Positions 1-64,000 of a stretch of DNA of 64,000 nucleotides are shown here, piece by piece; positions within the stretch are counted from its first letter, which is position 1; each line of letters opens with the position of its first letter. Both the position numbers and the translations under genes were made by a program. The stretch comes from Flavobacterium sp. 83 (GTDB lineage: Bacteria; Bacteroidota; Bacteroidia; Flavobacteriales; Flavobacteriaceae), in the NCBI RefSeq assembly GCF_000744835.1, contig NZ_JQMS01000001.1, forward strand, positions 186,001-250,000, in the 5' to 3' direction. The notes under the pieces are model-generated. The model was given only the letters and a program-made list of their open reading frames with translations. It did not search any database and was not told where the DNA came from.

Positions 1-447
1 ATCAATATTTCATACGGAGATATTACGTCAGAATTAGAAAAAAACAACATTATTAATCCATCGTTAAAAGATGTCAGTAATGCTGTAATTGCTATTCGAC
101 AAAGCAAATTACCGGATCCAAAAAACTTGGGAAACAGCGGCAGTTTTTTTAAAAATCCCATTCTATTAAAATCAGATTTTGAAAAAATACACCAACAATT
201 TCCAGAAATGAAATACTATGATGTTTCTGAAACCGAAGTAAAAGTACCAGCAGGATGGCTGATTGAGCAGGCCGGTTTTAAAGGAAAACGTTTTGGTGAT
301 GCGGGAATCCATAAAAACCAAGCATTAGTTTTAGTGAATTATGGTAACGCTACCGGACAGGAAATTTTAAACATTTCTAAAGATATCCAAGAGACTATTT
401 TTAAAACGTTTGGCATTCATATTGAAGCCGAAGTAAATGTGATTTAA
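1..447 (+). CDS. murB: UDP-N-acetylenolpyruvoylglucosamine reductase, C-terminal part (5' end outside window)
   Basis: The reading frame is open from the first base, so the gene begins upstream; 148 residues are visible. MurB is the cytosolic FAD enzyme that reduces UDP-GlcNAc-enolpyruvate to UDP-MurNAc with NADPH in peptidoglycan precursor synthesis. The motif GNSGSFFKNP (codons from about 127) carries the conserved Ser that acts as proton donor in the family. It is followed by AGWLIEQAGFKGKRFGDAG and by IEAEV near the C-terminus, which holds the conserved catalytic Glu. The gene ends normally in TAA. An ATG-like start inside this segment would remove the substrate-binding core, so it is treated as a partial gene. 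No clear terminator is seen before the next gene. Family identification is firm. Confidence 0.95.
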   Translation: MNISYGDITSELEKNNIINPSLKDVSNAVIAIRQSKLPDPKNLGNSGSFFKNPILLKSDFEKIHQQFPEMKYYDVSETEVKVPAGWLIEQAGFKGKRFGDAGIHKNQALVLVNYGNATGQEILNISKDIQETIFKTFGIHIEAEVNVI

Positions 448-544
448 TAAAAAAAAAATTATTAGACTCTTTAGATTATTAGATAATAAATCGATTCATT
501 TTTATATTTAATCCTAAATAGCAAAAAACCTAAATTATCAAACC

Positions 545-1159
545 ATGTATACTCCAGAAATTTACAAAAATGAGAATCAAGAAGAAATCAAAAAATTTCT
601 TCAAGAAAACAGTTTTGGTATACTCGTGAATCAAACCAACGGGGAATTGTGCGCCACACACATTCCATTAGAACTGGATATTAACAAAGATGGTAATCAA
701 ATTTTATACGGTCATATTTCCAGAGAAAACCCTCAATGGAAAGGTTTTAGGGATAACAATCAAATTTTAGCTATTTTTTCAGGACCACATTCTTATATTT
801 CGTCTTCTTGGTATGATCATGAAAATGTACCAACATGGAACTATATTGCCGTTCATGTGTATGGGAAAATTAAAATTATAGAAGGAGAAGCCGTCATAGA
901 ATCATTAAAAAAGCTAGTTGATAAGTACGAGCAAAATTCTAAAAACCCAGTTCGTGTAGCAGATTTATCTAAGAAAACTATGATGCAAACCCGAGGTATT
1001 GTAGCATTTGAAATTGAAATAACTGAAATACAAGCTAAAAAAAAATTGTCTCAAAACAGAGATGAAAAAAATTATCAAAACATCATTTCCGAATTAGAAA
1101 AAGCAAATACAAATCAGTCAATCGCTATTGCTAATGAGATGAAGAAATGCCCAATATAA
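545..1159 (+). CDS. PaiB-family FMN-binding protein
   Basis: A 204-residue protein of the PaiB / FMN-binding split-barrel family. It starts MYTPEIYKNEN and carries the family signatures GPHSYISSSWY (about 80-90) and NVPTWNYIAVHVYG (about 94-107). Bacillus PaiB was described as a negative regulator of protease synthesis and sporulation, but most homologues are uncharacterised flavin-binding proteins. No DNA-binding domain is visible here, so a redox or flavin role is as likely as regulation. The protein is full length for the family and has no signal peptide, so it is probably cytosolic. It stands alone between murB and a glycosyltransferase on the same strand. The family is clear and the role is not. 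Confidence 0.85.
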   Translation: MYTPEIYKNENQEEIKKFLQENSFGILVNQTNGELCATHIPLELDINKDGNQILYGHISRENPQWKGFRDNNQILAIFSGPHSYISSSWYDHENVPTWNYIAVHVYGKIKIIEGEAVIESLKKLVDKYEQNSKNPVRVADLSKKTMMQTRGIVAFEIEITEIQAKKKLSQNRDEKNYQNIISELEKANTNQSIAIANEMKKCPI

Positions 1160-1208
1160 ATTCTTTCGAAATTCACACATTGTACTAAACAATTCACAAT
1201 TCTATTCT

Positions 1209-1216
1209 TACCTTTG
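1209..1216 (+). promoter_or_regulatory. Putative -7 promoter element (TACCTTTG)
   Basis: A match to the Bacteroidetes -7 consensus TAnnTTTG, 29 nt before the start codon of the glycosyltransferase. No good -33 TTTG box lies at the usual spacing, so the call is tentative. Confidence 0.4.
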
Positions 1217-1245
1217 CACTCGATTTAAAAACTCATTAAACACCG

Positions 1246-2352
1246 ATGCTTATACTAATTTTTTACTTTTTTATTTTTATAGTTGCTGTTCAAATTTCGT
1301 TTTATTTAGGTGTTTTTGGGAAATTTGCTTTTGCCAAAGCGCAAAAAATAACGCCCAAAAAAATCCCGGTTTCAGTAATTGTTTGTGCTAAAAACGAGGA
1401 AGAAAATGTAGCAAATTATATTCCGCTACTTGCTGAACAAAATTATCCTGATTTTGAAATTGTCTTGATTGACGATGCGTCAAGTGATAACACTTTGGCT
1501 ATTTTTGAAGAATTTGAAAAGCAATATCCTAATGTACGCTTGGTAAAAGTGGAAAACAACGAAGCTTTTTGGGGAAACAAAAAATATGCATTGACTTTAG
1601 GAATTAAAGCAGCAAAAAAAGAATATCTATTATTCACTGATGCCGATTGTTACCCAACTTCAAAAGATTGGATATTGGCAATGAGTTCTCAATTTACGAT
1701 GCAAAAGACAATTGTTTTGGGTTATGGTAAGTATGAAAAAATCCCTAATTCATTTCTGAATAAAATAATTCGCTTTGAAACTTTGCTTACCGCAATTCAA
1801 TATTTTTCTTGGGCAAAAATAGGACATCCGTATATGGGTGTTGGTCGAAACTTAGCCTACAAAAAAGAAACTTTTTTTAATGTTAATGGTTTTATAGAAC
1901 ACATGCAAATTCGTTCCGGTGATGATGATTTGTTTATCAATCAAGCGGCTAATGCCAAAAATACAACCATTACATATACACCAGAAAGTTTTACACTTTC
2001 GAAACCAAAAACCAGTTATAAAGACTGGTTCACCCAAAAAAGAAGGCATGTAGCAACGGCAAATTATTACAAACCTTTAGATAAATTACAATTAGGAACT
2101 TTTTATTGTACCCAATTATTATTCATTTTATTGCCTATTGTTTTATTATCTTTCGAATACCAATGGATAGTAGTTGTAGGTTTAATTGTATTACGATACA
2201 TTATTGCGTGGATTGTCGTTGGATTTTCTGCGGGAAAATTAAAAGAAAACGACATTAAAGTGTGGTTCCCTATAGTTGAGATAGCACTTATATTGACACA
2301 AATCAATATCTTTATAATGAACATATTCTCAAAACCAGTACATTGGAAATAA
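1246..2352 (+). CDS. Membrane-anchored family 2 glycosyltransferase
   Basis: A 368-residue GT2 enzyme. An N-terminal membrane helix (about 2-22) is followed by a GT-A domain. VIVCAKNEEENV (about 45-55) opens the nucleotide-sugar fold, DDASSDNT (76-83) supplies the first acidic pair, and FTDADC (130-135) is the DXD-type metal site. An acceptor-side Asp-rich stretch (SGDDDLF) and QKRRH come next, and about three hydrophobic helices (about 285-365) form the C-terminus. This topology matches processive or polyprenol-linked membrane glycosyltransferases; the sugar and acceptor cannot be read from sequence. The last 10 nt overlap the following sigma factor gene, which suggests translational coupling. 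Confidence 0.85.
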   Translation: MLILIFYFFIFIVAVQISFYLGVFGKFAFAKAQKITPKKIPVSVIVCAKNEEENVANYIPLLAEQNYPDFEIVLIDDASSDNTLAIFEEFEKQYPNVRLVKVENNEAFWGNKKYALTLGIKAAKKEYLLFTDADCYPTSKDWILAMSSQFTMQKTIVLGYGKYEKIPNSFLNKIIRFETLLTAIQYFSWAKIGHPYMGVGRNLAYKKETFFNVNGFIEHMQIRSGDDDLFINQAANAKNTTITYTPESFTLSKPKTSYKDWFTQKRRHVATANYYKPLDKLQLGTFYCTQLLFILLPIVLLSFEYQWIVVVGLIVLRYIIAWIVVGFSAGKLKENDIKVWFPIVEIALILTQINIFIMNIFSKPVHWK

Positions 2353-2894
2353 ACAGACAAATAGAAAAAGCGAAACAAGGTGACCAAGTTGCCTTCACTT
2401 TTCTATTGGATTATTATTGGAATGAAGTATATGGTTTTATGCTAAAACGCACTGAAAATGAAACAAATGCAGAAGATATTACAATCGAAACTTTCTCGAA
2501 AGCCTTTGATAAAATAGCTACTTACAACCCTGAATTTCAGTTTAACACTTGGCTTATCGCTATTGCAAAAAATGTGCACATCGATTTATTACGAAAAAAG
2601 AAATCGAGTCTTTTTGTAGAAATAACTGAAGAAGAAGACCAGCAAGCGTATAACATTGCCGACACTACTCCATCTGCGGAAGATGAATTGATTACGGAAC
2701 AAAATCTTTCGCAGTTGTTGCAATTCATCAAAGAATTAAAACCACATTACCAAGAAGTTATTCAATTGCGTTATTTCCAAGAAATGAGTTATCAGGAAAT
2801 TGCCAACAAAATTGACGAACCATTAAGTAATGTTAAAATTAAATTGCTTCGCGCCAAAAAACTTCTGGCCGAAATCATTCAAAATAAAAGATAA
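2343..2894 (+). CDS. ECF-type RNA polymerase sigma factor
   Basis: A 183-residue sigma-70 family protein with only regions 2 and 4. Region 2 (about 20-85) includes NAEDITIETFSKAFDKI and FNTWLIAIAKN, which contact core polymerase and the promoter. Region 4 (about 125-180) is a helix-turn-helix with YQEVIQLRYFQEMSYQEIA. The most likely start is TTG at 2343, overlapping the preceding stop by 10 nt; the frame is open further upstream but has no nearby ATG. No anti-sigma gene is adjacent, unlike the FecR-linked sigma factor at 22188. A TonB-like gene follows after a 177-nt gap. The sigma assignment is firm; its regulon is unknown. Confidence 0.9.
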   Translation: MEINRQIEKAKQGDQVAFTFLLDYYWNEVYGFMLKRTENETNAEDITIETFSKAFDKIATYNPEFQFNTWLIAIAKNVHIDLLRKKKSSLFVEITEEEDQQAYNIADTTPSAEDELITEQNLSQLLQFIKELKPHYQEVIQLRYFQEMSYQEIANKIDEPLSNVKIKLLRAKKLLAEIIQNKR

Positions 2895-3071
2895 CTTTTT
2901 ATTTGGGTTTAATTGATATTTGAGAAACTGATTAGTCAAATAAACGGTAAAAACAATTAAGCCAAAAAACAATCCAACCTTTACATACTAAATTTCTTGT
3001 TATTTACGTTGTTAATAAAAACAACACTTGCTTATGATTTAACTGATACTTAACCTTTAAATCCATAAATT

Positions 3072-3896
3072 ATGTCCAAATTAAGCATTTACGAGACCCG
3101 CTGGATTGACCTTGTTTTTCAATACAAAAACAAAGAATATGGGGCGTATCAGTTGCGCCAAGAAAGTACCAAAACTTCGATAATGGCACTTTTTATGGGA
3201 ATATTACTTTTAACTTCTGCTTTGAGTATTCCGGTGATTCTGAATTATTTTAATCCTGAAAACAGGATGACGATACCCGAATTTACAAAAACCTTAGTGA
3301 ATGTAACTGACATTATTATACCCAATCAGCTTCGGGAAATAGAAAAACCAATTCTTCTAGAAGTAAAGACACAAAATGCAGAAGCACCAATTCAAAGTGA
3401 CCAACTTGTGAATCCTGTAATTGTGCAGGCACAACTGGCAAATCAAAATATTGCAAAAAATACTGACAATACAACAGTTACAAACACGAGTAAGGAAGGA
3501 ACAGCAACTGTTGGTATAAATCCAACTTCTTCCACAGAAACAGGAACGGTAACTGACACTCCTATTGATACCGGAAATACAATTGTAGCCACTACAACTC
3601 TGGACAAACTTCCTGAATTCCCCGGAGGAATCAATAAGTTCTATACTTATGTAGGCAATAATTTTGAAAAACCGGATGTTGACAGCGGTAGCACCATGAA
3701 AGTTTATGTGTCGTTTGTAATAGAAAAAGACGGAAGCATGACTGACATTCAAGTAAAAAGAGATCCTGGTTATGGTTTAGGAAAAGAAGCAATCCGAGTA
3801 TTGAAATCGTTAAAAACCAAATGGTCGCCTGGAATGATTGGCTCAAAACCGGTTCGAACTGCCTATAATCTTCCCATTACAGTACAAATGAATTAG
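3072..3896 (+). CDS. TonB-family energy transducer-like protein
   Basis: A 274-residue protein with the usual Bacteroidetes TonB layout. A short cytoplasmic N-terminus contains YKNKEYGAYQLR, followed by one membrane helix (about 36-56) and a Thr/Asn-rich periplasmic linker (about 120-175). The C-terminal TonB domain (about 180-274) includes LPEFPGG, YVSFVIEKDGSM and a final IT-V beta strand. TonB proteins pass proton-motive force from ExbB/ExbD to outer-membrane receptors. No exbB or exbD is in the window, so the partner receptor is not indicated. GAYQLR near the N-terminus is shared with other flavobacterial TonB paralogues. A bidirectional terminator follows. Confidence 0.85.
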   Translation: MSKLSIYETRWIDLVFQYKNKEYGAYQLRQESTKTSIMALFMGILLLTSALSIPVILNYFNPENRMTIPEFTKTLVNVTDIIIPNQLREIEKPILLEVKTQNAEAPIQSDQLVNPVIVQAQLANQNIAKNTDNTTVTNTSKEGTATVGINPTSSTETGTVTDTPIDTGNTIVATTTLDKLPEFPGGINKFYTYVGNNFEKPDVDSGSTMKVYVSFVIEKDGSMTDIQVKRDPGYGLGKEAIRVLKSLKTKWSPGMIGSKPVRTAYNLPITVQMN

Positions 3897-3906
3897 TTTA
3901 TAAAGC

Positions 3907-3939
3907 AAAAAAGCAGAACCCAAAAGTTCTGCTTTTTTA
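3907..3939. terminator. Bidirectional intrinsic terminator
   Basis: A stem of AAGCAGAAC pairing with GTTCTGCTT, with A and T runs outside, lies between the convergent TonB-like and M48 protease genes. Confidence 0.85.
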
Positions 3940-3956
3940 TGCAATTTTGAAAAAGC

Positions 3957-4811
3957 CTATTTCTTCTTTTTAATTATAGTTTTTTTGGTCGTAGTTTTTT
4001 TGGCAGCTACAACAGCTTTTTGTTGCACATACGGTTTGTACAATCCATCCGTTTCAGCTCTTTGTTTAGCAGTTTCCGCTCTTTCTTTAGAATCAGGATG
4101 TGAGCTTATCATTTTATCTAAAAAGGAGGCTTCTGTCCCTTCGCTCATTTTTGCCAAAATAGAAAAAGCTGAAGAAACCGCATTCACATTATATCCATTT
4201 TTTTTCATAAAATTATACGAGAATTCATCTGCTTCTGATTCTTGTTTTCTACTGTGTTTACTATCAATCATCATGCTTCCCAATTTAGCTAATTGACTAT
4301 CCGTTACAGCTGCCACTTTATCTGATTGTGAAGCAACAACATCTATTAAAGCTTCTTTTTTATAAGCCGCTTTCATAGCATCTCGGGAATCGTGATTAGC
4401 CACATGCCCGATTTCATGACCGATAACTGCTAGTAATTCATTATCATCCATAATATCCATCAATCCTGAATAAACACGAACACTTCCGTCAGCTGTTGCA
4501 AATGCGTTTACTTCATTTAGCTTATAAACTTTATAGTTTAATGTATATCCTTCCCCAGTTGTATGTTTTCCAAAAACTTTATTTAGACGGATTGTGTAAG
4601 GATCTTTTAGTCCTGTGACGGTATGTTCCGCATCCATTTTATCAACAGCTGCTTTAGATAAAGTTGCTGCATCAGCATCACTAAAAGTGAATCCTACAAC
4701 CCCTTTTTGAACCGCACCTAACACTTTTTCTCCAAAATTAATTTGTGCATTGGCTTTTGAAAGACCAAAAACTACCAATAATACCCCTAATAGTATTGAT
4801 TTATTTTTCAT
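3957..4811 (-). CDS. Secreted M48-family zinc metalloprotease
   Basis: A 284-residue protease. A signal peptide (about 1-22, cut after ANA) is followed by an M48 domain with the zinc-binding helix HEIGH (132-136) and the downstream ligand Glu in ESEADEFSYN (about 191-200). M48 enzymes include the periplasmic chaperone-proteases of the BepA/LoiP type, which act in outer-membrane protein quality control. The lack of a TPR domain makes this closer to the short LoiP/YcaL-like forms. The C-terminus is an unusual Lys/Thr-rich tail of about 20 residues. It is expressed towards the TonB-like gene and diverges from lipA. Confidence 0.9.
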   Translation of the reverse strand: MKNKSILLGVLLVVFGLSKANAQINFGEKVLGAVQKGVVGFTFSDADAATLSKAAVDKMDAEHTVTGLKDPYTIRLNKVFGKHTTGEGYTLNYKVYKLNEVNAFATADGSVRVYSGLMDIMDDNELLAVIGHEIGHVANHDSRDAMKAAYKKEALIDVVASQSDKVAAVTDSQLAKLGSMMIDSKHSRKQESEADEFSYNFMKKNGYNVNAVSSAFSILAKMSEGTEASFLDKMISSHPDSKERAETAKQRAETDGLYKPYVQQKAVVAAKKTTTKKTIIKKKK

Positions 4812-4920
4812 TTATTTTTGATTTTGAATTTCAAATATAATATTTTTTGAATAACTGGTTTAATGGCATACAATAAAAGTCAATCTTTCTTTAGAATGAA
4901 TCTTATCACCGACGCTTTCT

Positions 4921-5063
4921 AGCCTAGATAGCAGTGGAAATCCTTGTGTTTTGAAATGGTATTTTTTCTTGACAAAAAAGAGCGACCAACGGAAGCTCCT
5001 TTATGGTCTTAGAAAAACCCGTTTCAAAACACAAGATTAAAACGTATAGCTGGAAATTGCTCC
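4921..5063 (+). ncRNA. Candidate structured element, copy A (upstream of lipA)
   Basis: The core of a 346-nt gap (4812-5157) with no convincing coding frame. A head segment AGCCTAGATAGCAGTGGAAA is followed by the left arm of a perfect 14-bp inverted repeat, CTTGTGTTTTGAAA (4943-4956), and the right arm (5022-5035). A tail GTATAGCTGGAAATTGCTCC (5044-5063) ends it. A middle section contains GACCAACGGAAGCTCC. Head, stem and tail recur on the minus strand at 35766-35846 with a different stem sequence, so structure appears conserved more than sequence. It could be a structured RNA or a palindromic dispersed repeat. Whether it matches a known Rfam family such as Flavo-1 cannot be tested here. The rest of the gap shows only the lipA promoter. 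Confidence 0.55.
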
Positions 5064-5131
5064 TGAAAATTATTGAAATTTGCACTCTTAAATCCTAATT
5101 CTAAAATCTTATTTCTTAAACCAACTTTCCT

Positions 5132-5139
5132 TATCTTTG
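5132..5139 (+). promoter_or_regulatory. Putative -7 promoter element (TATCTTTG) of lipA
   Basis: A perfect TAnnTTTG match 18 nt before the lipA ATG, giving a very short leader. If this is the main promoter, the structured element just upstream (4921-5063) would not be part of the lipA mRNA. Confidence 0.5.
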
Positions 5140-5157
5140 TACTTTGAATATTGATAT

Positions 5158-6027
5158 ATGGAAACTGTTTTAGAAAATACTTTACCGATAGGAAAACCGA
5201 AATGGTTGAAGGTAAAACTCCCAATTGGCCAAAAATATACAGAGCTTCGTGGCTTAGTAGATAAATATAGTTTGAACACGATTTGTACCTCGGGAAGTTG
5301 TCCTAATATGGGTGAATGCTGGGGTGAAGGAACGGCAACATTTATGATTTTAGGAAATGTATGCACTCGTTCTTGTGGTTTTTGTGGTGTAAAAACCGGA
5401 AGACCAGAAACTGTGGATTGGGATGAGCCGGAAAAAGTGGCACGTTCAATAAAAATTATGAACATTAAACACGCGGTAATTACAAGTGTTGACAGAGATG
5501 ATTTGAAAGATGGCGGATCGATTATTTGGATTGAAACCGTAAAAGCCATTCGCAGAATGAACCCAAATACGACACTAGAAACTTTGATTCCTGATTTTCA
5601 AGGAATCGAAAGAAATATTGACCGTATTGTAGAGGCCAATCCTGAAGTAGTTTCGCATAATGTGGAAACAGTTCGCCGATTAACACGAGAAGTACGAATT
5701 CAGGCAAAATACGACCGAAGTCTTGAAGTGTTACGCTACTTGAAAGAAAAAGGAATTAACAGAACTAAGTCGGGAATCATGCTTGGTCTTGGTGAACAAG
5801 AAGATGAAGTTTATCAAACAATGCGAGATTTACGTGAGGCTAATGTTGATATAGTTACCATAGGTCAATACTTACAACCGAGTAAAAAACACTTGCCCGT
5901 AAAGGAATTTATAACGCCGGAACAATTTGCTAAATACGAGAAATTTGGTTTGGAATTAGGTTTCCGTCATGTAGAAAGCGGGCCTTTAGTTCGTTCTTCC
6001 TACAAAGCACAAAAACATATCCTTTAA
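5158..6027 (+). CDS. lipA: Lipoyl synthase
   Basis: A 289-residue radical SAM enzyme that inserts two sulfurs into octanoyl groups on lipoyl domains of 2-oxoacid dehydrogenases and the glycine cleavage H protein. The auxiliary cluster motif [12 protein letters not shown] (C43, C48, C54) and the SAM cluster motif CTRSCGFC (C69, C73, C76) are both intact. The C-terminal RSSY supplies the Ser ligand of the auxiliary cluster. Length is normal. The ATG at 5158 sits just after a good -7 element. It is followed by a heptad-repeat hairpin and gap, and has no adjacent lipB, so it is probably monocistronic. Confidence 0.97.
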
Positions 6028-6038
6028 AAAATTGTTTC

Positions 6039-6089
6039 AAGTTTCAGGTTTAAAGTGGCTCAACTTGAAACTTCAAACCTGAAACTTTA
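6039..6089 (+). repeat. Heptad-repeat inverted repeat between lipA and gap
   Basis: An 18-nt arm AAGTTTCAGGTTTAAAGT (6039-6056) pairs with 6070-6087 with one mismatch. The right half reads as four 7-nt units, AACTTGA, AACTTCA, AACCTGA, AACTTTA, ending 13 nt before the gap start. Similar arrays lie before other genes in this window. It may act as a terminator, a leader structure or a mobile repeat; none can be chosen from sequence. Confidence 0.6.
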
Positions 6090-6101
6090 AATAAAATTAT
6101 A

Positions 6102-7106
6102 TTGAAAACAAGAATTGCCATAAATGGTTTTGGAAGAATTGGTAGGAATTTATTCCGATTACTTTTAAACCATCCTACTATTGAAGTCGTTGCTATAAAT
6201 GATATTGCTGATACAAAAACTATGGCGCATTTAGTGAAATACGATAGTATCCACGGTGTTTTGCCGTTTACAGTAAGTCCTGATGAAAAAGGTTTTTCTG
6301 TAGATGAAAACCATTTCTTGTTTTTTCACGAAAAAAATATTTCAAATCTAGATTGGAAAAGTTTAGACATCGATTATGTCATTGAGTCTACTGGAAAGCA
6401 CCATACTTTTGAAGAAATAAATACCCACATTTTGGCTGGAGCCAAAAAAGTAATTCTTTCTGCACCCTCAGAAGTAGATACCATAAAAACGGTTGTTCTG
6501 GGTGTGAATGAAAATATTCTCAACGGTACTGAAACCATTATATCTAACGCCAGTTGTACAACGAATAATGCAGCACCGATGATGAAGGTTATTGATGAAC
6601 TTTGTGGTATTGAGCAAGCCTATATTACCACAATCCACTCTTATACTACAGATCAAAGTTTACACGACCAACCACACAAGGATTTACGCAGAGCACGAGG
6701 TGCAAGTCAGTCGATTGTTCCTACAACTACTGGAGCAGCTAAGGCATTAACAAAAATTTTCACTAAATTGCAAGGAAAAATTGGTGGATGCGGTATTAGA
6801 GTCCCGGTTCCTGATGGTTCCTTGACGGACATTACGTTCAATGTAAAACGAGCTGTGTCTATAGAAGAAATAAATACTGCGTTCAAAAATGCATCGCAAA
6901 CTAACTTAAAAGGAATTCTTGATTACACTGAAGATCCTATTGTTTCAGTAGATATTATTGGGAACAGAAACTCTTGTCTTTTTGATGCACAACTGACATC
7001 AGTGATTGACAAAATGGTTAAAGTAGTAGGTTGGTATGATAATGAAATAGGATATTCCTCAAGAATTATAGATCTAATTCTTTTGATAGACAGTAAAAAA
7101 AAGTAA
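6102..7106 (+). CDS. gap: Type I glyceraldehyde-3-phosphate dehydrogenase
   Basis: A 334-residue NAD-type GAPDH converting glyceraldehyde-3-phosphate to 1,3-bisphosphoglycerate in glycolysis or the reverse in gluconeogenesis. The Rossmann motif INGFGRIGR (7-15), catalytic Cys in SNASCTTN (C152) and His in TTIHSYT (H179) are present. D34 in AINDIAD fits NAD rather than NADP preference. The start is TTG at 6102, directly in front of KTRIAINGFG; no ATG is available upstream in frame. A heptad-repeat hairpin precedes it and a hybrid kinase follows 20 nt downstream, so the two may be cotranscribed. Confidence 0.95.
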   Translation: MKTRIAINGFGRIGRNLFRLLLNHPTIEVVAINDIADTKTMAHLVKYDSIHGVLPFTVSPDEKGFSVDENHFLFFHEKNISNLDWKSLDIDYVIESTGKHHTFEEINTHILAGAKKVILSAPSEVDTIKTVVLGVNENILNGTETIISNASCTTNNAAPMMKVIDELCGIEQAYITTIHSYTTDQSLHDQPHKDLRRARGASQSIVPTTTGAAKALTKIFTKLQGKIGGCGIRVPVPDGSLTDITFNVKRAVSIEEINTAFKNASQTNLKGILDYTEDPIVSVDIIGNRNSCLFDAQLTSVIDKMVKVVGWYDNEIGYSSRIIDLILLIDSKKK

Positions 7107-7126
7107 TAATAAAAATTTAGTTATAA

Positions 7127-9292
7127 ATGAAACACCTTTTCATTTTTATCTTTTTTTTAAATTCGGCCCTGTATTCTCAAGCCAGCGAGGAAACAGATAG
7201 TATTGTGTATTACAGCAACCTGAGCAAATCAAGTATCATAAATAATAAATATAGAAATGCTCTTTTATACACACAAAAAGCAATAAACTATTCTAAGGAG
7301 ATACGTGACAGCCAAGCTCAGGCAAATCAAACATATAACTTAGGGAAAATTTATTTTGATGTACAAAAATACAACGATGCCATTGAAAATTTTCATAAAA
7401 GCATCTCACTATATAAAAATTTAAAACCAACATCCTCATTAGCCTACTGCTATTACTATCTTGGAGTATGTTATGTTCAAAAAGCAAATTATACTGATGC
7501 TGAAATATGTTTCAATGAAACACAAAAGCTATTTAATGCGCTAAAAATCAACGATACTGCTAAAACACTAGAACTTCAAAGAGGACTAATTAAAAAAGCT
7601 ACGGGAAATTCAGAAGGAGCATCCACAATTTTCAAAACCATAATTGCAAATCCAGACAGCCCGTCAATATTAAATTCCAAAGCAGAAGCTTTATATCAAA
7701 TAGGAACAATTGAAGCATTAAAAAACAGGTATAATTTAGCTTTAAACTATCTGAACAAAGCATTAGAACTAACTGAAAAAAATAAAAATTTAGAACAAAA
7801 ATCTTCTATTTTATTGGCATTAAGTAATGTTTATGAAAAAATGCTGGATAAAAATAATGCCTATTCTTATTTAAAACAGCACCTTAATCTAAAAGAAAGT
7901 ATTTCTATTTTAAATAATGAAAGACTCGGTATAGATGATTACGAAAAATTTAAAGAATCACAACGATTAAAAGAACTGACACAACAAAAGAATGAAGACA
8001 AACAGCAAGAAAAAGCAAATAAGTTTTCTAAACTAATTAGTATTCTTGCAATTGCATTAATTTCTATTTTATCCTTATTAAGCTTGTCTTTGTATAAAAA
8101 CAATATTATTAGAACACAAGCAAATCTAATGTTGAAAGAGAAAAACAAAGAATTAGAAATTGCTAAAGAGAAAGCAGAAAGAGCTTCTAATGCCCGTTCT
8201 GAATTTTTATCGACAGTTAGCCATGAACTTCGAACACCGCTCAATGCTATAAATGGAATAACTCATTTATTATTAGAAGAAAAGCCTAAAAAATCCCAAA
8301 TGAACTATTTGTCTTCCTTAAAATTTTCTGGAGATTATCTGACAAAGTTTATAAATGAAATTCTGGAAATTAATAAAATCGATTCTAATAAGCTGGAAAT
8401 TGAATACATCAACTTTAATCTTAAACAATTATTAGGCAATATAAAGAACTCTTTAAAAGAATTAGCTTGTGAGAATAATAACAAATTTAATCTTGAAATT
8501 GATTCTGCAATTCCTGATTATTTGATTGGTGATCCTACAAAATTATCTCAAGTAATAATGAATTTGATCAACAATGCTTTAAAATTTACAAAAAACGGTA
8601 CTGTTACTGTACTGGCCAAACTTCATGCTGTAAATGATAAAAATGCAACATTATATTTTGAAGTAAGTGATACCGGAATAGGGATTCCTTTTGATAAACT
8701 AGAAAGTGTTTTTGACAGTTTTTCACAAGGTTCCATAGAAATCAATCGCAAATATGGCGGAACGGGTTTGGGGCTTACAATTGTAAAAAAATTGATAAAA
8801 ATTCTAGGAGGAAAAATAAACCTGAATAGCGAAGTAGGAAAAGAATCTTCATTTTCATTCGAATTACAATTTGAGAAAGGTACTGAAGCAATCAAAAAGC
8901 AAGAAAAAATTAAAACGTATGATGCTTCTTTGTTGAAAAATAAAAAAATACTTTTAGTGGAAGACAATAAAATCAATCAAATGATTACAGAGAAAATGCT
9001 TCGTAATAAAGGAATCTTATGTGAAACTATTGATAATGGTGAAGATGCGATAGAAAGAGCTAAAAACAATACATATGATTTAATTCTCATGGATGTTCAT
9101 CTTCCGGGAATAAATGGCACTATAGCCACCGAAGAAATTAGAAAATTTGACACTAAAACGCCTGTTATTGCCTTAACAGCCATCTCATTGGACGAAAACA
9201 GGGAAATATTATTATCCTATGGCATGAATGATGTTGTTACAAAACCATTCATACCAGAAGATTTCTATGCCGTAATTGCTAAAAACGTATAG
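7127..9292 (+). CDS. TPR hybrid sensor histidine kinase with receiver domain
   Basis: A 721-residue one-protein signalling system. A signal peptide (about 1-19) leads to a periplasmic region of tetratricopeptide-like helices (about 30-270), then one membrane helix (303-323) and a coiled coil (330-355). HisKA follows with SHELRTPLNA (His366), then an HATPase with DTGIGIP and GGTGLGL (about 470-580). A C-terminal receiver has VEDN and phospho-acceptor Asp656 in LMDVHLPG. There is no DNA-binding output, so signal must pass to an unlinked phosphotransfer or regulator protein. TPR sensor regions are common in Bacteroidetes kinases. The ligand is not known. It lies 20 nt behind gap, but a metabolic link is only a guess. 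Confidence 0.9.
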   Translation: MKHLFIFIFFLNSALYSQASEETDSIVYYSNLSKSSIINNKYRNALLYTQKAINYSKEIRDSQAQANQTYNLGKIYFDVQKYNDAIENFHKSISLYKNLKPTSSLAYCYYYLGVCYVQKANYTDAEICFNETQKLFNALKINDTAKTLELQRGLIKKATGNSEGASTIFKTIIANPDSPSILNSKAEALYQIGTIEALKNRYNLALNYLNKALELTEKNKNLEQKSSILLALSNVYEKMLDKNNAYSYLKQHLNLKESISILNNERLGIDDYEKFKESQRLKELTQQKNEDKQQEKANKFSKLISILAIALISILSLLSLSLYKNNIIRTQANLMLKEKNKELEIAKEKAERASNARSEFLSTVSHELRTPLNAINGITHLLLEEKPKKSQMNYLSSLKFSGDYLTKFINEILEINKIDSNKLEIEYINFNLKQLLGNIKNSLKELACENNNKFNLEIDSAIPDYLIGDPTKLSQVIMNLINNALKFTKNGTVTVLAKLHAVNDKNATLYFEVSDTGIGIPFDKLESVFDSFSQGSIEINRKYGGTGLGLTIVKKLIKILGGKINLNSEVGKESSFSFELQFEKGTEAIKKQEKIKTYDASLLKNKKILLVEDNKINQMITEKMLRNKGILCETIDNGEDAIERAKNNTYDLILMDVHLPGINGTIATEEIRKFDTKTPVIALTAISLDENREILLSYGMNDVVTKPFIPEDFYAVIAKNV

Positions 9293-9298
9293 CAATCA

Positions 9299-10111
9299 TT
9301 AATAGTTTAAAATCAATTCTTTAATCAGACTTCTCACTTTTGGCTCTGCATTTTTAGCAGCTTCCAGAACTTCATTGTGCGAAATAGTCCCAATACTTTC
9401 TGCATTTCCCATATCAGTAATTACCGAAACTCCAAATGTTTCTAAATCCATATGGCGCGCTACGATTACTTCTGGAACAGTAGACATACCAACACAATCA
9501 GCTCCAAGAATTTTCACCATTTTATACTCCGCCAAAGTTTCAAAAGTAGGGCCTTGTAATCCTAGATAAATCCCTTCATGAACCTCAATATTTAATTCTT
9601 TTGCTAACTCAGTCGCTTTAGCAATCATTTTTCTGGAATACGGTTCACTCATATTTACAAAACGAGGACCAAAACGCTCCTCATTTTTGCCTCGCAAAGG
9701 ATGTTCCGGTGTCATATTGATATGATCTGTAATCATGACAATGGAACCCACTTTATAATTTGGATTTACTCCTCCGGATGCATTAGAAACAATTAGCTTC
9801 TCGACTCCTAAAAACTTCATTACCCGCACTGGGAAAGTCACTTCTTTCATGGAATATCCTTCATAAAAATGAAATCGTCCTTGCATAGCAACTACTTTTT
9901 TATCCCCTATTGTACCAAAAACTAATGCTCCTTTATGACCTTCAACAGTTGACACAGGGAAATTTGGAATTTCATTATAGGGCAATGTAAATTCCACTTT
10001 CATTTCGTTAGTGAAACTTCCTAAACCCGATCCTAAAATCACCCCGTATTCTGGAGTAATATCGATTCTTTCTTTAATAAAATTAACAGTTTGCTGTACT
10101 TGTTCCCACAT
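9299..10111 (-). CDS. Purine-nucleoside phosphorylase (trimeric type)
   Basis: A 270-residue enzyme that splits inosine, guanosine and deoxy forms with phosphate in purine salvage. It has the trimeric PNP motifs GVILGSGLGSF (about 23-33), GHKGALVFG, GRFHFYEGYSMKEVTFPVR, SNASGGVNP and the base-binding GPTFETLAEYK plus TDMGN. Length matches the class. The start ATG lies inside the 3' end of lpxK (29-nt overlap), so the two genes are very likely translated from one mRNA with lpxK first. Its stop is 7 nt from that of the convergent kinase gene, with no obvious terminator between them. Confidence 0.93.
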   Translation of the reverse strand: MWEQVQQTVNFIKERIDITPEYGVILGSGLGSFTNEMKVEFTLPYNEIPNFPVSTVEGHKGALVFGTIGDKKVVAMQGRFHFYEGYSMKEVTFPVRVMKFLGVEKLIVSNASGGVNPNYKVGSIVMITDHINMTPEHPLRGKNEERFGPRFVNMSEPYSRKMIAKATELAKELNIEVHEGIYLGLQGPTFETLAEYKMVKILGADCVGMSTVPEVIVARHMDLETFGVSVITDMGNAESIGTISHNEVLEAAKNAEPKVRSLIKELILNY

Positions 10112-11108
10112 AATTTAAAATGTTTTTATCAAAATTGTCACTTCCTGAAATAAATGAACTTTTTATGGGAAGATAAAAAAGTTGATCGTTTGGCAAACTT
10201 CCTTTCAATCGTACATAATCTTTCTCGGTAGTAATAACAATCTTGTTCTGAGCTGCATTTTTAATTTCTAAAATGTCTTTATCAGTAAAATCATGATGGT
10301 CTGGAAAAGACAAACAGGCATCATTTATGTTTTTCAAATAGTTAAAAAACGGTTCGGGCTTTGCAATTCCGGCAACTAACACTTTATCAAAAACTCTTAT
10401 TTCGTCGACTTTAATCTTTCTGTTTTCAGAATAAATACAATCGTCATAATCGATGTACGTAAAATACAATTCTTGATTTATCGACAGCTTTAATTTGTTT
10501 TTGATTTCATTTTGTTCATCTGGCGAAAGGTTAGAAGGACATTTTGTAACAATAATCACATTCGCTCTTTTCGCTCCACTGCTACTCTCCCTCAAATTTC
10601 CTGTTGGCAACATAAAATCATCGGAATACAAATCACCGTACGAAGTCAGTAAAATATACAAACCTGCTTTAACTTTTCGATGTTGAAAAGCATCATCTAA
10701 CAAAATAACTTCTGGTTTTTCTGGAAGAGAAAGCAATTGTTCTATTCCGTTTTTTCTATCAACATCAACCGCAACTTGAATAGTTGCGAATTTTTTATAA
10801 AACTGAAAAGGTTCATCGCCAATAATTGCAGCATTTGAAGTGGCTTCCGCCAAAATAAAACCGGTAGATTGTCTTTTGTAACCTCTGCTCAAAGTTGCAA
10901 CTTTATATTTATCCGAAAGCAACCGAATCAAATATTCAATTTGTGGTGTCTTTCCAGTTCCGCCAACACTAAGGTTTCCAACGGCAATAATAGGCAAATC
11001 AAAAGAATAGGATTTTAAAATCCCTTTATTGAAAAGAAAATTCCGAATACTCGTTATCAAGCCATATAAAATGGCAAATGGAAACAGTAATTTTCGAAGT
11101 AAATTCAT
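10083..11108 (-). CDS. lpxK: Tetraacyldisaccharide 4'-kinase (lipid A synthesis)
   Basis: A 341-residue inner-membrane-associated kinase that phosphorylates the 4' position of the lipid A disaccharide precursor. The N-terminal hydrophobic segment (about 5-22) is typical. The P-loop GNLSVGGTGKTP (44-55) and DDAFQHRKVK are characteristic of LpxK. The C-terminal part includes FPDHHDFTDKD. It overlaps pnp by 29 nt. Upstream, TACTTTCG on the minus strand within 20 nt of the ATG resembles a -7 box with one mismatch, which would give a very short leader. Confidence 0.95.
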   Translation of the reverse strand: MNLLRKLLFPFAILYGLITSIRNFLFNKGILKSYSFDLPIIAVGNLSVGGTGKTPQIEYLIRLLSDKYKVATLSRGYKRQSTGFILAEATSNAAIIGDEPFQFYKKFATIQVAVDVDRKNGIEQLLSLPEKPEVILLDDAFQHRKVKAGLYILLTSYGDLYSDDFMLPTGNLRESSSGAKRANVIIVTKCPSNLSPDEQNEIKNKLKLSINQELYFTYIDYDDCIYSENRKIKVDEIRVFDKVLVAGIAKPEPFFNYLKNINDACLSFPDHHDFTDKDILEIKNAAQNKIVITTEKDYVRLKGSLPNDQLFYLPIKSSFISGSDNFDKNILNYVGTSTANC

Positions 11109-11129
11109 TTTACGAAAGTAGAATAAATT

Positions 11130-11137
11130 ATCTTTGA
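11130..11137 (+). promoter_or_regulatory. Putative -7 promoter element (TATCTTTG) for the Nif3-like operon
   Basis: A perfect TAnnTTTG match on the plus strand, about 90 nt before the Nif3-like gene and divergent from lpxK. The transcript would include the heptad array at 11184-11218 in its leader. Confidence 0.35.
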
Positions 11138-11183
11138 TTTAAAATTTTGTTTCTTTTGTTTACTGTTTAAAGTTGGCCAACAT

Positions 11184-11218
11184 TAAACTTTAAACCTCAA
11201 ACTTTAAACTTTAAACTG
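11184..11218 (+). repeat. 7-nt-period AAAC array before the Nif3-like gene
   Basis: Five units in register: TTAAACT, TTAAACC, TCAAACT, TTAAACT, TTAAACT. They end 7 nt before the start codon. GTTTAAAGTT at 11165-11174 is the reverse complement of AACTTTAAAC at 11186-11195, so a hairpin is possible. It resembles the arrays before gap and folD. Confidence 0.6.
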
Positions 11219-11225
11219 AAAAATC

Positions 11226-12320
11226 ATGAAAATAAAAGAAATCATTTCCGTACTTGAAGAAATGGCGCCACTCGCCTATGCTGAAGATTTTGACAATGTG
11301 GGTTTATTAGTTGGAGATCAACAAGTAGAAGCAACCGGTATTTTAGTTTGTCATGATGCTTTGGAAAATATAATTGATGAAGCTATTGCAAAAAAATGCA
11401 ATTTAGTAGTTTGCTTTCATCCTATATTATTTTCGGGTTTAAAAAAAATTACGGGCAAAAATTACGTGGAACGAGCAATTATCAAAGCCATAAAAAATGA
11501 CATTGCCATTTATGCCGTTCACACTGCATTGGATAATCATCAAGAAGGCGTGAATAAAATATTCAGTGACGCATTAGGATTGGTAAATACTAAAATACTG
11601 ATTCCAAAGCAACATTTTATTCGGAAATTAGTAACCTATACGATTCCGGAAAATGCCGAAGAAGTTCGAAACGCACTATTTGATGCCGGAGCTGGAACTA
11701 TTGGAAATTATGAAAACTGTAGTTTTAATTCGAAAGGAATTGGAACCTATATGGGAAACGAACACAGCAATCCTCAAGTTGGCGAGCGATTCGAATTTGT
11801 ACAAGGTGATGAAATCAAAATTGAAGTCACTTTCGAAAAACATTTAGAAAATATAATCCTGAAAGCATTATTTAGAAGCCATGCCTATGAAGAAGTGGCA
11901 TATGAAATCTATGAATTACAAAACCAGCATCAAAATATTGGCTTGGGAATGATTGGCGAATTAGAAAAACCCATGAAAGAAAAAGAGTTTCTACTTTTTG
12001 CAAAAGAAAAAATGGAATCTGGCGGGATTCGACATTCTAATTTCACGGGAAAGGAAATAAAAAAAGTAGCAGTACTTGGTGGAGCAGGAAGTTTTGCGAT
12101 AAAAAATGCGATTCAGGCAGGTGCGGATGCTTATTTAACAGCTGATTTGAAGTATCATCAGTTCTATGAAGCTGAAAATAGACTTTTATTGGCCGATATT
12201 GGACATTTTGAAAGCGAACGCTATACAAAAAATTATATTGTTGATTATCTTCGGAAAAAAATCCTTAATTTTGCAGTTATTTTATCAGAAGAAAATTCAA
12301 ATCCAGTTAAGTACTTATAG
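11226..12320 (+). CDS. Nif3-like dinuclear metal centre protein
   Basis: A 364-residue member of the Nif3 / GTP cyclohydrolase I type 2 family, which forms hexameric rings with a two-metal site. Metal-ligand motifs are visible: VCFHPILFSG (His65), VHTALDN (about 97-103) and, near the C-terminus, ADIGHFESERY (His and Glu). NVGLLVGD marks the N-terminal core. A mid-protein insertion (about 125-225) corresponds to the PII/CutA-like domain of the longer family members. The reaction is not settled for the family. The next gene starts 3 nt after its stop, an association that is common for these two families in Bacteroidetes and suggests one mRNA. Confidence 0.9.
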   Translation: MKIKEIISVLEEMAPLAYAEDFDNVGLLVGDQQVEATGILVCHDALENIIDEAIAKKCNLVVCFHPILFSGLKKITGKNYVERAIIKAIKNDIAIYAVHTALDNHQEGVNKIFSDALGLVNTKILIPKQHFIRKLVTYTIPENAEEVRNALFDAGAGTIGNYENCSFNSKGIGTYMGNEHSNPQVGERFEFVQGDEIKIEVTFEKHLENIILKALFRSHAYEEVAYEIYELQNQHQNIGLGMIGELEKPMKEKEFLLFAKEKMESGGIRHSNFTGKEIKKVAVLGGAGSFAIKNAIQAGADAYLTADLKYHQFYEAENRLLLADIGHFESERYTKNYIVDYLRKKILNFAVILSEENSNPVKYL

Positions 12321-12323
12321 AAT

Positions 12324-13103
12324 ATGACGAATACGAAAGAATTAAGTGTTGAGGACAAGTTAAGAGCAATTTACGATTTACAGCTAATTGACTCTAGAAT
12401 TGACGAAATCAGAAACGTAAGAGGAGAACTTCCTTTAGAAGTAGAGGATTTAGAAGATGAAGTTGCAGGATTAAGCACCCGTTCAGAAAAATTGAAAAGT
12501 GAACTTGAAGTTATCGAGGATCTAATCAAAGTAAAAAAGAATGCAATTGATGAGCACAAGGAGGCTATCAAAAAATATACGAAGCAACAAGAAACTGTTC
12601 GTAATAACAGAGAATTTAATTCGTTGACTAAAGAAGTTGAATTTCAAGAATTAGAAATTCAATTATCTGAAAAACAAATTAAAGAGATGAAAGCTTCTAT
12701 TGAGCATAAGAAAGAAATAATCTCAAGTTCAAAAGAAAGATTAGAGGCAAAATCTAATCATTTGAAACATAAAAAATCAGAGTTGGACGCTATCATGGCT
12801 GAAACTGCCAAAGAAGAAGCTTTTTTATCTGAGAAATCAGCTGAATACCAAGCTTTAATTGAAGAAAGATTATTAAAGGCTTATACTAGAATCAGAACAA
12901 GTGTTCGTAATGGATTAGCTGTAGTTTCTATTGAAAGAGGAGCATCTGCAGGATCATTCTTTACTATCCCACCACAAACACAAGTGGAAATTGCTTCTAG
13001 AAAGAAAATCATAACTGACGAACATTCAGGAAGAATATTAGTCGACAGCACACTTGCTGATGAGGAAAAAGAGAAAATGGAACAATTGTTTTCTAAATTC
13101 TAA
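12324..13103 (+). CDS. Coiled-coil protein of the C4 zinc-ribbon family, lacking the cysteines
   Basis: A 259-residue protein. Residues about 35-175 form a long charged coiled coil (many Lys/Glu heptads). The C-terminal part (about 200-259) aligns with the family's terminal zinc ribbon, including FFTIPPQ and SGRILVD. In the usual ribbon two CxxC knuckles flank these motifs; here they read SAGS and DEHS, and the protein has no cysteine in this segment. The fold may persist without zinc. Family members are thought to act as nucleic-acid-associated or scaffold proteins, but the function is unproven. It is translated directly after the Nif3-like gene and followed by a strong terminator. Confidence 0.85.
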   Translation: MTNTKELSVEDKLRAIYDLQLIDSRIDEIRNVRGELPLEVEDLEDEVAGLSTRSEKLKSELEVIEDLIKVKKNAIDEHKEAIKKYTKQQETVRNNREFNSLTKEVEFQELEIQLSEKQIKEMKASIEHKKEIISSSKERLEAKSNHLKHKKSELDAIMAETAKEEAFLSEKSAEYQALIEERLLKAYTRIRTSVRNGLAVVSIERGASAGSFFTIPPQTQVEIASRKKIITDEHSGRILVDSTLADEEKEKMEQLFSKF

Positions 13104-13112
13104 TTACATTTA

Positions 13113-13137
13113 AGCCTCCTTATCGGAGGCTTTTTTA
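13113..13137 (+). terminator. Intrinsic terminator touching the next start codon
   Basis: Stem AGCCTCC (13113-13119) with GGAGGCT (13125-13131) and a T run. The next ATG is at 13140, so it must be read through, act as an attenuator, or that gene must have a start or promoter not recognised here. Confidence 0.85.
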
Positions 13138-13139
13138 TT

Positions 13140-13991
13140 ATGAAGAAACTGTTGTATTTTATTTTCACTAAATCTATTGGATTGTACATTAACGTTTTGA
13201 GTTTTGTATTTCCAAAGAAAGCAATTCAACTTGCATATGCTCTTTTTAGTGAACCTCGAGAAGGCAGGTTATCCAAGACAAATCTTCCTAAAATCCTACA
13301 GGAAGCACAATCCGAAACTTTCCAGTATCAAGAAGACCACTTTCAAACCTATACTTGGCAAGGAAATGACACAGTCCTTTTATTAGTTCATGGATGGGAA
13401 AGCAACGCATCACGTTGGGAAAACTTATTGCCATATCTAAAAAAATCTGGCAGTACCATTATTGCTATCGATGGTCCGGCTCATGGATTATCCAGCGGAA
13501 AAGAATTTAACATTTCCAAGTATGCTGAATTTATTCATGTTGTTGTTGAAAAATTCAAACCACAATACCTGATAGGACACTCAATTGGAGGAAAAACCTG
13601 TTTGTATTACCAATCAGTATACCAAAATAATTTGCTCAAAAAAATGGTTATTTTGGGAGCACCAAGTGATTTTAGTATCATCCTAAACAATTATATTAAG
13701 TTACTGAGTTTAAATTCTAAAACTTCTAAATCTTTGGAAGAACTTTACTTAAATAACATCAAACTTAGTCTAGAACAGTTCTCAGGAAAAATATTCGCTT
13801 CTAAATTAACAATAAAAGGACTAATCGCTCATGATGTAGACGACACAGTTGTTCTATTTGAAGAAGGAAAAAAAATTGCCAGTATGTGGAAAAACGCCAT
13901 TTTTATAGAAACTAAAGGCTTAGGACACAGCATGCATGATGACGAATTATATGAAAAGGTATTTCGTTTTTTATTTGAAAATGATCTATAA
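13140..13991 (+). CDS. Alpha/beta hydrolase
   Basis: A 283-residue alpha/beta hydrolase-fold protein. The oxyanion region is VHGWESNASRW (about 83-93). The nucleophile elbow GHSIGG gives Ser148. The acid is probably Asp in DVDDTVV (about 231-237) and the His is in GLGHSMHDDE (about 260). An N-terminal hydrophobic stretch (about 5-24) could be a membrane anchor rather than a cleaved signal. The substrate cannot be told; esterase or lipase-like activity is the default inference. The start is unusual because the ATG lies directly after the T run of a terminator, leaving no visible ribosome-binding site. No later in-frame Met would keep the fold intact. Confidence 0.8.
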   Translation: MKKLLYFIFTKSIGLYINVLSFVFPKKAIQLAYALFSEPREGRLSKTNLPKILQEAQSETFQYQEDHFQTYTWQGNDTVLLLVHGWESNASRWENLLPYLKKSGSTIIAIDGPAHGLSSGKEFNISKYAEFIHVVVEKFKPQYLIGHSIGGKTCLYYQSVYQNNLLKKMVILGAPSDFSIILNNYIKLLSLNSKTSKSLEELYLNNIKLSLEQFSGKIFASKLTIKGLIAHDVDDTVVLFEEGKKIASMWKNAIFIETKGLGHSMHDDELYEKVFRFLFENDL

Positions 13992-14020
13992 ACACATCTT
14001 TTGTTAACTTCTTAATTTTC

Positions 14021-14052
14021 AAATAAACAAATAAACGATTAAACAATTTAGC
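14021..14052 (+). repeat. 8-nt-period AAAC array before rluF
   Basis: Units AAATAAAC, AAATAAAC, GATTAAAC and AATTTAGC lie in register, immediately upstream of the -7 element of rluF. Confidence 0.5.
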
Positions 14053-14054
14053 AC

Positions 14055-14062
14055 TACTTTTG
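14055..14062 (+). promoter_or_regulatory. Putative -7 promoter element (TACTTTTG) of rluF
   Basis: A perfect TAnnTTTG match ending 4 nt before the ATG at 14067. Transcription would begin at or next to the start codon, so the mRNA may be leaderless. Confidence 0.55.
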
Positions 14063-14066
14063 TATC

Positions 14067-14879
14067 ATGGAAGAAAATCTAAAACGCCTCAATAAATTCA
14101 TCGGAGAAACTGGATATTGCTCGCGCCGCGAAGCTGACAAAATCATTGAAGAAGGTCGTGTAACCATCAATGGAGTCGTTCCGGAATTAGGAACAAAAGT
14201 ATCCCCAGACGACGAAGTACGTATTGACGGAAAATTAATCCGTGAGAAAAATGAGAAGCCCGTTTATCTTGCTTTCTATAAACCAGTAGGAATTGAATGT
14301 ACCACTAATTTAGATGTTCGCAATAATATTGTAGACTACATCAATTATCCCAAACGTATTTTCCCTATTGGCCGATTGGACAAAGCCAGCGAAGGATTAA
14401 TTTTCATGACAAATGATGGCGATATCGTAAATAAAATATTACGCGCCAGAAACAATCACGAAAAAGAATATACAGTCACAGTAAACAAACCTATCACAGA
14501 TCGTTTCATAGAAAGAATGGGAAATGGAGTTCCTATTTTGGATACGGTAACCCGAAAATGTAAAGTGGAACAAATAAGCAAATTCACTTTCAAAATCATC
14601 TTGACTCAAGGTTTAAACCGTCAAATCCGTAGAATGACCGAATATTTAGGATATGATGTTACGGCTCTAAAACGCATACGAATCATCAACATTTCCCTTG
14701 ACATTCCTGTTGGTCGATACCGCGATTTAACTGACGCCGAAATCAAAGAATTGAATGAGCTCATCGAACCTTCAAGCAAAACAGAAGAAGCCAGTTTACC
14801 CAAAACGGAAGCTCTAAAAAGAAGAACCGAATTCATCAAAAGAGATGATCCAAGATTTAAAGGAAGAGGAGACTATTAA
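14067..14879 (+). CDS. rluF: 23S rRNA pseudouridine synthase, RluF-like
   Basis: A 270-residue RsuA/RluB/E/F-family enzyme. An S4 RNA-binding domain (about 5-60, LNKFIGETGYCSRREADKII) is followed by the synthase domain with catalytic Asp105 in GRLDKASEGLIFMTNDGD. The stretches ILRARNNHEKEY and LTQGLNRQIRRM favour RluF, which modifies U2604 of 23S rRNA in E. coli, over RluB or RsuA. The C-terminal tail of about 40 residues is charged and ends in RDDPRFKGRGDY, a tail type often seen in Bacteroidetes homologues. The start is fixed by an excellent promoter box four bases upstream. Confidence 0.9.
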   Translation: MEENLKRLNKFIGETGYCSRREADKIIEEGRVTINGVVPELGTKVSPDDEVRIDGKLIREKNEKPVYLAFYKPVGIECTTNLDVRNNIVDYINYPKRIFPIGRLDKASEGLIFMTNDGDIVNKILRARNNHEKEYTVTVNKPITDRFIERMGNGVPILDTVTRKCKVEQISKFTFKIILTQGLNRQIRRMTEYLGYDVTALKRIRIINISLDIPVGRYRDLTDAEIKELNELIEPSSKTEEASLPKTEALKRRTEFIKRDDPRFKGRGDY

Positions 14880-15026
14880 ATAAATTAATTACATAGTTTA
14901 ATTATTTAAACACCAAAGTGCCCTACAATCCCAATAAACAAGTTATATTCTAATCATTTTAATTCGGAATGCAAAAGCTTAACCTTTTGTTTGAATAGTT
15001 TTAATCACTTTTTTTTTTAAATAATA

Positions 15027-15034
15027 TACTTTTG
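15027..15034 (+). promoter_or_regulatory. Putative -7 promoter element (TACTTTTG)
   Basis: A perfect TAnnTTTG match 22 nt before the TTG start of the hybrid kinase at 15057. There is no clear -33 box. Confidence 0.45.
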
Positions 15035-15056
15035 AATTACATTTAAAAAACTGTAC

Positions 15057-17291
15057 TTGAAATTATATTTAAACAATTTTCGCTACTTCAGAACACAACT
15101 ATTTTTATCATTCTCATCATTGATTATTTTGATAGTTATTGGTTTTATGTTTTATCTTAATATAGATCGTAAAGTTAACCATCTCAATATCTTCTCCTAT
15201 AAATCTTATCAGGTTTCACAAAATTTTAGTACTAATATAATAAATTTTCAAAATTTTTTATTGTTCGGATATAAAGAAAAAAACTTCTATCTTAATAATA
15301 ATCAAAAAAACCTTAAACTGTATATAGACAACTTAAAAAAACAAAGAAAGGAAGTTGATCTCATTTTCAAAGAATCAGAAGAGCTAAACCTTGGAACTAA
15401 TCAGTCTATGATTGTACTTTCAAAGGAAATAGATCATCTTACTATTATTGTGAATCAATTTGAAAAAACAGCATTAATTAGGGGTTTTAAAAATTATGGA
15501 GTGGAAGGAAAAATGAGGGTAAAAGCACATTTTTTAGAAGAAAAATCGTCGTTAAATAAAATCACTTTACTTCAATTTCGCAGACATGAAAAAGACTATT
15601 TATTACGTTCGGACGACACGTCTATAATAAAATTTGATAATTTATATAATTCTACAATTAGAGACAAAAATATTGATTCGTTAACCCGACAAGTTCTCAT
15701 TGATTATAAAAATAATTTTTATGCCTTGGTAAGATTGAGTTCAGAATTAGGAGTTGCTCAAAATCAAGGTTTATATGGCAAAATAAACCAAATAAACAGA
15801 GTCATTGAAAATTTATTTACTCAAATTATTCATCGTAACGAAAAAAAAATAAATAAATTAAAAGAAACCTTATTCTATTTTCAACTATTCTTGACAATTT
15901 TTACGATTATAACATCATTAATACTTAGCACTTACATCTCAAAATATTTTACAAAAGACATTAAATTACTTTCACTGGATATTTCAAATTATATAAAATC
16001 AAATTTCAAAGAACCAATATCTAATTTAAAGCATAAATCATCAATTAGAGAAGTTGACTTTTTATTAAAAAGTTATGGATTATTAAAAGAAAAACTTTCG
16101 GAAAATATTATTTTTTTAGAAAAAAAGACGGAACAAGCAAACAAAACGGCAACATTCAAAACTCAATTTCTTGCCAATATGAGTCATGAAATTAGGTCTC
16201 CTCTTAATGGAATCATAGGAATATTAAATATGCTTAAAACAAGCACATTAAATAGCGAGCAAACTGAATATATAGAAATAGCAGAACACAGTGCAGATCA
16301 TCTTTTGGGTATTGTAAACATGATATTGGATCATTCAAAAATGGAAGCTGGCAAAATGAAGTTAGAACAATATCCTATAAATCTTAAAAAAGAACTCAGC
16401 AAACTAATCCGATTATTTGAATATCGAATAAAAGACAAAAACATAAAACTACTTTTCATCTATGACGAAGAAATATCTAGCAATATAATTGGTGATAATT
16501 TAAGGTTACAACAAGTATTGATGAATCTTATTGACAATGCTATTAAGTTTACAATATATGGCGAGGTTAAACTTGAGGTAAATTTACTTTCTCGAATAGA
16601 TAATTTACAGTATTTAAATTTTAAAATTCTAGATTCCGGCATAGGAATTGACCCTGAAAAAACGGAACAAATACTTTTAGCGTTTGAACAAGCAGATTTA
16701 ACAACTACAAGAAAATATGGTGGTACTGGATTAGGCTTAACAATTTCAAACCAATTAGTTCAACTAATGGGAGGTAGCAAATTAAACATTACGGCATTAG
16801 AAACTGGCGGATCAAGCTTTAGTTTTGAAATTCCATTCAAAATCAATACCGAATTGATTTCTGAAGACAATACAATAACTGATTATAAAAAAAAGGTCCT
16901 AGATACAAAAATCAGTAAAGCATTAATTGTCGAAGACAACCTAATCAATCAAAAAGTATTGTGTAAACTTTTGGACAAACTAAATATTCCATCAGACATT
17001 GCAAATAACGGAAAAGAAGCGCTTCTTCTTTTTGAAAAAAACAATTACGACATTATTTTTATGGACTTACATATGCCTGAAATGGATGGTTTTGAAGCCA
17101 CAGAAAGAATACATTCTTCTTCAAAATATCTAATAAATACTATACCAATTATTGCAGTAACTGCAAGCGCATTTGATGAAGACAAAACAAAAGCCATGTC
17201 TAAAGGAATGGATGATTTTATTACAAAACCTGTTATTTTAAAAAATTTGGAAGAAATAATTGCAAAACAAATGAGTTTTAAATGCGTTTAA
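15057..17291 (+). CDS. Hybrid sensor histidine kinase with long helical periplasmic sensor
   Basis: A 744-residue kinase starting at TTG 15057. Two membrane helices (about 15-34 and 272-295) enclose a periplasmic sensor of about 235 residues. It looks all-helical and contains FRRHEKDYLLRSD (about 174-186), a signature seen in helical-bimodular-type sensor domains. A short HAMP-like linker and coiled coil lead to HisKA with SHEIRSPLNG (His377), an HATPase with DSGIGIDP and GGTGLGL, and a C-terminal receiver (about 620-740) with VEDN and MDLHMPEMDG. HBM-type domains bind small organic ligands in some bacteria, but the ligand here is unknown. No output regulator is adjacent. Codon choice is very AT-rich, even for this window. 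Confidence 0.88.
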   Translation: MKLYLNNFRYFRTQLFLSFSSLIILIVIGFMFYLNIDRKVNHLNIFSYKSYQVSQNFSTNIINFQNFLLFGYKEKNFYLNNNQKNLKLYIDNLKKQRKEVDLIFKESEELNLGTNQSMIVLSKEIDHLTIIVNQFEKTALIRGFKNYGVEGKMRVKAHFLEEKSSLNKITLLQFRRHEKDYLLRSDDTSIIKFDNLYNSTIRDKNIDSLTRQVLIDYKNNFYALVRLSSELGVAQNQGLYGKINQINRVIENLFTQIIHRNEKKINKLKETLFYFQLFLTIFTIITSLILSTYISKYFTKDIKLLSLDISNYIKSNFKEPISNLKHKSSIREVDFLLKSYGLLKEKLSENIIFLEKKTEQANKTATFKTQFLANMSHEIRSPLNGIIGILNMLKTSTLNSEQTEYIEIAEHSADHLLGIVNMILDHSKMEAGKMKLEQYPINLKKELSKLIRLFEYRIKDKNIKLLFIYDEEISSNIIGDNLRLQQVLMNLIDNAIKFTIYGEVKLEVNLLSRIDNLQYLNFKILDSGIGIDPEKTEQILLAFEQADLTTTRKYGGTGLGLTISNQLVQLMGGSKLNITALETGGSSFSFEIPFKINTELISEDNTITDYKKKVLDTKISKALIVEDNLINQKVLCKLLDKLNIPSDIANNGKEALLLFEKNNYDIIFMDLHMPEMDGFEATERIHSSSKYLINTIPIIAVTASAFDEDKTKAMSKGMDDFITKPVILKNLEEIIAKQMSFKCV

Positions 17292-17510
17292 TCTAAAACT
17301 GTCATAATAGATCGGAAAGAATAATTACCATTTTTTTGATTAAATAAAATCCATTAATAGTAGTATTATTAAAATATAACTGCCACGAATTAAAAAAGTA
17401 AACGAAATTATTTATCCTCTCAATAAAGCCGAAAAAGCCAGTTCTCAAAAAAAAGAAGCTATAAAAAAGACCGAGTTCAATTTTACATCTAAGAACACAT
17501 TACTATATAA

Positions 17511-17541
17511 AAAAAGCCTTAAACTTTCGCTTAAGGCTTCA
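17511..17541 (-). terminator. Intrinsic terminator of folD
   Basis: AAGCCTTAA (17514-17522) pairs with TTAAGGCTT (17531-17539), with a T run on the minus-strand side. The stretch 17292-17510 between the kinase and this hairpin shows no gene. Confidence 0.8.
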
Positions 17542-17558
17542 AATAAACAATAGTAATT

Positions 17559-18440
17559 TTATTTACGACTTCTAATTTTTCTGGCAAGAAGCGTATTTTG
17601 CAATAGCATCGCAATTGTCATTGGTCCAACTCCTCCAGGAACTGGAGTAATAAACGAGGACTTTTTACTCACTTCATCAAAATCAACATCTCCTGTAATC
17701 ACATATCCTTTTGGATGAGAAGCATCTTCCACTCTGGTAATACCTACGTCTATTACCACAACTCCGTCTTTCACCATATTCGCTTTAAGATAATTTGGAA
17801 CTCCTAATGCTGTAATAATAATATCGGCATTTTTTGTAAATTCTTCAATGTTCTTAGTTCTGCTGTGAGTCAGCGTTACTGTTGAATCACCTGGATATCC
17901 TTTACGACTCATCAAGATACTCATTGGTCTACCCACAATATGACTACGCCCAATAACTACGGTATGTTTGCCCGCTGTTTCTACTTTGTATCGTTCCAAT
18001 AATTGCATAATTCCAAATGGTGTTGCTGGTAAAAATGTCTCCATTTCCAAAGCCATTTTCCCGAAATTTGCAGGATGAAAACCATCTACATCTTTATCCG
18101 GATCTATTGCCATCAATATTTTTTGCTCATCAATATGTTTTGGCAAAGGCAATTGAACGATATAACCATCTAGATTATCATCCTCATTTAGTTCTTTGAT
18201 TTTTGAAAGCAACTCATCCTCAGTAATAGTTTCCGGTAAACTTACCAAAGTGGATTCGAAACCAATTTGCTCACAAGATCGCACTTTACTTCCAACATAA
18301 GTTAAGCTAGCTCCATTTGTACCAACAATTACTGCTGCTAAATGAGGTACCTTTTCCCCATTATTTTTCATTAATTGTACTTCGGCAGCAATTTCTTGTT
18401 TAATATCTTCCGATGTTTTTTTTCCGTCTAGTAGTTGCAT
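17559..18440 (-). CDS. folD: Bifunctional methylenetetrahydrofolate dehydrogenase / cyclohydrolase
   Basis: A 293-residue enzyme that interconverts 5,10-methylene-THF, methenyl-THF and 10-formyl-THF, feeding purine, formyl-Met and one-carbon metabolism. The catalytic Lys lies in LTYVGSKVRSCEQIGF (about 47-62). GYIVQLPLPKHID and the NADP-binding segment GRSHIVGRPM follow, and the family end signature TPVPGGVGPMT is intact. Length is normal. A row of three AAACTTT heptads sits just before its start on the coding strand. Its terminator is well formed. ffh lies upstream on the same strand with a 136-nt gap, so separate transcription is likely. Confidence 0.96.
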   Translation of the reverse strand: MQLLDGKKTSEDIKQEIAAEVQLMKNNGEKVPHLAAVIVGTNGASLTYVGSKVRSCEQIGFESTLVSLPETITEDELLSKIKELNEDDNLDGYIVQLPLPKHIDEQKILMAIDPDKDVDGFHPANFGKMALEMETFLPATPFGIMQLLERYKVETAGKHTVVIGRSHIVGRPMSILMSRKGYPGDSTVTLTHSRTKNIEEFTKNADIIITALGVPNYLKANMVKDGVVVIDVGITRVEDASHPKGYVITGDVDFDEVSKKSSFITPVPGGVGPMTIAMLLQNTLLARKIRSRK

Positions 18441-18462
18441 TTCTCTTTGTTTAAAAAGTTTT

Positions 18463-18483
18463 AAAGTTTAAAGTTTAAAGTTT
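18463..18483 (-). repeat. Three perfect AAACTTT heptads upstream of folD
   Basis: AAAGTTT occurs three times in tandem on the plus strand, so AAACTTT three times in the direction of folD, starting 23 nt before the ATG. It is the same unit type as before gap and the Nif3-like gene. Confidence 0.6.
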
Positions 18484-18576
18484 TTTAGAAACTTAAATAA
18501 AAACTCTTAAAAATATTAATAGTATAATGTGTTTCAAAACTGATTACTAAAAACCTGAATACTGAACACGATTTTT

Positions 18577-19926
18577 TTATCTCATTCCTGGCATACCACC
18601 TTGCATACCACCCATCATTTTCATTAGATTTTTCCCTCCCGGTCCTTGCATCATTTTCATCATTTTGCTCATTTGCTCAAATTGTTTCATCAATTGATTG
18701 ACTTGCTCAATTTTTGTTCCGGAACCTTTTGCAATTCTAGCTTTTCTTTTTACATCAATTATAGCTGGCTTGCTTCTTTCTATTGGAGTCATCGAGTGAA
18801 TAATTGCTTCAATATGCTTGAAAGCATCGTCTTCAATTTCAACATCTTTCATGGCTTTTGAAGCTCCTGGTATCATTCCAACCAAATCTTTCATATTACC
18901 CATTTTTTTTACTTGTTGAATTTGAGACAAGAAATCATCAAAACCAAATTCGTTTTTGGCGATTTTCTTTTGGATTTTTCTTGCTTCTTCTTCATCAAAC
19001 TGCTCCTGTGCTCTTTCTACCAAAGATACAACATCACCCATTCCAAGAATACGTTCTGCCATACGAATAGGATAAAACACATCAATCGCATCCATCTTTT
19101 CTCCTGTACCAACAAACTTAATTGGTTTGTTTACTACCGTTTTAATAGACAAAGCAGCTCCTCCACGGGTATCACCATCTAATTTAGTCAGGATTACTCC
19201 ATCAAAATTTAGTATATCATTAAAAGCTTTAGCTGTATTTACTGCATCCTGCCCCGTCATTGCATCAACAACAAATAAAGTTTCTTGAGGCTGAATTGCT
19301 TTATGAACTCGCGCAATTTCATCCATCATTTCCGTATCAACTGCTAAACGACCTGCAGTATCCACAATCACTACATTAAACCCATTGGCTTTTGCATGTT
19401 TAATGGCATTTTGTGCTATTTCGACAGGATTTTTGTTTTCTGGCTCAGAGTAAACCTCTACACCTATTGAATCCCCAACAACATATAATTGTTGAATAGC
19501 CGCTGGACGATAAATATCACAGGCAACCAAAAGTGGTTTCTTATTCTTTTTTGTAAGTAAATAGTTGGCCAGTTTTCCAGAAAAAGTAGTTTTCCCTGAA
19601 CCTTGTAAACCTGACATTAAAATCACAGTAGGATTTCCTGATAAATTAATTCCGGCAACATCACCACCCATCAGTTCTGTCAATTCATCTTTAACCAATT
19701 TAACCAATAATTGACCTGGTTGAAGTGTCGTTAAAACGTCTTGACCAATTGCTTTTTCCTTTACTCTAGAGGTAAAATCTTTTGCGATTTTGAAGTTAAC
19801 ATCGGCATCAAGCAAAGCTCTACGAACTTCTTTTAATGTTTCTGCTACATTTACTTCTGTGATTTTTCCGTGTCCTTTTAGTATATGAAAGGCCTTATCT
19901 AATTTATCGCTTAAATTATCGAACAT
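18577..19926 (-). CDS. ffh: Signal recognition particle protein Ffh
   Basis: A 449-residue SRP GTPase that binds 4.5S RNA and the signal sequences of nascent membrane proteins and delivers them to FtsY. It has an N domain (1-90), a G domain with P-loop SGLQGSGKTTFSGK (about 105-118), DTAGRL and TKLDGDTRGGAA, and a Met-rich M domain (about 325-449) ending in a run of MMG/MQG repeats. All core motifs are intact and the length is usual. A perfect -7 box lies 22 nt upstream. No rpsP or trmD neighbour is seen. Confidence 0.97.
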   Translation of the reverse strand: MFDNLSDKLDKAFHILKGHGKITEVNVAETLKEVRRALLDADVNFKIAKDFTSRVKEKAIGQDVLTTLQPGQLLVKLVKDELTELMGGDVAGINLSGNPTVILMSGLQGSGKTTFSGKLANYLLTKKNKKPLLVACDIYRPAAIQQLYVVGDSIGVEVYSEPENKNPVEIAQNAIKHAKANGFNVVIVDTAGRLAVDTEMMDEIARVHKAIQPQETLFVVDAMTGQDAVNTAKAFNDILNFDGVILTKLDGDTRGGAALSIKTVVNKPIKFVGTGEKMDAIDVFYPIRMAERILGMGDVVSLVERAQEQFDEEEARKIQKKIAKNEFGFDDFLSQIQQVKKMGNMKDLVGMIPGASKAMKDVEIEDDAFKHIEAIIHSMTPIERSKPAIIDVKRKARIAKGSGTKIEQVNQLMKQFEQMSKMMKMMQGPGGKNLMKMMGGMQGGMPGMR

Positions 19927-19948
19927 GATTTTTTATTTTATTGAAGTG

Positions 19949-19956
19949 CAAATTTA
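19949..19956 (-). promoter_or_regulatory. Putative -7 promoter element (TAAATTTG) of ffh
   Basis: A perfect TAnnTTTG match on the minus strand, 22 nt before the ffh ATG. Confidence 0.5.
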
Positions 19957-19990
19957 AGCATTTGATTTTGAAGTTTAAATAGTATTATAA

Positions 19991-20024
19991 ATAAAAAGAG
20001 ACTACCTTATCAAGATAGTCCCTT
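19991..20024 (-). terminator. Intrinsic terminator of the 20050-20772 lipoprotein gene
   Basis: On the minus strand AGGGACTATCTT pairs with AAGGTAGTCTCT through Watson-Crick and G-U pairs only, followed by a T run. Read on the plus strand the same stem has two A-C mismatches, so it serves the minus-strand gene. Confidence 0.8.
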
Positions 20025-20049
20025 TTTTTGTAATTAAATTCAACTTTAA

Positions 20050-20772
20050 TTAATCTTTGTCATCTAAATGGGTTTCATTTTCCAATAAATGTCTTATTTC
20101 TTCTCCAAGATCATGATGTCCATCACCTCCCAGTAACGTACTAATTTCTATAACTCCATCTCCATTAGTATCTACAAGTACACCTTGCCCGGCTAAGGTT
20201 GTTATTCTAGCTATGACTTCATCCAATTGTATTTTTATAGTAAGCGTTAAATCAGTACCATTAACAGTAAAATCTTTGGATGGATCTATAAAATCCATTT
20301 TTAGATCCGCTACTTCGCTACTCGAAACCATAAATACTTTTCCATCAATAGTCCCTTTAATCAAGAAACTCTTCCCTAACATTTCACCTGCAACAACACT
20401 CGGTTCAAATTTAAATTTAATCTCCTCATATTTCGCATTTGGAATTGCTACAGAAGTTATTGTCTGACTTAAAGTATTATTAGCATCCAGTAAGTCTAAT
20501 AAAAACGGACCTTTAAGTTTAAAATCCTCGTAAATTGAATCATGTTCATGCCTACTGTCTGTTTCATCAGTTTCAAATTTAATATTTCCAATATTTACTT
20601 TAAAATCTGTGATGACAACATTTGCTGTTGCTGATGAGCGTGCAGTCAATGACGCTTTACCCGTTGTGGCTATAGCCGAGGCCTTCAATGTAACATTCCC
20701 ATTTGAAGTAGCATCTTGTGTACAAGAAATCGCTATAAGGGATAAAACTACTAAAATTGCTATTTTTTTCAT
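20050..20772 (-). CDS. Hypothetical lipoprotein, DUF4382-like
   Basis: A 240-residue lipoprotein with signal peptide and lipobox LIAISC (Cys17). The mature part starts with a Thr/Ser/Ala-rich linker, then a beta-rich domain that includes VVITDFKVNIGNIKFE and a FLLDLL segment. This resembles DUF4382-type proteins, though the match is by impression only. Near the C-terminus DTNGDGVIEIS has the spacing of a calcium-binding EF-hand loop, and the protein ends in an Asp/His-rich tail. It is transcribed away from the ECF-sigma operon and follows another lipoprotein gene on the same strand. The function is unknown. A part in the same envelope response as the neighbouring sigma/anti-sigma locus is possible but unproven. 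Confidence 0.7.
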   Translation of the reverse strand: MKKIAILVVLSLIAISCTQDATSNGNVTLKASAIATTGKASLTARSSATANVVITDFKVNIGNIKFETDETDSRHEHDSIYEDFKLKGPFLLDLLDANNTLSQTITSVAIPNAKYEEIKFKFEPSVVAGEMLGKSFLIKGTIDGKVFMVSSSEVADLKMDFIDPSKDFTVNGTDLTLTIKIQLDEVIARITTLAGQGVLVDTNGDGVIEISTLLGGDGHHDLGEEIRHLLENETHLDDKD

Positions 20773-20822
20773 ACTTTACATTTACTAAGTTTATATTTCT
20801 AAAAAAATTGACTCCGTTTTAT

Positions 20823-21866
20823 TTAATTTATTTTAATAAAATATAAGTAATCCGTTTCTAAACCGCTGTTACTGGTTCCTCCTCTAAAACGAATTTTAGA
20901 GTTATTAAATTCAAATAGTTTCCAATTAAGTTTTAAATCATCCAGTGTATTAACATTGAAATCAACTTTAAATTCTCTTACTCCGTTTTCTAATTTACTA
21001 TACCAAACTCCACTATAAGAATTCCCTAATTTTGATGCTTTCACAGTATAATCACTATTAAAAGTAAAGATATAATCACTGTATAATTGTGTTTTCTCAT
21101 AATCATGATAAAAATAAGCTATTTTCCAAGGTCCATTTATCAATATTTTATTAAAATCAAGTATTGTACTGGTGTTTTCCTTACAAATTTCTATAGTCTC
21201 TTTTATTACTTTTTCAAGCTGATTATTATCAACTATTGTAACTTTTTGCCCTGTTAAATTATTAATCGTTAACGGAAAATTCAAAGCTATTAAATGATTA
21301 TCCGCTAAATTATTTATAAAAACATACAAAGCTTTATCATCGATAATTGAGACAGAACTAGCAATTTGCTTATTACTATCATATATTTTAATTGTTATTG
21401 GGTAGTTAAAACTTAAACAATTTATTTTTAATAAATCATCTGATTTTACTTTACAATCATACAACAGATTATTAAAATCTGTTTGTGAATAAATTCTCTT
21501 TTCAGAATAATCACTAAAAATTACTGTTATTGGAAAATGAACATAAATGACATCATTATCATTAGAACTTTCATCCGTTTTATTTTTAATTAATTCATAA
21601 TCATCGTAAGAATTTACAGGAATTTCAACATTGTCGACAGTTATTACATATGGCAGTTTTATCATAAAACAGTCCGTATTGTCAATTATATTATCTTGAG
21701 ATGTTTTTTGCATTACAACCCTTTCAATAAAAGTAGTTAAGGGGGTAGTTTTCGTAATCGTTTCTTGCGTATTGTATTCCTGCTCTGCTATTTCACTTTG
21801 ACAAGAGAAAAGGAGCAAGAAACTTACTACTGAAAGAAACCCTAAATACTTATTAAACCTCACCAT
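20823..21866 (-). CDS. Hypothetical lipoprotein with four internal beta modules
   Basis: About 347 residues from the preferred ATG at 21866; a start 18 nt further up is also open. The lipobox LLLFSC puts the lipidated Cys at 22. The mature protein holds four similar segments: MIKLPYVITV, VIYVHFPITVIF, LSFNYPITIKI and LIALNFPLTI. Each is followed by a short polar hairpin and a (D/N)xxxL-type helix start, with recurring Cys between units. The last 100 residues form a different beta domain (INGPWKIAYFYHDYEKTQ onward) that looks lipocalin-like. The gene is divergent from the ECF sigma gene across about 320 nt. I do not recognise a named family; a surface or periplasmic binding role is only a guess. 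Confidence 0.7.
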   Translation of the reverse strand: MVRFNKYLGFLSVVSFLLLFSCQSEIAEQEYNTQETITKTTPLTTFIERVVMQKTSQDNIIDNTDCFMIKLPYVITVDNVEIPVNSYDDYELIKNKTDESSNDNDVIYVHFPITVIFSDYSEKRIYSQTDFNNLLYDCKVKSDDLLKINCLSFNYPITIKIYDSNKQIASSVSIIDDKALYVFINNLADNHLIALNFPLTINNLTGQKVTIVDNNQLEKVIKETIEICKENTSTILDFNKILINGPWKIAYFYHDYEKTQLYSDYIFTFNSDYTVKASKLGNSYSGVWYSKLENGVREFKVDFNVNTLDDLKLNWKLFEFNNSKIRFRGGTSNSGLETDYLYFIKIN

Positions 21867-22187
21867 TATTAAAATTTTAACCAAATATAAAAATAAAATA
21901 TAAATTTTACAGTTTTCAATATTACTAGGAACAGAATTGTAAAGCTTTTTATAGGCTTAAAAACAACCATTTACTATTTTGATTCGGAATAAAATAAGCC
22001 CTATAGATCACCTAGTACAGAAAAAAACACCTAATAAACACCGAAGAATTAAAAACAACATTTTTTAAAAATCAATAATTTTATTTTTTATATTGACATT
22101 ATACAATTACAAAACAAATTACCTGTCATTTACCCTACTAAAATTAAAAATAAATATATATTTGTAAAGAAAAATTTCATTAAATAA
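21867..22187. other. AT-rich divergent intergenic region of the ECF island
   Basis: About 320 nt between a lipoprotein gene and the sigma gene. It holds no credible coding frame. It contains the sigma -7 box at 22157 and the 9-mer TACCCTACT (22131-22139), whose reverse complement occurs at 26256-26264 upstream of the DUF5777 gene. Confidence 0.6.
22157..22164 (+). promoter_or_regulatory. Putative -7 promoter element (TATATTTG) of the ECF operon
   Basis: A perfect TAnnTTTG match 23 nt before the sigma start codon. It fits the housekeeping sigma; an autoregulated ECF promoter could lie elsewhere in this gap. Confidence 0.45.
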
Positions 22188-22709
22188 ATGTCAAATACCT
22201 ATAAGTCAAATACTTGTGATGAAATTATTTTTTCATCTTTTTTTAAAAATCATGCTAAAGCACTACGGAATTTTATTTTTTACAAATATGGAAATAAAGA
22301 TCAGGCAGACGATTTAGTACAAGAAGCTTTTATTAAACTATGGCAAAATTGTACTAGTGTACCGATAGAAAAAGCCAAGGCCTATATTTATACCATTGCA
22401 AACAATAGCTCCCTGAACGTAATTGCACATCAAAAAGTGGTTTTGAAATACCAAAAGGATTTCTCTGGTTTTGATAAAACGAATGAAAATCCTGAATTTA
22501 TATTCGAAAAAAAAGAATTTGAAAAGAAGCTTTTGAAAGCAATTGAAAATTTAAATGAAACACAAAGAGTCGCTTTTTTGATGCATCGTATTGATGGAAA
22601 AAAATACAGTGAAATTGCTGAGGAATTAAACATTGGAATAAAAGCAGTAGAGAAACGAATTCACTTAGCCTTGTTCGAACTAAGAAAAGAAATTGAAAAT
22701 TTTAAGTAG
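22188..22709 (+). CDS. FecI-like ECF sigma factor
   Basis: A 173-residue sigma factor with region 2 (about 20-85: FYKYGNKDQADDLVQEAF and AKAYIYTIANN) and region 4 (about 115-165: NETQRVAFLMHRIDGKKYSEIAEELNIGIKAVEKRI). The pattern matches the Bacteroidetes FecI-type sigma factors that are controlled by a FecR membrane protein and a TonB-dependent receptor. Those partners follow at once on the same strand, so this is a cell-surface signalling unit. The sigma factor would be released when the receptor binds its ligand, then activate this operon. The ligand cannot be named from sequence. Confidence 0.92.
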   Translation: MSNTYKSNTCDEIIFSSFFKNHAKALRNFIFYKYGNKDQADDLVQEAFIKLWQNCTSVPIEKAKAYIYTIANNSSLNVIAHQKVVLKYQKDFSGFDKTNENPEFIFEKKEFEKKLLKAIENLNETQRVAFLMHRIDGKKYSEIAEELNIGIKAVEKRIHLALFELRKEIENFK

Positions 22710-22753
22710 GGTTTATTCCTTTATAATTGTTTTACCTATACAACTCAAACGAC

Positions 22754-23653
22754 ATGGATCAAAATTACATATTATCAAAATGGCTAAATGAGGAACTAAC
22801 AGATTCAGAATTAGCTGATTTTAAAGCAAGTGATAATTATGCTATTTACGAGAAAATTAAAAACTATTCTTCTCAACTTGAAGTAGCCGAATTTGACGAA
22901 AAGAGCATACTAGAAACCATTCTAAAACAAGAGAAAAAAGCGTCAAAAGTAATTCCATTATATAAAAAATGGTTCGTACAAATAGCTGCTATCTTCATTT
23001 TAGGACTTGGCATTACCTATGTAATACAAAACTTCACACCTCAAACACAATATGCCCAAAATGGAAAAAAAATTACTTTTTCATTACCTGACAATTCAAA
23101 AGTAGTATTGAATTCTGGTTCTGAAATTGAATATAAAAAATGGAATTGGGACATCAACAGAAGAATTAAATTACAAGGCGAGGCCTATTTTAAAGTTGCA
23201 AAAGGAAGACGATTTGAAGTACAAACAAACTTAGGAAAAGTAGCTGTTTTAGGCACACAGTTTAATGTAAAAGCAAGAAAAAATCGATTTGATGTAACCT
23301 GTTTTGAAGGTCGTGTAAAAGTAAACTACAAAGACAAACAAATTATATTGACCCACGGGCAAAGTGTAACTTTCGAAAACGGAAAACAAACAAACACAAT
23401 TATAAATACATCAAAACCAGCATGGTTAGAAAACGAAATAGCTTTCAATAAAGAAAATTTACATAGTCTTTTAGAAGAAATACAAAGACAATATAATGTC
23501 ACAATAGAATTAAATACAACCCATACTAATGCTTTATTTACTGGTAAAATACCAACAAATAATATAGATGTAGCCCTACAAATTATTGCTACAACCTATA
23601 ATTTACAACTCAACAAAGCAGTCAAAAATAAAATAATTTTTGAAGAAAAGTAA
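22754..23653 (+). CDS. FecR-family anti-sigma / sigma regulator
   Basis: About 299 residues from ATG 22754; an earlier in-frame Met adds nine residues but lies outside the conserved MDQNYILSKWLNEELTD start. The cytosolic N-terminus (1-80) should bind the sigma factor. One membrane helix (about 83-105, IAAIFILGLGITYVI) follows. The periplasmic FecR domain (about 110-215) contains ITFSLPDNSKVVLNSGSEI and GEAYFKVAKG. A C-terminal DUF4974-like domain (about 230-299), the part thought to contact the receptor's signalling domain, completes it. Its stop codon is directly followed by the receptor ATG, so translation is coupled. Confidence 0.92.
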   Translation: MDQNYILSKWLNEELTDSELADFKASDNYAIYEKIKNYSSQLEVAEFDEKSILETILKQEKKASKVIPLYKKWFVQIAAIFILGLGITYVIQNFTPQTQYAQNGKKITFSLPDNSKVVLNSGSEIEYKKWNWDINRRIKLQGEAYFKVAKGRRFEVQTNLGKVAVLGTQFNVKARKNRFDVTCFEGRVKVNYKDKQIILTHGQSVTFENGKQTNTIINTSKPAWLENEIAFNKENLHSLLEEIQRQYNVTIELNTTHTNALFTGKIPTNNIDVALQIIATTYNLQLNKAVKNKIIFEEK

Positions 23654-26191
23654 ATGTTGCTTCATAAACGGATTACGGTCTTATTTTTTTTATTAGTTTT
23701 TATCCTAAACATTTCTGCTCAGGATAAAGGCAAAACTGTTGCATTAAAAACTATTTTAATTACAATTGAAAAACAACATCAAGTAAGTTTTAATTATACC
23801 GAAAACAATGTAGCAACAATTAGTATTATACCTCCAAAAAAAACACTATCCTTAAAAAAAAAAATAACGTATCTCGAAAAAAGAACCAAACTATTTTTCG
23901 AAAACATTGACAACAAATTCATCAATATTTCTGACAAAAACACTACAGAACCAAAAATTATTTGCGGTTATATCCTAGCAGGTCCTGAAAACAAACCACT
24001 TGAAGATGTTAACATTCAGTTTCTGGATGGGACTCATACTATTACAAACCAAGTTGGATATTTTGAATTCAAAAAAGAAGAAAAAAATGATTTCTTGATT
24101 AGCTACATTGGCTATAAAAGTAAAAGAATAACAATCCCTCATCTAGGAAACAAAGATTGCTTAAAAATTTTACTGGAATCAGAAATAACAGAACTATCAG
24201 AAATTAAAACAAATCATTTCTTAACAACCGGAATTTCAAAAAGTACTAATGGTTCATTTGATATTAAACCAAAAAAATTGGGTATTTTACCTGGTTTAAT
24301 TGAACCAGATGTACTTCAGACCATGCAACAAATACCTGGCATCAACAGTATTGACGAAAGTGTTGCCAGCATCAATGTAAGAGGTGGAACACACGATCAA
24401 AATCTATTTCTTTGGAATGGAATAAAAATGTATCAAACGGGGCATTTTTTTGGTTTGATATCAGCATTCAATCCTAATTTAGCTCATACCATTTCAATTT
24501 ATAAAAATGGTAGTTCTGCATTTTACGGAGAAAGTGTTTCTAGTGTAATTGCTATTTCTTCAAATCCCAATAATTTTGAAAAAAATAGTTTTAGTGCTGG
24601 TATAAACATGATTAATGCGGATATTTATTCAAAATTCAATATTTCTAAAAATTCTTTCATAGAAATAGCCGCGAGGAAATCAATAACTGATTTTGTAGAG
24701 ACTCCAACTTACACAGAATATTACAACAAAGCATTTCAAAACACCAGCATAACTGACTTTGCACAAAATAAAAACATAGGTTATTCTAGTGATAAAAAAT
24801 TTGGTTTTTATGACATCACCTTTAAATATTATAAAAAAATAGGCCTAAAAGACCATCTTATTTTAGATTTGATAACTATAAACGATAAACTAAACGTATT
24901 TCAAACCGCTACTATAAACAGTACCGTTCAATCAGAAAATGATGTTTTAAGTCAAAAAAATTATGGCGGTAATCTATCTTGGAAACGAAATTGGAATAAT
25001 CTAAATACAACTTCTATAAACGCATACTCTTCCTCTTATAAACTTACGGCCCAAAAAAACATAACCGAAGGGAATCAAATAGTTATTCAAGAAAATACTC
25101 TTTTAGACAATGGAATTAAAATAGAGAACAATCATCTAATAAATTCGAAATTTATATTTAACAATGGATATCAGTTTAATGAAATTGGTGTCACCAATTT
25201 GGATGAAGTAAACAGTCCTAGTTTTTACAGAAAAATTAAAGATGTTTTGCGAACACATGCTGTAATCCTAGAAGGCATATTCAATGACACCTTGTCTAAA
25301 ATTTACTTGAATGCCGGATTGCGTTTAAATTATATTGAAAAATTTAAAAAATACATTACTGAACCTCGATTGCAATTCAATTACGGAATTAATAAACATC
25401 TTAATTTAGAGATTTTGGGCGAGTTTAAAAGTCAAAATAGCCATCAAACAATCGATTTACAAAAAGACTATTTTGGAATAGAAAAGAGGCGATGGATACT
25501 ATCAAATAACACAACGATTCCAATCCAAAAAAGCAAACAAGCTTCTATAAGTTTATCTTATTCAAAAAACAATTGGCTGCTAACTTTCGAAAATTTTTAT
25601 AAAAAAGTAACCGGAATAACGAGTGCCAGCCAAGGTTTTCAAAACCAATTAGAGTTTTTAAAAATAAACGGTAATTATGAAGTTCTCGGCACTGAAATAC
25701 TTCTACAAAAAAAAATAAACCATTTTTTGACCTGGTTTAGTTACACTTACAACAATAATAATTACAATTTCCCAAGCTTTACACCTCCCTTTTTTTCAAA
25801 TAATTTCGAAATGAATCATGTTTTTTCATGGGCTGGTATTTATGAAAAAAATAATATAAAAATAGCATTGGGATCTAAATGGTATTCGGGTCGTCCTGAA
25901 ACAACGCCTATGAATACTGAAATAAATACTTCTAACCCAGCTATAAATTATAATACACCAAACAATAAAAACTTAAGTTCATTTTTCCAAGTCAACTTTT
26001 CATCAACCTATAAATGGGAAACTTCCAAAGGAATTCAATACAAATTAGGCTTATCTATATTAAATGTATTAAATAGAAAAAATGAAATTAGTGAATACTA
26101 TAGAATCAGTACTTTAACAAATTCTATTGAAGAAATAAAAACATTCTCCCTACAAAGAACCCCTAATTTAAGTTTTAGAGCTTCATTTTAA
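23654..26191 (+). CDS. TonB-dependent outer-membrane receptor with signalling domain
   Basis: An 845-residue receptor. A signal peptide (1-22, ending ISAQ) is followed by an STN-type domain (about 28-95) that can signal to FecR. A carboxypeptidase-regulatory-like beta sandwich (about 105-185, ICGYILAGPENKPLEDVNI), a plug (about 205-305, LQTMQQIPGI and INVRGGTHDQNLFLWNG) and a beta-barrel to the end follow, with the final strand LSFRASF. It belongs to the shorter receptors, not the SusC type: no SusD gene follows. Immediate coupling to FecR marks it as the trigger of the system. The cargo could be a metal chelate, haem compound or oligomer; the c-type cytochrome downstream makes a redox or metal role worth testing. 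Confidence 0.92.
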   Translation: MLLHKRITVLFFLLVFILNISAQDKGKTVALKTILITIEKQHQVSFNYTENNVATISIIPPKKTLSLKKKITYLEKRTKLFFENIDNKFINISDKNTTEPKIICGYILAGPENKPLEDVNIQFLDGTHTITNQVGYFEFKKEEKNDFLISYIGYKSKRITIPHLGNKDCLKILLESEITELSEIKTNHFLTTGISKSTNGSFDIKPKKLGILPGLIEPDVLQTMQQIPGINSIDESVASINVRGGTHDQNLFLWNGIKMYQTGHFFGLISAFNPNLAHTISIYKNGSSAFYGESVSSVIAISSNPNNFEKNSFSAGINMINADIYSKFNISKNSFIEIAARKSITDFVETPTYTEYYNKAFQNTSITDFAQNKNIGYSSDKKFGFYDITFKYYKKIGLKDHLILDLITINDKLNVFQTATINSTVQSENDVLSQKNYGGNLSWKRNWNNLNTTSINAYSSSYKLTAQKNITEGNQIVIQENTLLDNGIKIENNHLINSKFIFNNGYQFNEIGVTNLDEVNSPSFYRKIKDVLRTHAVILEGIFNDTLSKIYLNAGLRLNYIEKFKKYITEPRLQFNYGINKHLNLEILGEFKSQNSHQTIDLQKDYFGIEKRRWILSNNTTIPIQKSKQASISLSYSKNNWLLTFENFYKKVTGITSASQGFQNQLEFLKINGNYEVLGTEILLQKKINHFLTWFSYTYNNNNYNFPSFTPPFFSNNFEMNHVFSWAGIYEKNNIKIALGSKWYSGRPETTPMNTEINTSNPAINYNTPNNKNLSSFFQVNFSSTYKWETSKGIQYKLGLSILNVLNRKNEISEYYRISTLTNSIEEIKTFSLQRTPNLSFRASF

Positions 26192-26389
26192 AACACTAAA
26201 AAACAATAAATTAAAGTTAAAAAAAAAATAATTTTGTTGTTTTTTTAAAATTTACAGTAGGGTATTTCTATTACTAAATGTTTTAGCATTACATGACATT
26301 TTTAAAATCAAGAAATAAACACTCTGGCTAGGAAAATTTGCAGTACGAGCTAAAATAGATCCATGTTTTATAAAAAATATTCAAACTAA

Positions 26390-27259
26390 ATGAAAATTAA
26401 TTTTTTTTTAACTTCCATCCTTTTTATTTTCTCAATTCATAATGCAGTCGCTCAAGATGACTTGTTGGATCAATTAGACGTTAAATCGGATAAAAAAGAA
26501 GTAGCAACTGCCGCCTTCAAGGCATTACAAATTTGTAACATTCAATCGACTAAACTACCCGTAAAAGGAGAATTTTACATTTTGATTTCTCATCGATTTG
26601 GAGATTTGACAGAGGGATTACAAAACTTTTTTGGTTTAGATAATGCTAACACAAAAATTGGAGGTATATATGGAGCAACAAATTGGTTGTCTATTGGTCT
26701 ATCCAGGCATACTTTTCAAAAAACATATGAATTAGGTGTGAAATATAAATTAGCAAATCAAATCATTGGTGGCTTTCCTGTTACAATTGTAGGATATAAC
26801 ACTCTTGATATTAATAGCGAACTTGATAAAATAAATTATCCGCAATTACAATGTAAGAACAGGATTGCTTATTCATCACAATTACTAATTTCAAGAAAAA
26901 TTACTGAATCATTTTCTTTTGAATTTGCACCTATATATACCCATAAAAACCTGTATGATAATACAACTGAATATTCCGATTTATTATTATTAGGCTATGG
27001 GGCAAGATATAAATTATCAAAAAGATTAAGTGTAAATCTTGAATACGCAACTCGAATGAGTGCTTTTGATGGTTTTTTGGCAACAAAATATCACAATCCC
27101 CTAACTGTAGGTTTAGATATAGAAACTGGCGGACATGTTTTTCAAATGGTATTTTCAAACAGTCAAGCTATGAACGATACTTCCGCTTTTGCAAACTCAA
27201 CCGGGAAGTGGGTTAGTAAAGGAATTTACTTTGGTTTTAATATGTATCGAGTATTTTAA
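26390..27259 (+). CDS. DUF5777-family beta-barrel protein
   Basis: A 289-residue protein with a signal peptide (about 1-21, ending AVAQ). The rest alternates short beta strands and turns, as in an outer-membrane barrel, for example FYILISHRFGDL, LSIGLSRHTF and YELGVKYKLA, with an aromatic C-terminal end (GFNMYRVF) that fits a final barrel strand. It matches the DUF5777 group, whose function is not established. A gap of 198 nt separates it from the receptor, with its own AT-rich region. A cytochrome-like lipoprotein gene follows 50 nt later. Association of DUF5777 proteins with small cytochromes is plausible from this layout, but I cannot check it against other genomes. Confidence 0.8.
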   Translation: MKINFFLTSILFIFSIHNAVAQDDLLDQLDVKSDKKEVATAAFKALQICNIQSTKLPVKGEFYILISHRFGDLTEGLQNFFGLDNANTKIGGIYGATNWLSIGLSRHTFQKTYELGVKYKLANQIIGGFPVTIVGYNTLDINSELDKINYPQLQCKNRIAYSSQLLISRKITESFSFEFAPIYTHKNLYDNTTEYSDLLLLGYGARYKLSKRLSVNLEYATRMSAFDGFLATKYHNPLTVGLDIETGGHVFQMVFSNSQAMNDTSAFANSTGKWVSKGIYFGFNMYRVF

Positions 27260-27309
27260 TTAAAACAAACTGTATTAAAAATAAATAATAACAAACAAAT
27301 AAAATGATT

Positions 27310-27747
27310 ATGAAAAAAGCACCAATGTTTTTAATGGCTATAAGCAGTATGCTAATGTTTTCGTGCGAACCAAACACTTACAGTGAAATTGAGCAACCGG
27401 TAGCAACGACAACGACCACAACAACGACCCCAACAACTTCGACGCCAACAACTACGACGCCAACGACAACCACTACTTCTACTACTACCCCAACAACGAT
27501 TAGTACAAGTAAAACATACACCACAGACATTAAGCCAATTATAACTACTAACTGCGCTTCATGTCATAGCGGAGGTCAATCTCCTGCTTTATCAACCTAT
27601 ACTCAGGTAAAAAATGCCACTAGTTCAGGAAAATTGTTATGTACCATTCAAGCTAATGGTTGTGTGACAATGCCTCCAAGTGGGAAAATGTCTCAAGCAA
27701 ATATCGATTTAATTTTACTATGGAAAACCCAGGGCTACCTACAATAA
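27310..27747 (+). CDS. Small c-type cytochrome lipoprotein with Thr/Pro linker
   Basis: About 145 residues from ATG 27310 (the ATG at 27304 adds two residues). Signal peptide with lipobox LMFSC, then a linker of some 35 Thr/Pro/Ser residues (nt 27406-27510). The single haem domain follows: DIKPIITTNCASCHSGG holds the CxxCH haem-attachment motif, and VTMPPSGKMS gives a likely axial Met. It is probably tethered to the outer membrane, with the flexible linker holding the haem away from it. It is the last gene of the ECF island. No oxidase or reductase is adjacent, so its electron partner is unknown; the coded linker is a simple-sequence tract that may vary between strains. Confidence 0.85.
   Translation: MKKAPMFLMAISSMLMFSCEPNTYSEIEQPVATTTTTTTTPTTSTPTTTTPTTTTTSTTTPTTISTSKTYTTDIKPIITTNCASCHSGGQSPALSTYTQVKNATSSGKLLCTIQANGCVTMPPSGKMSQANIDLILLWKTQGYLQ
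27406..27510 (+). repeat. ACN-codon simple-sequence tract coding a Thr/Pro linker
   Basis: Runs of ACG, ACA, ACC and ACT with CCA/CCC codons, coding almost only Thr with some Pro and Ser. The tract length is a candidate for slippage variation, although codons are mixed rather than identical. Confidence 0.7.
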
Positions 27748-27954
27748 AAATAAGATAAAAAATAACAACTTACTTAATTAGTTTTTTTAGTGATAGTAGC
27801 ATTTTTCATTTCCTGAAAAAATAACTTTTGAAGCTTCTAGGACAAGCTTTATGAAATCGATGCCACTAAAATCTAATGCAAAGTAAAATCCCAAAAACAT
27901 AGATGCTTCTATAATTTCAAATTAGAACAGTAATAATAGTTTTTGTTTCCAAAT

Positions 27955-27990
27955 AAAAAAGACTCCGAATTTTCATTTGGAGTCTTTTTT
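27955..27990. terminator. Bidirectional terminator between the ECF island and argS
   Basis: AAAAAAGACTCC pairs perfectly with GGAGTCTTTTTT around a 12-nt loop. It serves argS on the minus strand and could end the cytochrome transcript. The stretch 27748-27954 shows no gene. Confidence 0.85.
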
Positions 27991-28013
27991 ATTAGTTTTA
28001 AAATAGTTTAATT

Positions 28014-29792
28014 TTACATTCGTTCAGGAACATTAATTCCCAACAAACTGAAAGAAGCAGCGATAGTATCAGCCACTTTTTTAGACAACTGTACTCTAAA
28101 AATTTTCTTCTCTAGATCTTCTTCACCAAGAATAGGAACTGCTTGATAGAATGAATTGTATTCACGTACCAAATCATAAGTAAAATTTGCCAATAAAGCA
28201 GGGCTATGATTATGTGCCGCATTTTGAATAACCTCAGGAAATAATTCCAATTGTTTCAATAATTCTTTCTCTTTTTCGTGAAGTTCCTTAGCTGTCCCAG
28301 GAATGTTATAATCAAAATTAGCCTTACGAATAATAGATTGAATACGAGCATATGTATATTGAATAAATGGGCCCGTATTTCCTGCAAAATCTACTGATTC
28401 TTCTGGATTAAATAAGATTCGTTTTTTGGGATCTACTTTTAAAATGTAATATTTTAAGGCACCTAAACCTATAGTGTTGTATAATTTTACTTTTTCTTCA
28501 TCAGAATAGGTATCTAATTTCCCTAAATCCTCAGCAATTTTTTGAGCTGTATCTGTCATTTCCTGCATCAAATCATCTGCATCTACAACAGTTCCCTCGC
28601 GGCTTTTCATTTTTCCGGAAGGTAAATCTACCATTCCATATGATAAATGAAAAAGATTTTTAGACCAATCAAAACCTAGTTTTTTCAGGATAAGAAACAA
28701 TACTTTGAAATGATAATCTTGTTCATTTCCAACCGTATAAACCATTCCGCCAACATCTGGGTAATCTTTTACACGCTGAATTGCGGTTCCAATATCCTGC
28801 GTCATATAAACTGCTGTTCCGTCTGAACGAAGCACAATTTTTCTGTCTAAACCTTCATCCGTCAAATCAATCCAAACTGAACCGTCAGGATCTTTTTCAA
28901 AAACACCTTTCTCTAAACCTATTTGCACAACATCTTTTCCTAATAAATAAGTATTGCTTTCGTAATAAAAACAATCAAAATCAACACCTAAATTTTTATA
29001 CGTAACGGCAAAACCATCATAAACCCATTGGTTCATAGTTTTCCAAAGATTTATTACCTCCGCATCACCAGATTCCCATTTCAAAAGCATTTCTTGAGCT
29101 TCAAGAATGATTGGCGCTTGCTTTTTGGCTTCTTCTTCGGTTTTCCCAGCGCTCATTAATTGGGCAATTTCTTCTTTATAGGCTCTATCGAAAGCTACAT
29201 AAAAATTTCCAACTAATTTATCTCCTTTTAAACCTGATGATTCTGGCGTTTGGCCGTTTCCGAATTTTTGCCAAGCCAACATTGATTTACAAATATGAAT
29301 TCCTCTATCGTTTATGATTTGGGTTTTATATACTTTTTTCCCGGATGCTTTGATAATTTCGGCAACTGAATATCCCAAAAGATTGTTACGAACGTGACCT
29401 AAATGCAGCGGTTTATTTGTATTTGGTGACGAATATTCCACCATTACTGCTTTATCTTCGGGATTAGGTGTAACAAAACCAAACTTTGTATCGTCTTTGA
29501 TTCCTTTGAAAAAGTTTAAATAATATTCATCAGAAATAACAATGTTTAAAAATCCTGAAACAACATTAAAACGAACCACTTCGGCTAGATTTTCCACTAA
29601 ATAGTTCCCTATTTTATTCCCCAATTCTACGGGATTACTTTTAATAACTTTCAATAATGGAAAAATAACCATTGTAATATCACCTTCAAATTCCTTCCGA
29701 GTGGTTTGAAATTCAACTTTGTCAATTGTAATGTCAAATAGAGCTTGAACAGCTTTTTCAATAGAAGGCGTAAGTATTTGCGGTAATGTCAT
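28014..29792 (-). CDS. argS: Arginyl-tRNA synthetase
   Basis: A 592-residue class I aminoacyl-tRNA synthetase charging tRNA-Arg. The N-terminal Add-1 domain (about 1-110) binds the tRNA D-loop. The HIGH motif is HLGH in SSPNTNKPLHLGHVRNN (about 123-139). The KMSK region reads SGKMKSREGTVV. A DALR anticodon domain (about 470-592) closes the protein at VPERM, a usual ArgS end. Full length and intact. A -7 box (TATCTTTG on the minus strand, 29815-29822) lies about 23 nt upstream of the start. Confidence 0.97.
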   Translation of the reverse strand: MTLPQILTPSIEKAVQALFDITIDKVEFQTTRKEFEGDITMVIFPLLKVIKSNPVELGNKIGNYLVENLAEVVRFNVVSGFLNIVISDEYYLNFFKGIKDDTKFGFVTPNPEDKAVMVEYSSPNTNKPLHLGHVRNNLLGYSVAEIIKASGKKVYKTQIINDRGIHICKSMLAWQKFGNGQTPESSGLKGDKLVGNFYVAFDRAYKEEIAQLMSAGKTEEEAKKQAPIILEAQEMLLKWESGDAEVINLWKTMNQWVYDGFAVTYKNLGVDFDCFYYESNTYLLGKDVVQIGLEKGVFEKDPDGSVWIDLTDEGLDRKIVLRSDGTAVYMTQDIGTAIQRVKDYPDVGGMVYTVGNEQDYHFKVLFLILKKLGFDWSKNLFHLSYGMVDLPSGKMKSREGTVVDADDLMQEMTDTAQKIAEDLGKLDTYSDEEKVKLYNTIGLGALKYYILKVDPKKRILFNPEESVDFAGNTGPFIQYTYARIQSIIRKANFDYNIPGTAKELHEKEKELLKQLELFPEVIQNAAHNHSPALLANFTYDLVREYNSFYQAVPILGEEDLEKKIFRVQLSKKVADTIAASFSLLGINVPERM

Positions 29793-29814
29793 TTTATAAT
29801 TTATTTAAAGGTTG

Positions 29815-29822
29815 CAAAGATA
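29815..29822 (-). promoter_or_regulatory. Putative -7 promoter element (TATCTTTG) of argS
   Basis: A perfect TAnnTTTG match on the minus strand, 22 nt before the argS ATG. Confidence 0.5.
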
Positions 29823-29970
29823 GTATTTAATTAGATTTTTTTTTAGAAAATTAAATTTGAAATCCAAAACAGAATAGTTTGGTTTTATTGAACCAAATAA
29901 CTAAAACCGTATTTAAATTTGAAAGAATCCACTTATATATTAATTTATAAACAATATTCCAACAGATTTA

Positions 29971-30000
29971 TTTGTACTAAGTCGATTTATTGTAAATTTG
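29971..30000 (+). promoter_or_regulatory. Promoter TTTG-N18-TAAATTTG of the T9SS protein gene
   Basis: Both Bacteroidetes boxes are present: TTTG at 29971-29974 and TAAATTTG at 29993-30000, spaced 18 nt, 17 nt before the ATG at 30018. It is the most complete promoter match in the window, and it shows that the true gene start is at 30018. Confidence 0.65.
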
Positions 30001-30017
30001 ATTTTAAATAAAATTTT

Positions 30018-33000
30018 ATGAAAAAATTTCAGCTGCTGCTCTTTTTATTTTTTACTGCAGTTTGTTTTTCTCAATCAGTAACAGTAAATACAACTACCTA
30101 TACTACCGAGCAATTAATTAATCAGGTTTTAATTAATTCTCCTTGTGTATCTGCAACTAACGTATAATACAAAACGGGTTCACAGTATGGATCAACAAAT
30201 GGTATTGGTTACTTTGAAAATAGCAATACTACTTTCCCTTTCTCTAATGGTGTTGTTTTATCAACTGGTGATGTCACAAAGACTCCAAGCCCTAACAATA
30301 CTATTTTAAGTGATGGGAGTGATGCATGGACAGGTGATGCTGATTTAGAAGCAAACTTACTATCTCAGTCAGGAACCACAATCAACTCCGTAAATGCAAG
30401 CTACATTGAATTTGATTTTCAGCCAAAAACACCCAATTTTGACTTTTCATTTCTTTTTGCCTCAGAAGAATATGGAACTTCCCAATGCAAATTCTCGGAT
30501 GCATTTGCATTTCTTTTGAAAGATGTTACTGCTGGTGGCTCAAATATAAATTTAGCAGTAATTCCTGGTACAAGTACTCCAGTTTCAGTAGAAACAATAA
30601 GAGACAACACCTATAACTCTAATTGTTCATCTGTTAATCCTAGTTATTTTGACACATTCAACAGTAATGGTTTTGGGCCTGCAATTAATTTTAACGGACA
30701 AACTGTTGCCATGGTCGCCTCGGCAACTGGTTTAAATACAAATCACATCTACCATATTAAAATTGTAATTGCTGATGGCGGTAATAATACCGGCTATGAT
30801 TCGGCTATTTTCTTAAAGGGTAATAGTTTTAATATTGGGCAAGATGTTTTAGGATTAGATTATACCGTTGCTAATAAAAAAGCAATTTGTCTTGGTAGTG
30901 CTTTACCTATCTTGACTACATCTGGTCTAAAACCAGGGACAACATTTGTTTGGAAAAAAGAAGGAATTCCAATATCTCCAGCCGAAACGGGAATTAGCTT
31001 AGATTTAAATACAATATCACCACTAATTACCTCTGGCAGTCATACCTTTAGTGTCAGTTATATTGAACCCGGATGTACTGAAGTAACTGATGCTATAATT
31101 ATTGAATTTTACCCTCCTATTGGAGTAATTAATGTTCCCGACATTTACAACTGCGACACTGGAGCAGCATCGTATGATTTTGATCTAAACAAAAATACAT
31201 CCATTATTTTAGCAGGAGTCAATCAAGCAAAAACTCCTACAGGCATCCTTGATGATTTACCCGCAAAAACTCTCATTAGTTATTATTTAACAAATAGTGA
31301 TGCTACTAATGGATTAAACCCATTGTCAAGTCCTCATTCGATTTTAAGTTCAGAAAATGGCAAGACACTTTTTGTAAGGATAGAAAATCCAGATTCTGGT
31401 TGCTATGAAATACAATCTTTTCAATTGCAAATTGTAACGAGTCCAATAGTTGCGAATACTCCTATTGATACCACGATATGTGCAATAAGCGCAAGTGACA
31501 TTACTCCAAAAACCGTTTTTGATTTTACTGCCCAAAAAGCTTTAATACTAGGTTCTCAAGACCCTCTTTACAATGTAGTTTCTTTTCATTACTCTTTAAC
31601 TGGAGCCCAAAATAATAATAACATTATCAGCTTAAACACTAATGATGAAGCATTAATGTCCTCAAGAATAGTTTATGTACGAGTTCAAAATATTTCAAAT
31701 ATTGGTTGCTATGTAACATCAAGTTTTAAACTTACTGTTACCCCTTTTCCAGAAGTAGATATTTTACCAGATGTATATGTATGTAATGCCTATAAGTTGC
31801 CTGCATTAACAAAAACAGGTGCTCAATATTGGACCGACACTAATAAAACCGGCACCCAACTTTTTACTGGTGATTTAGTTTCAACAACTAGTGAAATATA
31901 TGTTTATAATCAAAATGGAATTTGTACAAATGAAGATTCATTCAAAGTTACCATTATAAATCTAGATGAAATAACACCCACAAGTAGCACTTATTGCACT
32001 GAATACAAATTACCTGAATTACCCTATGCTAAATATTACACTTTGAGTGGTGGCGATTTAACTACTGGCAATACTGAAATCCCAAGTGGCACAATTATAA
32101 ATAAGGCCGGGGCGACAACACTATATGTTTGGATTATTGATTCTTCTGTTACACCATCTTGTCAAACAGAAAAAACTTTTACCATAACAATAATTCCGTT
32201 TACACCATTGCCTAATTATGGCAATCGATTTGATTGTACTTCTTATACTTTACCGTTAGATCCAAATGGTGCTACTTATTATACAGGACCTAACAAAGGC
32301 TTACCAATTATCCCTGTTGGAACTATTATTAATACTACAAAATCTATTTATGCATATAAGGAAAGTAATACTACTCCTTTAAATTGCTCTTCTGAAAAAA
32401 AATTCACAGTCTATATCAACCAATCAAGCTTTACTACTCCATCTGACATCACTTCTTGCTCCACTTACCAACTCCCAAATTTAACAGTTGGTCAATATCG
32501 AACTGCGGCAGGAGGAGGAGGAACAGTTATCCCTACAAAAACGTCTATTAACATTACCACAACGCTTTGGTATTATGTTATGGGTCAATCCTGTACAATT
32601 GACTATCCATTCACCATTACTGTAGAGATCCCACCATTACCCATAATTTCAGATCCTGCACCACAATGTGACATTTACTATTTACCACCTGTAGCCCATC
32701 ATGGGAATTATTATACCGGCCCTCTCGGAACTGGCATTATTCGCCCTGTAGGTTATCCTATTAAATCAACACAAACAATTTATTTTTATGATAAAGCAGT
32801 AATTGGTTCTTGTTATTTAGAAAAAAGCTTCCTAATAACCATCTATAAATCTCCAAAAATTAGTGCAAGACCTACTGAAGTAATTAAATGTGGGCAACCT
32901 TATATTCTTGATGATTTAGCATTTGGAGAATATTACGAATTTCAAGGCGGCCCTTCAGCAACAAATCCTGTTTTGCCAGCGGGTTACGCCATTACATCTT

Positions 33001-34298
33001 CAAAGACAATATATGTTTATGCTGCATCTACAGCACCGAACATTTGTGTATCAGAATATAGCATTTCTGTTCAAGTAACATTAGTTAACAAAATTGAAGA
33101 TCAATATGCCTGCGATAATTTTAGTTTACCAACAATAGTAGGACAAGGGGATTACTATACAGCTCCAAATGGTCCAAATGGAATTGGAGTCAAATTAACC
33201 CCTCCTTATTTACCAATCACAACAACTACAACTCTATATGTTTATGCAGAAGATAACAGTCGGGTTTCTTGTTATGACGAAGATGTTTTTACAATTACTA
33301 TTTACAACACACCTGTAATCAATGCTATTGCTCCCATAATAAGATGCGGATCCTATACACTACCGGCATTTACAGCACCTGCAAACCGTTATTTCGCAAA
33401 ATCTGGAGGACCTAGCGCGACCAATATTGAAAAATTCCCAGGCGACATAATCACAACTTCAACAACAATTTACGCTTATGCTGATAGCGGAACTAGTTCC
33501 ACAAAATCATGCACTGACGAAAAACCAATGGTAATTACCATTACATCAAAACCAAATCCAATACTTGATGTGCCTGCTATTTGTCATGACTTTGAAACTG
33601 GTGTACTAACAAGTTCTCATATTATAAGTGGTTACAGTGCTCCTGGATATTCATTTGAATGGAAAAAAGAAGATGGAACTTTAGTTGGTATTTCTTCTGA
33701 TTTTTCAACAAATCAACCTGGAAAATATACACTTACAGTAACTGATTTATCAATATTTGGCTGTACCTCAGATCCTGTAGCATTCACCGTTATTGAATCA
33801 TCACCACCAACTTCTATTTCCTTAACAACAGATGGTTGGTTTACTGACAACCAGACAATTACCGTAAATGCAATACCAAGCTTGGGCAACGGAAGTAATT
33901 TTCTTTACTCTTTAGACGGAAGTTCACCTCAGACGAGCAATATATTTACAAATGTGAGTCCTGGAACACATGAAATAAGCATAAGTGATGCCAATGGATG
34001 TGGTTCAACAATTCCTGTTGCTATCAAACTCATAAATGCCCCTAAATTCTTTACCCCAAACGGAGATGGATTTAACGACACTTGGAATGTAACAGAAATG
34101 CCAAATCAAGATAATCCTAAATTATTTATTTATGATCGATATGGCAAGCTATTGAAACAACTTTCCCCGAATGGAGCAGGATGGGACGGCACCTTCAATG
34201 GCTATCCGCTACCTGCCGATGATTATTGGTTCTCAATAACTTATACAGAAAACAATATATCAAAACTATATAAATCTCATTTCTCTTTAAAACGCTAA
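30018..34298 (+). pseudogene. T9SS type B sorted repeat protein, interrupted by an in-frame TAA
   Basis: From ATG 30018 the frame codes a signal peptide (MKKFQLLLFLFFTAVCFSQS) and the start of a choice-of-anchor L-type domain, then TAA at 30165-30167 (codon 50). The same frame continues without another stop for 1376 codons. It carries the rest of that domain (FLFASEEYGTSQCKFSDAFA), two or three Ig-like units, and eight Cys-containing modules of about 70-78 residues (nt about 31744-33550; pattern C-x-x-Y-x-LP ... YxY ... C-x-x-E). A type B sorting domain ends it (FFTPNGDGFNDTW, YDRYGKLLKQL, GWDGTF, HFSLKR). Internal restart at 30516 would lack the signal peptide and cannot be exported. A nonsense mutation or base-call error is likelier than a new gene. 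Intact relatives are surface adhesin-like proteins. Confidence 0.8.
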
Positions 34299-34313
34299 AT
34301 AACATATTACTCG

Positions 34314-34348
34314 AAAAAGAGGCTTTCAAATTATGAAAACCTCTTTTG
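34314..34348 (+). terminator. Intrinsic terminator after the T9SS protein gene
   Basis: AAAAGAGG-C-TTTCA pairs with TGAAA-A-CCTCTTTT around a 5-nt loop, with a T-rich end. Confidence 0.75.
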
Positions 34349-34350
34349 TA

Positions 34351-34575
34351 TTCGATTAGAATAAAATGATTGTTTTGTTTATAATGTCTTGAAAGGGAGT
34401 GAAACCATAACTGTACTATCCAGCGATGTTTTCAATACAAAGCAATTCGCTCTTGAAAAAACCTAGCCAAAAAAAACTTGGAAACCTATTAAAACAAGAA
34501 AGTCAAATGGCATATATTGGATTCAATTACCTTTTGGGTTCAGGAAAAAACAAAGCGATACAGAGAAAAAAAACG
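34351..34575. other. Unexplained noncoding stretch
   Basis: About 225 nt between two terminators (the gene-free gap is 34299-34656). No ORF with family resemblance, no tRNA and no clear promoter was seen. GGGAGTGAAACC (34395-34406) recalls the head of the structured elements described elsewhere, but no matching stem or tail was found. Confidence 0.4.
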
Positions 34576-34576
34576 T

Positions 34577-34612
34577 AAAAAAACGAAACCCAACGAGTGA
34601 ATTTCGTTTTTT
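34577..34612. terminator. Terminator downstream of fabH
   Basis: AAAAACGAAA pairs with TTTCGTTTTT, with an A run on one side and a T run on the other, so it can act for minus-strand fabH. Stem stability is modest. Confidence 0.6.
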
Positions 34613-34656
34613 TTTAGATTAAAAAAAAGGTAATATCTTATAAAAAATCACCATTT

Positions 34657-35664
34657 TTACCATTTTATTATAGCACTAGCCCAAGTAAATCCACTACCAA
34701 AAGCAGCTAAAACTACGGTGTCTCCTGATTTTATTTTTCCTTTTTCCCAAGCTTCAGTCAAAGCGATTGGAATAGATGCGGCAGTTGTATTTCCGTATTT
34801 TTGAATATTATTATATACTTGATCATCTGTAAGATTAAATTTCTTTTGGATGAACTGAGAAATTCTCAAATTTGCTTGATGTGGAATCAGCATATCGATA
34901 TCCGAAACCTGCAAGTTATTCGCCTGCAAACCTTCATTTATTACTTCGCTGAAACGAACTACCGCATTTTTAAACACAAATTGCCCATTCATATAAGGGA
35001 AATAACTTTCATCATCCGGATCATTATCCGCTAAAATATCAGTTACCCAGCGTCCGCCCATTCCTGGAGCCTTTACAATTAACTCCTCGGCATGTTGCCC
35101 CTCTGAATGCAAATGTGTAGACAAAATTCCTTTGGTCAAATCTTCTTCTCTACTCAAAACTGCTGCTCCTGCCCCATCTCCAAAAATTACCGAAACGCCT
35201 CTGCCTCGTGTCGACATATCCAATCCGGTAGAATGTACTTCAGAACCAATAACCAAAACATTTTTATACATTCCGGTTTTAATATATTGATCAGCTACTG
35301 ACAAAGCATATACAAAACCCGAACATTGATTTCTAACATCTAAAGCGCCAACAGTTCTAAGTCCTAAATCCCGTTGTACTAAAACTCCAGGACCAGGAAA
35401 ATAATAATCAGGGCTTAAAGTGGCAAAAACTACAAAATCTATGTCTTGTTTTGCAACACCGGAACGCTCAATCGCAATTTCAGCAGCTTTAACTCCCATT
35501 GAAGTCGTCGTATCTTCCCCGCGTATAATGTGTCTTCTTTCCTGAATACCCGTACGCTCTTGAATCCACTCATCATTCGTATCTATAATTTTAGATAAAT
35601 CATCATTGGTAACTACATTGGAAGGAACGTAAAATCCTAATCCTGTTATTTTTGAATGGTACAT
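34657..35664 (-). CDS. fabH: 3-oxoacyl-ACP synthase III (KAS III)
   Basis: A 335-residue condensing enzyme of the FabH family, which starts fatty-acid synthesis by joining an acyl-CoA with malonyl-ACP. The Cys-His-Asn triad is visible: Cys114 in RNQCSGF, His in IPHQANLRI (about 258) and Asn in YGNTTAASIP (about 288). The N-terminus ITGLGFYVPSNVVTN and DTNDEWIQERTGI are family hallmarks. No plsX or rpmF neighbour is present, so this may be a second, unlinked KAS III copy or one with different acyl specificity. Structured element copy B lies about 100 nt upstream on the same strand. Confidence 0.92.
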   Translation of the reverse strand: MYHSKITGLGFYVPSNVVTNDDLSKIIDTNDEWIQERTGIQERRHIIRGEDTTTSMGVKAAEIAIERSGVAKQDIDFVVFATLSPDYYFPGPGVLVQRDLGLRTVGALDVRNQCSGFVYALSVADQYIKTGMYKNVLVIGSEVHSTGLDMSTRGRGVSVIFGDGAGAAVLSREEDLTKGILSTHLHSEGQHAEELIVKAPGMGGRWVTDILADNDPDDESYFPYMNGQFVFKNAVVRFSEVINEGLQANNLQVSDIDMLIPHQANLRISQFIQKKFNLTDDQVYNNIQKYGNTTAASIPIALTEAWEKGKIKSGDTVVLAAFGSGFTWASAIIKW

Positions 35665-35765
35665 AGTTTTATTATTTTATTAAAATCAAGGATGCAAATT
35701 TAAATATACTTTAAAATATTAGTTCACAAATTACTACTTTTTTGCTAATATGCAATTATATTTTT

Positions 35766-35846
35766 CAGTAGCTATTTCCTGCTGTTCACTGTATCTTTTA
35801 TTCTCTAAAAAAACGAGAATAAAAGGATGCCGTTCCCATCAGGGCT
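35766..35846 (-). ncRNA. Candidate structured element, copy B (upstream of fabH)
   Basis: Read on the minus strand: head AGCCCTGATGGGAACGGCAT, then a perfect 10-bp hairpin TTTTATTCTC / GAGAATAAAA with a 9-nt loop (35796-35824), then tail GAACAGCAGGAAATAGCTAC. Head and tail align with copy A at 4921-5063 (AGCC-GAT-G-GG---ATCC and AGC-GGAAAT-GCT-C) while the stem sequence differs. Both copies precede, on the same strand, a gene concerned with acyl metabolism, at 94 and 101 nt. It may be a structured RNA or a palindromic dispersed element. Confidence 0.55.
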
Positions 35847-35952
35847 ATAAAACACAATTTAAAGACGACGTTTTATTTTCAAATGTAACAATAGGACATT
35901 AATTTAGACAAATCATTACAATTAATTCTTATCAATTGAAACCATTTTATAT

Positions 35953-38361
35953 ATGAAATTAAAAGCAACCTTATTGTTTATAGCATTAGGTTTATCCGGT
36001 TTTGCACAGGAAAACTTAACCTATCAAAAACCTTCGAAATCAATATTAGATTTAGCTGATTATCAAAGAGCGCCTTCCGTATCGATGGACACCAAAAAAG
36101 AATACATGCTTTTGTCCTATAGAAATACCTATAAAACATTAGATGATTTAAACCAAGAAGAATTGCGATTAGGTGGTTTAAGAATTAATCCTGTAACTAA
36201 TATTTCAAGTACAGTTACCTATATTACCAACCTGAAATTACGAAAAACACAAGACAAAAGCGAAATACAGGTTTCAGGCTTACCAACTAATCCACGCATC
36301 AGTAATTTATCTTGGTCGCCTAATGATTCTAAAATTTTATTTTCCAATACAATCAATACCGGAGTTGAACTTTGGGTTTTGGACGTAGCTTCCGCTAAGG
36401 CAAAAAAATTGACCGAAGCAACTGTAAATGCAAATCTTGGCAATCCATTTAGCTGGTTCAGCGATAACGAAACTATTTTGGTGAAAATGCTGCCAAAAAA
36501 TAGAGTAGCACTTTTGGATGCTAAAAAAGATCTGCCAACCGGTCCAATAATTTCCAATGCAGATGGTTCAAAATCACAAAACAGAACCTATCCGGATATG
36601 TTGAAAAATAAAAATGATGAAATCAATTTTGAAAATATCATTACATCTGAATTGTATAAAGTAAACTTAAACGGCACAATAACTTTATTTAAAAATGCCG
36701 ACATGTATGCCGGAGAAAGTTTCTCTCCAGATGGGAATTACCTGATGCTAACTACCATTCAAAAACCATTTTCATACATTGTTCCTCTAAGTCGATTCCC
36801 ATTAAAAACAGTAGTTTACGATAAAAAAGGTATTACTGTAAAAACAGTAAATGAAGTTCCGTTGAATGAAATCATGCCAAAAGGATTTATGGCAGTTCGA
36901 AAAGGAAAAAGAGAACTGGCTTGGAGAAATGACAAACCGGCAACACTATCCTATGTTGTAGCTCTAGATGAAGGAGATCAGGCAAATAAAGTTGCGTTCA
37001 GAGACGAAGTGTTTCTTTGGGAAGCCCCTTTTAACGCAGAAGCAATTTCATTACTAAAAACACCACAACGCTTTAGTGATATCATATGGGGGAATGATGC
37101 TGTGGCTATTGTTTCAGATGAATGGTATGACACTCGAAATACAAAAACATACTTAATCAATCCATCGGATTTAAAGCAAAAACCAATCGTTATTTCGGAT
37201 CGAAATTCACAAGATATTTACGCAGATCCTGGGGCTTTTGAAACTAAAAAGAATCAATACAATAAATATGTTTTAGCCATCGAAAATGGAAATGCGTTCC
37301 GCATAGGAGATGGTTATACTAAAGACGGACAGTTTCCGTTTATCGATAAATTCAATCTAAAAACATTACAATCAAAACGACTGTACACCTCGCTCTACAA
37401 AGACAAGAAAGAGGATTTATTAGAAATTGAGGATTTCAAGAATGGAAAAGTTTTAGTTCAGATTCAGTCCAAAAGTGAATACCCTAATTATTACTTTAGA
37501 AACATAAGACAAAAAAATAGCCTGATTCCGATTACTGCCTTCAAAAACCCATTTGAAAGTATTAAAAATGTAAATAAGGAAGTAATCAAATACAAACGAA
37601 AAGATGGTGTAGAATTATCTGGAACTTTATACTTACCTGCCGGGTATGATAAAGTCAAAAAAGAAAAATTACCTTTATTGATTTGGGCGTATCCCGCTGA
37701 ATTCAAAGATAAAAGTAGTGCAGGACAAAGCAATCAAAATCCAAATGAATTTACATTTCCCTATTATGGTTCCTTTGTATATTGGGTAACCAAAGGATAT
37801 GTTGTGCTCGATGACGCTTCGTTTCCTATTATTGGGGAAGGAACAACGGAACCAAATGACAATTTTATTCCTCAATTAGTGGATGATGCAGAAGCTGCAA
37901 TAAATGCAGTTGATGCTTTGGGATACATCAACAAGAAAAAAGTGGCTGTTGGAGGACATTCGTATGGTGCTTTTATGGTAGCTAATTTACTGACGCACTC
38001 CAATCTTTTTGCCTGTGGAATTGCCAGAAGTGGTGCATACAATAGAACATTAACTCCGTTTGGTTTTCAAAGTGAACAGCGAAATTATTGGGAAGTTCCC
38101 GACGTTTACAACGCAATATCTCCTTTTATGAATGCCGAAAAAATGAAAACGCCAATGCTTTTAGTTCATGGGGAAGCAGATAACAATCCCGGAACTTTCA
38201 CATTACAAACTGAACGTTATTTTCAAGCTTTAAAAGGATTAGGGGCTCCAGCAAGAATGGTAATCTTACCAAAAGAAGCGCACAGTTACGTAGCGAAAGA
38301 AAATATTTTACATTTGCTTTGGGAACAAGACCAGTTTTTGGAAAAGTATTTAAAAAATTAG
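35953..38361 (+). CDS. Secreted S9-family peptidase (S9D-like)
   Basis: An 802-residue serine peptidase of the prolyl oligopeptidase clan. Signal peptide (about 1-18, LGLSGFAQ), then a beta-propeller (about 80-520) that gates access, then the alpha/beta hydrolase domain. The nucleophile is Ser670 in VGGHSYGAFM, the acid is in LVHGEADNNPG and the His in LPKEAHSYVAKEN. The sequence around GYINKKKVAVGGHSYGAF and the long N-terminal part resemble glutamyl endopeptidase-like S9D members more than dipeptidyl peptidase IV. It probably cuts peptides in the periplasm for amino-acid use. It is monocistronic, with a strong terminator 19 nt after its stop. Confidence 0.9.
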   Translation: MKLKATLLFIALGLSGFAQENLTYQKPSKSILDLADYQRAPSVSMDTKKEYMLLSYRNTYKTLDDLNQEELRLGGLRINPVTNISSTVTYITNLKLRKTQDKSEIQVSGLPTNPRISNLSWSPNDSKILFSNTINTGVELWVLDVASAKAKKLTEATVNANLGNPFSWFSDNETILVKMLPKNRVALLDAKKDLPTGPIISNADGSKSQNRTYPDMLKNKNDEINFENIITSELYKVNLNGTITLFKNADMYAGESFSPDGNYLMLTTIQKPFSYIVPLSRFPLKTVVYDKKGITVKTVNEVPLNEIMPKGFMAVRKGKRELAWRNDKPATLSYVVALDEGDQANKVAFRDEVFLWEAPFNAEAISLLKTPQRFSDIIWGNDAVAIVSDEWYDTRNTKTYLINPSDLKQKPIVISDRNSQDIYADPGAFETKKNQYNKYVLAIENGNAFRIGDGYTKDGQFPFIDKFNLKTLQSKRLYTSLYKDKKEDLLEIEDFKNGKVLVQIQSKSEYPNYYFRNIRQKNSLIPITAFKNPFESIKNVNKEVIKYKRKDGVELSGTLYLPAGYDKVKKEKLPLLIWAYPAEFKDKSSAGQSNQNPNEFTFPYYGSFVYWVTKGYVVLDDASFPIIGEGTTEPNDNFIPQLVDDAEAAINAVDALGYINKKKVAVGGHSYGAFMVANLLTHSNLFACGIARSGAYNRTLTPFGFQSEQRNYWEVPDVYNAISPFMNAEKMKTPMLLVHGEADNNPGTFTLQTERYFQALKGLGAPARMVILPKEAHSYVAKENILHLLWEQDQFLEKYLKN

Positions 38362-38379
38362 TTTTAACCAAAAACAAAA

Positions 38380-38411
38380 AACCGTCTCGGTAAATCGAGA
38401 CGGTTTTTTTG
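38380..38411 (+). terminator. Intrinsic terminator of the S9 peptidase gene
   Basis: ACCGTCTCG pairs with CGAGACGGT around GTAAAT, followed by seven T. Confidence 0.9.
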
Positions 38412-38452
38412 TCACCTTGAATTAAATTTAATGATCCGTTTTTTAATAAAAA

Positions 38453-38484
38453 GAAAAAACCATCTAATAACATTAGATGGTTTT
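38453..38484 (-). terminator. Intrinsic terminator of tRNA-Thr
   Basis: On the minus strand AAACCATCTAAT pairs with ATTAGATGGTTT around a 3-nt loop, followed by a T-rich run, 8 nt after the tRNA 3' end. Confidence 0.85.
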
Positions 38485-38491
38485 CTTAAAG

Positions 38492-38565
38492 AGCCGGCGG
38501 AGGGACTCGAACCCACGACCTGCTGATTACAAATCAGCTGCTCTAGCCAACTGAGCTACGCTGGC
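38492..38565 (-). tRNA. tRNA-Thr (anticodon TGT)
   Basis: A 74-nt cloverleaf on the minus strand: acceptor GCCAGCG / CGCCGGC, D arm GCTC AGTTGGCTA GAGC, anticodon arm GCTGA TTTGTAA TCAGC, T arm GTGGG TTCGAGT CCCTC. The anticodon TGT reads ACA (Thr). Discriminator T; the CCA end is not encoded. Two stem positions do not pair (A4-C69 and T50-T64). Confidence 0.93.
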
Positions 38566-38643
38566 GACTCATTACGGGTGCAAATATAAGCTTGAATTTC
38601 TATTTTCCAAAACAAATTCAAACTTTTTTTGCTTTTTTTTTAA

Positions 38644-38910
38644 CTACAATTCGTTGATTTTAGCAATCAATTGATTAGCAGTTTGTTCCAATTCAACATT
38701 GATTTGTTTAAAATGTGCTTTTTTATCCTCAACCTTTTTTGCATTCACTTTTGTGATTAATGCATCAAAAGCAGCGATAGCTTCATCAATTAAATCGTTG
38801 GTTTCAGTTGTTGGTTTTCCTGTTGTTGAAATTTCGAACAAGTAAACTGCTTCAATAATATCTCCTAAAACGTAGTTGATGTCTTTTTTTAAATTCTTAA
38901 CGTTTGCCAT
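38644..38910 (-). CDS. Conserved small helical protein (hypothetical)
   Basis: An 88-residue acidic-to-neutral protein without signal or membrane segment. It is predicted to be almost entirely helical, with Lys/Glu/Ala-rich stretches such as DLIDEAIAAFDALITKVNAKK. It looks like a small cytosolic conserved protein, but I do not recognise a named family. Coding is supported by a perfect -7 box upstream and good codon use. It lies between tRNA-Thr and manA on the same strand. Confidence 0.75.
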   Translation of the reverse strand: MANVKNLKKDINYVLGDIIEAVYLFEISTTGKPTTETNDLIDEAIAAFDALITKVNAKKVEDKKAHFKQINVELEQTANQLIAKINEL

Positions 38911-38948
38911 TTTTATTTTTTTAAAATTTGAATTTTAATTTGCGTCTG

Positions 38949-38956
38949 CAAAAGTA
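38949..38956 (-). promoter_or_regulatory. Putative -7 promoter element (TACTTTTG) of the 88-residue protein gene
   Basis: A perfect TAnnTTTG match on the minus strand, 38 nt before the start codon and just after the manA stop. Confidence 0.5.
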
Positions 38957-38978
38957 CATATAATCTTTCTATTACCGA

Positions 38979-39941
38979 CTATGAAATGTAAATTTCTAAA
39001 ATTGAAGCTTTTCCACTGAGAATGAATGCATTCATTATAGCAGGAATCAAAACAGTATCTCCTTTTTTATATTGCAATTTTAAATCATTAAACTCGACTT
39101 CAAACGTCCCTTCCACACACATATAAACGGTAAACGTTTTGCCAGATTTAGATACTTTAATTTCATTCTCTAACGGGATAAAATTAGTTGTAAAATAAGG
39201 ACAATCCACAACTCCATTAGATTCATTTACATTTTTAGAATATTCTCTTTTAGTTTGAACTTTATTGTAGTTAATTGCTTCCAAAGCTAAATCAACATGT
39301 AACTCTCTCGTGTTACCATCAGCACCTACCCTGTCAAAGTCATAAAGACGGTAGGTTATATCAGAGGTTTGTTGTATTTCTGCAACAACTAATCCTGCTC
39401 CAATCGCATGAACAGTTCCTGTTTCTAAGAAAAAGACATCACCTGATTTTACTTTTACGTCGTCAAGAATAGAAAGTAAGGTTTTATTTTTTAGATTTTC
39501 TAAATAGTCATTGGCATTCGATTTCTCTTTAAAACCAACAATTATTCTAGCATCCTCATCCGCCTGCATGATGTACCACATTTCCGTTTTACCAAAGGAA
39601 TTGTGTCGTTTTTTAGCCAATTCATCGTTTGGATGCACTTGAATAGATAAATCTTCGCGTGCATCCAGGTATTTGAAAAGTAATGGAAACTGTTTACCAA
39701 ATCGAGCATAAACCTGTGTGCCTAAGATTTCATTAGGATATTCATCAATCAAAGTAGATAATGATTTTCCTTTCCAATCTCCATTGGCAACAATACTAAC
39801 ATCGCCTTCTACTGTAGACAACTCCCAGCTTTCTCCTGTTATTTTTGATGTAATCGGTTTATGAAGTACCGTTTTTAATTTTTCACCGCCCCAGATTCTT
39901 TCTTTCAAAATTGGGGCAAACTGTAAGGGATAAAATTTCAT
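38979..39941 (-). CDS. manA: Class I mannose-6-phosphate isomerase
   Basis: A 320-residue cupin-type zinc isomerase interconverting fructose-6-P and mannose-6-P, the entry to GDP-mannose and glycan synthesis. PLQFAPILKERIWGG is the family start. The zinc-site motif QVHPND (about 101-106) and GTVHAIGAGLVVAEIQQ with TYRLYDFDRVG (about 174-205) are intact. It is shorter than the E. coli enzyme, as is normal for the Bacillus-type short form. A complete IS982 element lies upstream, beyond its 5' flank (40088-41085), and could affect expression if it carries an outward promoter. Confidence 0.93.
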   Translation of the reverse strand: MKFYPLQFAPILKERIWGGEKLKTVLHKPITSKITGESWELSTVEGDVSIVANGDWKGKSLSTLIDEYPNEILGTQVYARFGKQFPLLFKYLDAREDLSIQVHPNDELAKKRHNSFGKTEMWYIMQADEDARIIVGFKEKSNANDYLENLKNKTLLSILDDVKVKSGDVFFLETGTVHAIGAGLVVAEIQQTSDITYRLYDFDRVGADGNTRELHVDLALEAINYNKVQTKREYSKNVNESNGVVDCPYFTTNFIPLENEIKVSKSGKTFTVYMCVEGTFEVEFNDLKLQYKKGDTVLIPAIMNAFILSGKASILEIYIS

Positions 39942-40080
39942 TTCTATTTTTTTAGGTAGTGTAAATTTGCGAAATCTAAATTTAATACAACAAACTAATC
40001 TTTAATTTACCGGTCCAAAAAGACAAATAACTATAAACTACAGACAAGTTGCAAATAAGGACAAAAACAACAAACATTAC

Positions 40081-40087
40081 TAATACA
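40081..40087. repeat. Target-site duplication TAATACA, left copy
   Basis: The 7 bp directly outside the left end of the IS; repeated at 41086-41092. Confidence 0.85.
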
Positions 40088-40127
40088 ACCCGTTGGGTGT
40101 AATTATTTGAAGTAAAAAATATTGATT

Positions 40128-40185
40128 AGATATTGGTCAAGATACTGAAATTCAGTATCTTGAAGTCGTCAAACAACCAATATCT
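40128..40185 (+). promoter_or_regulatory. Two-part hairpin directly before the transposase start codon
   Basis: An outer stem AGATATTGGT (40128-40137) pairs with ACCAATATCT (40176-40185). A contiguous inner stem CAAGATACTGAA (40138-40149) pairs with TTCAGTATCTTG (40151-40162). All 22 pairs are perfect. The ATG follows at 40186 with no gap, so the structure would hold the ribosome-binding region in any read-through transcript from outside the IS. Confidence 0.7.
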
Positions 40186-41070
40186 ATGTCAAATATAGTA
40201 AAAAATTATTTTAGAGTTTTAGAAGTTATAAGTTCTTTGAATATTGCATTTAATACAGAAATTCGAGCTGGAAGAAAGTTTAAAATGTCTGATTTAGAAG
40301 TAGTTGCTTTAAGTTTAACATCTGAATTTATGTCTATTGACAGTGAAAATTCATTTTTTAATCAGTTGCAAAATGGACAAATTTCTAATCTAATTGAACG
40401 AAGTCAGTATAATAAGAGAAGGAAAAAATTATTCCATTTTGCTGAAGAAATCAGACAACATTTATATTCAAAATTCACAGAATTTGAGAACTATTTTGTT
40501 GTTGATAGTATGCCACTTGAGATTTGTAAAATGGCTCGTCATAATAGGATTAAAATTTGTAAGGGTGATTTTCAGACTGCGCCAGATAAAGGTTTTTGTG
40601 CATCACAAAACTCTTGGTTTTATGGTTACAAACTTCACGGAGTTTGTACTGTTTCTGGGGTTTTTCAATCAATAGATATTACAAAAGCAAGTGTTCACGA
40701 TGTACATTTATTAAAAGATTTAAAATATCAAATGTCTGATTGTGTGCTTCTTGGAGATAGAGGTTATTTGTCTTCACCATTACAATTAGATTTGTTTGAA
40801 ACAGCAAATATAAAATTAGAAACTCCAATGAGAATCAATCAAATTGGGTATAAAAAACAACCCTACATATTTAGAAAATCAAGAAAAAGAATAGAGACAT
40901 TATTCTCTCAATTGTGTGATCAATTTATGATTAGACGAAATTATGCTAAATCTTTTCAAGGTTTTAAAACAAGAATTTTAGCTAAAATAACAGCATTAAC
41001 TTTGGTACAATTCATTAATAAATTTATTTTTGAAAGACCAATAAACAATATTAAAACACAAATAATCTAA
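40186..41070 (+). CDS. IS982-family transposase
   Basis: A 294-residue DDE transposase. Acidic residues fit the catalytic set: first Asp in FVVDSMPLEICK (about 106-117), second in VLLGDRGYLSS (about 186-196), and Glu in RKRIETLFSQL (about 229-239). YGYKLHGVC between the two Asp is typical of the family. The length is usual for IS982 (about 290-300). The start codon abuts a strong hairpin and no purine-rich ribosome-binding site stands clear of it, which fits low, regulated transposase synthesis. No frameshift or nonsense change is seen, so the element should be competent to move. Confidence 0.93.
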   Translation: MSNIVKNYFRVLEVISSLNIAFNTEIRAGRKFKMSDLEVVALSLTSEFMSIDSENSFFNQLQNGQISNLIERSQYNKRRKKLFHFAEEIRQHLYSKFTEFENYFVVDSMPLEICKMARHNRIKICKGDFQTAPDKGFCASQNSWFYGYKLHGVCTVSGVFQSIDITKASVHDVHLLKDLKYQMSDCVLLGDRGYLSSPLQLDLFETANIKLETPMRINQIGYKKQPYIFRKSRKRIETLFSQLCDQFMIRRNYAKSFQGFKTRILAKITALTLVQFINKFIFERPINNIKTQII

Positions 41071-41085
41071 TTGCACCCAACGGGT

Positions 41086-41092
41086 TAATACA
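41086..41092. repeat. Target-site duplication TAATACA, right copy
   Basis: The 7 bp directly outside the right end of the IS; identical to 40081-40087. Confidence 0.85.
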
Positions 41093-41103
41093 ATTTTATT
41101 ATT

Positions 41104-41562
41104 CTATGATACAATTTTTTTAATCGCTTCTAGCGCTTTAGGAATATGCTTATTGGCCAACATACTATCAAAAATCATTTGAACGATTCCATTTTTGTCC
41201 GTAACATAAGTCACCCGACCGGGAATCAATCCAAACATTAGAGAAGAGACACCAAAAAGCTTTCTGATTTTTCCATCACTGTCTGATAAAAGAATAAAAG
41301 GCAGTTTATATTGTTTAGTAAATTCTTGATGAGAAGTAACACTATCGCTACTGATCCCTATTACTTCTGCACCTAAGTCTTTGAAATCTTCGTATTGATC
41401 TCTAAAGCCGCAGGCTTGAGTCGTACAACCTGGTGTATTATCTTTTGGATAAAAATAAATAACCAAAGGTTTATGGCCAATTAAAACTTGACTGTCAAAA
41501 TCGTTGCCATTATTGTCTTTTGCTATGAAATTTGGGATTTTATCCCCTACTTTTAATCCCAT
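41104..41562 (-). CDS. bcp: Thiol peroxidase of the BCP / PrxQ type
   Basis: A 152-residue peroxiredoxin reducing hydrogen and organic peroxides with thioredoxin. The peroxidatic Cys is in PKDNTPGCTTQACGFRD (about 36-52), where the second Cys five residues on is the PrxQ-type resolving residue. FYPKDNTPGC is the family signature. There is no signal peptide, so it acts in the cytosol. It overlaps queD by one base (its ATG shares the A of the queD stop), so queD and bcp form an operon. The IS982 element lies just beyond its 3' end and does not disrupt it. Confidence 0.93.
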   Translation of the reverse strand: MGLKVGDKIPNFIAKDNNGNDFDSQVLIGHKPLVIYFYPKDNTPGCTTQACGFRDQYEDFKDLGAEVIGISSDSVTSHQEFTKQYKLPFILLSDSDGKIRKLFGVSSLMFGLIPGRVTYVTDKNGIVQMIFDSMLANKHIPKALEAIKKIVS

Positions 41563-41972
41563 TATTCGCCTTTGTAAGTTACAAAATTACGGGGTGTTTC
41601 ATAAAGAACAACTTCCAATTCAAATTCAGATTTGATTCTTTTTCTTATTTTATTCCAAATAACTATTACAATATTTTCGGCTGTAGGATTTAAATCCTGA
41701 AAATCAGGAACATCAATATTAAGATTTTTATGATCAAACTGATCTTCAACTTCTTCTTTAATGATTTCGCTCAGGAATTTCACATCCATGACAAATCCAG
41801 TTTCGGGATCAACTTTCCCAGTTACACTAACAATCAATTCGTAGTTATGACCATGATAATTAGGATTATTACATTTGCCAAAAACAGCATCATTTTGCTC
41901 GAAAGTCCAATCTTTTCTATATAATCTATGTGCCGCATTAAAATGGGCTTTTCGTGAAATAGTAACTTTCAT
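41562..41972 (-). CDS. queD: 6-carboxy-5,6,7,8-tetrahydropterin synthase
   Basis: A 136-residue member of the PTPS/QueD family, converting dihydroneopterin triphosphate to 6-carboxytetrahydropterin on the route to queuosine and other 7-deazapurines. The zinc-binding His residues are in FNAAHRL (about 12-18) and NYHGHNYEL (about 38-46). GKCNNPNYHGHNY and GFVMDVKFLSEI match QueD rather than the eukaryotic enzyme. No queC or queE gene is near, so the pathway is split. It is the first gene of a two-gene operon with bcp. Confidence 0.92.
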   Translation of the reverse strand: MKVTISRKAHFNAAHRLYRKDWTFEQNDAVFGKCNNPNYHGHNYELIVSVTGKVDPETGFVMDVKFLSEIIKEEVEDQFDHKNLNIDVPDFQDLNPTAENIVIVIWNKIRKRIKSEFELEVVLYETPRNFVTYKGE

Positions 41973-42060
41973 ATTAGTTTAAGGTATTTATCTTCAGCTA
42001 TTCTTAGATTAAATTTTTATTTATTTCAGATAGTGTAATCAGAAATTTAAAAACTGTAAC

Positions 42061-42588
42061 CTATGTTTTATGTTCCTCGAGAAAATGATAAAACTCGTCA
42101 AAAATTATTTTGAACCAAACAGTATATCGTTCCTCATTAATTTCCATATCATTTTTTACATCTTCAATAGTCATCCATTTCCAATCTTCGACTTCTTCCC
42201 GATTTATTTTTGGATCATCATTGTAATAACCAATCATAACATGATCTAGTTCATGTTCAGTCAAACCGTTGTCAAAAGGAGCTTTGTATATAAAATGAAA
42301 CAAATCTTTGAGTTCTGTTTTAAAACCCATTTCCTCAAATAATCTGCGACTTCCTGCTTGAATATTGGATTCTCCTTCTCGTTGATGACTACAACAGGTA
42401 TTGGTCCACAATAAAGGAGAGTGGTATTTTTGATGGGCTCGCTGTTGCAGCATCAGTTCATTTTTACTATTTAAAATAAAAACCGAAAACGCACGATGCA
42501 AAACTGCTTTTTCATGTGCTTCTAATTTAGGCATCAGCCCTATTTGCTCATCATTTTCGTTAACTAATATTACGTTTTCTTCTTTCAT
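42061..42588 (-). CDS. idi: Isopentenyl-diphosphate delta-isomerase, type I
   Basis: A 175-residue Nudix-fold enzyme interconverting IPP and DMAPP for isoprenoids (menaquinone, carotenoids, undecaprenyl carriers). TNTCCSHQREGE holds the catalytic Cys; the family more often has CCSHP. The acid pair is in LTEHELDHVMIG. VLHRAFSVFILN and LLWTNTCC are typical of bacterial Idi. Full length. A -7 box (TATTTTTG on the minus strand) lies about 18 nt upstream. It is divergent from the GNAT gene and is not linked to other isoprenoid genes here. Confidence 0.92.
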   Translation of the reverse strand: MKEENVILVNENDEQIGLMPKLEAHEKAVLHRAFSVFILNSKNELMLQQRAHQKYHSPLLWTNTCCSHQREGESNIQAGSRRLFEEMGFKTELKDLFHFIYKAPFDNGLTEHELDHVMIGYYNDDPKINREEVEDWKWMTIEDVKNDMEINEERYTVWFKIIFDEFYHFLEEHKT

Positions 42589-42605
42589 AGGTGTTTTTAG
42601 CCTTA

Positions 42606-42613
42606 CAAAAATA
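42606..42613 (-). promoter_or_regulatory. Putative -7 promoter element (TATTTTTG) of idi
   Basis: A perfect TAnnTTTG match on the minus strand, 17 nt before the idi ATG. The sequence is T-rich, so chance is a concern. Confidence 0.35.
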
Positions 42614-42756
42614 CAAAAAAGAAAATTATCGAATGAGGCTTTAACGTTCTGTTTCGATTTGTTGAAGCCAAACTACTCTGGAAGTAATCCAAATAAAAAA
42701 CAAAGTTATCGATTTGAATATTCTTTGTATTTTTATATTCAAATACTAACAAGGCA

Positions 42757-43218
42757 ATGGACAACATAACAATACGAAAAGCACATCCTGACGATTTAAA
42801 GAAACTCCTTGAATTTGAACAAGGAATTATTACCGCTGAACGTCCTTTTGACCCCACTTTAAAAGAAGAAAAAATCCATTATTATGACATTGAACAAATG
42901 ATTCTAGCTTCTCATATCGAAGTATTGGTAGCCGAATCAGATTCGGAAATAATTGGCTCAGGATATGCGCGAATAGAGATAGCAAAGCCATATTTGAATC
43001 ATGAGAACTATGCCTATTTAGGATTTATGTACACGGATCCCAATCACAGAGGAAAAGGAGTGAATTCAAGAATTATCGAAGCACTTAAGGATTGGTGTCG
43101 GTCTAAGAATATATTCGAACTTCGATTAGACGTTTATAATGATAATGCTCCAGCAATGAAAGCGTATGAAAAAGTAGGTTTCAAAAAATACTTACTAAAT
43201 ATGAGAATGGGGCTATAA
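42757..43218 (+). CDS. GNAT-family N-acetyltransferase
   Basis: A 153-residue acetyl-CoA-dependent acyltransferase of the GNAT fold. The acetyl-CoA pyrophosphate-binding loop is in YTDPNHRGKGVNSRII (about 91-106; core R/Q-x-x-G-x-G/A). NDNAPAMKAYEKVGFKKY near the C-terminus is the usual final alpha/beta segment. The substrate is unknown; similarity to RimI-like or small-molecule acetyltransferases cannot be resolved. It stands alone between idi (divergent) and msrB. Confidence 0.85.
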   Translation: MDNITIRKAHPDDLKKLLEFEQGIITAERPFDPTLKEEKIHYYDIEQMILASHIEVLVAESDSEIIGSGYARIEIAKPYLNHENYAYLGFMYTDPNHRGKGVNSRIIEALKDWCRSKNIFELRLDVYNDNAPAMKAYEKVGFKKYLLNMRMGL

Positions 43219-43340
43219 AAAACTAAACTGTTATTCCCGAATCCAAAAGCTCTTTTTTTTCGTAAATAACAATAGTTAAAACTTACTTAAATCACTATTA
43301 ATTTGTAAAGTAGCCGACATATAAAGATTGCAAACTACTT

Positions 43341-43348
43341 TACATTTG
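43341..43348 (+). promoter_or_regulatory. Putative -7 promoter element (TACATTTG) of msrB-msrA
   Basis: A perfect TAnnTTTG match 17 nt before the msrB ATG. Confidence 0.5.
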
Positions 43349-43365
43349 TAAAATAAAACAAAATT

Positions 43366-43926
43366 ATGAGAACAACAACCCGTTTTTTAAGCATCTTATT
43401 TTTACTGCCAGTATTCATGTTTACTGCCTGTGGGCAAAATACGAACAAACAAAAGAATCCTAAAAAATCAATTAATATGGAAACTCCCATCAACAAGTCC
43501 GAAAATCCGTATTATTCCAATACCGATACGACAAAACTGAATCTTACGGATGCCGAATGGAAAAAAGTACTACCGGAAGATGTCTATGAAGTTATGAGAC
43601 ATGCTGATACTGAAAGACCGTTTACAGGAAAATACTGGAATACTGATGAAAAAGGAACCTATTATTGCGCTTCGTGTGGCAATAAATTATTCCGTTCTGG
43701 TGCAAAATTTGCCAGTAGTTGTGGTTGGCCAAGCTTTTTTGAACAAGAAAATAAAAACAGTGTGGTTTATAAATCTGATAATTCCCTAGGAATGGAAAGA
43801 ACCGAAGCGCTTTGTGGAAGATGTGGTGGCCATTTAGGACATCTTTTTAATGATGGACCTGCGCCAACCGGAAAAAGATATTGCATGAATTCGATAGCGC
43901 TTGACTTTATACCTGATACTAAATAA
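43366..43926 (+). CDS. msrB: Peptide-methionine (R)-S-oxide reductase, lipoprotein form
   Basis: A 186-residue exported MsrB. Its signal peptide ends in FTACGQ, a lipobox-like site at about Cys22, so it is probably anchored outside the cytoplasm. The catalytic domain (about 55-186) has the structural zinc motifs CASCG and CGRCG, SSCGWPSFF, and the active Cys in RYCMNSIALDF. It reduces Met-R-sulfoxide in oxidised envelope proteins. msrA begins one base after its stop, and both carry export signals, so they form an extracytoplasmic repair pair. No electron-donor gene (MsrQ or a thioredoxin-like lipoprotein) is adjacent. Confidence 0.93.
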   Translation: MRTTTRFLSILFLLPVFMFTACGQNTNKQKNPKKSINMETPINKSENPYYSNTDTTKLNLTDAEWKKVLPEDVYEVMRHADTERPFTGKYWNTDEKGTYYCASCGNKLFRSGAKFASSCGWPSFFEQENKNSVVYKSDNSLGMERTEALCGRCGGHLGHLFNDGPAPTGKRYCMNSIALDFIPDTK

Positions 43927-43927
43927 T

Positions 43928-44554
43928 ATGAAAAATCTATTTTTAATTTGTTTTCTGGCATCATTAAATATGTTCGCACAAAATAATAGTGCCGAAAAAG
44001 CCCCGAAAAAAGCTAATTTTGATACCATTACTTTAGCAGGTGGTTGTTACTGGTGTGTAGAAGCTGTTTATGAAAACCTGAACGGAGTAAAATCTGCAGT
44101 ATCCGGATTTGCAGGTGGTAAGATGGTGAACCCGACCTACGAGGATGTTTCTACCGGAAAAACAGGTTATGCTGAAGTAGTACAAATTACTTTCGATAAA
44201 AACGTAACAAATTTGGACGAAATTTTCAAAGTTTTCTTTACAGTTCATGACCCTACAACCTTAAACCGCCAAGGTGCTGATTCAGGAACACAATACCGCT
44301 CAGCTATTTTCTACAAAAATGAAGAACAAAAAAATGCGGCGCAAGCGATTATTAATGCTTTGAAAAAAGCTAATATATATGATAGCCCTATAGTAACAAC
44401 ACTAGAACCGCTGACCAAATTTTATAACGCTGAAGAGTATCATCAAAATTACTATGCTAATAATAAGAGCCAACCGTATTGTCGAATGGTAATACAACCC
44501 AAAATAGAAAAATTTGAAAAGCTATTTAAAAATCGATTGAAAAATAAAAAATAG
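43928..44554 (+). CDS. msrA: Peptide-methionine (S)-S-oxide reductase, exported
   Basis: 208 residues from ATG 43928; an earlier start would lie inside msrB and precede the signal peptide MKNLFLICFLASLNMFAQ. The catalytic GCYWC (aligned to the usual GCFWC) is in LAGGCYWCVEAVYENLNGV (about 38-56). VSGFAGG and DSGTQYRSAIFY (about 118-129) are typical MsrA motifs. It reduces the S-diastereomer, complementary to MsrB immediately upstream, from which it is one base away. A hairpin 35 nt after the stop could end the transcript. Confidence 0.93.
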   Translation: MKNLFLICFLASLNMFAQNNSAEKAPKKANFDTITLAGGCYWCVEAVYENLNGVKSAVSGFAGGKMVNPTYEDVSTGKTGYAEVVQITFDKNVTNLDEIFKVFFTVHDPTTLNRQGADSGTQYRSAIFYKNEEQKNAAQAIINALKKANIYDSPIVTTLEPLTKFYNAEEYHQNYYANNKSQPYCRMVIQPKIEKFEKLFKNRLKNKK

Positions 44555-44589
44555 ATATAATGACAAAGAAGCCGTCTCACAATGAACTG

Positions 44590-44625
44590 CCCCCAAATAA
44601 TTAGACATTATCTGGGGGTATTTTT
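44590..44625 (+). terminator. Terminator-like hairpin after msrA (possible IS-end relic)
   Basis: CCCCCAAATAAT pairs with ATTATCTGGGGG (11 of 12) around TAGAC and is followed by TATTTTT. The flank TGAACTGCCCCC followed by ATGGAAAGAAAA also resembles the left end and first codons of an IS3-type element, so this may be a mobile-element remnant acting as a terminator. Confidence 0.6.
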
Positions 44626-44715
44626 ATGGAAAGAAAATTCCTTACGCAACAACTTATTTTTTGTTCAAAATTTCATATATTTATACTGATTACCAACAAC
44701 TTAAATAATAAAATC

Positions 44716-44929
44716 ATGTATAATGGATATCATTTTGGAGGAATGCATATGATTTGGTGGTTTATTTGGATTTTTATCTTGATATGGATATTCGCAACTC
44801 CCTACGACCTACCGGGCCAGCGAACAAATAGAGAAACTCCACTAGATATTCTAAAAAAAAAGATTTGCCAAAGGAGAAATTACTCAGGAAGAGTTTGACG
44901 AAAAGAAGAAATTTCTTAATCAGAAATAA
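44716..44929 (+). pseudogene. Small SHOCT-domain membrane protein gene, frameshifted in an A9 run
   Basis: ATG 44716 opens MYNGYHFGGMHMIWW, a membrane helix (about 12-29) and DLPGQRTNRETPLDILKK. At nine A (44853-44861) the frame then runs out of register and stops early at TGA. Removing one A restores RFAKGEITQEEFDEKK and a stop at 44929, giving a 70-residue protein with the family's SHOCT motif. The restored ending is so close to consensus that the downstream sequence must be recently functional or still used. Options are a fresh mutation, a base-call error, or transcriptional slippage on the A run giving some full-length product. SHOCT proteins are small membrane-linked proteins of unclear role. 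Confidence 0.8.
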
Positions 44930-45019
44930 CAAAAACTTTCAAGTCTCTAAACGCAATTAAGAAGTACTTTCCATTTTATTTATAATTCTAAAACAAACTT
45001 TCACTAGCTATTTTTAAAG

Positions 45020-45817
45020 ATGAAAGCGCTTAAAAAATTTTTAAAGAAACAAAAAAGTATTACCGATTTACTTTTACAAAAACCACAACAATCTTTCACA
45101 CCAGAAACTTTTCATTCACTCCGTTTAGCAATCAAAAAACTTCATGCTGTATTTGATTTGGCAAAATTTTGCAACAAAAAATTTAACAAAAAAAAGACTT
45201 TCAAACCCTTTTCCCTTATTTTCCAACAGACGGGTAAAATAAGAGAGCTTCAAGTAGAAACGTCTTTACTTGAAAAATACTTATTTTTCAATTTACCCAA
45301 AGAATACAGCATTTATTTAAAAAAAGAGCTGGCCAAAGAATTGAAAAAATTCTTCTCCATTATAAATAATGCATTAGGTCTGACTCTGGAAAAAAAATAT
45401 CGCAAAACCATTCCCTTTTTAATCCAATTAAATAAAAAAAAGCCGCAGCGCTACATGGATAAAAAAAGAACTAAAATTGAAAAATTACTCTCTCAAAACT
45501 CTTTAAAAAACAAACAAATCCATCTGCTTCGCAAACGATTAAAGGAATTGCAATACAATGAAAGCAGTCTTAATTATAATAAGCAAAATAGAATAATTTC
45601 AAACAAAAATATTCTACCTGAACTTCTGGGTGAATGGCATGACTATAAAGTTACCTTCAACCATTTGAAGAAATTCATCAATTCCAATGTACTAGATATT
45701 AATGAAATCAATCAGCTTGAAAACTTAAAAGTGCTGTTTAAATTCAAAAAAAAATTAGTGTACACCAAAATAAATGCAACTTTATCAAACCATCGCTTTA
45801 GAAAAAGTATAAAATAG
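45020..45817 (+). CDS. CHAD-domain protein
   Basis: A 265-residue, strongly basic, helical protein. HSLRLAIKKLHAVFDLAK (about 36-53) matches the CHAD start motif (H-x-L-R-V-x-x-(R/K)-(R/K)-L-R), and a second helical half with LRKRLKELQYNESS (about 174-187) gives the expected repeat of four-helix units. CHAD domains bind polyphosphate granules and other polyanions through the conserved His, Arg and Lys residues. Usual partners such as a CYTH phosphatase or polyphosphate kinase are not adjacent, so it is an orphan. Full-length for a stand-alone CHAD protein. Function by family only. Confidence 0.85.
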   Translation: MKALKKFLKKQKSITDLLLQKPQQSFTPETFHSLRLAIKKLHAVFDLAKFCNKKFNKKKTFKPFSLIFQQTGKIRELQVETSLLEKYLFFNLPKEYSIYLKKELAKELKKFFSIINNALGLTLEKKYRKTIPFLIQLNKKKPQRYMDKKRTKIEKLLSQNSLKNKQIHLLRKRLKELQYNESSLNYNKQNRIISNKNILPELLGEWHDYKVTFNHLKKFINSNVLDINEINQLENLKVLFKFKKKLVYTKINATLSNHRFRKSIK

Positions 45818-46058
45818 AGCAGTATGCTATTATAACAAGAGTGAATTATCTTTTTATATTAAAATTCATATAATTTTGATTATATTTCCTGTTTTATTAG
45901 TCAATTTATAATTATAAACAACACATGCATACTGCATTTGAATTCCTCAACTTTGCAAGCTCTTAAAATTAAAAGAAAGCCCCAGAAGCGCAGTGTTTTA
46001 TTGTAAATTTTTCCAAAGTAAATAAAAAATATTTCTATATAATTAAAACAAAATATTT

Positions 46059-48539
46059 ATGGTTGAAAATGATTATAAAGATTTATTCAATCTTTCTCCT
46101 TCAATATTAGTAGTTATAGATCTAAATTTTATTATTATTGCCGCTAGCGATGCATTCTTGAAAGCAACGATGACAGAAAGAGAAAAAATTTCGGGGAAGA
46201 ATATTTTCGATATTTTTCCGATTAACCCTGATGATATAAATGCCGATGGAGAAAAAAACATACGTGCTTCTTTCAATAGTGTAATTAAAAATAAGCAAAC
46301 CGATACTTTACCGGTCCAAAAATACGATATTAGAAAACCAGAGGCCGATGGTGGCGGTTTTGAAATTAAATATTGGAAAATAAGTCACTCTCCTTTATTA
46401 GACGCAGCAGATAATGTAAAATACATCATCCAGCATGGGGAAGACATTACCGAAAACCAACAACTTATTTCCAATAATCAGGCATTGAAAAAAGACAATG
46501 ATCTGCTGGAAGAATCTAACGAATATGCTGAGGCGATTATTGGCATCATTCATGAGACAATGCTTATACTGGACAAAGACTTCTATATAAAATCCGCCAG
46601 TAAATCATTTTATAAAAAACACCATATTACCAAAGAAGAAACAGAAGGAAAACATTTGTTTGAACTGGAAAATGGAAAGTGGGACATAGCCGAGCTTCAT
46701 GAATTACTTAACAATACCAATGCTAAAAACGCTACCATTCAAGATCTGGAAGTGAAACGTACCTTTCCTCATCTTGGTGAAAAAATAATGTTGCTGAATG
46801 CCAAATGTTTTGTTAAAAAAACAACTAAGGAAGAATCAATTATCTTGGCGATTAAAGATATTACTGAGGAACGAAAATTAGCAATTGAACTTCTAGCAAA
46901 AGAAAAAACAGCATTAGAAGAACAACTGGAAATAGAAAAAAAAGCGCTTAAAAAAATTGAAGACAGTGAAAAGCGCTATAATATGATGCTAATGAAATCT
47001 CCTTTTGCAATAGCAATATTAAAAGGAAAAGACATGATTGTGTCGCTTGCCAATGACAGTATTAAAGAAATATGGGGAAAAGGAGCTAATCTGGAAGGAA
47101 AAAAATTCTTGACTATTTTACCGGAACTTAAAGATTTAGAATTTCCTAAATTATTAGATAATGTCTATAAAACGGGTATTCCTTTTTATGGAGATGCATT
47201 TTTAGCACCGCTGTTTCGAAACGGAAAAATTGAAGAAGCCTATTTTAATTTTGTATACCAGCCGTATCAAGAAGCCGATGAAACCATATCTGGAGTAACT
47301 ATAATCGCTTATGATGTAACGGCTCAGGTAATGGCAAAAAAAGAATTAACTGCCGCAAAGGTTAATGCAGAAATAAAAACTCAAATTGCTGAAGAAGCAG
47401 TAAAATCAAAACAACAATTTTTATCAAACATGAGTCATGAAATAAGGACTCCTATGAATGGAATAATAGGTTTTACTAATGTGATATTAAAAACAAAACT
47501 AAATGATTCACAAAAAGAATACATAAATGCAATAAAAGAATCAGGAGATGCTTTGATTGTTTTAATAAACGATATTTTGGATATTGCAAAAGTAGATTCC
47601 GGAAAAATGACTTTTGAAAAACTACCACTTAGTTTACCCGTTTCAATTGACACAATGCTTCATTTATTTGAACCAAAAATGAAGGAAAAAAATCTGCAAT
47701 TAATAAAAGAATGTGCCCCTGATATTCCTTTTCGCTTAATTGGTGACCCCATGCGTTTGCGTCAGATAATTTTAAATTTGATGAGTAATGCGGTGAAATT
47801 TACATCGTCAGGAAAAATAACTATTAGTGTAAAACTGCTCGAGGAGGACACTAAAAAAGCTACTGTTGAATTTCGGATAACCGATACCGGAATAGGGGTC
47901 CCTAAAAACCGATTAGCCGAGGTTTTTAATAATTTCGAACAAGCTTCTGCAGGTATCAGCAACTCTTTCGGCGGCACAGGATTAGGACTTGCCATTGTAA
48001 AACAATTGGTAGAATTACAAGGAGGAACAATCATAGTAAATAGCGAAGAAGGCAAAGGTTCTACTTTTGGTTTTGTACTAAGTTTTGAGAAAGAAGATAC
48101 CTCGCGTGAAATAAAACCAATAGAAACAGTAGCACCCATTCACGAAATGCCTGTTAAAAAAAACACCAACAAAGGCATAAAAGTTTTAGTTGTTGAAGAC
48201 ATTGCTCTGAATCAACTTTTGATAAAAATAATTCTGCTAGATTTTGGTTATGATGTAACGATCGCCGATAATGGAAAAATTGCGATAGAACACCTTCAGG
48301 AAAATAAATTTGACATTATTTTAATGGATTTACAAATGCCTGAAATGAATGGTTTTGAAGCCACTGAACACATCCGTGAAATCATGAAATCTAAAATCCC
48401 AATTATTGCACTTACTGCAGATGTAACCTCTGCCGATGTAGAAAAATGCAAAACGGTAGGAATGAACGACTATGTATCTAAGCCCATTGATGAAAAACTT
48501 TTATTTGATAAAATGGACCATTATTTAAAAGATTGTTAA
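46059..48539 (+). CDS. Multi-PAS hybrid sensor histidine kinase
   Basis: An 826-residue cytosolic kinase with no membrane helix. PAS1 is about 5-135, PAS2 about 155-275 and PAS3 about 305-425, each followed by a linker or coiled coil. HisKA has SHEIRTPMNG (His460). The HATPase (about 565-680) has DTGIGVP and GGTGLGLA, and a receiver (about 705-825) has VEDI and Asp757 in LMDLQMPEMNG. PAS domains may sense redox, ligands or light, but none shows a recognised cofactor motif. No DNA-binding domain exists in the protein and no response regulator is next to it. It precedes a quinone oxidoreductase gene by 16 nt on the same strand, so both could share an mRNA. Confidence 0.9.
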   Translation: MVENDYKDLFNLSPSILVVIDLNFIIIAASDAFLKATMTEREKISGKNIFDIFPINPDDINADGEKNIRASFNSVIKNKQTDTLPVQKYDIRKPEADGGGFEIKYWKISHSPLLDAADNVKYIIQHGEDITENQQLISNNQALKKDNDLLEESNEYAEAIIGIIHETMLILDKDFYIKSASKSFYKKHHITKEETEGKHLFELENGKWDIAELHELLNNTNAKNATIQDLEVKRTFPHLGEKIMLLNAKCFVKKTTKEESIILAIKDITEERKLAIELLAKEKTALEEQLEIEKKALKKIEDSEKRYNMMLMKSPFAIAILKGKDMIVSLANDSIKEIWGKGANLEGKKFLTILPELKDLEFPKLLDNVYKTGIPFYGDAFLAPLFRNGKIEEAYFNFVYQPYQEADETISGVTIIAYDVTAQVMAKKELTAAKVNAEIKTQIAEEAVKSKQQFLSNMSHEIRTPMNGIIGFTNVILKTKLNDSQKEYINAIKESGDALIVLINDILDIAKVDSGKMTFEKLPLSLPVSIDTMLHLFEPKMKEKNLQLIKECAPDIPFRLIGDPMRLRQIILNLMSNAVKFTSSGKITISVKLLEEDTKKATVEFRITDTGIGVPKNRLAEVFNNFEQASAGISNSFGGTGLGLAIVKQLVELQGGTIIVNSEEGKGSTFGFVLSFEKEDTSREIKPIETVAPIHEMPVKKNTNKGIKVLVVEDIALNQLLIKIILLDFGYDVTIADNGKIAIEHLQENKFDIILMDLQMPEMNGFEATEHIREIMKSKIPIIALTADVTSADVEKCKTVGMNDYVSKPIDEKLLFDKMDHYLKDC

Positions 48540-48555
48540 CCCAAAAAACAACAGC

Positions 48556-49530
48556 ATGAAAGCACTTACTTTTTCAACATTTGGCAATTCAGATGTGCTG
48601 GAATACAAAGATATCCCCACTCCTATACTAAAAGAAGAGGAAATATTGGTCGAAATGCGTGCTATCGGATTAAATTTTGCTGACGTGTACCGACGAAAAG
48701 GGAATTACCACCTGAAAGGAAATCCGCCTTTTATTGCCGGTTATGAAGGTGCTGGTGTGGTTATAGATACAAACAACAATCCTGATTTTCAAATTGGAGA
48801 CCGAGTTGCATTTGCCGATGTTCCTTTTGCGAATGCGGAGTTGGTCTCTGTTCCCGTTTCGAATGTGATACCTTTACCCAAAACTATTTCTTTTGAAACG
48901 GCCGCAACAATCCTGTTACAAGGATTAACGGCCCATTATTTAGCCACGGATAGCCACAAAACAAAAACCAGAGAAATGGTCCTTATCCATGCTTCGGCTG
49001 GGGGAGTCGGACAATTTTTGACACAAATAAGTAAATTATTAGGCGCTAAAGTAATAGGCTTAACCTCATCAAATGAAAAAGCTCAAATAGCTTTACAAAA
49101 TGGAGCCAATAAAGTATTTCTGTATACCGAAGATTGGAAATCAAAGATTTTATCCTTTTGTCCAAACGGTGTAGATGTAACTTATGACAGCATTGGAAGT
49201 ACTTTGAACGACAGTTTTGAAGTCACTAAAAATTGCGGGCAAGTTGTTTTCTTTGGAATGGCTGGTGGTGACCCGGATTTTATAAATCCAAGAATGCTGA
49301 TGGACACCTCAAAAACATTGACCGGTGGCGACTTATGGAGCTATTTAACTTCTAAAGAAGAGCGTATCAAAAGAGCATATCAATTATTTGATTGGATTGT
49401 AAGTGGTGAAATAACTATTGCTGCTCCCACAATTTTCAAACTTTCAGAAGGCAAAAAAGCACATGATTATCTGGAAAGCAGAAAAAGTACTGGAAAAATC
49501 ATATTGATTCCTGATGTTCAAACCCGTTAA
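48556..49530 (+). CDS. NADPH:quinone reductase-like oxidoreductase (MDR superfamily)
   Basis: A 324-residue medium-chain reductase of the QOR type. The N-terminal GroES-like part holds GLNFADVYRRKGNYHL and FIAGYEGAGVV. The Rossmann part holds HASAGGVGQFLTQISK (about 148-163). The catalytic-zinc Cys/His set of alcohol dehydrogenases is missing, as usual for zeta-crystallin/QOR proteins, which reduce quinones or activated alkenes with NADPH. It may be cotranscribed with the kinase 16 nt upstream. A terminator follows within 10 nt. Confidence 0.9.
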   Translation: MKALTFSTFGNSDVLEYKDIPTPILKEEEILVEMRAIGLNFADVYRRKGNYHLKGNPPFIAGYEGAGVVIDTNNNPDFQIGDRVAFADVPFANAELVSVPVSNVIPLPKTISFETAATILLQGLTAHYLATDSHKTKTREMVLIHASAGGVGQFLTQISKLLGAKVIGLTSSNEKAQIALQNGANKVFLYTEDWKSKILSFCPNGVDVTYDSIGSTLNDSFEVTKNCGQVVFFGMAGGDPDFINPRMLMDTSKTLTGGDLWSYLTSKEERIKRAYQLFDWIVSGEITIAAPTIFKLSEGKKAHDYLESRKSTGKIILIPDVQTR

Positions 49531-49539
49531 ACACTTTAC

Positions 49540-49567
49540 AAACCTCGATTAATTTTTCGAGGTTTTT
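49540..49567. terminator. Terminator between the quinone reductase and FAD oxidoreductase genes
   Basis: AAACCTCGA pairs with TCGAGGTTT around TTAATTTT, with a T run; it sits between convergent genes. Confidence 0.8.
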
Positions 49568-51129
49568 TATTTATTCAAAATCGCCCCAATCATCAACGCA
49601 CATTTCTCGCCGTCAATAGCTGCAGAAATAATTCCGCCGGCATAACCCGCTCCTTCTCCACAAGGGTACAGGCCTTTTATTTGTAAATGCTCATACGTCA
49701 ATGGATCTCTAGGGATTCGCACAGGTGATGAAGTACGGCTTTCCGGCGCATGAAGGACCGCTTCATTAGTCAAATAACCGCGCATGGATTTCCCAAATTC
49801 TGAGAACCCTTCTCGCAATATCTGTGTTAAAAATCCAGGAAAAACCTGTCCCATTTCCACTGAAGTCGTTCCGGGGACATAGGAGGTTTTTGGAATATCC
49901 GATGAAACTTTATTTTGGGTAAAATCAATCATTCGCTGCGCAGGAACTTTTTGGGTTTCCCCAGCCAAATGCCAGGCTTTTTGCTCAATGCTTTTTTGGA
50001 ATTCCATTCCGGCCAAAGCTCCAAATTTCGCAAAAGGCTTGAAATCTTCCAGTTTTAATTCGATAACAATCCCTGAATTGGCAGTAACTTGATCCCGTTT
50101 AGATGGAGACCAACCATTAGTAACCACCTCACCCGGACTCGTAGCACAAGGCGCAATCACACCACCGGGACACATACAAAACGAATACATTCCCCTACCG
50201 CCTACTTGTTTCACAATAGAATAAGGTGCCGGAGGTAAATGTTCGCCACGATAATCACAACTGTATTGTATACTGTCAATCAAAGATTGTGGATGCTCAG
50301 CTCTTACGCCCAAGGCAAAAGATTTGGCTTCGATAAAAATTTTCTTTCTGTCCAATAATTCAAAAATATCACGGGCAGAATGACCAGTAGCCAAAATAAG
50401 TTTGTTAGCAAGAATCGTATCTCCATTTTGAGTAACAACACCTTGTACTTCATTGTTTTTTATTAAAATATCGGTCAATCGGGTTTCAAACAAAACTTGA
50501 CCACCGCACTCGATGATTTTCTCCCGAATATCCTGAATAATTTGAGGTAGTTTATTAGTTCCAATATGAGGATGCGCTTCAATCAAAATATCTTCCGAAG
50601 CTCCAAAAGCCACGAATAATTCCAAAATTCTCGTAACATCGCCGCGCTTTTTTGAACGCGTATATAATTTCCCATCTGAATAGGTTCCTGCACCGCCTTC
50701 GCCAAAACAATAATTAGAATCTTCATTAACCAGATGATCTACGTTAATGGCTTTCAAATCTCTTCGTCTGCCACGCACCTCTTTTCCGCGCTCAACAACT
50801 ATAGGTTTCAAACCCAATTCTATCAGTTGCAATGCAGCAAAAAGCCCAGCTGGTCCAGCACCAATAACAAGTACTTCCTGAGCTGAGGAAACATTTTTAT
50901 AATCAGGAAGTTGGATTTTATGTTCCTGAAATGGTTCTCCTTTTAAATAAATAACCACTTTCAAGTTAATTTTTATCGCTTTTTGACGTGCGTCAATCGA
51001 TCGCTTTAAAATAGAAATATGCTGAATTTCGTTTACAGAAACTTTAATTTGTTTCGACAAATAGTTTTTCAACAATAATTCGTTTGCAGCAATTTCCGGT
51101 GATACTTGTAATAATAGTTCTTGAGGCAT
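49567..51129 (-). CDS. FAD-dependent oxidoreductase of the BaiN/YhiN-like type
   Basis: A 520-residue flavoprotein. An N-terminal extension (about 1-85) precedes the dinucleotide-binding fold VIGAGPAGLFAALQLIELG (about 91-109). VERGKEVRGRRRD, GEGGAGTYSDGKLYTR (about 145-160) and a C-terminal YPCGEGAGYAGGIISAAIDG are characteristic of the large group annotated as NAD(P)/FAD-dependent oxidoreductases. FMCPGG-like FCMCPGGVIAPC holds Cys residues that might be redox-active. The substrate is unknown. No operon partner is clear; the gene on the other side is divergent. Confidence 0.85.
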   Translation of the reverse strand: MPQELLLQVSPEIAANELLLKNYLSKQIKVSVNEIQHISILKRSIDARQKAIKINLKVVIYLKGEPFQEHKIQLPDYKNVSSAQEVLVIGAGPAGLFAALQLIELGLKPIVVERGKEVRGRRRDLKAINVDHLVNEDSNYCFGEGGAGTYSDGKLYTRSKKRGDVTRILELFVAFGASEDILIEAHPHIGTNKLPQIIQDIREKIIECGGQVLFETRLTDILIKNNEVQGVVTQNGDTILANKLILATGHSARDIFELLDRKKIFIEAKSFALGVRAEHPQSLIDSIQYSCDYRGEHLPPAPYSIVKQVGGRGMYSFCMCPGGVIAPCATSPGEVVTNGWSPSKRDQVTANSGIVIELKLEDFKPFAKFGALAGMEFQKSIEQKAWHLAGETQKVPAQRMIDFTQNKVSSDIPKTSYVPGTTSVEMGQVFPGFLTQILREGFSEFGKSMRGYLTNEAVLHAPESRTSSPVRIPRDPLTYEHLQIKGLYPCGEGAGYAGGIISAAIDGEKCALMIGAILNK

Positions 51130-51277
51130 TTTATCTTATTTAAGCATTGTTTTACTGATTCGTTTATTCGAAAAATAAAAACAAAGTACAAAAATAGTAT
51201 TTTGAAGTGGAATTAGTGATTCAATAAAGAATCCATTTTCAATTTTTCAAATTAGCTCATTTTCAAATTAGACTTTG

Positions 51278-51285
51278 TAACTTTG
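51278..51285 (+). promoter_or_regulatory. Putative -7 promoter element (TAACTTTG)
   Basis: A perfect TAnnTTTG match 36 nt before ATG 51322. It excludes the apparent TTG start at 51283, which lies inside the box. Confidence 0.5.
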
Positions 51286-51321
51286 TCCATTCGAGTATTT
51301 AAAACTTTGAAACCGATAAAA

Positions 51322-51561
51322 ATGTCTAGAAAAATAAAACTAATTTGGGATTTCCGTGGGCCTGCAGCCGCAAAAACAGCGGAACATCACGAAATTCATT
51401 TGAAAGAATACATCGCTATTGAAAAATTACCATTAAACATAACTGGTTTTGAAATTCAAGGCGAAATGCAAGCCATTGCATTTATGGTAGTAACCGATGA
51501 GAATATGATTCAGGTAAGAGATGCCTTGAAACCACATCGAGGAGAGTTATTTATAGTCTAA
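51322..51561 (+). CDS. Small conserved hypothetical protein
   Basis: 79 residues from ATG 51322 (MSRKIKLIWDFRGPAAAKTAEHHEIHL). No signal peptide or membrane helix. The alternation of charged strands and short helices and the His-rich AEHHEIHLKEY segment suggest a compact alpha/beta fold, perhaps a ferredoxin-like fold, but I do not recognise a family. Coding is supported by an upstream promoter box, good codon usage and a clean start. It is divergent from the FAD oxidoreductase and convergent with recQ. Confidence 0.7.
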   Translation: MSRKIKLIWDFRGPAAAKTAEHHEIHLKEYIAIEKLPLNITGFEIQGEMQAIAFMVVTDENMIQVRDALKPHRGELFIV

Positions 51562-51566
51562 AGTCA

Positions 51567-51612
51567 AAAGTTTGAAAGTCAAAAGCCTCATGCTTAACAA
51601 CTTTCAAACTTT
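51567..51612. repeat. Perfect 13-bp inverted repeat with heptad units
   Basis: AAAGTTTGAAAGT (51567-51579) and ACTTTCAAACTTT (51600-51612) lie between the convergent stops of the small protein gene and recQ. It may act as a terminator. The unit AAACTTT matches the arrays seen upstream of other genes. Confidence 0.6.
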
Positions 51613-51624
51613 CGATTTTTATGA

Positions 51625-53820
51625 TTAATTTGCTACTTCACTGATAAACTTAATTCGCATCAGTCGCAATTCATCAATATCATAATCGCCTTCAAATTCT
51701 TTGAGCGCTTCTTCTATATTATCTGATTCGGATTCCATAAAATAATCATGAATTTCTTCTTGCTGATCATCATCAAGCATGTCATCAATCCAGTATTTTA
51801 TATTTAACTTGGTTCCCGAATAAACTATTTGTTCCATTTCTTTAATCAAATCATCCATCTTTAACCCTTTAGCGGAAGCAATGTCATCAAGAGATAATTT
51901 TCTATCAATGTTTTGAATGATATAAAGCTTGTTAACTGAATTGACTCCGGTAGATTTAACGACCAAATCTTCTGGACGAATAATATCGTTGTCGTCTACA
52001 TAGCGACTAATTAATTCGAGAAATGCTGCACCGTATTTCTTGGCTTTCCCTTCCCCAACCCCATGAATATTAATCAATTCTTCTTGGGAAATCGGATACT
52101 TCAATGCCATATCTTCTAGTGATGGATCCTGAAAAACCACAAAGGGAGGAACACCTAATTTCTTAGATACTTTTTTACGTAAATCACGCAACATACCCAT
52201 CAACAACTCATCGGCAGTTCCTGTAGATTTTGCTGCAGTAACAATTGCTTCATCTTCGGATTCATTGTATTCATGATCCTCGGACATCATAAAGGATTCT
52301 CTATTTTTAATAAAATGCAATCCTTTTTCAGTGATTTTTACGATTCCGTAGGTTTCAATGTCTTTGGACAAAAGCCCGGCAACAAGAACTTGTCGCAATA
52401 AAGCCATCCAATATTTCTCATCATGCTCTGAACCACATCCAAAAAAAGACTGCGTATCGGTTCTATGTGCTTTGATAACGGCATTGACACGGCCAATCAA
52501 CGTAAAAACAACTTCTTTCGATTTATACAAATGCTTCGTATCGCGTACTACTTCCAATAGTTTCACGACTTCATCCAGGGCTTCTACTTTTGTTTTAGGA
52601 TTTCTTACATTGTCATCCATATCAGCTCCATCTCCATTAACATCGTCAAATTCTTCCCCGAAATAATGAAGCAGAAACCTTCTTCTGGACATCGAAGTTT
52701 CGGCATAAGCTACCACTTCCTGCAATAGAGCGAACCCAATTTCCTGCTCAGCAACAGGCTTGCCAGACATGAATTTTTCTAACTTCTCAACATCTTTATA
52801 GGAATAATAGGCAAGACAATGACCTTCGCCACCGTCACGCCCCGCACGACCGGTTTCCTGATAATAACTTTCTAATGATTTAGGAATATCGTGATGAATA
52901 ACAAAACGAACGTCCGGCTTATCTATTCCCATACCAAAAGCAATAGTTGCCACCACTACATCAACATCCTCCATAAGAAACATATCCTGATGTTTGGCTC
53001 GGGTTTTGGCATCCAATCCTGCATGATAAGGCACAGCACTTATCCCGTTTACCTGCAAAACTTCGGCAATTGCCTCCACTTTTTTACGGCTTAAACAATA
53101 AATAATTCCTGACTTTCCTTTGTGCTGTTTGATAAAACGGATAATATCCGACTCAATATTTTTAGTTTTTGTACGTACTTCGTAATATAAATTAGGTCTG
53201 TTGAAAGATGCTTTGAAAGTGGTAGCATCCGTCATATCTAAATTTTTGAGAATATCCTCCTGAACTTTTGGCGTAGCCGTAGCGGTCAAGCCAATGATAG
53301 GCACATCCCCTAATTGTTTGATAATGTGTTTTAGATTCCGGTATTCCGGTCTAAAATCATGCCCCCATTCCGAGATACAATGCGCTTCATCGATAGCCAC
53401 AAAAGAAATGGGTACTGTCTGGAGGAAAGCAACATATTCTTCTTTAGTTAATGATTCAGGAGCAACATATAACAATTTGGTTAAACCGGAAGTAATGTCC
53501 TTTTTAACCTGTGTGATTTCAGTTTTGGTCAGGGAAGAGTTTAAAACATGGGCAACACCATTTTCGGAAGACAAACTACGAATGGCATCAACCTGATTTT
53601 TCATCAAAGCGATTAAAGGCGAAACTACAATAGCAGTCCCTTCTTGAATTAGGGCAGGCAATTGATAACAAAGTGACTTCCCGCCTCCTGTTGGCATAAT
53701 AACAAATGTGTTTTGCTTATTAAGTAGACTTTTAATAACTTGTTCTTGCAATCCTCTAAATTGACTGAAGCCAAAATATTTTTTTAATTCTTTGTGGATA
53801 TCAATTTCGTTTGAATTCAT
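51625..53820 (-). CDS. recQ: ATP-dependent DNA helicase RecQ
   Basis: A 731-residue 3'-5' helicase in recombination and fork repair. Helicase core: MPTGGGKSLCYQLPA (about 42-56), DEAH box in VAIDEAHCISEWGHDFRPEY, and the arginine-finger motif QETGRAGRDGGEG. A zinc/winged-helix RQC region follows (about 380-520). An HRDC domain (about 545-615) has VFQDPSLEDMALKYP and GVGEGKAKKYG. The zinc-binding Cys set of RecQ is not obvious, a feature of many Bacteroidetes RecQ proteins. A further acidic C-terminal extension of about 110 residues is beyond E. coli length. It is divergent from kdsD. Confidence 0.93.
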   Translation of the reverse strand: MNSNEIDIHKELKKYFGFSQFRGLQEQVIKSLLNKQNTFVIMPTGGGKSLCYQLPALIQEGTAIVVSPLIALMKNQVDAIRSLSSENGVAHVLNSSLTKTEITQVKKDITSGLTKLLYVAPESLTKEEYVAFLQTVPISFVAIDEAHCISEWGHDFRPEYRNLKHIIKQLGDVPIIGLTATATPKVQEDILKNLDMTDATTFKASFNRPNLYYEVRTKTKNIESDIIRFIKQHKGKSGIIYCLSRKKVEAIAEVLQVNGISAVPYHAGLDAKTRAKHQDMFLMEDVDVVVATIAFGMGIDKPDVRFVIHHDIPKSLESYYQETGRAGRDGGEGHCLAYYSYKDVEKLEKFMSGKPVAEQEIGFALLQEVVAYAETSMSRRRFLLHYFGEEFDDVNGDGADMDDNVRNPKTKVEALDEVVKLLEVVRDTKHLYKSKEVVFTLIGRVNAVIKAHRTDTQSFFGCGSEHDEKYWMALLRQVLVAGLLSKDIETYGIVKITEKGLHFIKNRESFMMSEDHEYNESEDEAIVTAAKSTGTADELLMGMLRDLRKKVSKKLGVPPFVVFQDPSLEDMALKYPISQEELINIHGVGEGKAKKYGAAFLELISRYVDDNDIIRPEDLVVKSTGVNSVNKLYIIQNIDRKLSLDDIASAKGLKMDDLIKEMEQIVYSGTKLNIKYWIDDMLDDDQQEEIHDYFMESESDNIEEALKEFEGDYDIDELRLMRIKFISEVAN

Positions 53821-53822
53821 TC

Positions 53823-53851
53823 TTGATTATGTGGTATTTTGTATAAATTTG
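53823..53851 (+). promoter_or_regulatory. Putative promoter TTG-N18-TAAATTTG of the kdsD operon
   Basis: TTG at 53823-53825 and TAAATTTG at 53844-53851 are spaced 18 nt. It lies 54 nt before the TTG start at 53906 and excludes any start upstream of about 53857. Confidence 0.5.
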
Positions 53852-53905
53852 CATTACATAAAGATACAAAATTCTTTTAAACATACAAATTTTAACCATT
53901 CTGTT

Positions 53906-54871
53906 TTGACAACAAACGAAAATATATTGGCTAGCGCCAAAAAAACTATTTTATCTGAAAGTGAAGCAATTGCCAAACTAACTGAATATCTTGATGAAAA
54001 CTTCATTGAAGCTACACAAAATATCTATAACTCCAAAGGTAGATTAATAGTTACAGGCATTGGAAAAAGCGCCATTATTGCCCAAAAAATGGTAGCCACT
54101 TTTAATTCTACCGGAACACCCTCTTTATTTCTTCATGCTTCCGAAGCGATACATGGTGATTTAGGAATGGTTCAAAACGAAGATGTAATTATTTGTATTT
54201 CAAAAAGTGGTAACAGCCCTGAAATAAAAGTACTAGTACCGCTTTTAAAACGTTTTGGCAATACACTAATTGCCATTACCGGAAACATGACTTCTTTTCT
54301 CGCTAAAGGTTCCGACTTTGTTTTAAACACTACAGTCGAAGCAGAGGCATGCCCTAATAATCTGGCTCCTACTAATAGTACAACTGCGCAATTAGTCATG
54401 GGCGATGCTATTGCGGTATGCCTTATGGAAATGCGCGATTTCAAACCAGAAGATTTTGCTGTATACCATCCAGGAGGAGCTTTAGGTAAAAAATTATTAT
54501 TACGCGTAAAAGACATGTTAGAGCATACTTTGAAACCAATGGTTACTCCTGACACACCGATAAAGAAAGTAATTTTCGAAATTTCAGAGAAACGACTTGG
54601 CGTAACAGCCGTTGTGGATCAAGATAAAGTGATTGGAATTATTACCGATGGTGATATCCGAAGAATGCTAAATGACCGCGATTCATTTACTGATTTGACT
54701 GCCAAAGACATTATGACTAAAAACCCCAAATTAATAACATCTACAGCCATGGTTGTTGATGCATTGAATATTCTGGAAGACTTTTCCATTACACAATTAG
54801 TGGTAGTAGACAATGGTGAGTACAAAGGCGTATTACATTTACACGATATTTTAAAAGAAGGAATAGTATAA
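53906..54871 (+). CDS. kdsD: D-arabinose-5-phosphate isomerase (KpsF/KdsD family)
   Basis: About 321 residues from TTG 53906, the family's usual length. The reading frame runs further upstream, but that part reads like untranslated DNA and contains the promoter. A SIS domain (about 30-165) with GIGKSA, HGDLGMV and SGNSPE is followed by two CBS units (about 200-320). The enzyme makes arabinose-5-phosphate from ribulose-5-phosphate for KDO in LPS. Its stop overlaps the tatC start by one base (TAATG), so it heads the kdsD-tatC-CMD operon. Confidence 0.92.
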   Translation: MTTNENILASAKKTILSESEAIAKLTEYLDENFIEATQNIYNSKGRLIVTGIGKSAIIAQKMVATFNSTGTPSLFLHASEAIHGDLGMVQNEDVIICISKSGNSPEIKVLVPLLKRFGNTLIAITGNMTSFLAKGSDFVLNTTVEAEACPNNLAPTNSTTAQLVMGDAIAVCLMEMRDFKPEDFAVYHPGGALGKKLLLRVKDMLEHTLKPMVTPDTPIKKVIFEISEKRLGVTAVVDQDKVIGIITDGDIRRMLNDRDSFTDLTAKDIMTKNPKLITSTAMVVDALNILEDFSITQLVVVDNGEYKGVLHLHDILKEGIV

Positions 54872-55686
54872 TGGCAAAGAAAAACTTAAACGAAATGTCG
54901 TTTTTAGATCATCTTGAAGAATTAAGATGGTTACTGGTTAGAAGTACTATAGCAGTTTTAATCCTTGCAACGGTTACTTTTTTTATTAGTGATTACATAT
55001 TTGATGTAATCATTTTTGGACCTACACATGCTGATTTCATCACCTACCGTTTTTTTTGTGATTTATCGCATACCTTAGGTTTTGCTGATAGTATTTGCGT
55101 AACCGAAATGCCCTTTATAATCCAAAACACGGATATGGAAGGTCAAGTTAACGTATTGGTCTGGACCTGTATTTTGGCTGGATTTATTCTGGGATTCCCT
55201 TATATTTTGTGGGAAATATGGAAGTTTATCAGTCCCGCTTTGTATGAAAAAGAAAAAAAGCATGCAAAACTTTTTATTTTTGTTTCCTCATTACTTTTCT
55301 TTTTAGGAGTCCTATTTGGCTATTTTGTAGTAGTACCAATGTCGGTTAACTTTTTTGCTACTTTCAAAATAAGCGATGTTGTAAAAAACCAGTTCAGCAT
55401 TGATTCTTACATCGGTATGGTAAAAACAAGTGTTGTAGCCAGCGGTTTGTTTTTTGAATTACCAATAATCATCTACTTCTTGACCAAACTTGGATTAGTA
55501 ACTCCTGAATTTTTAAGAAAATACTGGAAATATGCCGTAATCATAATACTTATTGTCGCAGCGATTGTTACGCCGCCTGATGTAGTAAGTCAAACTATTG
55601 TTGCTATCCCTATGTTAATAATCTACGAATTGAGTATCTTAATTTCAAAAATGGTAGTACGAAATCAAAAAAAAGCAAATGGCTGA
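54871..55686 (+). CDS. tatC: Sec-independent protein translocase TatC
   Basis: A 271-residue inner-membrane protein that binds twin-arginine signal peptides. The start NEMSFLDHLEELRWLL contains the TatC-typical F-x-H-L-x-E-L-R. Six hydrophobic helices are visible at about 20-40, 89-112, 128-150, 175-195, 215-235 and 238-258. The conserved Pro/Glu region is in LFFELPIIIYFL (near 185). It lies in an operon with kdsD and a CMD protein, overlapping the latter by 8 nt. No tatA is present here. Confidence 0.95.
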   Translation: MAKKNLNEMSFLDHLEELRWLLVRSTIAVLILATVTFFISDYIFDVIIFGPTHADFITYRFFCDLSHTLGFADSICVTEMPFIIQNTDMEGQVNVLVWTCILAGFILGFPYILWEIWKFISPALYEKEKKHAKLFIFVSSLLFFLGVLFGYFVVVPMSVNFFATFKISDVVKNQFSIDSYIGMVKTSVVASGLFFELPIIIYFLTKLGLVTPEFLRKYWKYAVIIILIVAAIVTPPDVVSQTIVAIPMLIIYELSILISKMVVRNQKKANG

Positions 55687-56032
55687 TATAATTCAAGAAT
55701 TCAACGAATACCGTTCAAAAATGAACGAAAAATTATTGGCAGACAATAATAAAATTGTAAAACGTATTTTTAATTTAGATACCAATGCATATGCAGCGGG
55801 AGCACTGGATGTAAAAACAAAAGAGCTTCTGGGATTGGTAGCTTCGGCAGTTTTACGTTGTGATGATTGCGTAAAATACCATTTGGAAACCAGCTATAAA
55901 GAAGGTGTGACCAAAGAAGAAATGATGGAAGCAATGGGAATCGCTACACTTGTAGGCGGAACCATTGTGGTTCCACATTTAAGAAGGGCGTATGAATTCT
56001 GGGAAGCACTTGAAGAAAACGGAACAAAATAA
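55679..56032 (+). CDS. Carboxymuconolactone decarboxylase-family protein
   Basis: A 117-residue small helical protein of the CMD / AhpD-like fold. The motif LRCDDCVKYHLETSYKEG (about 61-78) gives the C-x-x-C-x-x-x-H active-site pattern of the peroxidase-like subgroup rather than true decarboxylases, so a thiol-disulfide or peroxide role is more likely. GGTIVVPHLRRAYEF is a typical end. It starts inside the last codons of tatC (8-nt overlap), so translation is coupled. Confidence 0.88.
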   Translation: MADIIQEFNEYRSKMNEKLLADNNKIVKRIFNLDTNAYAAGALDVKTKELLGLVASAVLRCDDCVKYHLETSYKEGVTKEEMMEAMGIATLVGGTIVVPHLRRAYEFWEALEENGTK

Positions 56033-56127
56033 TATTTTTCTCTGCATAAAAAAAGCAGTTCCTATTCTTCAAACCAACAACTTCAATAAGTAAGAAACTA
56101 AATAATTGTTAAGAAGTAAAACCGTTC

Positions 56128-56200
56128 AACTGTTTATTCGTTTATTTGACACGATCAAGCAGTTAAACGAATAAACAGTTAACCCGTTAAACGATTAAAC
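56128..56200 (+). repeat. Perfect 17-bp inverted repeat and 8-nt-period array before lptB
   Basis: AACTGTTTATTCGTTTA (56128-56144) is perfectly complementary to 56164-56180 around a 19-nt loop. From 56163 the sequence reads in 8-nt units TTAAACGA, ATAAACAG, TTAACCCG, TTAAACGA, TTAAACTA, ending about 7 nt before the lptB ATG. It combines the array and hairpin features seen near gap. Confidence 0.65.
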
Positions 56201-56208
56201 TAAAGAAT

Positions 56209-56949
56209 ATGAAATTAAGAGCCGAAAATCTCATAAAAACCTATAAAGGTCGCAGTGTTGTAAAAGGCATTTCGGTAGAAGTGAATCAAGGCGAAATCGT
56301 AGGGCTTTTAGGACCTAACGGTGCCGGAAAAACAACTTCGTTTTATATGATAGTAGGATTGGTTAAACCAAATTCAGGCAATATATTTTTAGACGATTTG
56401 AATATCACCGACTATCCTATGTACAAAAGAGCACAGCAGGGAATTGGATATTTAGCACAGGAAGCTTCTGTTTTCAGAAAATTAAGTATTGAAGACAACA
56501 TATTAAGCGTACTTCAATTGACTAAACTATCCAAAGCCGAACAAGAGGCTAAGATGGAAAGTTTAATCGAGGAATTTAGCTTAGAACACATTCGAACCAA
56601 TCGCGGTGATTTACTTTCCGGTGGAGAACGCCGTCGTACAGAAATTGCACGCTGTCTGGCTACCGACCCAAAATTTATATTACTGGATGAACCTTTTGCT
56701 GGTGTCGATCCAGTTGCCGTTGAAGACATTCAAAGAATTGTAGCGCAATTAAAAAACAAAAACATTGGTATTCTTATTACCGATCACAATGTTCAGGAAA
56801 CGTTAGCAATCACTGATAAAACTTATTTAATGTTTGAAGGCGGAATCCTTAAAGCAGGTATCCCCGAAGAATTAGTGGAAGATGAAATGGTTCGTCGTGT
56901 GTATTTGGGACAAAATTTCGAGTTGAGAAAGAAGAAATTGGAGTTTTAA
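56209..56949 (+). CDS. lptB: LPS export ABC transporter ATPase
   Basis: A 246-residue ATPase of the Lpt machine that extracts LPS from the inner membrane and drives it through the LptA bridge. Walker A GPNGAGKTT (about 38-46), Q-loop, ABC signature LSGGERRRTEIAR (about 136-148), Walker B FILLDEPFAGVDP (about 158-170) and the H-loop DHNV are intact. SVFRKLSIEDN matches the LptB coupling region. lptF, lptG and lptC are not in the window. The start is preceded by a repeat hairpin rather than an obvious promoter. Confidence 0.95.
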   Translation: MKLRAENLIKTYKGRSVVKGISVEVNQGEIVGLLGPNGAGKTTSFYMIVGLVKPNSGNIFLDDLNITDYPMYKRAQQGIGYLAQEASVFRKLSIEDNILSVLQLTKLSKAEQEAKMESLIEEFSLEHIRTNRGDLLSGGERRRTEIARCLATDPKFILLDEPFAGVDPVAVEDIQRIVAQLKNKNIGILITDHNVQETLAITDKTYLMFEGGILKAGIPEELVEDEMVRRVYLGQNFELRKKKLEF

Positions 56950-57037
56950 AAAAGTGGTCCGTTTTTGAGTGATTAGAAGCTTGACTATAAATAACTATTT
57001 CATCATTTTTTTTAGCCAAACCTAAAAACTCATAAAA

Positions 57038-57274
57038 ATGGAAGATCAAAACAAACCAAGTCAACAGACACTAGAGAAATGGAGTAAAGATCCCGACAAT
57101 TGGATTTGGGGAATATTTTACTACAACAAAGAAGACAACCGTATTTTGCCTCCTAAAAAAAATGCTTCAATAGGAAACACCATAAACTTTGCCAATCCCA
57201 AATCTATACTTTTTATGATTGGAGCTTTATTATTTTTTGCTTTTGTAATCTTTTCTATCTTGAAAAAGCAATAA
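57038..57274 (+). CDS. DUF5808-like small membrane protein
   Basis: 78 residues. KWSKDPDNWIWGIFYYNKEDNRILPPKK and INFANPKS match the DUF5808 pattern. A C-terminal membrane helix (about 55-76, LFMIGALLFFAFVIFSIL) anchors it. The role is unknown. It lies between lptB and a convergent glycosidase gene, whose stop codon is adjacent to its own. It carries no lipobox. Confidence 0.75.
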   Translation: MEDQNKPSQQTLEKWSKDPDNWIWGIFYYNKEDNRILPPKKNASIGNTINFANPKSILFMIGALLFFAFVIFSILKKQ

Positions 57275-58138
57275 TTACTCCACAGTAATATACCGCAACT
57301 GCTGCAAATCACCATTGTAAATATTGACATCGACATTTCCTTTTATTCCTGAAACTGAGGCTTTTTCAGTGAACTGCCAGAACAGCCAATCATCATCTAT
57401 TTCTTCTCTGTAAAAATTGTAATTGGCAATCCAAAAAAGATAATCACTAAATTCATCTTTTAAAAAATCATCATAATATTTCTCGCCTGTATAAATAATA
57501 GGTTTTACTCCATAATGCAATTCCACAGTTTTTAACCAGCGTTTCAATCCAACTTTCAAACTATCGAGCGATTGATTTTTTGGAAGTTTTTCAATATCTA
57601 AAATAGGAGGTAAATCCCCTTTATCAAGTGTTACAGTTTTTATGAAAAGTGCCGCTTGTTCAAGTGAATTTTCATTGGGACGGTAATAATGGTAGGCACC
57701 CCGAATCATTTTATTTTCTTTGGCGCCAAGCCAGTTTCGATTAAACTGACGATCTTTTCTATCTCTCCCTACTGTGGCTCTTATAAAAACAAAATGTAAG
57801 GGATATTTATTTTCCAAAGTATCTACATAAGACCAACTGATTTTTCCTTGATATTCTGAAACATCCAAACCAATGCTTTTCCCTTCGTGTTTTTCTAAAA
57901 CCTGAAAATTACGAACATCAGAAATACGCTTATCTTTAGCAGTCTCACTAAGTACCTTATCTGATTTAAAACTGAAATAATAAGCTAAGCCATTCCGATA
58001 ATGATACCCAATCCCAATAACCAGTAAAATAAAAAAAGTAACAACTGAAAAACGCATGAACTTGCCCGAGAAAATCGAGGCTTTCTTTTTTGGTTTACGA
58101 GTTCTTGTGGTTTGTCGTCGGACCAGTTTTTTTTTCAT
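57275..58138 (-). CDS. Membrane-anchored GH25 family muramidase
   Basis: A 287-residue lysozyme-like glycosidase cutting the MurNAc-GlcNAc bond of peptidoglycan. A very basic N-terminus and one membrane helix (about 32-50) place the domain in the periplasm. GH25 motifs: IGLDVSEYQGKISW (about 88-101), the acidic catalytic pair in LPPILDIEKLP, FWIANYN, and the final LFWQFTEK and VDVNIYNGD. It is likely a cell-wall remodelling enzyme rather than a phage lysozyme, since no phage genes are near. It runs towards the DUF5808-like gene, with no spacing between stops, and follows pssA on the same strand by 8 nt. Confidence 0.9.
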   Translation of the reverse strand: MKKKLVRRQTTRTRKPKKKASIFSGKFMRFSVVTFFILLVIGIGYHYRNGLAYYFSFKSDKVLSETAKDKRISDVRNFQVLEKHEGKSIGLDVSEYQGKISWSYVDTLENKYPLHFVFIRATVGRDRKDRQFNRNWLGAKENKMIRGAYHYYRPNENSLEQAALFIKTVTLDKGDLPPILDIEKLPKNQSLDSLKVGLKRWLKTVELHYGVKPIIYTGEKYYDDFLKDEFSDYLFWIANYNFYREEIDDDWLFWQFTEKASVSGIKGNVDVNIYNGDLQQLRYITVE

Positions 58139-58146
58139 TTAAAAAA

Positions 58147-58863
58147 CTACTTTTTAAGCCATTTGTTATTCACTACCGAAAGTAAAACATAAAAAATAAT
58201 CACCAACGGAATACCTAAATATTGAAAGAAAACTAACAACAAAATGGATAGTAGTAGAAAGATAATCTGAAGTGCATTCTCTTTGAAACTAAACTTTTTA
58301 ATTTTTAATGAAAACAACGGAATTTCAGCATTCAGGATATAAGCACTTAATAAAGTTATAACCAATAAAACCCATTGATCCGTCAAGATTTCAAGGAGCA
58401 ATAAAGAATCCGAATATTTCAAAACTAGCGGTAAACTTAAAATAAACAAAGCATTAGCGGGCGTTGGCAAACCTATGAAAGAATCCGTTTGACGTGTATC
58501 GATATTAAAATTGGCCAAGCGATAACAAGAACCCAAAGTGATAATAAAACCTACATAAGGAAAAATTTGCATATAACTCTCTGACATAGCAGTTGAAGTA
58601 TTAATCATTAGCTGATACATCACTAAACCAGGAACAACACCACTAGTAACCATATCCGCTAAAGAATCCAACTGCAAACCCAACGGACTGGAGACTTTGA
58701 ATAACCGGGCAAAAAAGCCATCAAAAAAATCTAAAAAGATACCAAGGCATACAAAATAAAAAGCCATTTCATAATACCGATGAAATGCAAAAACCAAAGC
58801 AATACAGCCACAAAAAAGGTTGAGTAACGTAATGATATTCGGGATGTGCTTTTTAATATTCAT
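58147..58863 (-). CDS. pssA: CDP-diacylglycerol--serine O-phosphatidyltransferase
   Basis: A 238-residue inner-membrane enzyme making phosphatidylserine, precursor of phosphatidylethanolamine. The CDP-alcohol phosphatidyltransferase signature D-G-x2-A-R-x8-G-x3-D-x3-D is seen in FDGFFARLF and GLQLDSLADM (about 48-72). About six to seven hydrophobic helices fill the rest. The N-terminus KHIPNIITLLNLFCG is typical of PssA. psd is not next to it. A -7 box lies 30 nt upstream, and the GH25 gene follows 8 nt after its stop. Confidence 0.93.
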   Translation of the reverse strand: MNIKKHIPNIITLLNLFCGCIALVFAFHRYYEMAFYFVCLGIFLDFFDGFFARLFKVSSPLGLQLDSLADMVTSGVVPGLVMYQLMINTSTAMSESYMQIFPYVGFIITLGSCYRLANFNIDTRQTDSFIGLPTPANALFILSLPLVLKYSDSLLLLEILTDQWVLLVITLLSAYILNAEIPLFSLKIKKFSFKENALQIIFLLLSILLLVFFQYLGIPLVIIFYVLLSVVNNKWLKK

Positions 58864-58892
58864 AATGCAAAAGTTTAGTGATTCAAAGTTGG

Positions 58893-58900
58893 CAAATTTA
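58893..58900 (-). promoter_or_regulatory. Putative -7 promoter element (TAAATTTG) of pssA
   Basis: A perfect TAnnTTTG match on the minus strand, 29 nt before the pssA ATG. Confidence 0.45.
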
Positions 58901-59007
58901 GCATAATAAGTGACGGAGAAGTACGTTTTTTAATAGAGATTTTTCAACAGCCGATTCTTGTTCCTATATATTTATCCAAAGGAAGAAATAAGCTCAGTAA
59001 AAAATTA

Positions 59008-59015
59008 TATTTTTG
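59008..59015 (+). promoter_or_regulatory. Putative -7 promoter element (TATTTTTG)
   Basis: A TAnnTTTG match 41 nt before the PorV/PorQ-like gene, in a very T-rich stretch. Confidence 0.35.
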
Positions 59016-59056
59016 ATAAAAATTAAACAGACTTTCGGTTTGTAAAAATAATACTA

Positions 59057-60127
59057 TTGAAAAAAGGCTTCGTATTGTTATTGCTATTGGTTTGTACTGT
59101 AAATCACAGTCAGGCTGTCAGGAAATACTCGAATGAGTTTATGAATATCGGCGTGGATGCGGCAGCTTTAGGTATGTCAAATACTGTCGTGGCCTCAACC
59201 AGCGATGTCAATTCAGGATATTGGAATCCTGCAGGACTCATCCATCTGGAAGATCATCAAGTATCGTTAATGCATGCCAACTATTTTGCCAATATTGCCC
59301 AATATGATTATGCTGCTTATGCTAGCCCTATAGATGACCGCAGTGCTTGGGGGATTTCTTTAATTCGTTTTGGCGTGGATGATATTTTGAATACTACTGA
59401 ATTAATCGACAGTCAAGGCAATATTGACTACAACCGAATCTCTCTTTTTTCTACGGCCGATTATGGTTTTACTTTTTCGTATGCCAGAAAGCTTCCTGTA
59501 CCCGGATTTCAGTATGGCGTAAATGCGAAAGTGATCCGTCGTATTATTGGGAAATTTGCCAGTTCTTGGGGATTTGGTTTTGATATTGGATTACAATTCG
59601 AAAAAAATGATTGGCAATTTGGACTCATTATCCGTGATATAACCACCACTTATAACGTATGGAATATTGATGAAGTCGAGTATAAAAAAATTGCCAATGC
59701 CATTCCCGGAGAAAACCAAGAACTACCGGAAAGCACAGAGATTACAGCTCCAAAAGCACAACTGGGAATAGCCAAAAAATTCCTCATTCACTACGATTAC
59801 AGCATTATGGCTGCTGCCAATATGAATATGCGGTTTACCAAAACCAATGATGCTTTCTCAACTGATTTTATAAGTATTGATCCAGCGATAGGACTGGAAT
59901 TTGGCTATACTGATTTGGTCTTTCTACGTGCTGGCGTTGGGAATTTCCAAAAGGTACAACAATTGGACAGTACCGAAAAAGTAGGATTTCAACCCAATAT
60001 TGGATTGGGCTTTAAATACAAAGGCATTCAAATTGATTATGCACTAACCGATTTAGGCAATCAAAGTACCGCTCTATATTCGAATATTTTTTCGGTGAAA
60101 GTAGATTTAGGTTTGTTTCGCAATTAA
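59057..60127 (+). CDS. PorV/PorQ-family outer-membrane barrel protein
   Basis: A 356-residue protein starting at TTG 59057. The signal peptide (about 1-20) is followed by NEFMNIGVDAAALGMSNTVVASTSDVNSGYWNPAGL (read in parts), a hallmark of the PorV/PorQ group (FadL-like barrels). Repeated amphipathic strands run to an aromatic-ended strand KVDLGLFRN. PorV shuttles T9SS cargo to the attachment complex, and PorQ-like paralogues are of less certain role. The window holds a T9SS type B cargo (30018) but no porU, so this is a paralogue and not demonstrably PorV. The DUF4105 gene follows 25 nt downstream. Confidence 0.85.
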   Translation: MKKGFVLLLLLVCTVNHSQAVRKYSNEFMNIGVDAAALGMSNTVVASTSDVNSGYWNPAGLIHLEDHQVSLMHANYFANIAQYDYAAYASPIDDRSAWGISLIRFGVDDILNTTELIDSQGNIDYNRISLFSTADYGFTFSYARKLPVPGFQYGVNAKVIRRIIGKFASSWGFGFDIGLQFEKNDWQFGLIIRDITTTYNVWNIDEVEYKKIANAIPGENQELPESTEITAPKAQLGIAKKFLIHYDYSIMAAANMNMRFTKTNDAFSTDFISIDPAIGLEFGYTDLVFLRAGVGNFQKVQQLDSTEKVGFQPNIGLGFKYKGIQIDYALTDLGNQSTALYSNIFSVKVDLGLFRN

Positions 60128-60152
60128 TTATATTTATTAAATCATCAAGTCA

Positions 60153-61292
60153 ATGAATTTCTCTTTATTAAAAAAAATTTCTTTTTTCATCATATTAATT
60201 ACTACCATAAACCAAAGTTTCAGTCAAAACCTTTTGTTGTCAAAACAAGCAAAAGTTAGTGTCCTGACCTGCGGAACAGGAAACGAATCGTACTCCCTTT
60301 TTGGGCATACTGCCATTCGCATCAATGATTCCTATAACAACATTGATGTGGTGTATAACTATGGAGCTTTTGACTTCAACACCCCAAATTTTGTTTTAAA
60401 ATTCACAAAAGGAGATTTACAATATTTTGCAGTGGCACATTCCTACATGGATTTCATTAATGAATACATTTATGAAAAAAGATCCGTTTATGAACAGGAG
60501 TTGAATATTCCACCGAACCTCAAACAAAAATTATTTGATAATCTAAACACTTCTTTATCTTCAGGAGACAGCCATTACACCTATAAATTTATTGATAAAA
60601 ACTGTACATCAATGGTAGTTGACATCATCAATAAAACACTCGATACTGTTGCGATAGTAAAAAACACAGATACTGATATTACCTATAGAACGATATTGTA
60701 TCCGTATTTTGACAATCACTTTTACGAAAAATTAGGCACCAGCATTATCTTCGGAAAAAAAGTGGATAAATTGGGAACACAAATCTTTTTACCATTCGAA
60801 TTACAAAAAAGCCTGAAAAAAGTTTTTTTTCAAAATCATCCTCTTGCTCCCGAAAACAAAACGATAATCGAATTTGAAAAAGAAATTTCCAGTTCTTGGT
60901 GGAACAATTGCTATAGCTATTTAATTCTTCTGGGATTTATTATACTGATTAACAAGAAAAGCATCAACCTATTTTACCTAATTATAATGGCTTTATTAGG
61001 GGTATTCTTCGCATTTGCCGGATTTTATTCGTATCACTTAGAGTTAGGATACAATTACAATATTTTATTATTCAATCCTACCTTATTGGGACTGCTTTAT
61101 TTTTACGCTACAAAAAACAAAAAGGGAATTTACAATCTGGCTGTATTCAATCTTATTTCGATAATCGTTTACATTGCTATTTTAATAAACAAAGCCGACT
61201 TTCTAATCATATTGCCTTTAATAATTACTAGCATCGTAATTTTAGTAAAACTAGCAATCCAAAACAAAAATCGAATTCCAATAATTATTTAA
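60153..61292 (+). CDS. Lnb/DUF4105-family membrane protein
   Basis: A 379-residue protein. A signal-anchor (about 1-24) is followed by a periplasmic DUF4105 domain (about 30-250) with SLFGHTAIRIND (His about 53) and DKNCTSMVVDIIN (Cys about 150), the probable catalytic His and Cys of the Lnb-type papain-like fold. The C-terminal part has about four to five membrane helices (about 255-372). DUF4105 proteins include lipoprotein N-acyltransferases (Lnb), which would finish lipoprotein maturation. That role is likely but cannot be proved from sequence. It may be cotranscribed with the PorV/PorQ-like gene upstream. Confidence 0.82.
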   Translation: MNFSLLKKISFFIILITTINQSFSQNLLLSKQAKVSVLTCGTGNESYSLFGHTAIRINDSYNNIDVVYNYGAFDFNTPNFVLKFTKGDLQYFAVAHSYMDFINEYIYEKRSVYEQELNIPPNLKQKLFDNLNTSLSSGDSHYTYKFIDKNCTSMVVDIINKTLDTVAIVKNTDTDITYRTILYPYFDNHFYEKLGTSIIFGKKVDKLGTQIFLPFELQKSLKKVFFQNHPLAPENKTIIEFEKEISSSWWNNCYSYLILLGFIILINKKSINLFYLIIMALLGVFFAFAGFYSYHLELGYNYNILLFNPTLLGLLYFYATKNKKGIYNLAVFNLISIIVYIAILINKADFLIILPLIITSIVILVKLAIQNKNRIPIII

Positions 61293-61417
61293 AATACAAT
61301 TCTAAGTTAGAAATAACTAATCCGTCATTAAAATTAATTTTTGATGATGATTTCCTTCACTTCGTGGCCTAATTTTATTTTCAAAAAAAGCACTATAAAA
61401 TGATGATAAAACGATCT

Positions 61418-61481
61418 CGTCAGTTCGAGTAAATTTCCTGAAAATGCGAAAGCTTTTTTTAGAAAATTTGTATCGAGAACC
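61418..61481. repeat. Candidate dispersed palindromic repeat (CGTCAGTTCGAGT ... GTATCGAGAACC)
   Basis: Ends CGTCAGTTCGAGTAAATTT and AAATTTGTATCGAGAACC are imperfect inverted copies around an AT-rich core. Together they recall a short palindromic element that I believe is common in flavobacterial intergenic DNA. The gap 61293-61559 otherwise shows no credible gene. Confidence 0.45.
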
Positions 61482-61559
61482 ATTTTAATAGAACGCCAAT
61501 GGTAATGCGAAGCATATCGATTGTTTTTCAATAATTACCCAAAGTATAATAAATAATCA

Positions 61560-62954
61560 CTACTGCCCTCTATAAAACAATACTGTAGTAATTGTTTTAA
61601 AAATAATATTTAAATCCAGGAAGACACTTCGGTGTTTAATATAATACAAGTCATATTGTAGCTTTATTAAACTGTCTTCAATAGTGGCACCATAAGAATA
61701 ATTCACTTGCGCCCAGCCTGTAAGCCCAGGTTTTATTACATGCCGTGTTTCATAAAAAGGCATTATTTCTGCTATTTCTTTAACAAAAAAGGGACGTTCT
61801 GGCCGTGGGCCTATAACAGCCATATCGCCTTTTAGAATATTTATAAATTGAGGAAATTCATCTATTCTGGTTTTTCTTAAAAATTTTCCGAATAACGTAA
61901 CTCTGGAATCTTGTAAAGTGGCAAAAACAGCTCCATTAGATTCGGCATTAGTAATCATAGTCCTGAATTTTAAAATTTCGAAAATGACTCCATCTTTACC
62001 TACACGTTTTTGGGTATAAAACAATTTCCCTCTGTTTCCTATAGCGTTTCCAATTAATATTAATGGAAATATGATTAGACCAAAAGACAATCCAAAAATC
62101 GAAGTAATTATTTCTAAAAATCGGACACTCAACAAATACAACTTATTATGATTGCTACGGCTAAAAGGGAAGAACCGATAAAAATCTCTGGCGATATAAT
62201 GCACCGGAATGCGTTGCGTTTTACTTTCATACACTTGTGTATACTCCCTGATAATGCTTCCAGACTCTAATAAATGAAGCAATTGCTGATACAATCCTGC
62301 AGTAATACCCTCTGTTTTTTGGGAGGCAATCACAATTTCGGATACAGCATTTTCTTTGACAAAAGAAAACAATTCGGATCTTTTTATATTGGGAACATAG
62401 TGGTATTCTGATATTTCATCTTCAAGTGCATCAGCATGTACGAAACCAATAATTTTATAATGGGGATCTATATTTTCTAATCCTAAAATCAACTCCTCTA
62501 CCTGTTCTTTATCACAGATTAAAATGGCATTTTGAAAAAACCGGTTAGACGCTAAAAAACCAACATAAAACATACGCCATAAAACTATAGCAAGAAAAAC
62601 GACAAAATAGAACAATAGGATTTGAAGTCTTTTAGAAGGCAATTCCGGAGAAAAAACCGGAGTCAATAAATATACTAAAACGGTCGTTGATACCGTAAGA
62701 ATAGCACTTCGCAAAACCTGAAATTGATTGCTCGCTACTTGAAGGTCATACATTTCAAAAATGGTCCCAAAAAGATTCAGGTAAACAGCTAAAACGATGG
62801 TCCAATTAAAGTTAGTAGTGGAAAAAGTAAAATAATCAAAATCGAAAACTTTACCCACAAGAAACAATGCGCTCAAAACAAAAAAAACATCAAAAAAACG
62901 GAGTATTGTCTTTCGTTCTGAAATTTCAAAATGCATTTTGTCTACTGAAAACAT
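61560..62954 (-). CDS. Polyprenyl glycosylphosphotransferase starting an exopolysaccharide
   Basis: A 464-residue WbaP/WcaJ-type initiating phosphoglycosyltransferase. Four to five N-terminal membrane helices (about 18-35, 48-68, 83-102, 110-135), a soluble CoA-binding-like middle (about 150-240) and a C-terminal sugar transferase domain (about 265-464) are visible. The latter has a membrane hairpin, FEILKFRTM, RKTRIDEFPQ, IGPRPERP and YDLYYIKHRS. It transfers a sugar phosphate from a nucleotide sugar to undecaprenyl phosphate. The sugar cannot be named. The Wzy-like gene lies upstream on the same strand, so this is the edge of a capsule or O-antigen locus. Confidence 0.93.
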   Translation of the reverse strand: MFSVDKMHFEISERKTILRFFDVFFVLSALFLVGKVFDFDYFTFSTTNFNWTIVLAVYLNLFGTIFEMYDLQVASNQFQVLRSAILTVSTTVLVYLLTPVFSPELPSKRLQILLFYFVVFLAIVLWRMFYVGFLASNRFFQNAILICDKEQVEELILGLENIDPHYKIIGFVHADALEDEISEYHYVPNIKRSELFSFVKENAVSEIVIASQKTEGITAGLYQQLLHLLESGSIIREYTQVYESKTQRIPVHYIARDFYRFFPFSRSNHNKLYLLSVRFLEIITSIFGLSFGLIIFPLILIGNAIGNRGKLFYTQKRVGKDGVIFEILKFRTMITNAESNGAVFATLQDSRVTLFGKFLRKTRIDEFPQFINILKGDMAVIGPRPERPFFVKEIAEIMPFYETRHVIKPGLTGWAQVNYSYGATIEDSLIKLQYDLYYIKHRSVFLDLNIIFKTITTVLFYRGQ

Positions 62955-63056
62955 GAATGGTATTTAGAATTATGAGCGCAATTTAACTCTTTTGCACCAA
63001 AGTAAATTGAAGAAATGTTAATTTTTTTAACAAGAATTCCTTTTTAACAGATTTTT

Positions 63057-64000
63057 TTACGCTCTTTTTTTAGGAGCCCCCACTAATTGCACATTTAGTA
63101 AAGACAATGAATAGACAAAGGCGGGTGCTGCAGTTCGCATGGCAGCGTGATTGATTGTCAACAACCAAAACACAACAAAACACAATAAAAACATATTGAA
63201 CTTATTTTCTAGATACAAGATCAATGGTGTAAAAAAGAGGATGAGTAAGGCCAATACTCCTAAAGAACCGTGCTCCGCCAGCATACGGGTTATTTCATCG
63301 TGTGATAAGGCCGCGCCCGGACTATCCAATTGTCTAACTTCAACTCCTTTTCCTACACCTACACCAAAAATTGGATTCTCAAAGAAAATTTTTATTTCAT
63401 CTTGTGCTATTTCTTCTCTTCCGGTTAATTGACTTTTTTTCGACCTTCCAGCGGCATCTTGATTAGCATAGCGTTTGTTAATTAGACCTCCCGTTTGGAA
63501 AGAGGTATAGGACCAAGTGGCAAATAGCGCTACTACTAACAAAACTATGATATAATTTAATTTTACTCTTCCCGCAAAATTAGATTTAGAATACAAAAAG
63601 AATAATAGCAAGCCTATCATCAAAAACCCTGTAATCATTCCACCACGAGAAAAAGTTATCATACCCCGATACGTAATATTAAAGGCAATAAAAGCATTGA
63701 TTAAAATTTGAAATTTTGATTTAGAATCTAATATAATTCGGGAGAAAAAAATAAACATTCCCAACCCTAAAATTGTTGCTACCTGATTAGGTCCATATCC
63801 CCCTGAAGTTTCATAATTAGATTGCGTACTAGTGACAACATCACGAACATTAGGTGTATATAAGGTCAAATACACCATACATGTGACAACAGGCAAACCC
63901 ATACTCAACAAAATACTATTCGTCTCCTCTAACGAAATTCTTCTTCTATAAGTGTACAGCGATACTATTCCAAGACAAACGGGCCCTGAAATATTAAATG
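63057..64000 (-). CDS. O-antigen ligase / Wzy polymerase-family protein (5' end outside window)
   Basis: The frame is open to the window edge, so the N-terminus is missing; about 314 residues are visible. Multiple membrane helices surround a periplasmic loop with GREEIAQDEIKIFFENPIFG and GVGVGKG and SHDEITRMLAEHG, the Wzy_C / WaaL-like pattern. The likely role is polymerising or ligating exopolysaccharide units made by the glycosylphosphotransferase downstream on the same strand. An apparent TTG start at 63911 is internal: codons continue upstream in the same helix-rich sequence. Confidence 0.85.
   Translation of the reverse strand, partial: FNISGPVCLGIVSLYTYRRRISLEETNSILLSMGLPVVTCMVYLTLYTPNVRDVVTSTQSNYETSGGYGPNQVATILGLGMFIFFSRIILDSKSKFQILINAFIAFNITYRGMITFSRGGMITGFLMIGLLLFFLYSKSNFAGRVKLNYIIVLLVVALFATWSYTSFQTGGLINKRYANQDAAGRSKKSQLTGREEIAQDEIKIFFENPIFGVGVGKGVEVRQLDSPGAALSHDEITRMLAEHGSLGVLALLILFFTPLILYLENKFNMFLLCFVVFWLLTINHAAMRTAAPAFVYSLSLLNVQLVGAPKKRA

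Follow-up and report, generated by a model that had tools for sequence, protein, structure and literature searches.

Two places in the 64,000-nucleotide stretch of Flavobacterium sp. 83 DNA analysed here (the window) carry the same arrangement of head, hairpin and tail in intergenic DNA, raising the question of what this element is, and whether its fold matters in RNA or in DNA. An earlier note on the sequence had described the pair, associated it with dispersed flavobacterial intergenic elements and proposed a comparison with Rfam families including Flavo-1. We ran this comparison, and both elements are Flavo-1 (RF01705): copy 1 scores 64.5 bits (E-value 8.1e-12) and copy 2 scores 76.3 bits (4.7e-15), both above the family's gathering score of 42 bits. 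Their identity is that of an already known family, catalogued but unexplained. Both lie within a few bases of where they had first been placed, and their parts are as follows:

4920..5063, plus strand: Flavo-1 copy 1, whole (head, core, tip, tail); RF01705 match of 64.5 bits at 4917-5060
4920..4943, plus strand: conserved head of copy 1, TAGCC-N-GAT-X-GNA-R-Y-GG-AA-ATCC (read from the sequence)
4943..4956, plus strand: left arm of the 14-bp outer tip stem of copy 1 (sequence, fold)
4980..4998, plus strand: nested small hairpin GAGC-gaccaacggaa-GCTC within the tip of copy 1 (sequence, fold)
5022..5035, plus strand: right arm of the 14-bp outer tip stem of copy 1 (sequence, fold)
5035..5063, plus strand: conserved tail of copy 1, GAT...R'Y'-GNA-X'-AGC-N'-GGAAATTGCTCC (read from the sequence)
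35766..35847, minus strand: Flavo-1 copy 2, whole; RF01705 match of 76.3 bits at 35771-35850
35825..35847, minus strand: conserved head of copy 2, TAGCCCTGATGGGAACGGCATCC (read from the sequence)
35795..35825, minus strand: tip hairpin of copy 2, 11-bp arms and a T-rich loop (sequence, fold)
35766..35795, minus strand: conserved tail of copy 2, GATACAGTGAACAGCAGGAAATAGCTACTG (read from the sequence)

Copy 1 reads TAGCCTAGATAGCAGTGGAAATCC ... GATTAAAACGTATAGCTGGAAATTGCTCC (window 4920-5063, plus strand) and copy 2 reads TAGCCCTGATGGGAACGGCATCC ... GATACAGTGAACAGCAGGAAATAGCTACTG (window 35847-35766, minus strand). The central hairpin had been described as perfect in both, with stems of 14 and 10 bp. 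The first length stands, while the second is 11 bp on recount (35825-35815 / 35805-35795). Copy 1 is more than a simple hairpin: its long tip folds again and encloses a further small stem-loop, GAGC...GCTC, whose like can be seen by eye in the copy upstream of lipA in genome G036 and in the sp. 83 copy at 586396. Copy 1 lies between the divergent ORFs 3957-4811 (minus strand) and 5158-6027 (plus strand), which we take from their translations to be an M48-type peptidase-like protein and a lipoyl-synthase-like protein (lipA), respectively. The neighbours of copy 2 are ORF 34657-35664 (minus strand), presumably a ketoacyl-ACP synthase III (FabH)-like protein, and an 802-aa ORF at 35953-38361 (plus strand), presumably peptidase-like, both again recognised from translation.

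As RNA, copy 1 folds with a z-score of -4.9 in the sense direction (0 of 200 shuffles as good) and -3.9 in antisense. For copy 2 the values are -2.4 (5 of 200 shuffles as good) and -4.4; its antisense strand is thus the better folded, which speaks against a simple RNA reading. With DNA folding parameters, far less of the core of copy 2 is predicted. The occupancy of both sites differs between species. In the region upstream of lipA (420 bases, fewer at contig ends), pattern and eye together found Flavo-1 in one of 29 other loci, that of G036. At the fabH site, read by eye, Flavo-1 is present in G036 and in degenerate form in G030, and G007 and G029 have seemingly the same neighbours without it. 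At both sites the flanks have, by eye, diverged too far to delimit a clean empty site of the kind by which a transposon-derived MITE is recognised.

The window copies are part of a large set. The sp. 83 genome (one contig, 3.79 Mb) contains 101 Flavo-1 matches at E<=0.001, 89 of them above the cut-off. Omitting nine sub-cut-off places and a second-strand match at 1285875 left the 91 copies used for anatomy and gene context, and 87 of these lie outside ORFs as called by a crude ORF caller. The suspected dispersed intergenic element is therefore real, with about 100 places in this genome. Matches were found in 40 of 60 genomes (sp. 83 included), and counts within the genus range from zero (two of 37 genomes) to at least 65 per genome. 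An exact DNA pattern derived from Flavo-1 matched at least 120 stretches in the collection searched. Among the 80 pattern matches listed, 41 have Flavobacterium in the title, and the other titles include Chryseobacterium, Kaistella, Halpernia, Aquimarina, Mesonia, Arenibacter, Pelobium, Chitinophagaceae, Cytophagaceae and a Prolixibacteraceae bin.

Rfam types Flavo-1 as an sRNA. In the available parts of the literature it appears as a table row in Weinberg et al. 2010 (PMC2864571) and among the most abundant small RNA families in a review (PMC9029176). The catalogued sequence and structure model fits both window copies and 89 sp. 83 copies; however, where the catalogue has an sRNA, the sp. 83 copies act as dispersed stationary sites with exchangeable interiors. 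We found no account of the site stability, tip exchange or strand asymmetry described below in the literature searched, which was largely without subscription papers and preprints, nor any title describing such behaviour in the Flavobacterium literature on repeats, palindromes and interspersed repeats (searched mostly by title).

Side-by-side reading of the sp. 83 copies, 75 of which could be parsed and 16 not, reveals a modular element of about 70-145 nt. Its consensus head, TAGCCC-N-GAT-X-GNA-R-Y-GG-(C or AA)-ATC-C, is followed by a tip hairpin and a tail, GAT-...-A-R'-Y'-GNA-X'-AGC-N'-GGGAAATAGCTCC. The four core pairs N-N', X-X', R-Y' and Y-R' are Watson-Crick in 69, 67, 70 and 67 of the 75 parsed copies, with 4, 4, 2 and 2 Watson-Crick types, respectively, and conserved non-canonical steps (GNA/GNA, A-G and G-A) lie between these covarying pairs. 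There is also a second outer class (GCGTGAGGGAT ... AGCCCGACCCG ... CGGGTCACGC), as well as further end modules. The tips are free in sequence and length but as a rule pair well as a hairpin, and many can be grouped into families: those with TTTCTTTAA or GGGGTTC loops, CCGCC-TTTT-GGCGG, a tip we call P1, and GCGNAGC. The last recalls the very stable DNA mini-hairpin GC(GNA)GC, a lead only.

That pairing is kept while bases change, as proposed from the two window copies, thus holds family-wide. The step from there to a selected structure survives in part: the element is structured, but covariation alone does not make it a discrete selected RNA, because part of the apparent covariation arises from the exchange of interiors between copies and the copies show no gene-orientation preference (both described below).

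Two further kinds of repeat came up during this reading. The tails of L122, L156, L163 and L162 carry extra modules (TTCACTTTG...GTTCAGTGAACTTCGTTTG and ACGAGCGAAGCGAACTGACGAAGTAA), which suggests nested small repeats using Flavo-1 as a landing place. Three sp. 83 stretches (1000-1093, 480719-480812 and 487382-487475; about 180 bases printed, two identical and one similar) match Flavo-1 weakly with another apex, and are perhaps a sister family.

Flavo-1 sites are old, with positions and orientations common to sp. 83 and G029, the only relative compared in full. Of its 74 matches we fetched 70, and 54 of these sit at 54 distinct sp. 83 sites (41 with both flanks aligned, 13 with one), 53 of them in the same orientation. 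Since the sp. 83 fragments compared amount to 8.1% of the genome, only about six of the 70 would be expected there by chance; the 16 other copies may be without an sp. 83 copy or lie outside the fragments compared. Similarity of the two flanks is 0.73 and 0.76 at shared sites versus 0.54 and 0.53 in mismatched pairs, and agreement of core states is 0.71 versus 0.45. The 33 G029 copies that could be parsed have 128 of 132 core pairs Watson-Crick. The earlier note had made its structural reading depend on further copies with preserved pairing in related genomes, and many such copies exist.

Reading of alignments for 31 copies from G007, G010, G029 and G036 placed 22 at an sp. 83 site. Among nine further copies from G006 and G015, outside these 31, two (L318 and L319) partly match the sp. 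83 site at 7633. One G010 locus (L299, 3645-3834) shows short overlapping alignments 98-99% identical to sp. 83 next to flanks whose similarity is otherwise 87-88%.

The interiors of these fixed sites are replaced. Of the 54 shared sp. 83/G029 pairs, 33 were parsed and 21 were not; at a tip-similarity threshold of 0.82, picked after inspecting the pairs, the tip was kept in 15 of the 33 and replaced in 18. The inner core (Y or the C/AA step) had changed in 2/15 tip-kept pairs versus 12/18 tip-replaced pairs (p=0.004). Leaving out the single opposite-orientation pair gives 2/15 versus 11/17 (p 0.005), and the 24 pairs with both flanks aligned give 2/11 versus 9/13 (p=0.019). When the threshold is varied between 0.75 and 0.9, p-values across these three pair sets stay within 0.004 to 0.047. 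Any core change at all was not significantly associated with tip state (7/15 kept, 13/18 replaced, p 0.17). As core change is frequent even where the tip is kept (7/15), point-wise compensatory change also contributes. Individual pairs illustrate both extents of replacement: sp. 83 769253 and its G029 counterpart (L325) have flanks and all four core pairs in common and differ in the tip, while sp. 83 3032439 and its counterpart (L326) have near-identical flanks but share neither the tip nor any of the four core pairs.

The P1 tip (CTGAAACAAGTTCAGGA, allowing at most one mismatch) has nine matches in the sp. 83 genome, every one within five Flavo-1 copies, and we therefore reject P1 as a free-standing repeat. 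Four of the five copies could be parsed, and these have four different cores. Four of the five sites have a G029 counterpart, all without P1, and none of the 70 fetched G029 copies was placed at the fifth. This distribution is most simply explained if tips are copied between sites inside the genome. A separate kind of change is seen in the copy at 1285875-1285961 (L114), where left and right arms are reverse complements of each other over 34 bases, apart from a single base. The conserved mismatches are gone, Rfam matches both strands, and the copy looks like a template-switch product.

If pairing merely decays, or if both strands matter alike, G-T and A-C should be equally common among imperfect pairs. 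We counted both in the copies kept by a stricter pattern, 63 from sp. 83 and 118 from elsewhere (110 of the 120 loci), and in the 33 G029 copies. In the tips, G-T to A-C is 11:2, 36:3 and 6:0, respectively. Pooled and with similar tips removed, 112 tips contain 33 G-T against 3 A-C (p 2e-7). By set, this removal leaves 7:1 (p 0.07) in sp. 83 and 5:0 (p 0.06) in G029, whose copies were chosen by covariance model, a choice that may tilt the count towards G-T, and 27:2 (p 2e-6) in the pattern-fetched set, whose copies were chosen without regard to tip pairing and are free of this bias for tips. In the core pairs the asymmetry is weak or absent (10:3 in 75 sp. 83 copies, 3:2 in the 118 others, 1:1 in the 33 from G029). 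Apical loops are also strand-polarised: TCTTTA 37:2, GGGGTTC 24:0 and GCGNAGC 15:0, similar tips included.

Given the excess of G-T in tips and the polarity of the loops, the folded strand is probably the Rfam sense strand. The tips thus support a strand-specific folded form, which is compatible with RNA or single-stranded DNA alike. Fold energies of the whole element are contradictory, with the sense strand stabler in 49 of 63 sp. 83 copies and the antisense strand stabler in 81 of 118 others, likely because a conserved C-A mismatch reads G-T on the other strand. We saw no replication-strand bias (41 versus 50 copies, a hand count with an approximate GC-skew origin).

It is possible, if rather doubtful, that Flavo-1 is a true RNA element, transcribed in sense from its own promoter or by read-through, with the rod binding a protein or acting as an sRNA or UTR element. 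The strand-specific G-T tolerance of the tips, the covariation and the Rfam typing would all fit, and in the available part of a study of F. psychrophilum several 5' transcribed regions coincide with Flavo-1 matches (PMC9723704). However, the same source describes matches as indistinctly sense or antisense to transcribed regions, and many as lying outside them (PMC9723704). Likewise, our copies show no gene-orientation preference (++ 21 and -- 30 in sp. 83; ++ 19 and -- 18 in other species, where 71 of 118 copies were usable). Pairing is not poorer in the 24 copies that run antisense to both neighbours, where 91 of 96 core cells are Watson-Crick, three G-T and none A-C (94.8% Watson-Crick versus 87.5-91.7% in other contexts), and we therefore dropped read-through RNA from neighbouring genes as a need for pairing. 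A promoter-like TTG-N17..22-TAnnTTTG lies upstream of 4/91 copies versus 0/91 on the opposite side, in the direction expected of an RNA but rare; TAnnTTTG alone occurs 11 times upstream and six times on the opposite side of the 91 copies. A transcription terminator or promoter-linked element is scarcely credible. Median distances to gene ends are short (30 to 82 nt), and class B copies have short T-runs past the tail, yet the gaps that hold copies look much like the background: there is no enrichment of convergent gaps (11/85 versus 49/300 background gaps, other species' loci) and no clear one of divergent gaps (23/85 versus 60/300), and by eye class A copies have no T-run right after GCTCC.

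Could the copies instead be a selfish, now largely inactive mobile repeat, whose leftover structure is homogenised by gene conversion and has no present function? About 100 dispersed copies, species counts from zero to at least 65 and exchanged interiors would be in keeping with this, but we consider it unlikely, as two species have sites and orientations in common while their flanks diverge, G029 copies remain almost fully paired (128/132), and decay without selection predicts equal G-T and A-C in tips rather than the observed 33:3. An autonomous parent with an internal gene is also rejected: a head-motif scan of the sp. 83 genome found 58 sites and, compared by eye with the covariance-model matches, one clear extra at 2953127. 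As this site lies within a 563-aa open frame on its own strand, the motif has probably arisen there by chance inside a gene. Very improbable, too, is mobilisation of Flavo-1 as a REP-type element by a RAYT, a Y1 HUH transposase. Flavo-1 does look like imperfect REP palindromes, one RAYT gene (NF047646, 86 bits, cut-off 80) ends about 90 bp before a same-strand Flavo-1 copy, and Bacteroidetes RAYTs of subclass 2.6 are described, in the part of the source available, as flanked by 'atypical secondary structures' that are copied elsewhere in the genome (PMC6006769). However, Flavo-1 turns up within about 1.5 kb at only 6/30 RAYT loci, and the 16 of these loci that were inspected have palindromes of other kinds on their flanks. 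Among G001-G036, 16 genomes lack a RAYT match, yet eight of them carry 40 or more Flavo-1 copies. Most Flavo-1 sites are, moreover, shared with G029. RAYT mobilisation of Flavo-1 is thus not supported.

The RAYT loci have a pattern of their own. Flavobacterium RAYT genes are bracketed by inverted palindromes (e.g. sp. 83 2320509-2321072, L034, and L035-L050). At the 16 loci inspected by eye, of 30, these are variants of CCACACGAAAGGATTCGTGCGGTAGCGG in ten and of CACGAGCG-GACGCTCGCGC-AGC in six, on both sides in 15 and, in L042, on the one side covered; the former flank a close RAYT group and the latter another group. These palindromes are candidates for the 'atypical' REPs described for Bacteroidetes RAYTs, and the RAYT gene near one Flavo-1 copy appears to be a bystander with its own palindromes, which would fit the subclass 2.6 description as far as it is available (PMC6006769). 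At a further sp. 83 locus (L031, 2631231-2634428), a long open frame contains an in-frame Y1-transposase-like match together with repeated GFKPLVD/GFKPIV segments. From its translation we take this frame to encode a DNA-methyltransferase-like protein; it is as if the transposase and palindromes had been inserted without breaking the frame.

Our preferred reading, held tentatively, is that Flavo-1 is a hairpin site that stays in place and folds from one given strand, probably as single-stranded DNA, while ectopic gene conversion rewrites its interior. Shared sites whose tips are often replaced suit a folded DNA site no less well than a conventional small RNA gene. Sites would be inherited mainly vertically at fixed positions and orientations in intergenic DNA. 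One given strand would fold into a rod of short covarying helices, conserved non-canonical steps and a hairpin tip of free sequence. This strand would be single-stranded DNA, exposed for example at replication, and may be recognised by its shape by a putative protein. A putative hairpin nuclease would occasionally break the palindromic tip, and repair of the break from another Flavo-1 copy would overwrite the tip and variable lengths of the core arms together, while the flanks stay. Such ectopic repair would spread tips among copies and keep the copies foldable. We infer single-stranded DNA because gene orientation is irrelevant and because of the F. psychrophilum matches in sense, in antisense or outside transcribed regions; the tolerance of G-T, which RNA would show at least as readily as single-stranded DNA, counts against it.

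Several known systems invite comparison. REP/BIME elements with their RAYTs are likewise high-copy intergenic imperfect palindromes; unlike these, Flavo-1 has no cognate RAYT that we found, shows by eye no constant GTAG/GGAG-type tetranucleotide tag at one foot in the copies inspected, and is longer (about 70-145 nt) and modular, with hairpin sequence free and structure kept. A 1988 paper by Higgins reportedly asks in its title whether REPs evolve by gene conversion. BOX elements of Streptococcus pneumoniae are modular dispersed intergenic repeats built of tandem boxes, whereas the modules of Flavo-1 are a nested tip, core and outer ends. Integron attC sites are strand-specific folded hairpins with structure over sequence and a variable terminal part, three features that Flavo-1 has in common with them; however, the box sequences differ by eye, and Flavo-1 is not in cassette arrays as far as read. 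Modelled on the integron integrase, which recognises folded attC sites, a quite improbable extension of our reading would make Flavo-1 loci the docking sites of a putative dedicated, structure-guided recombination system of Bacteroidota, which would act on folded single strands and swap hairpin cassettes among about 100 fixed chromosomal sites, moving tips and sometimes whole interiors.

If Flavo-1 is indeed a DNA hairpin with an exchanged interior, its sRNA label would be misleading, and its covariation would be no proof of RNA. Each genome would then hold about 100 natural markers for ectopic gene conversion at palindromes. A question that has stood since the description of the family in 2010 thereby becomes testable: whether Flavo-1 has a transcript, a binding protein, or is only DNA.
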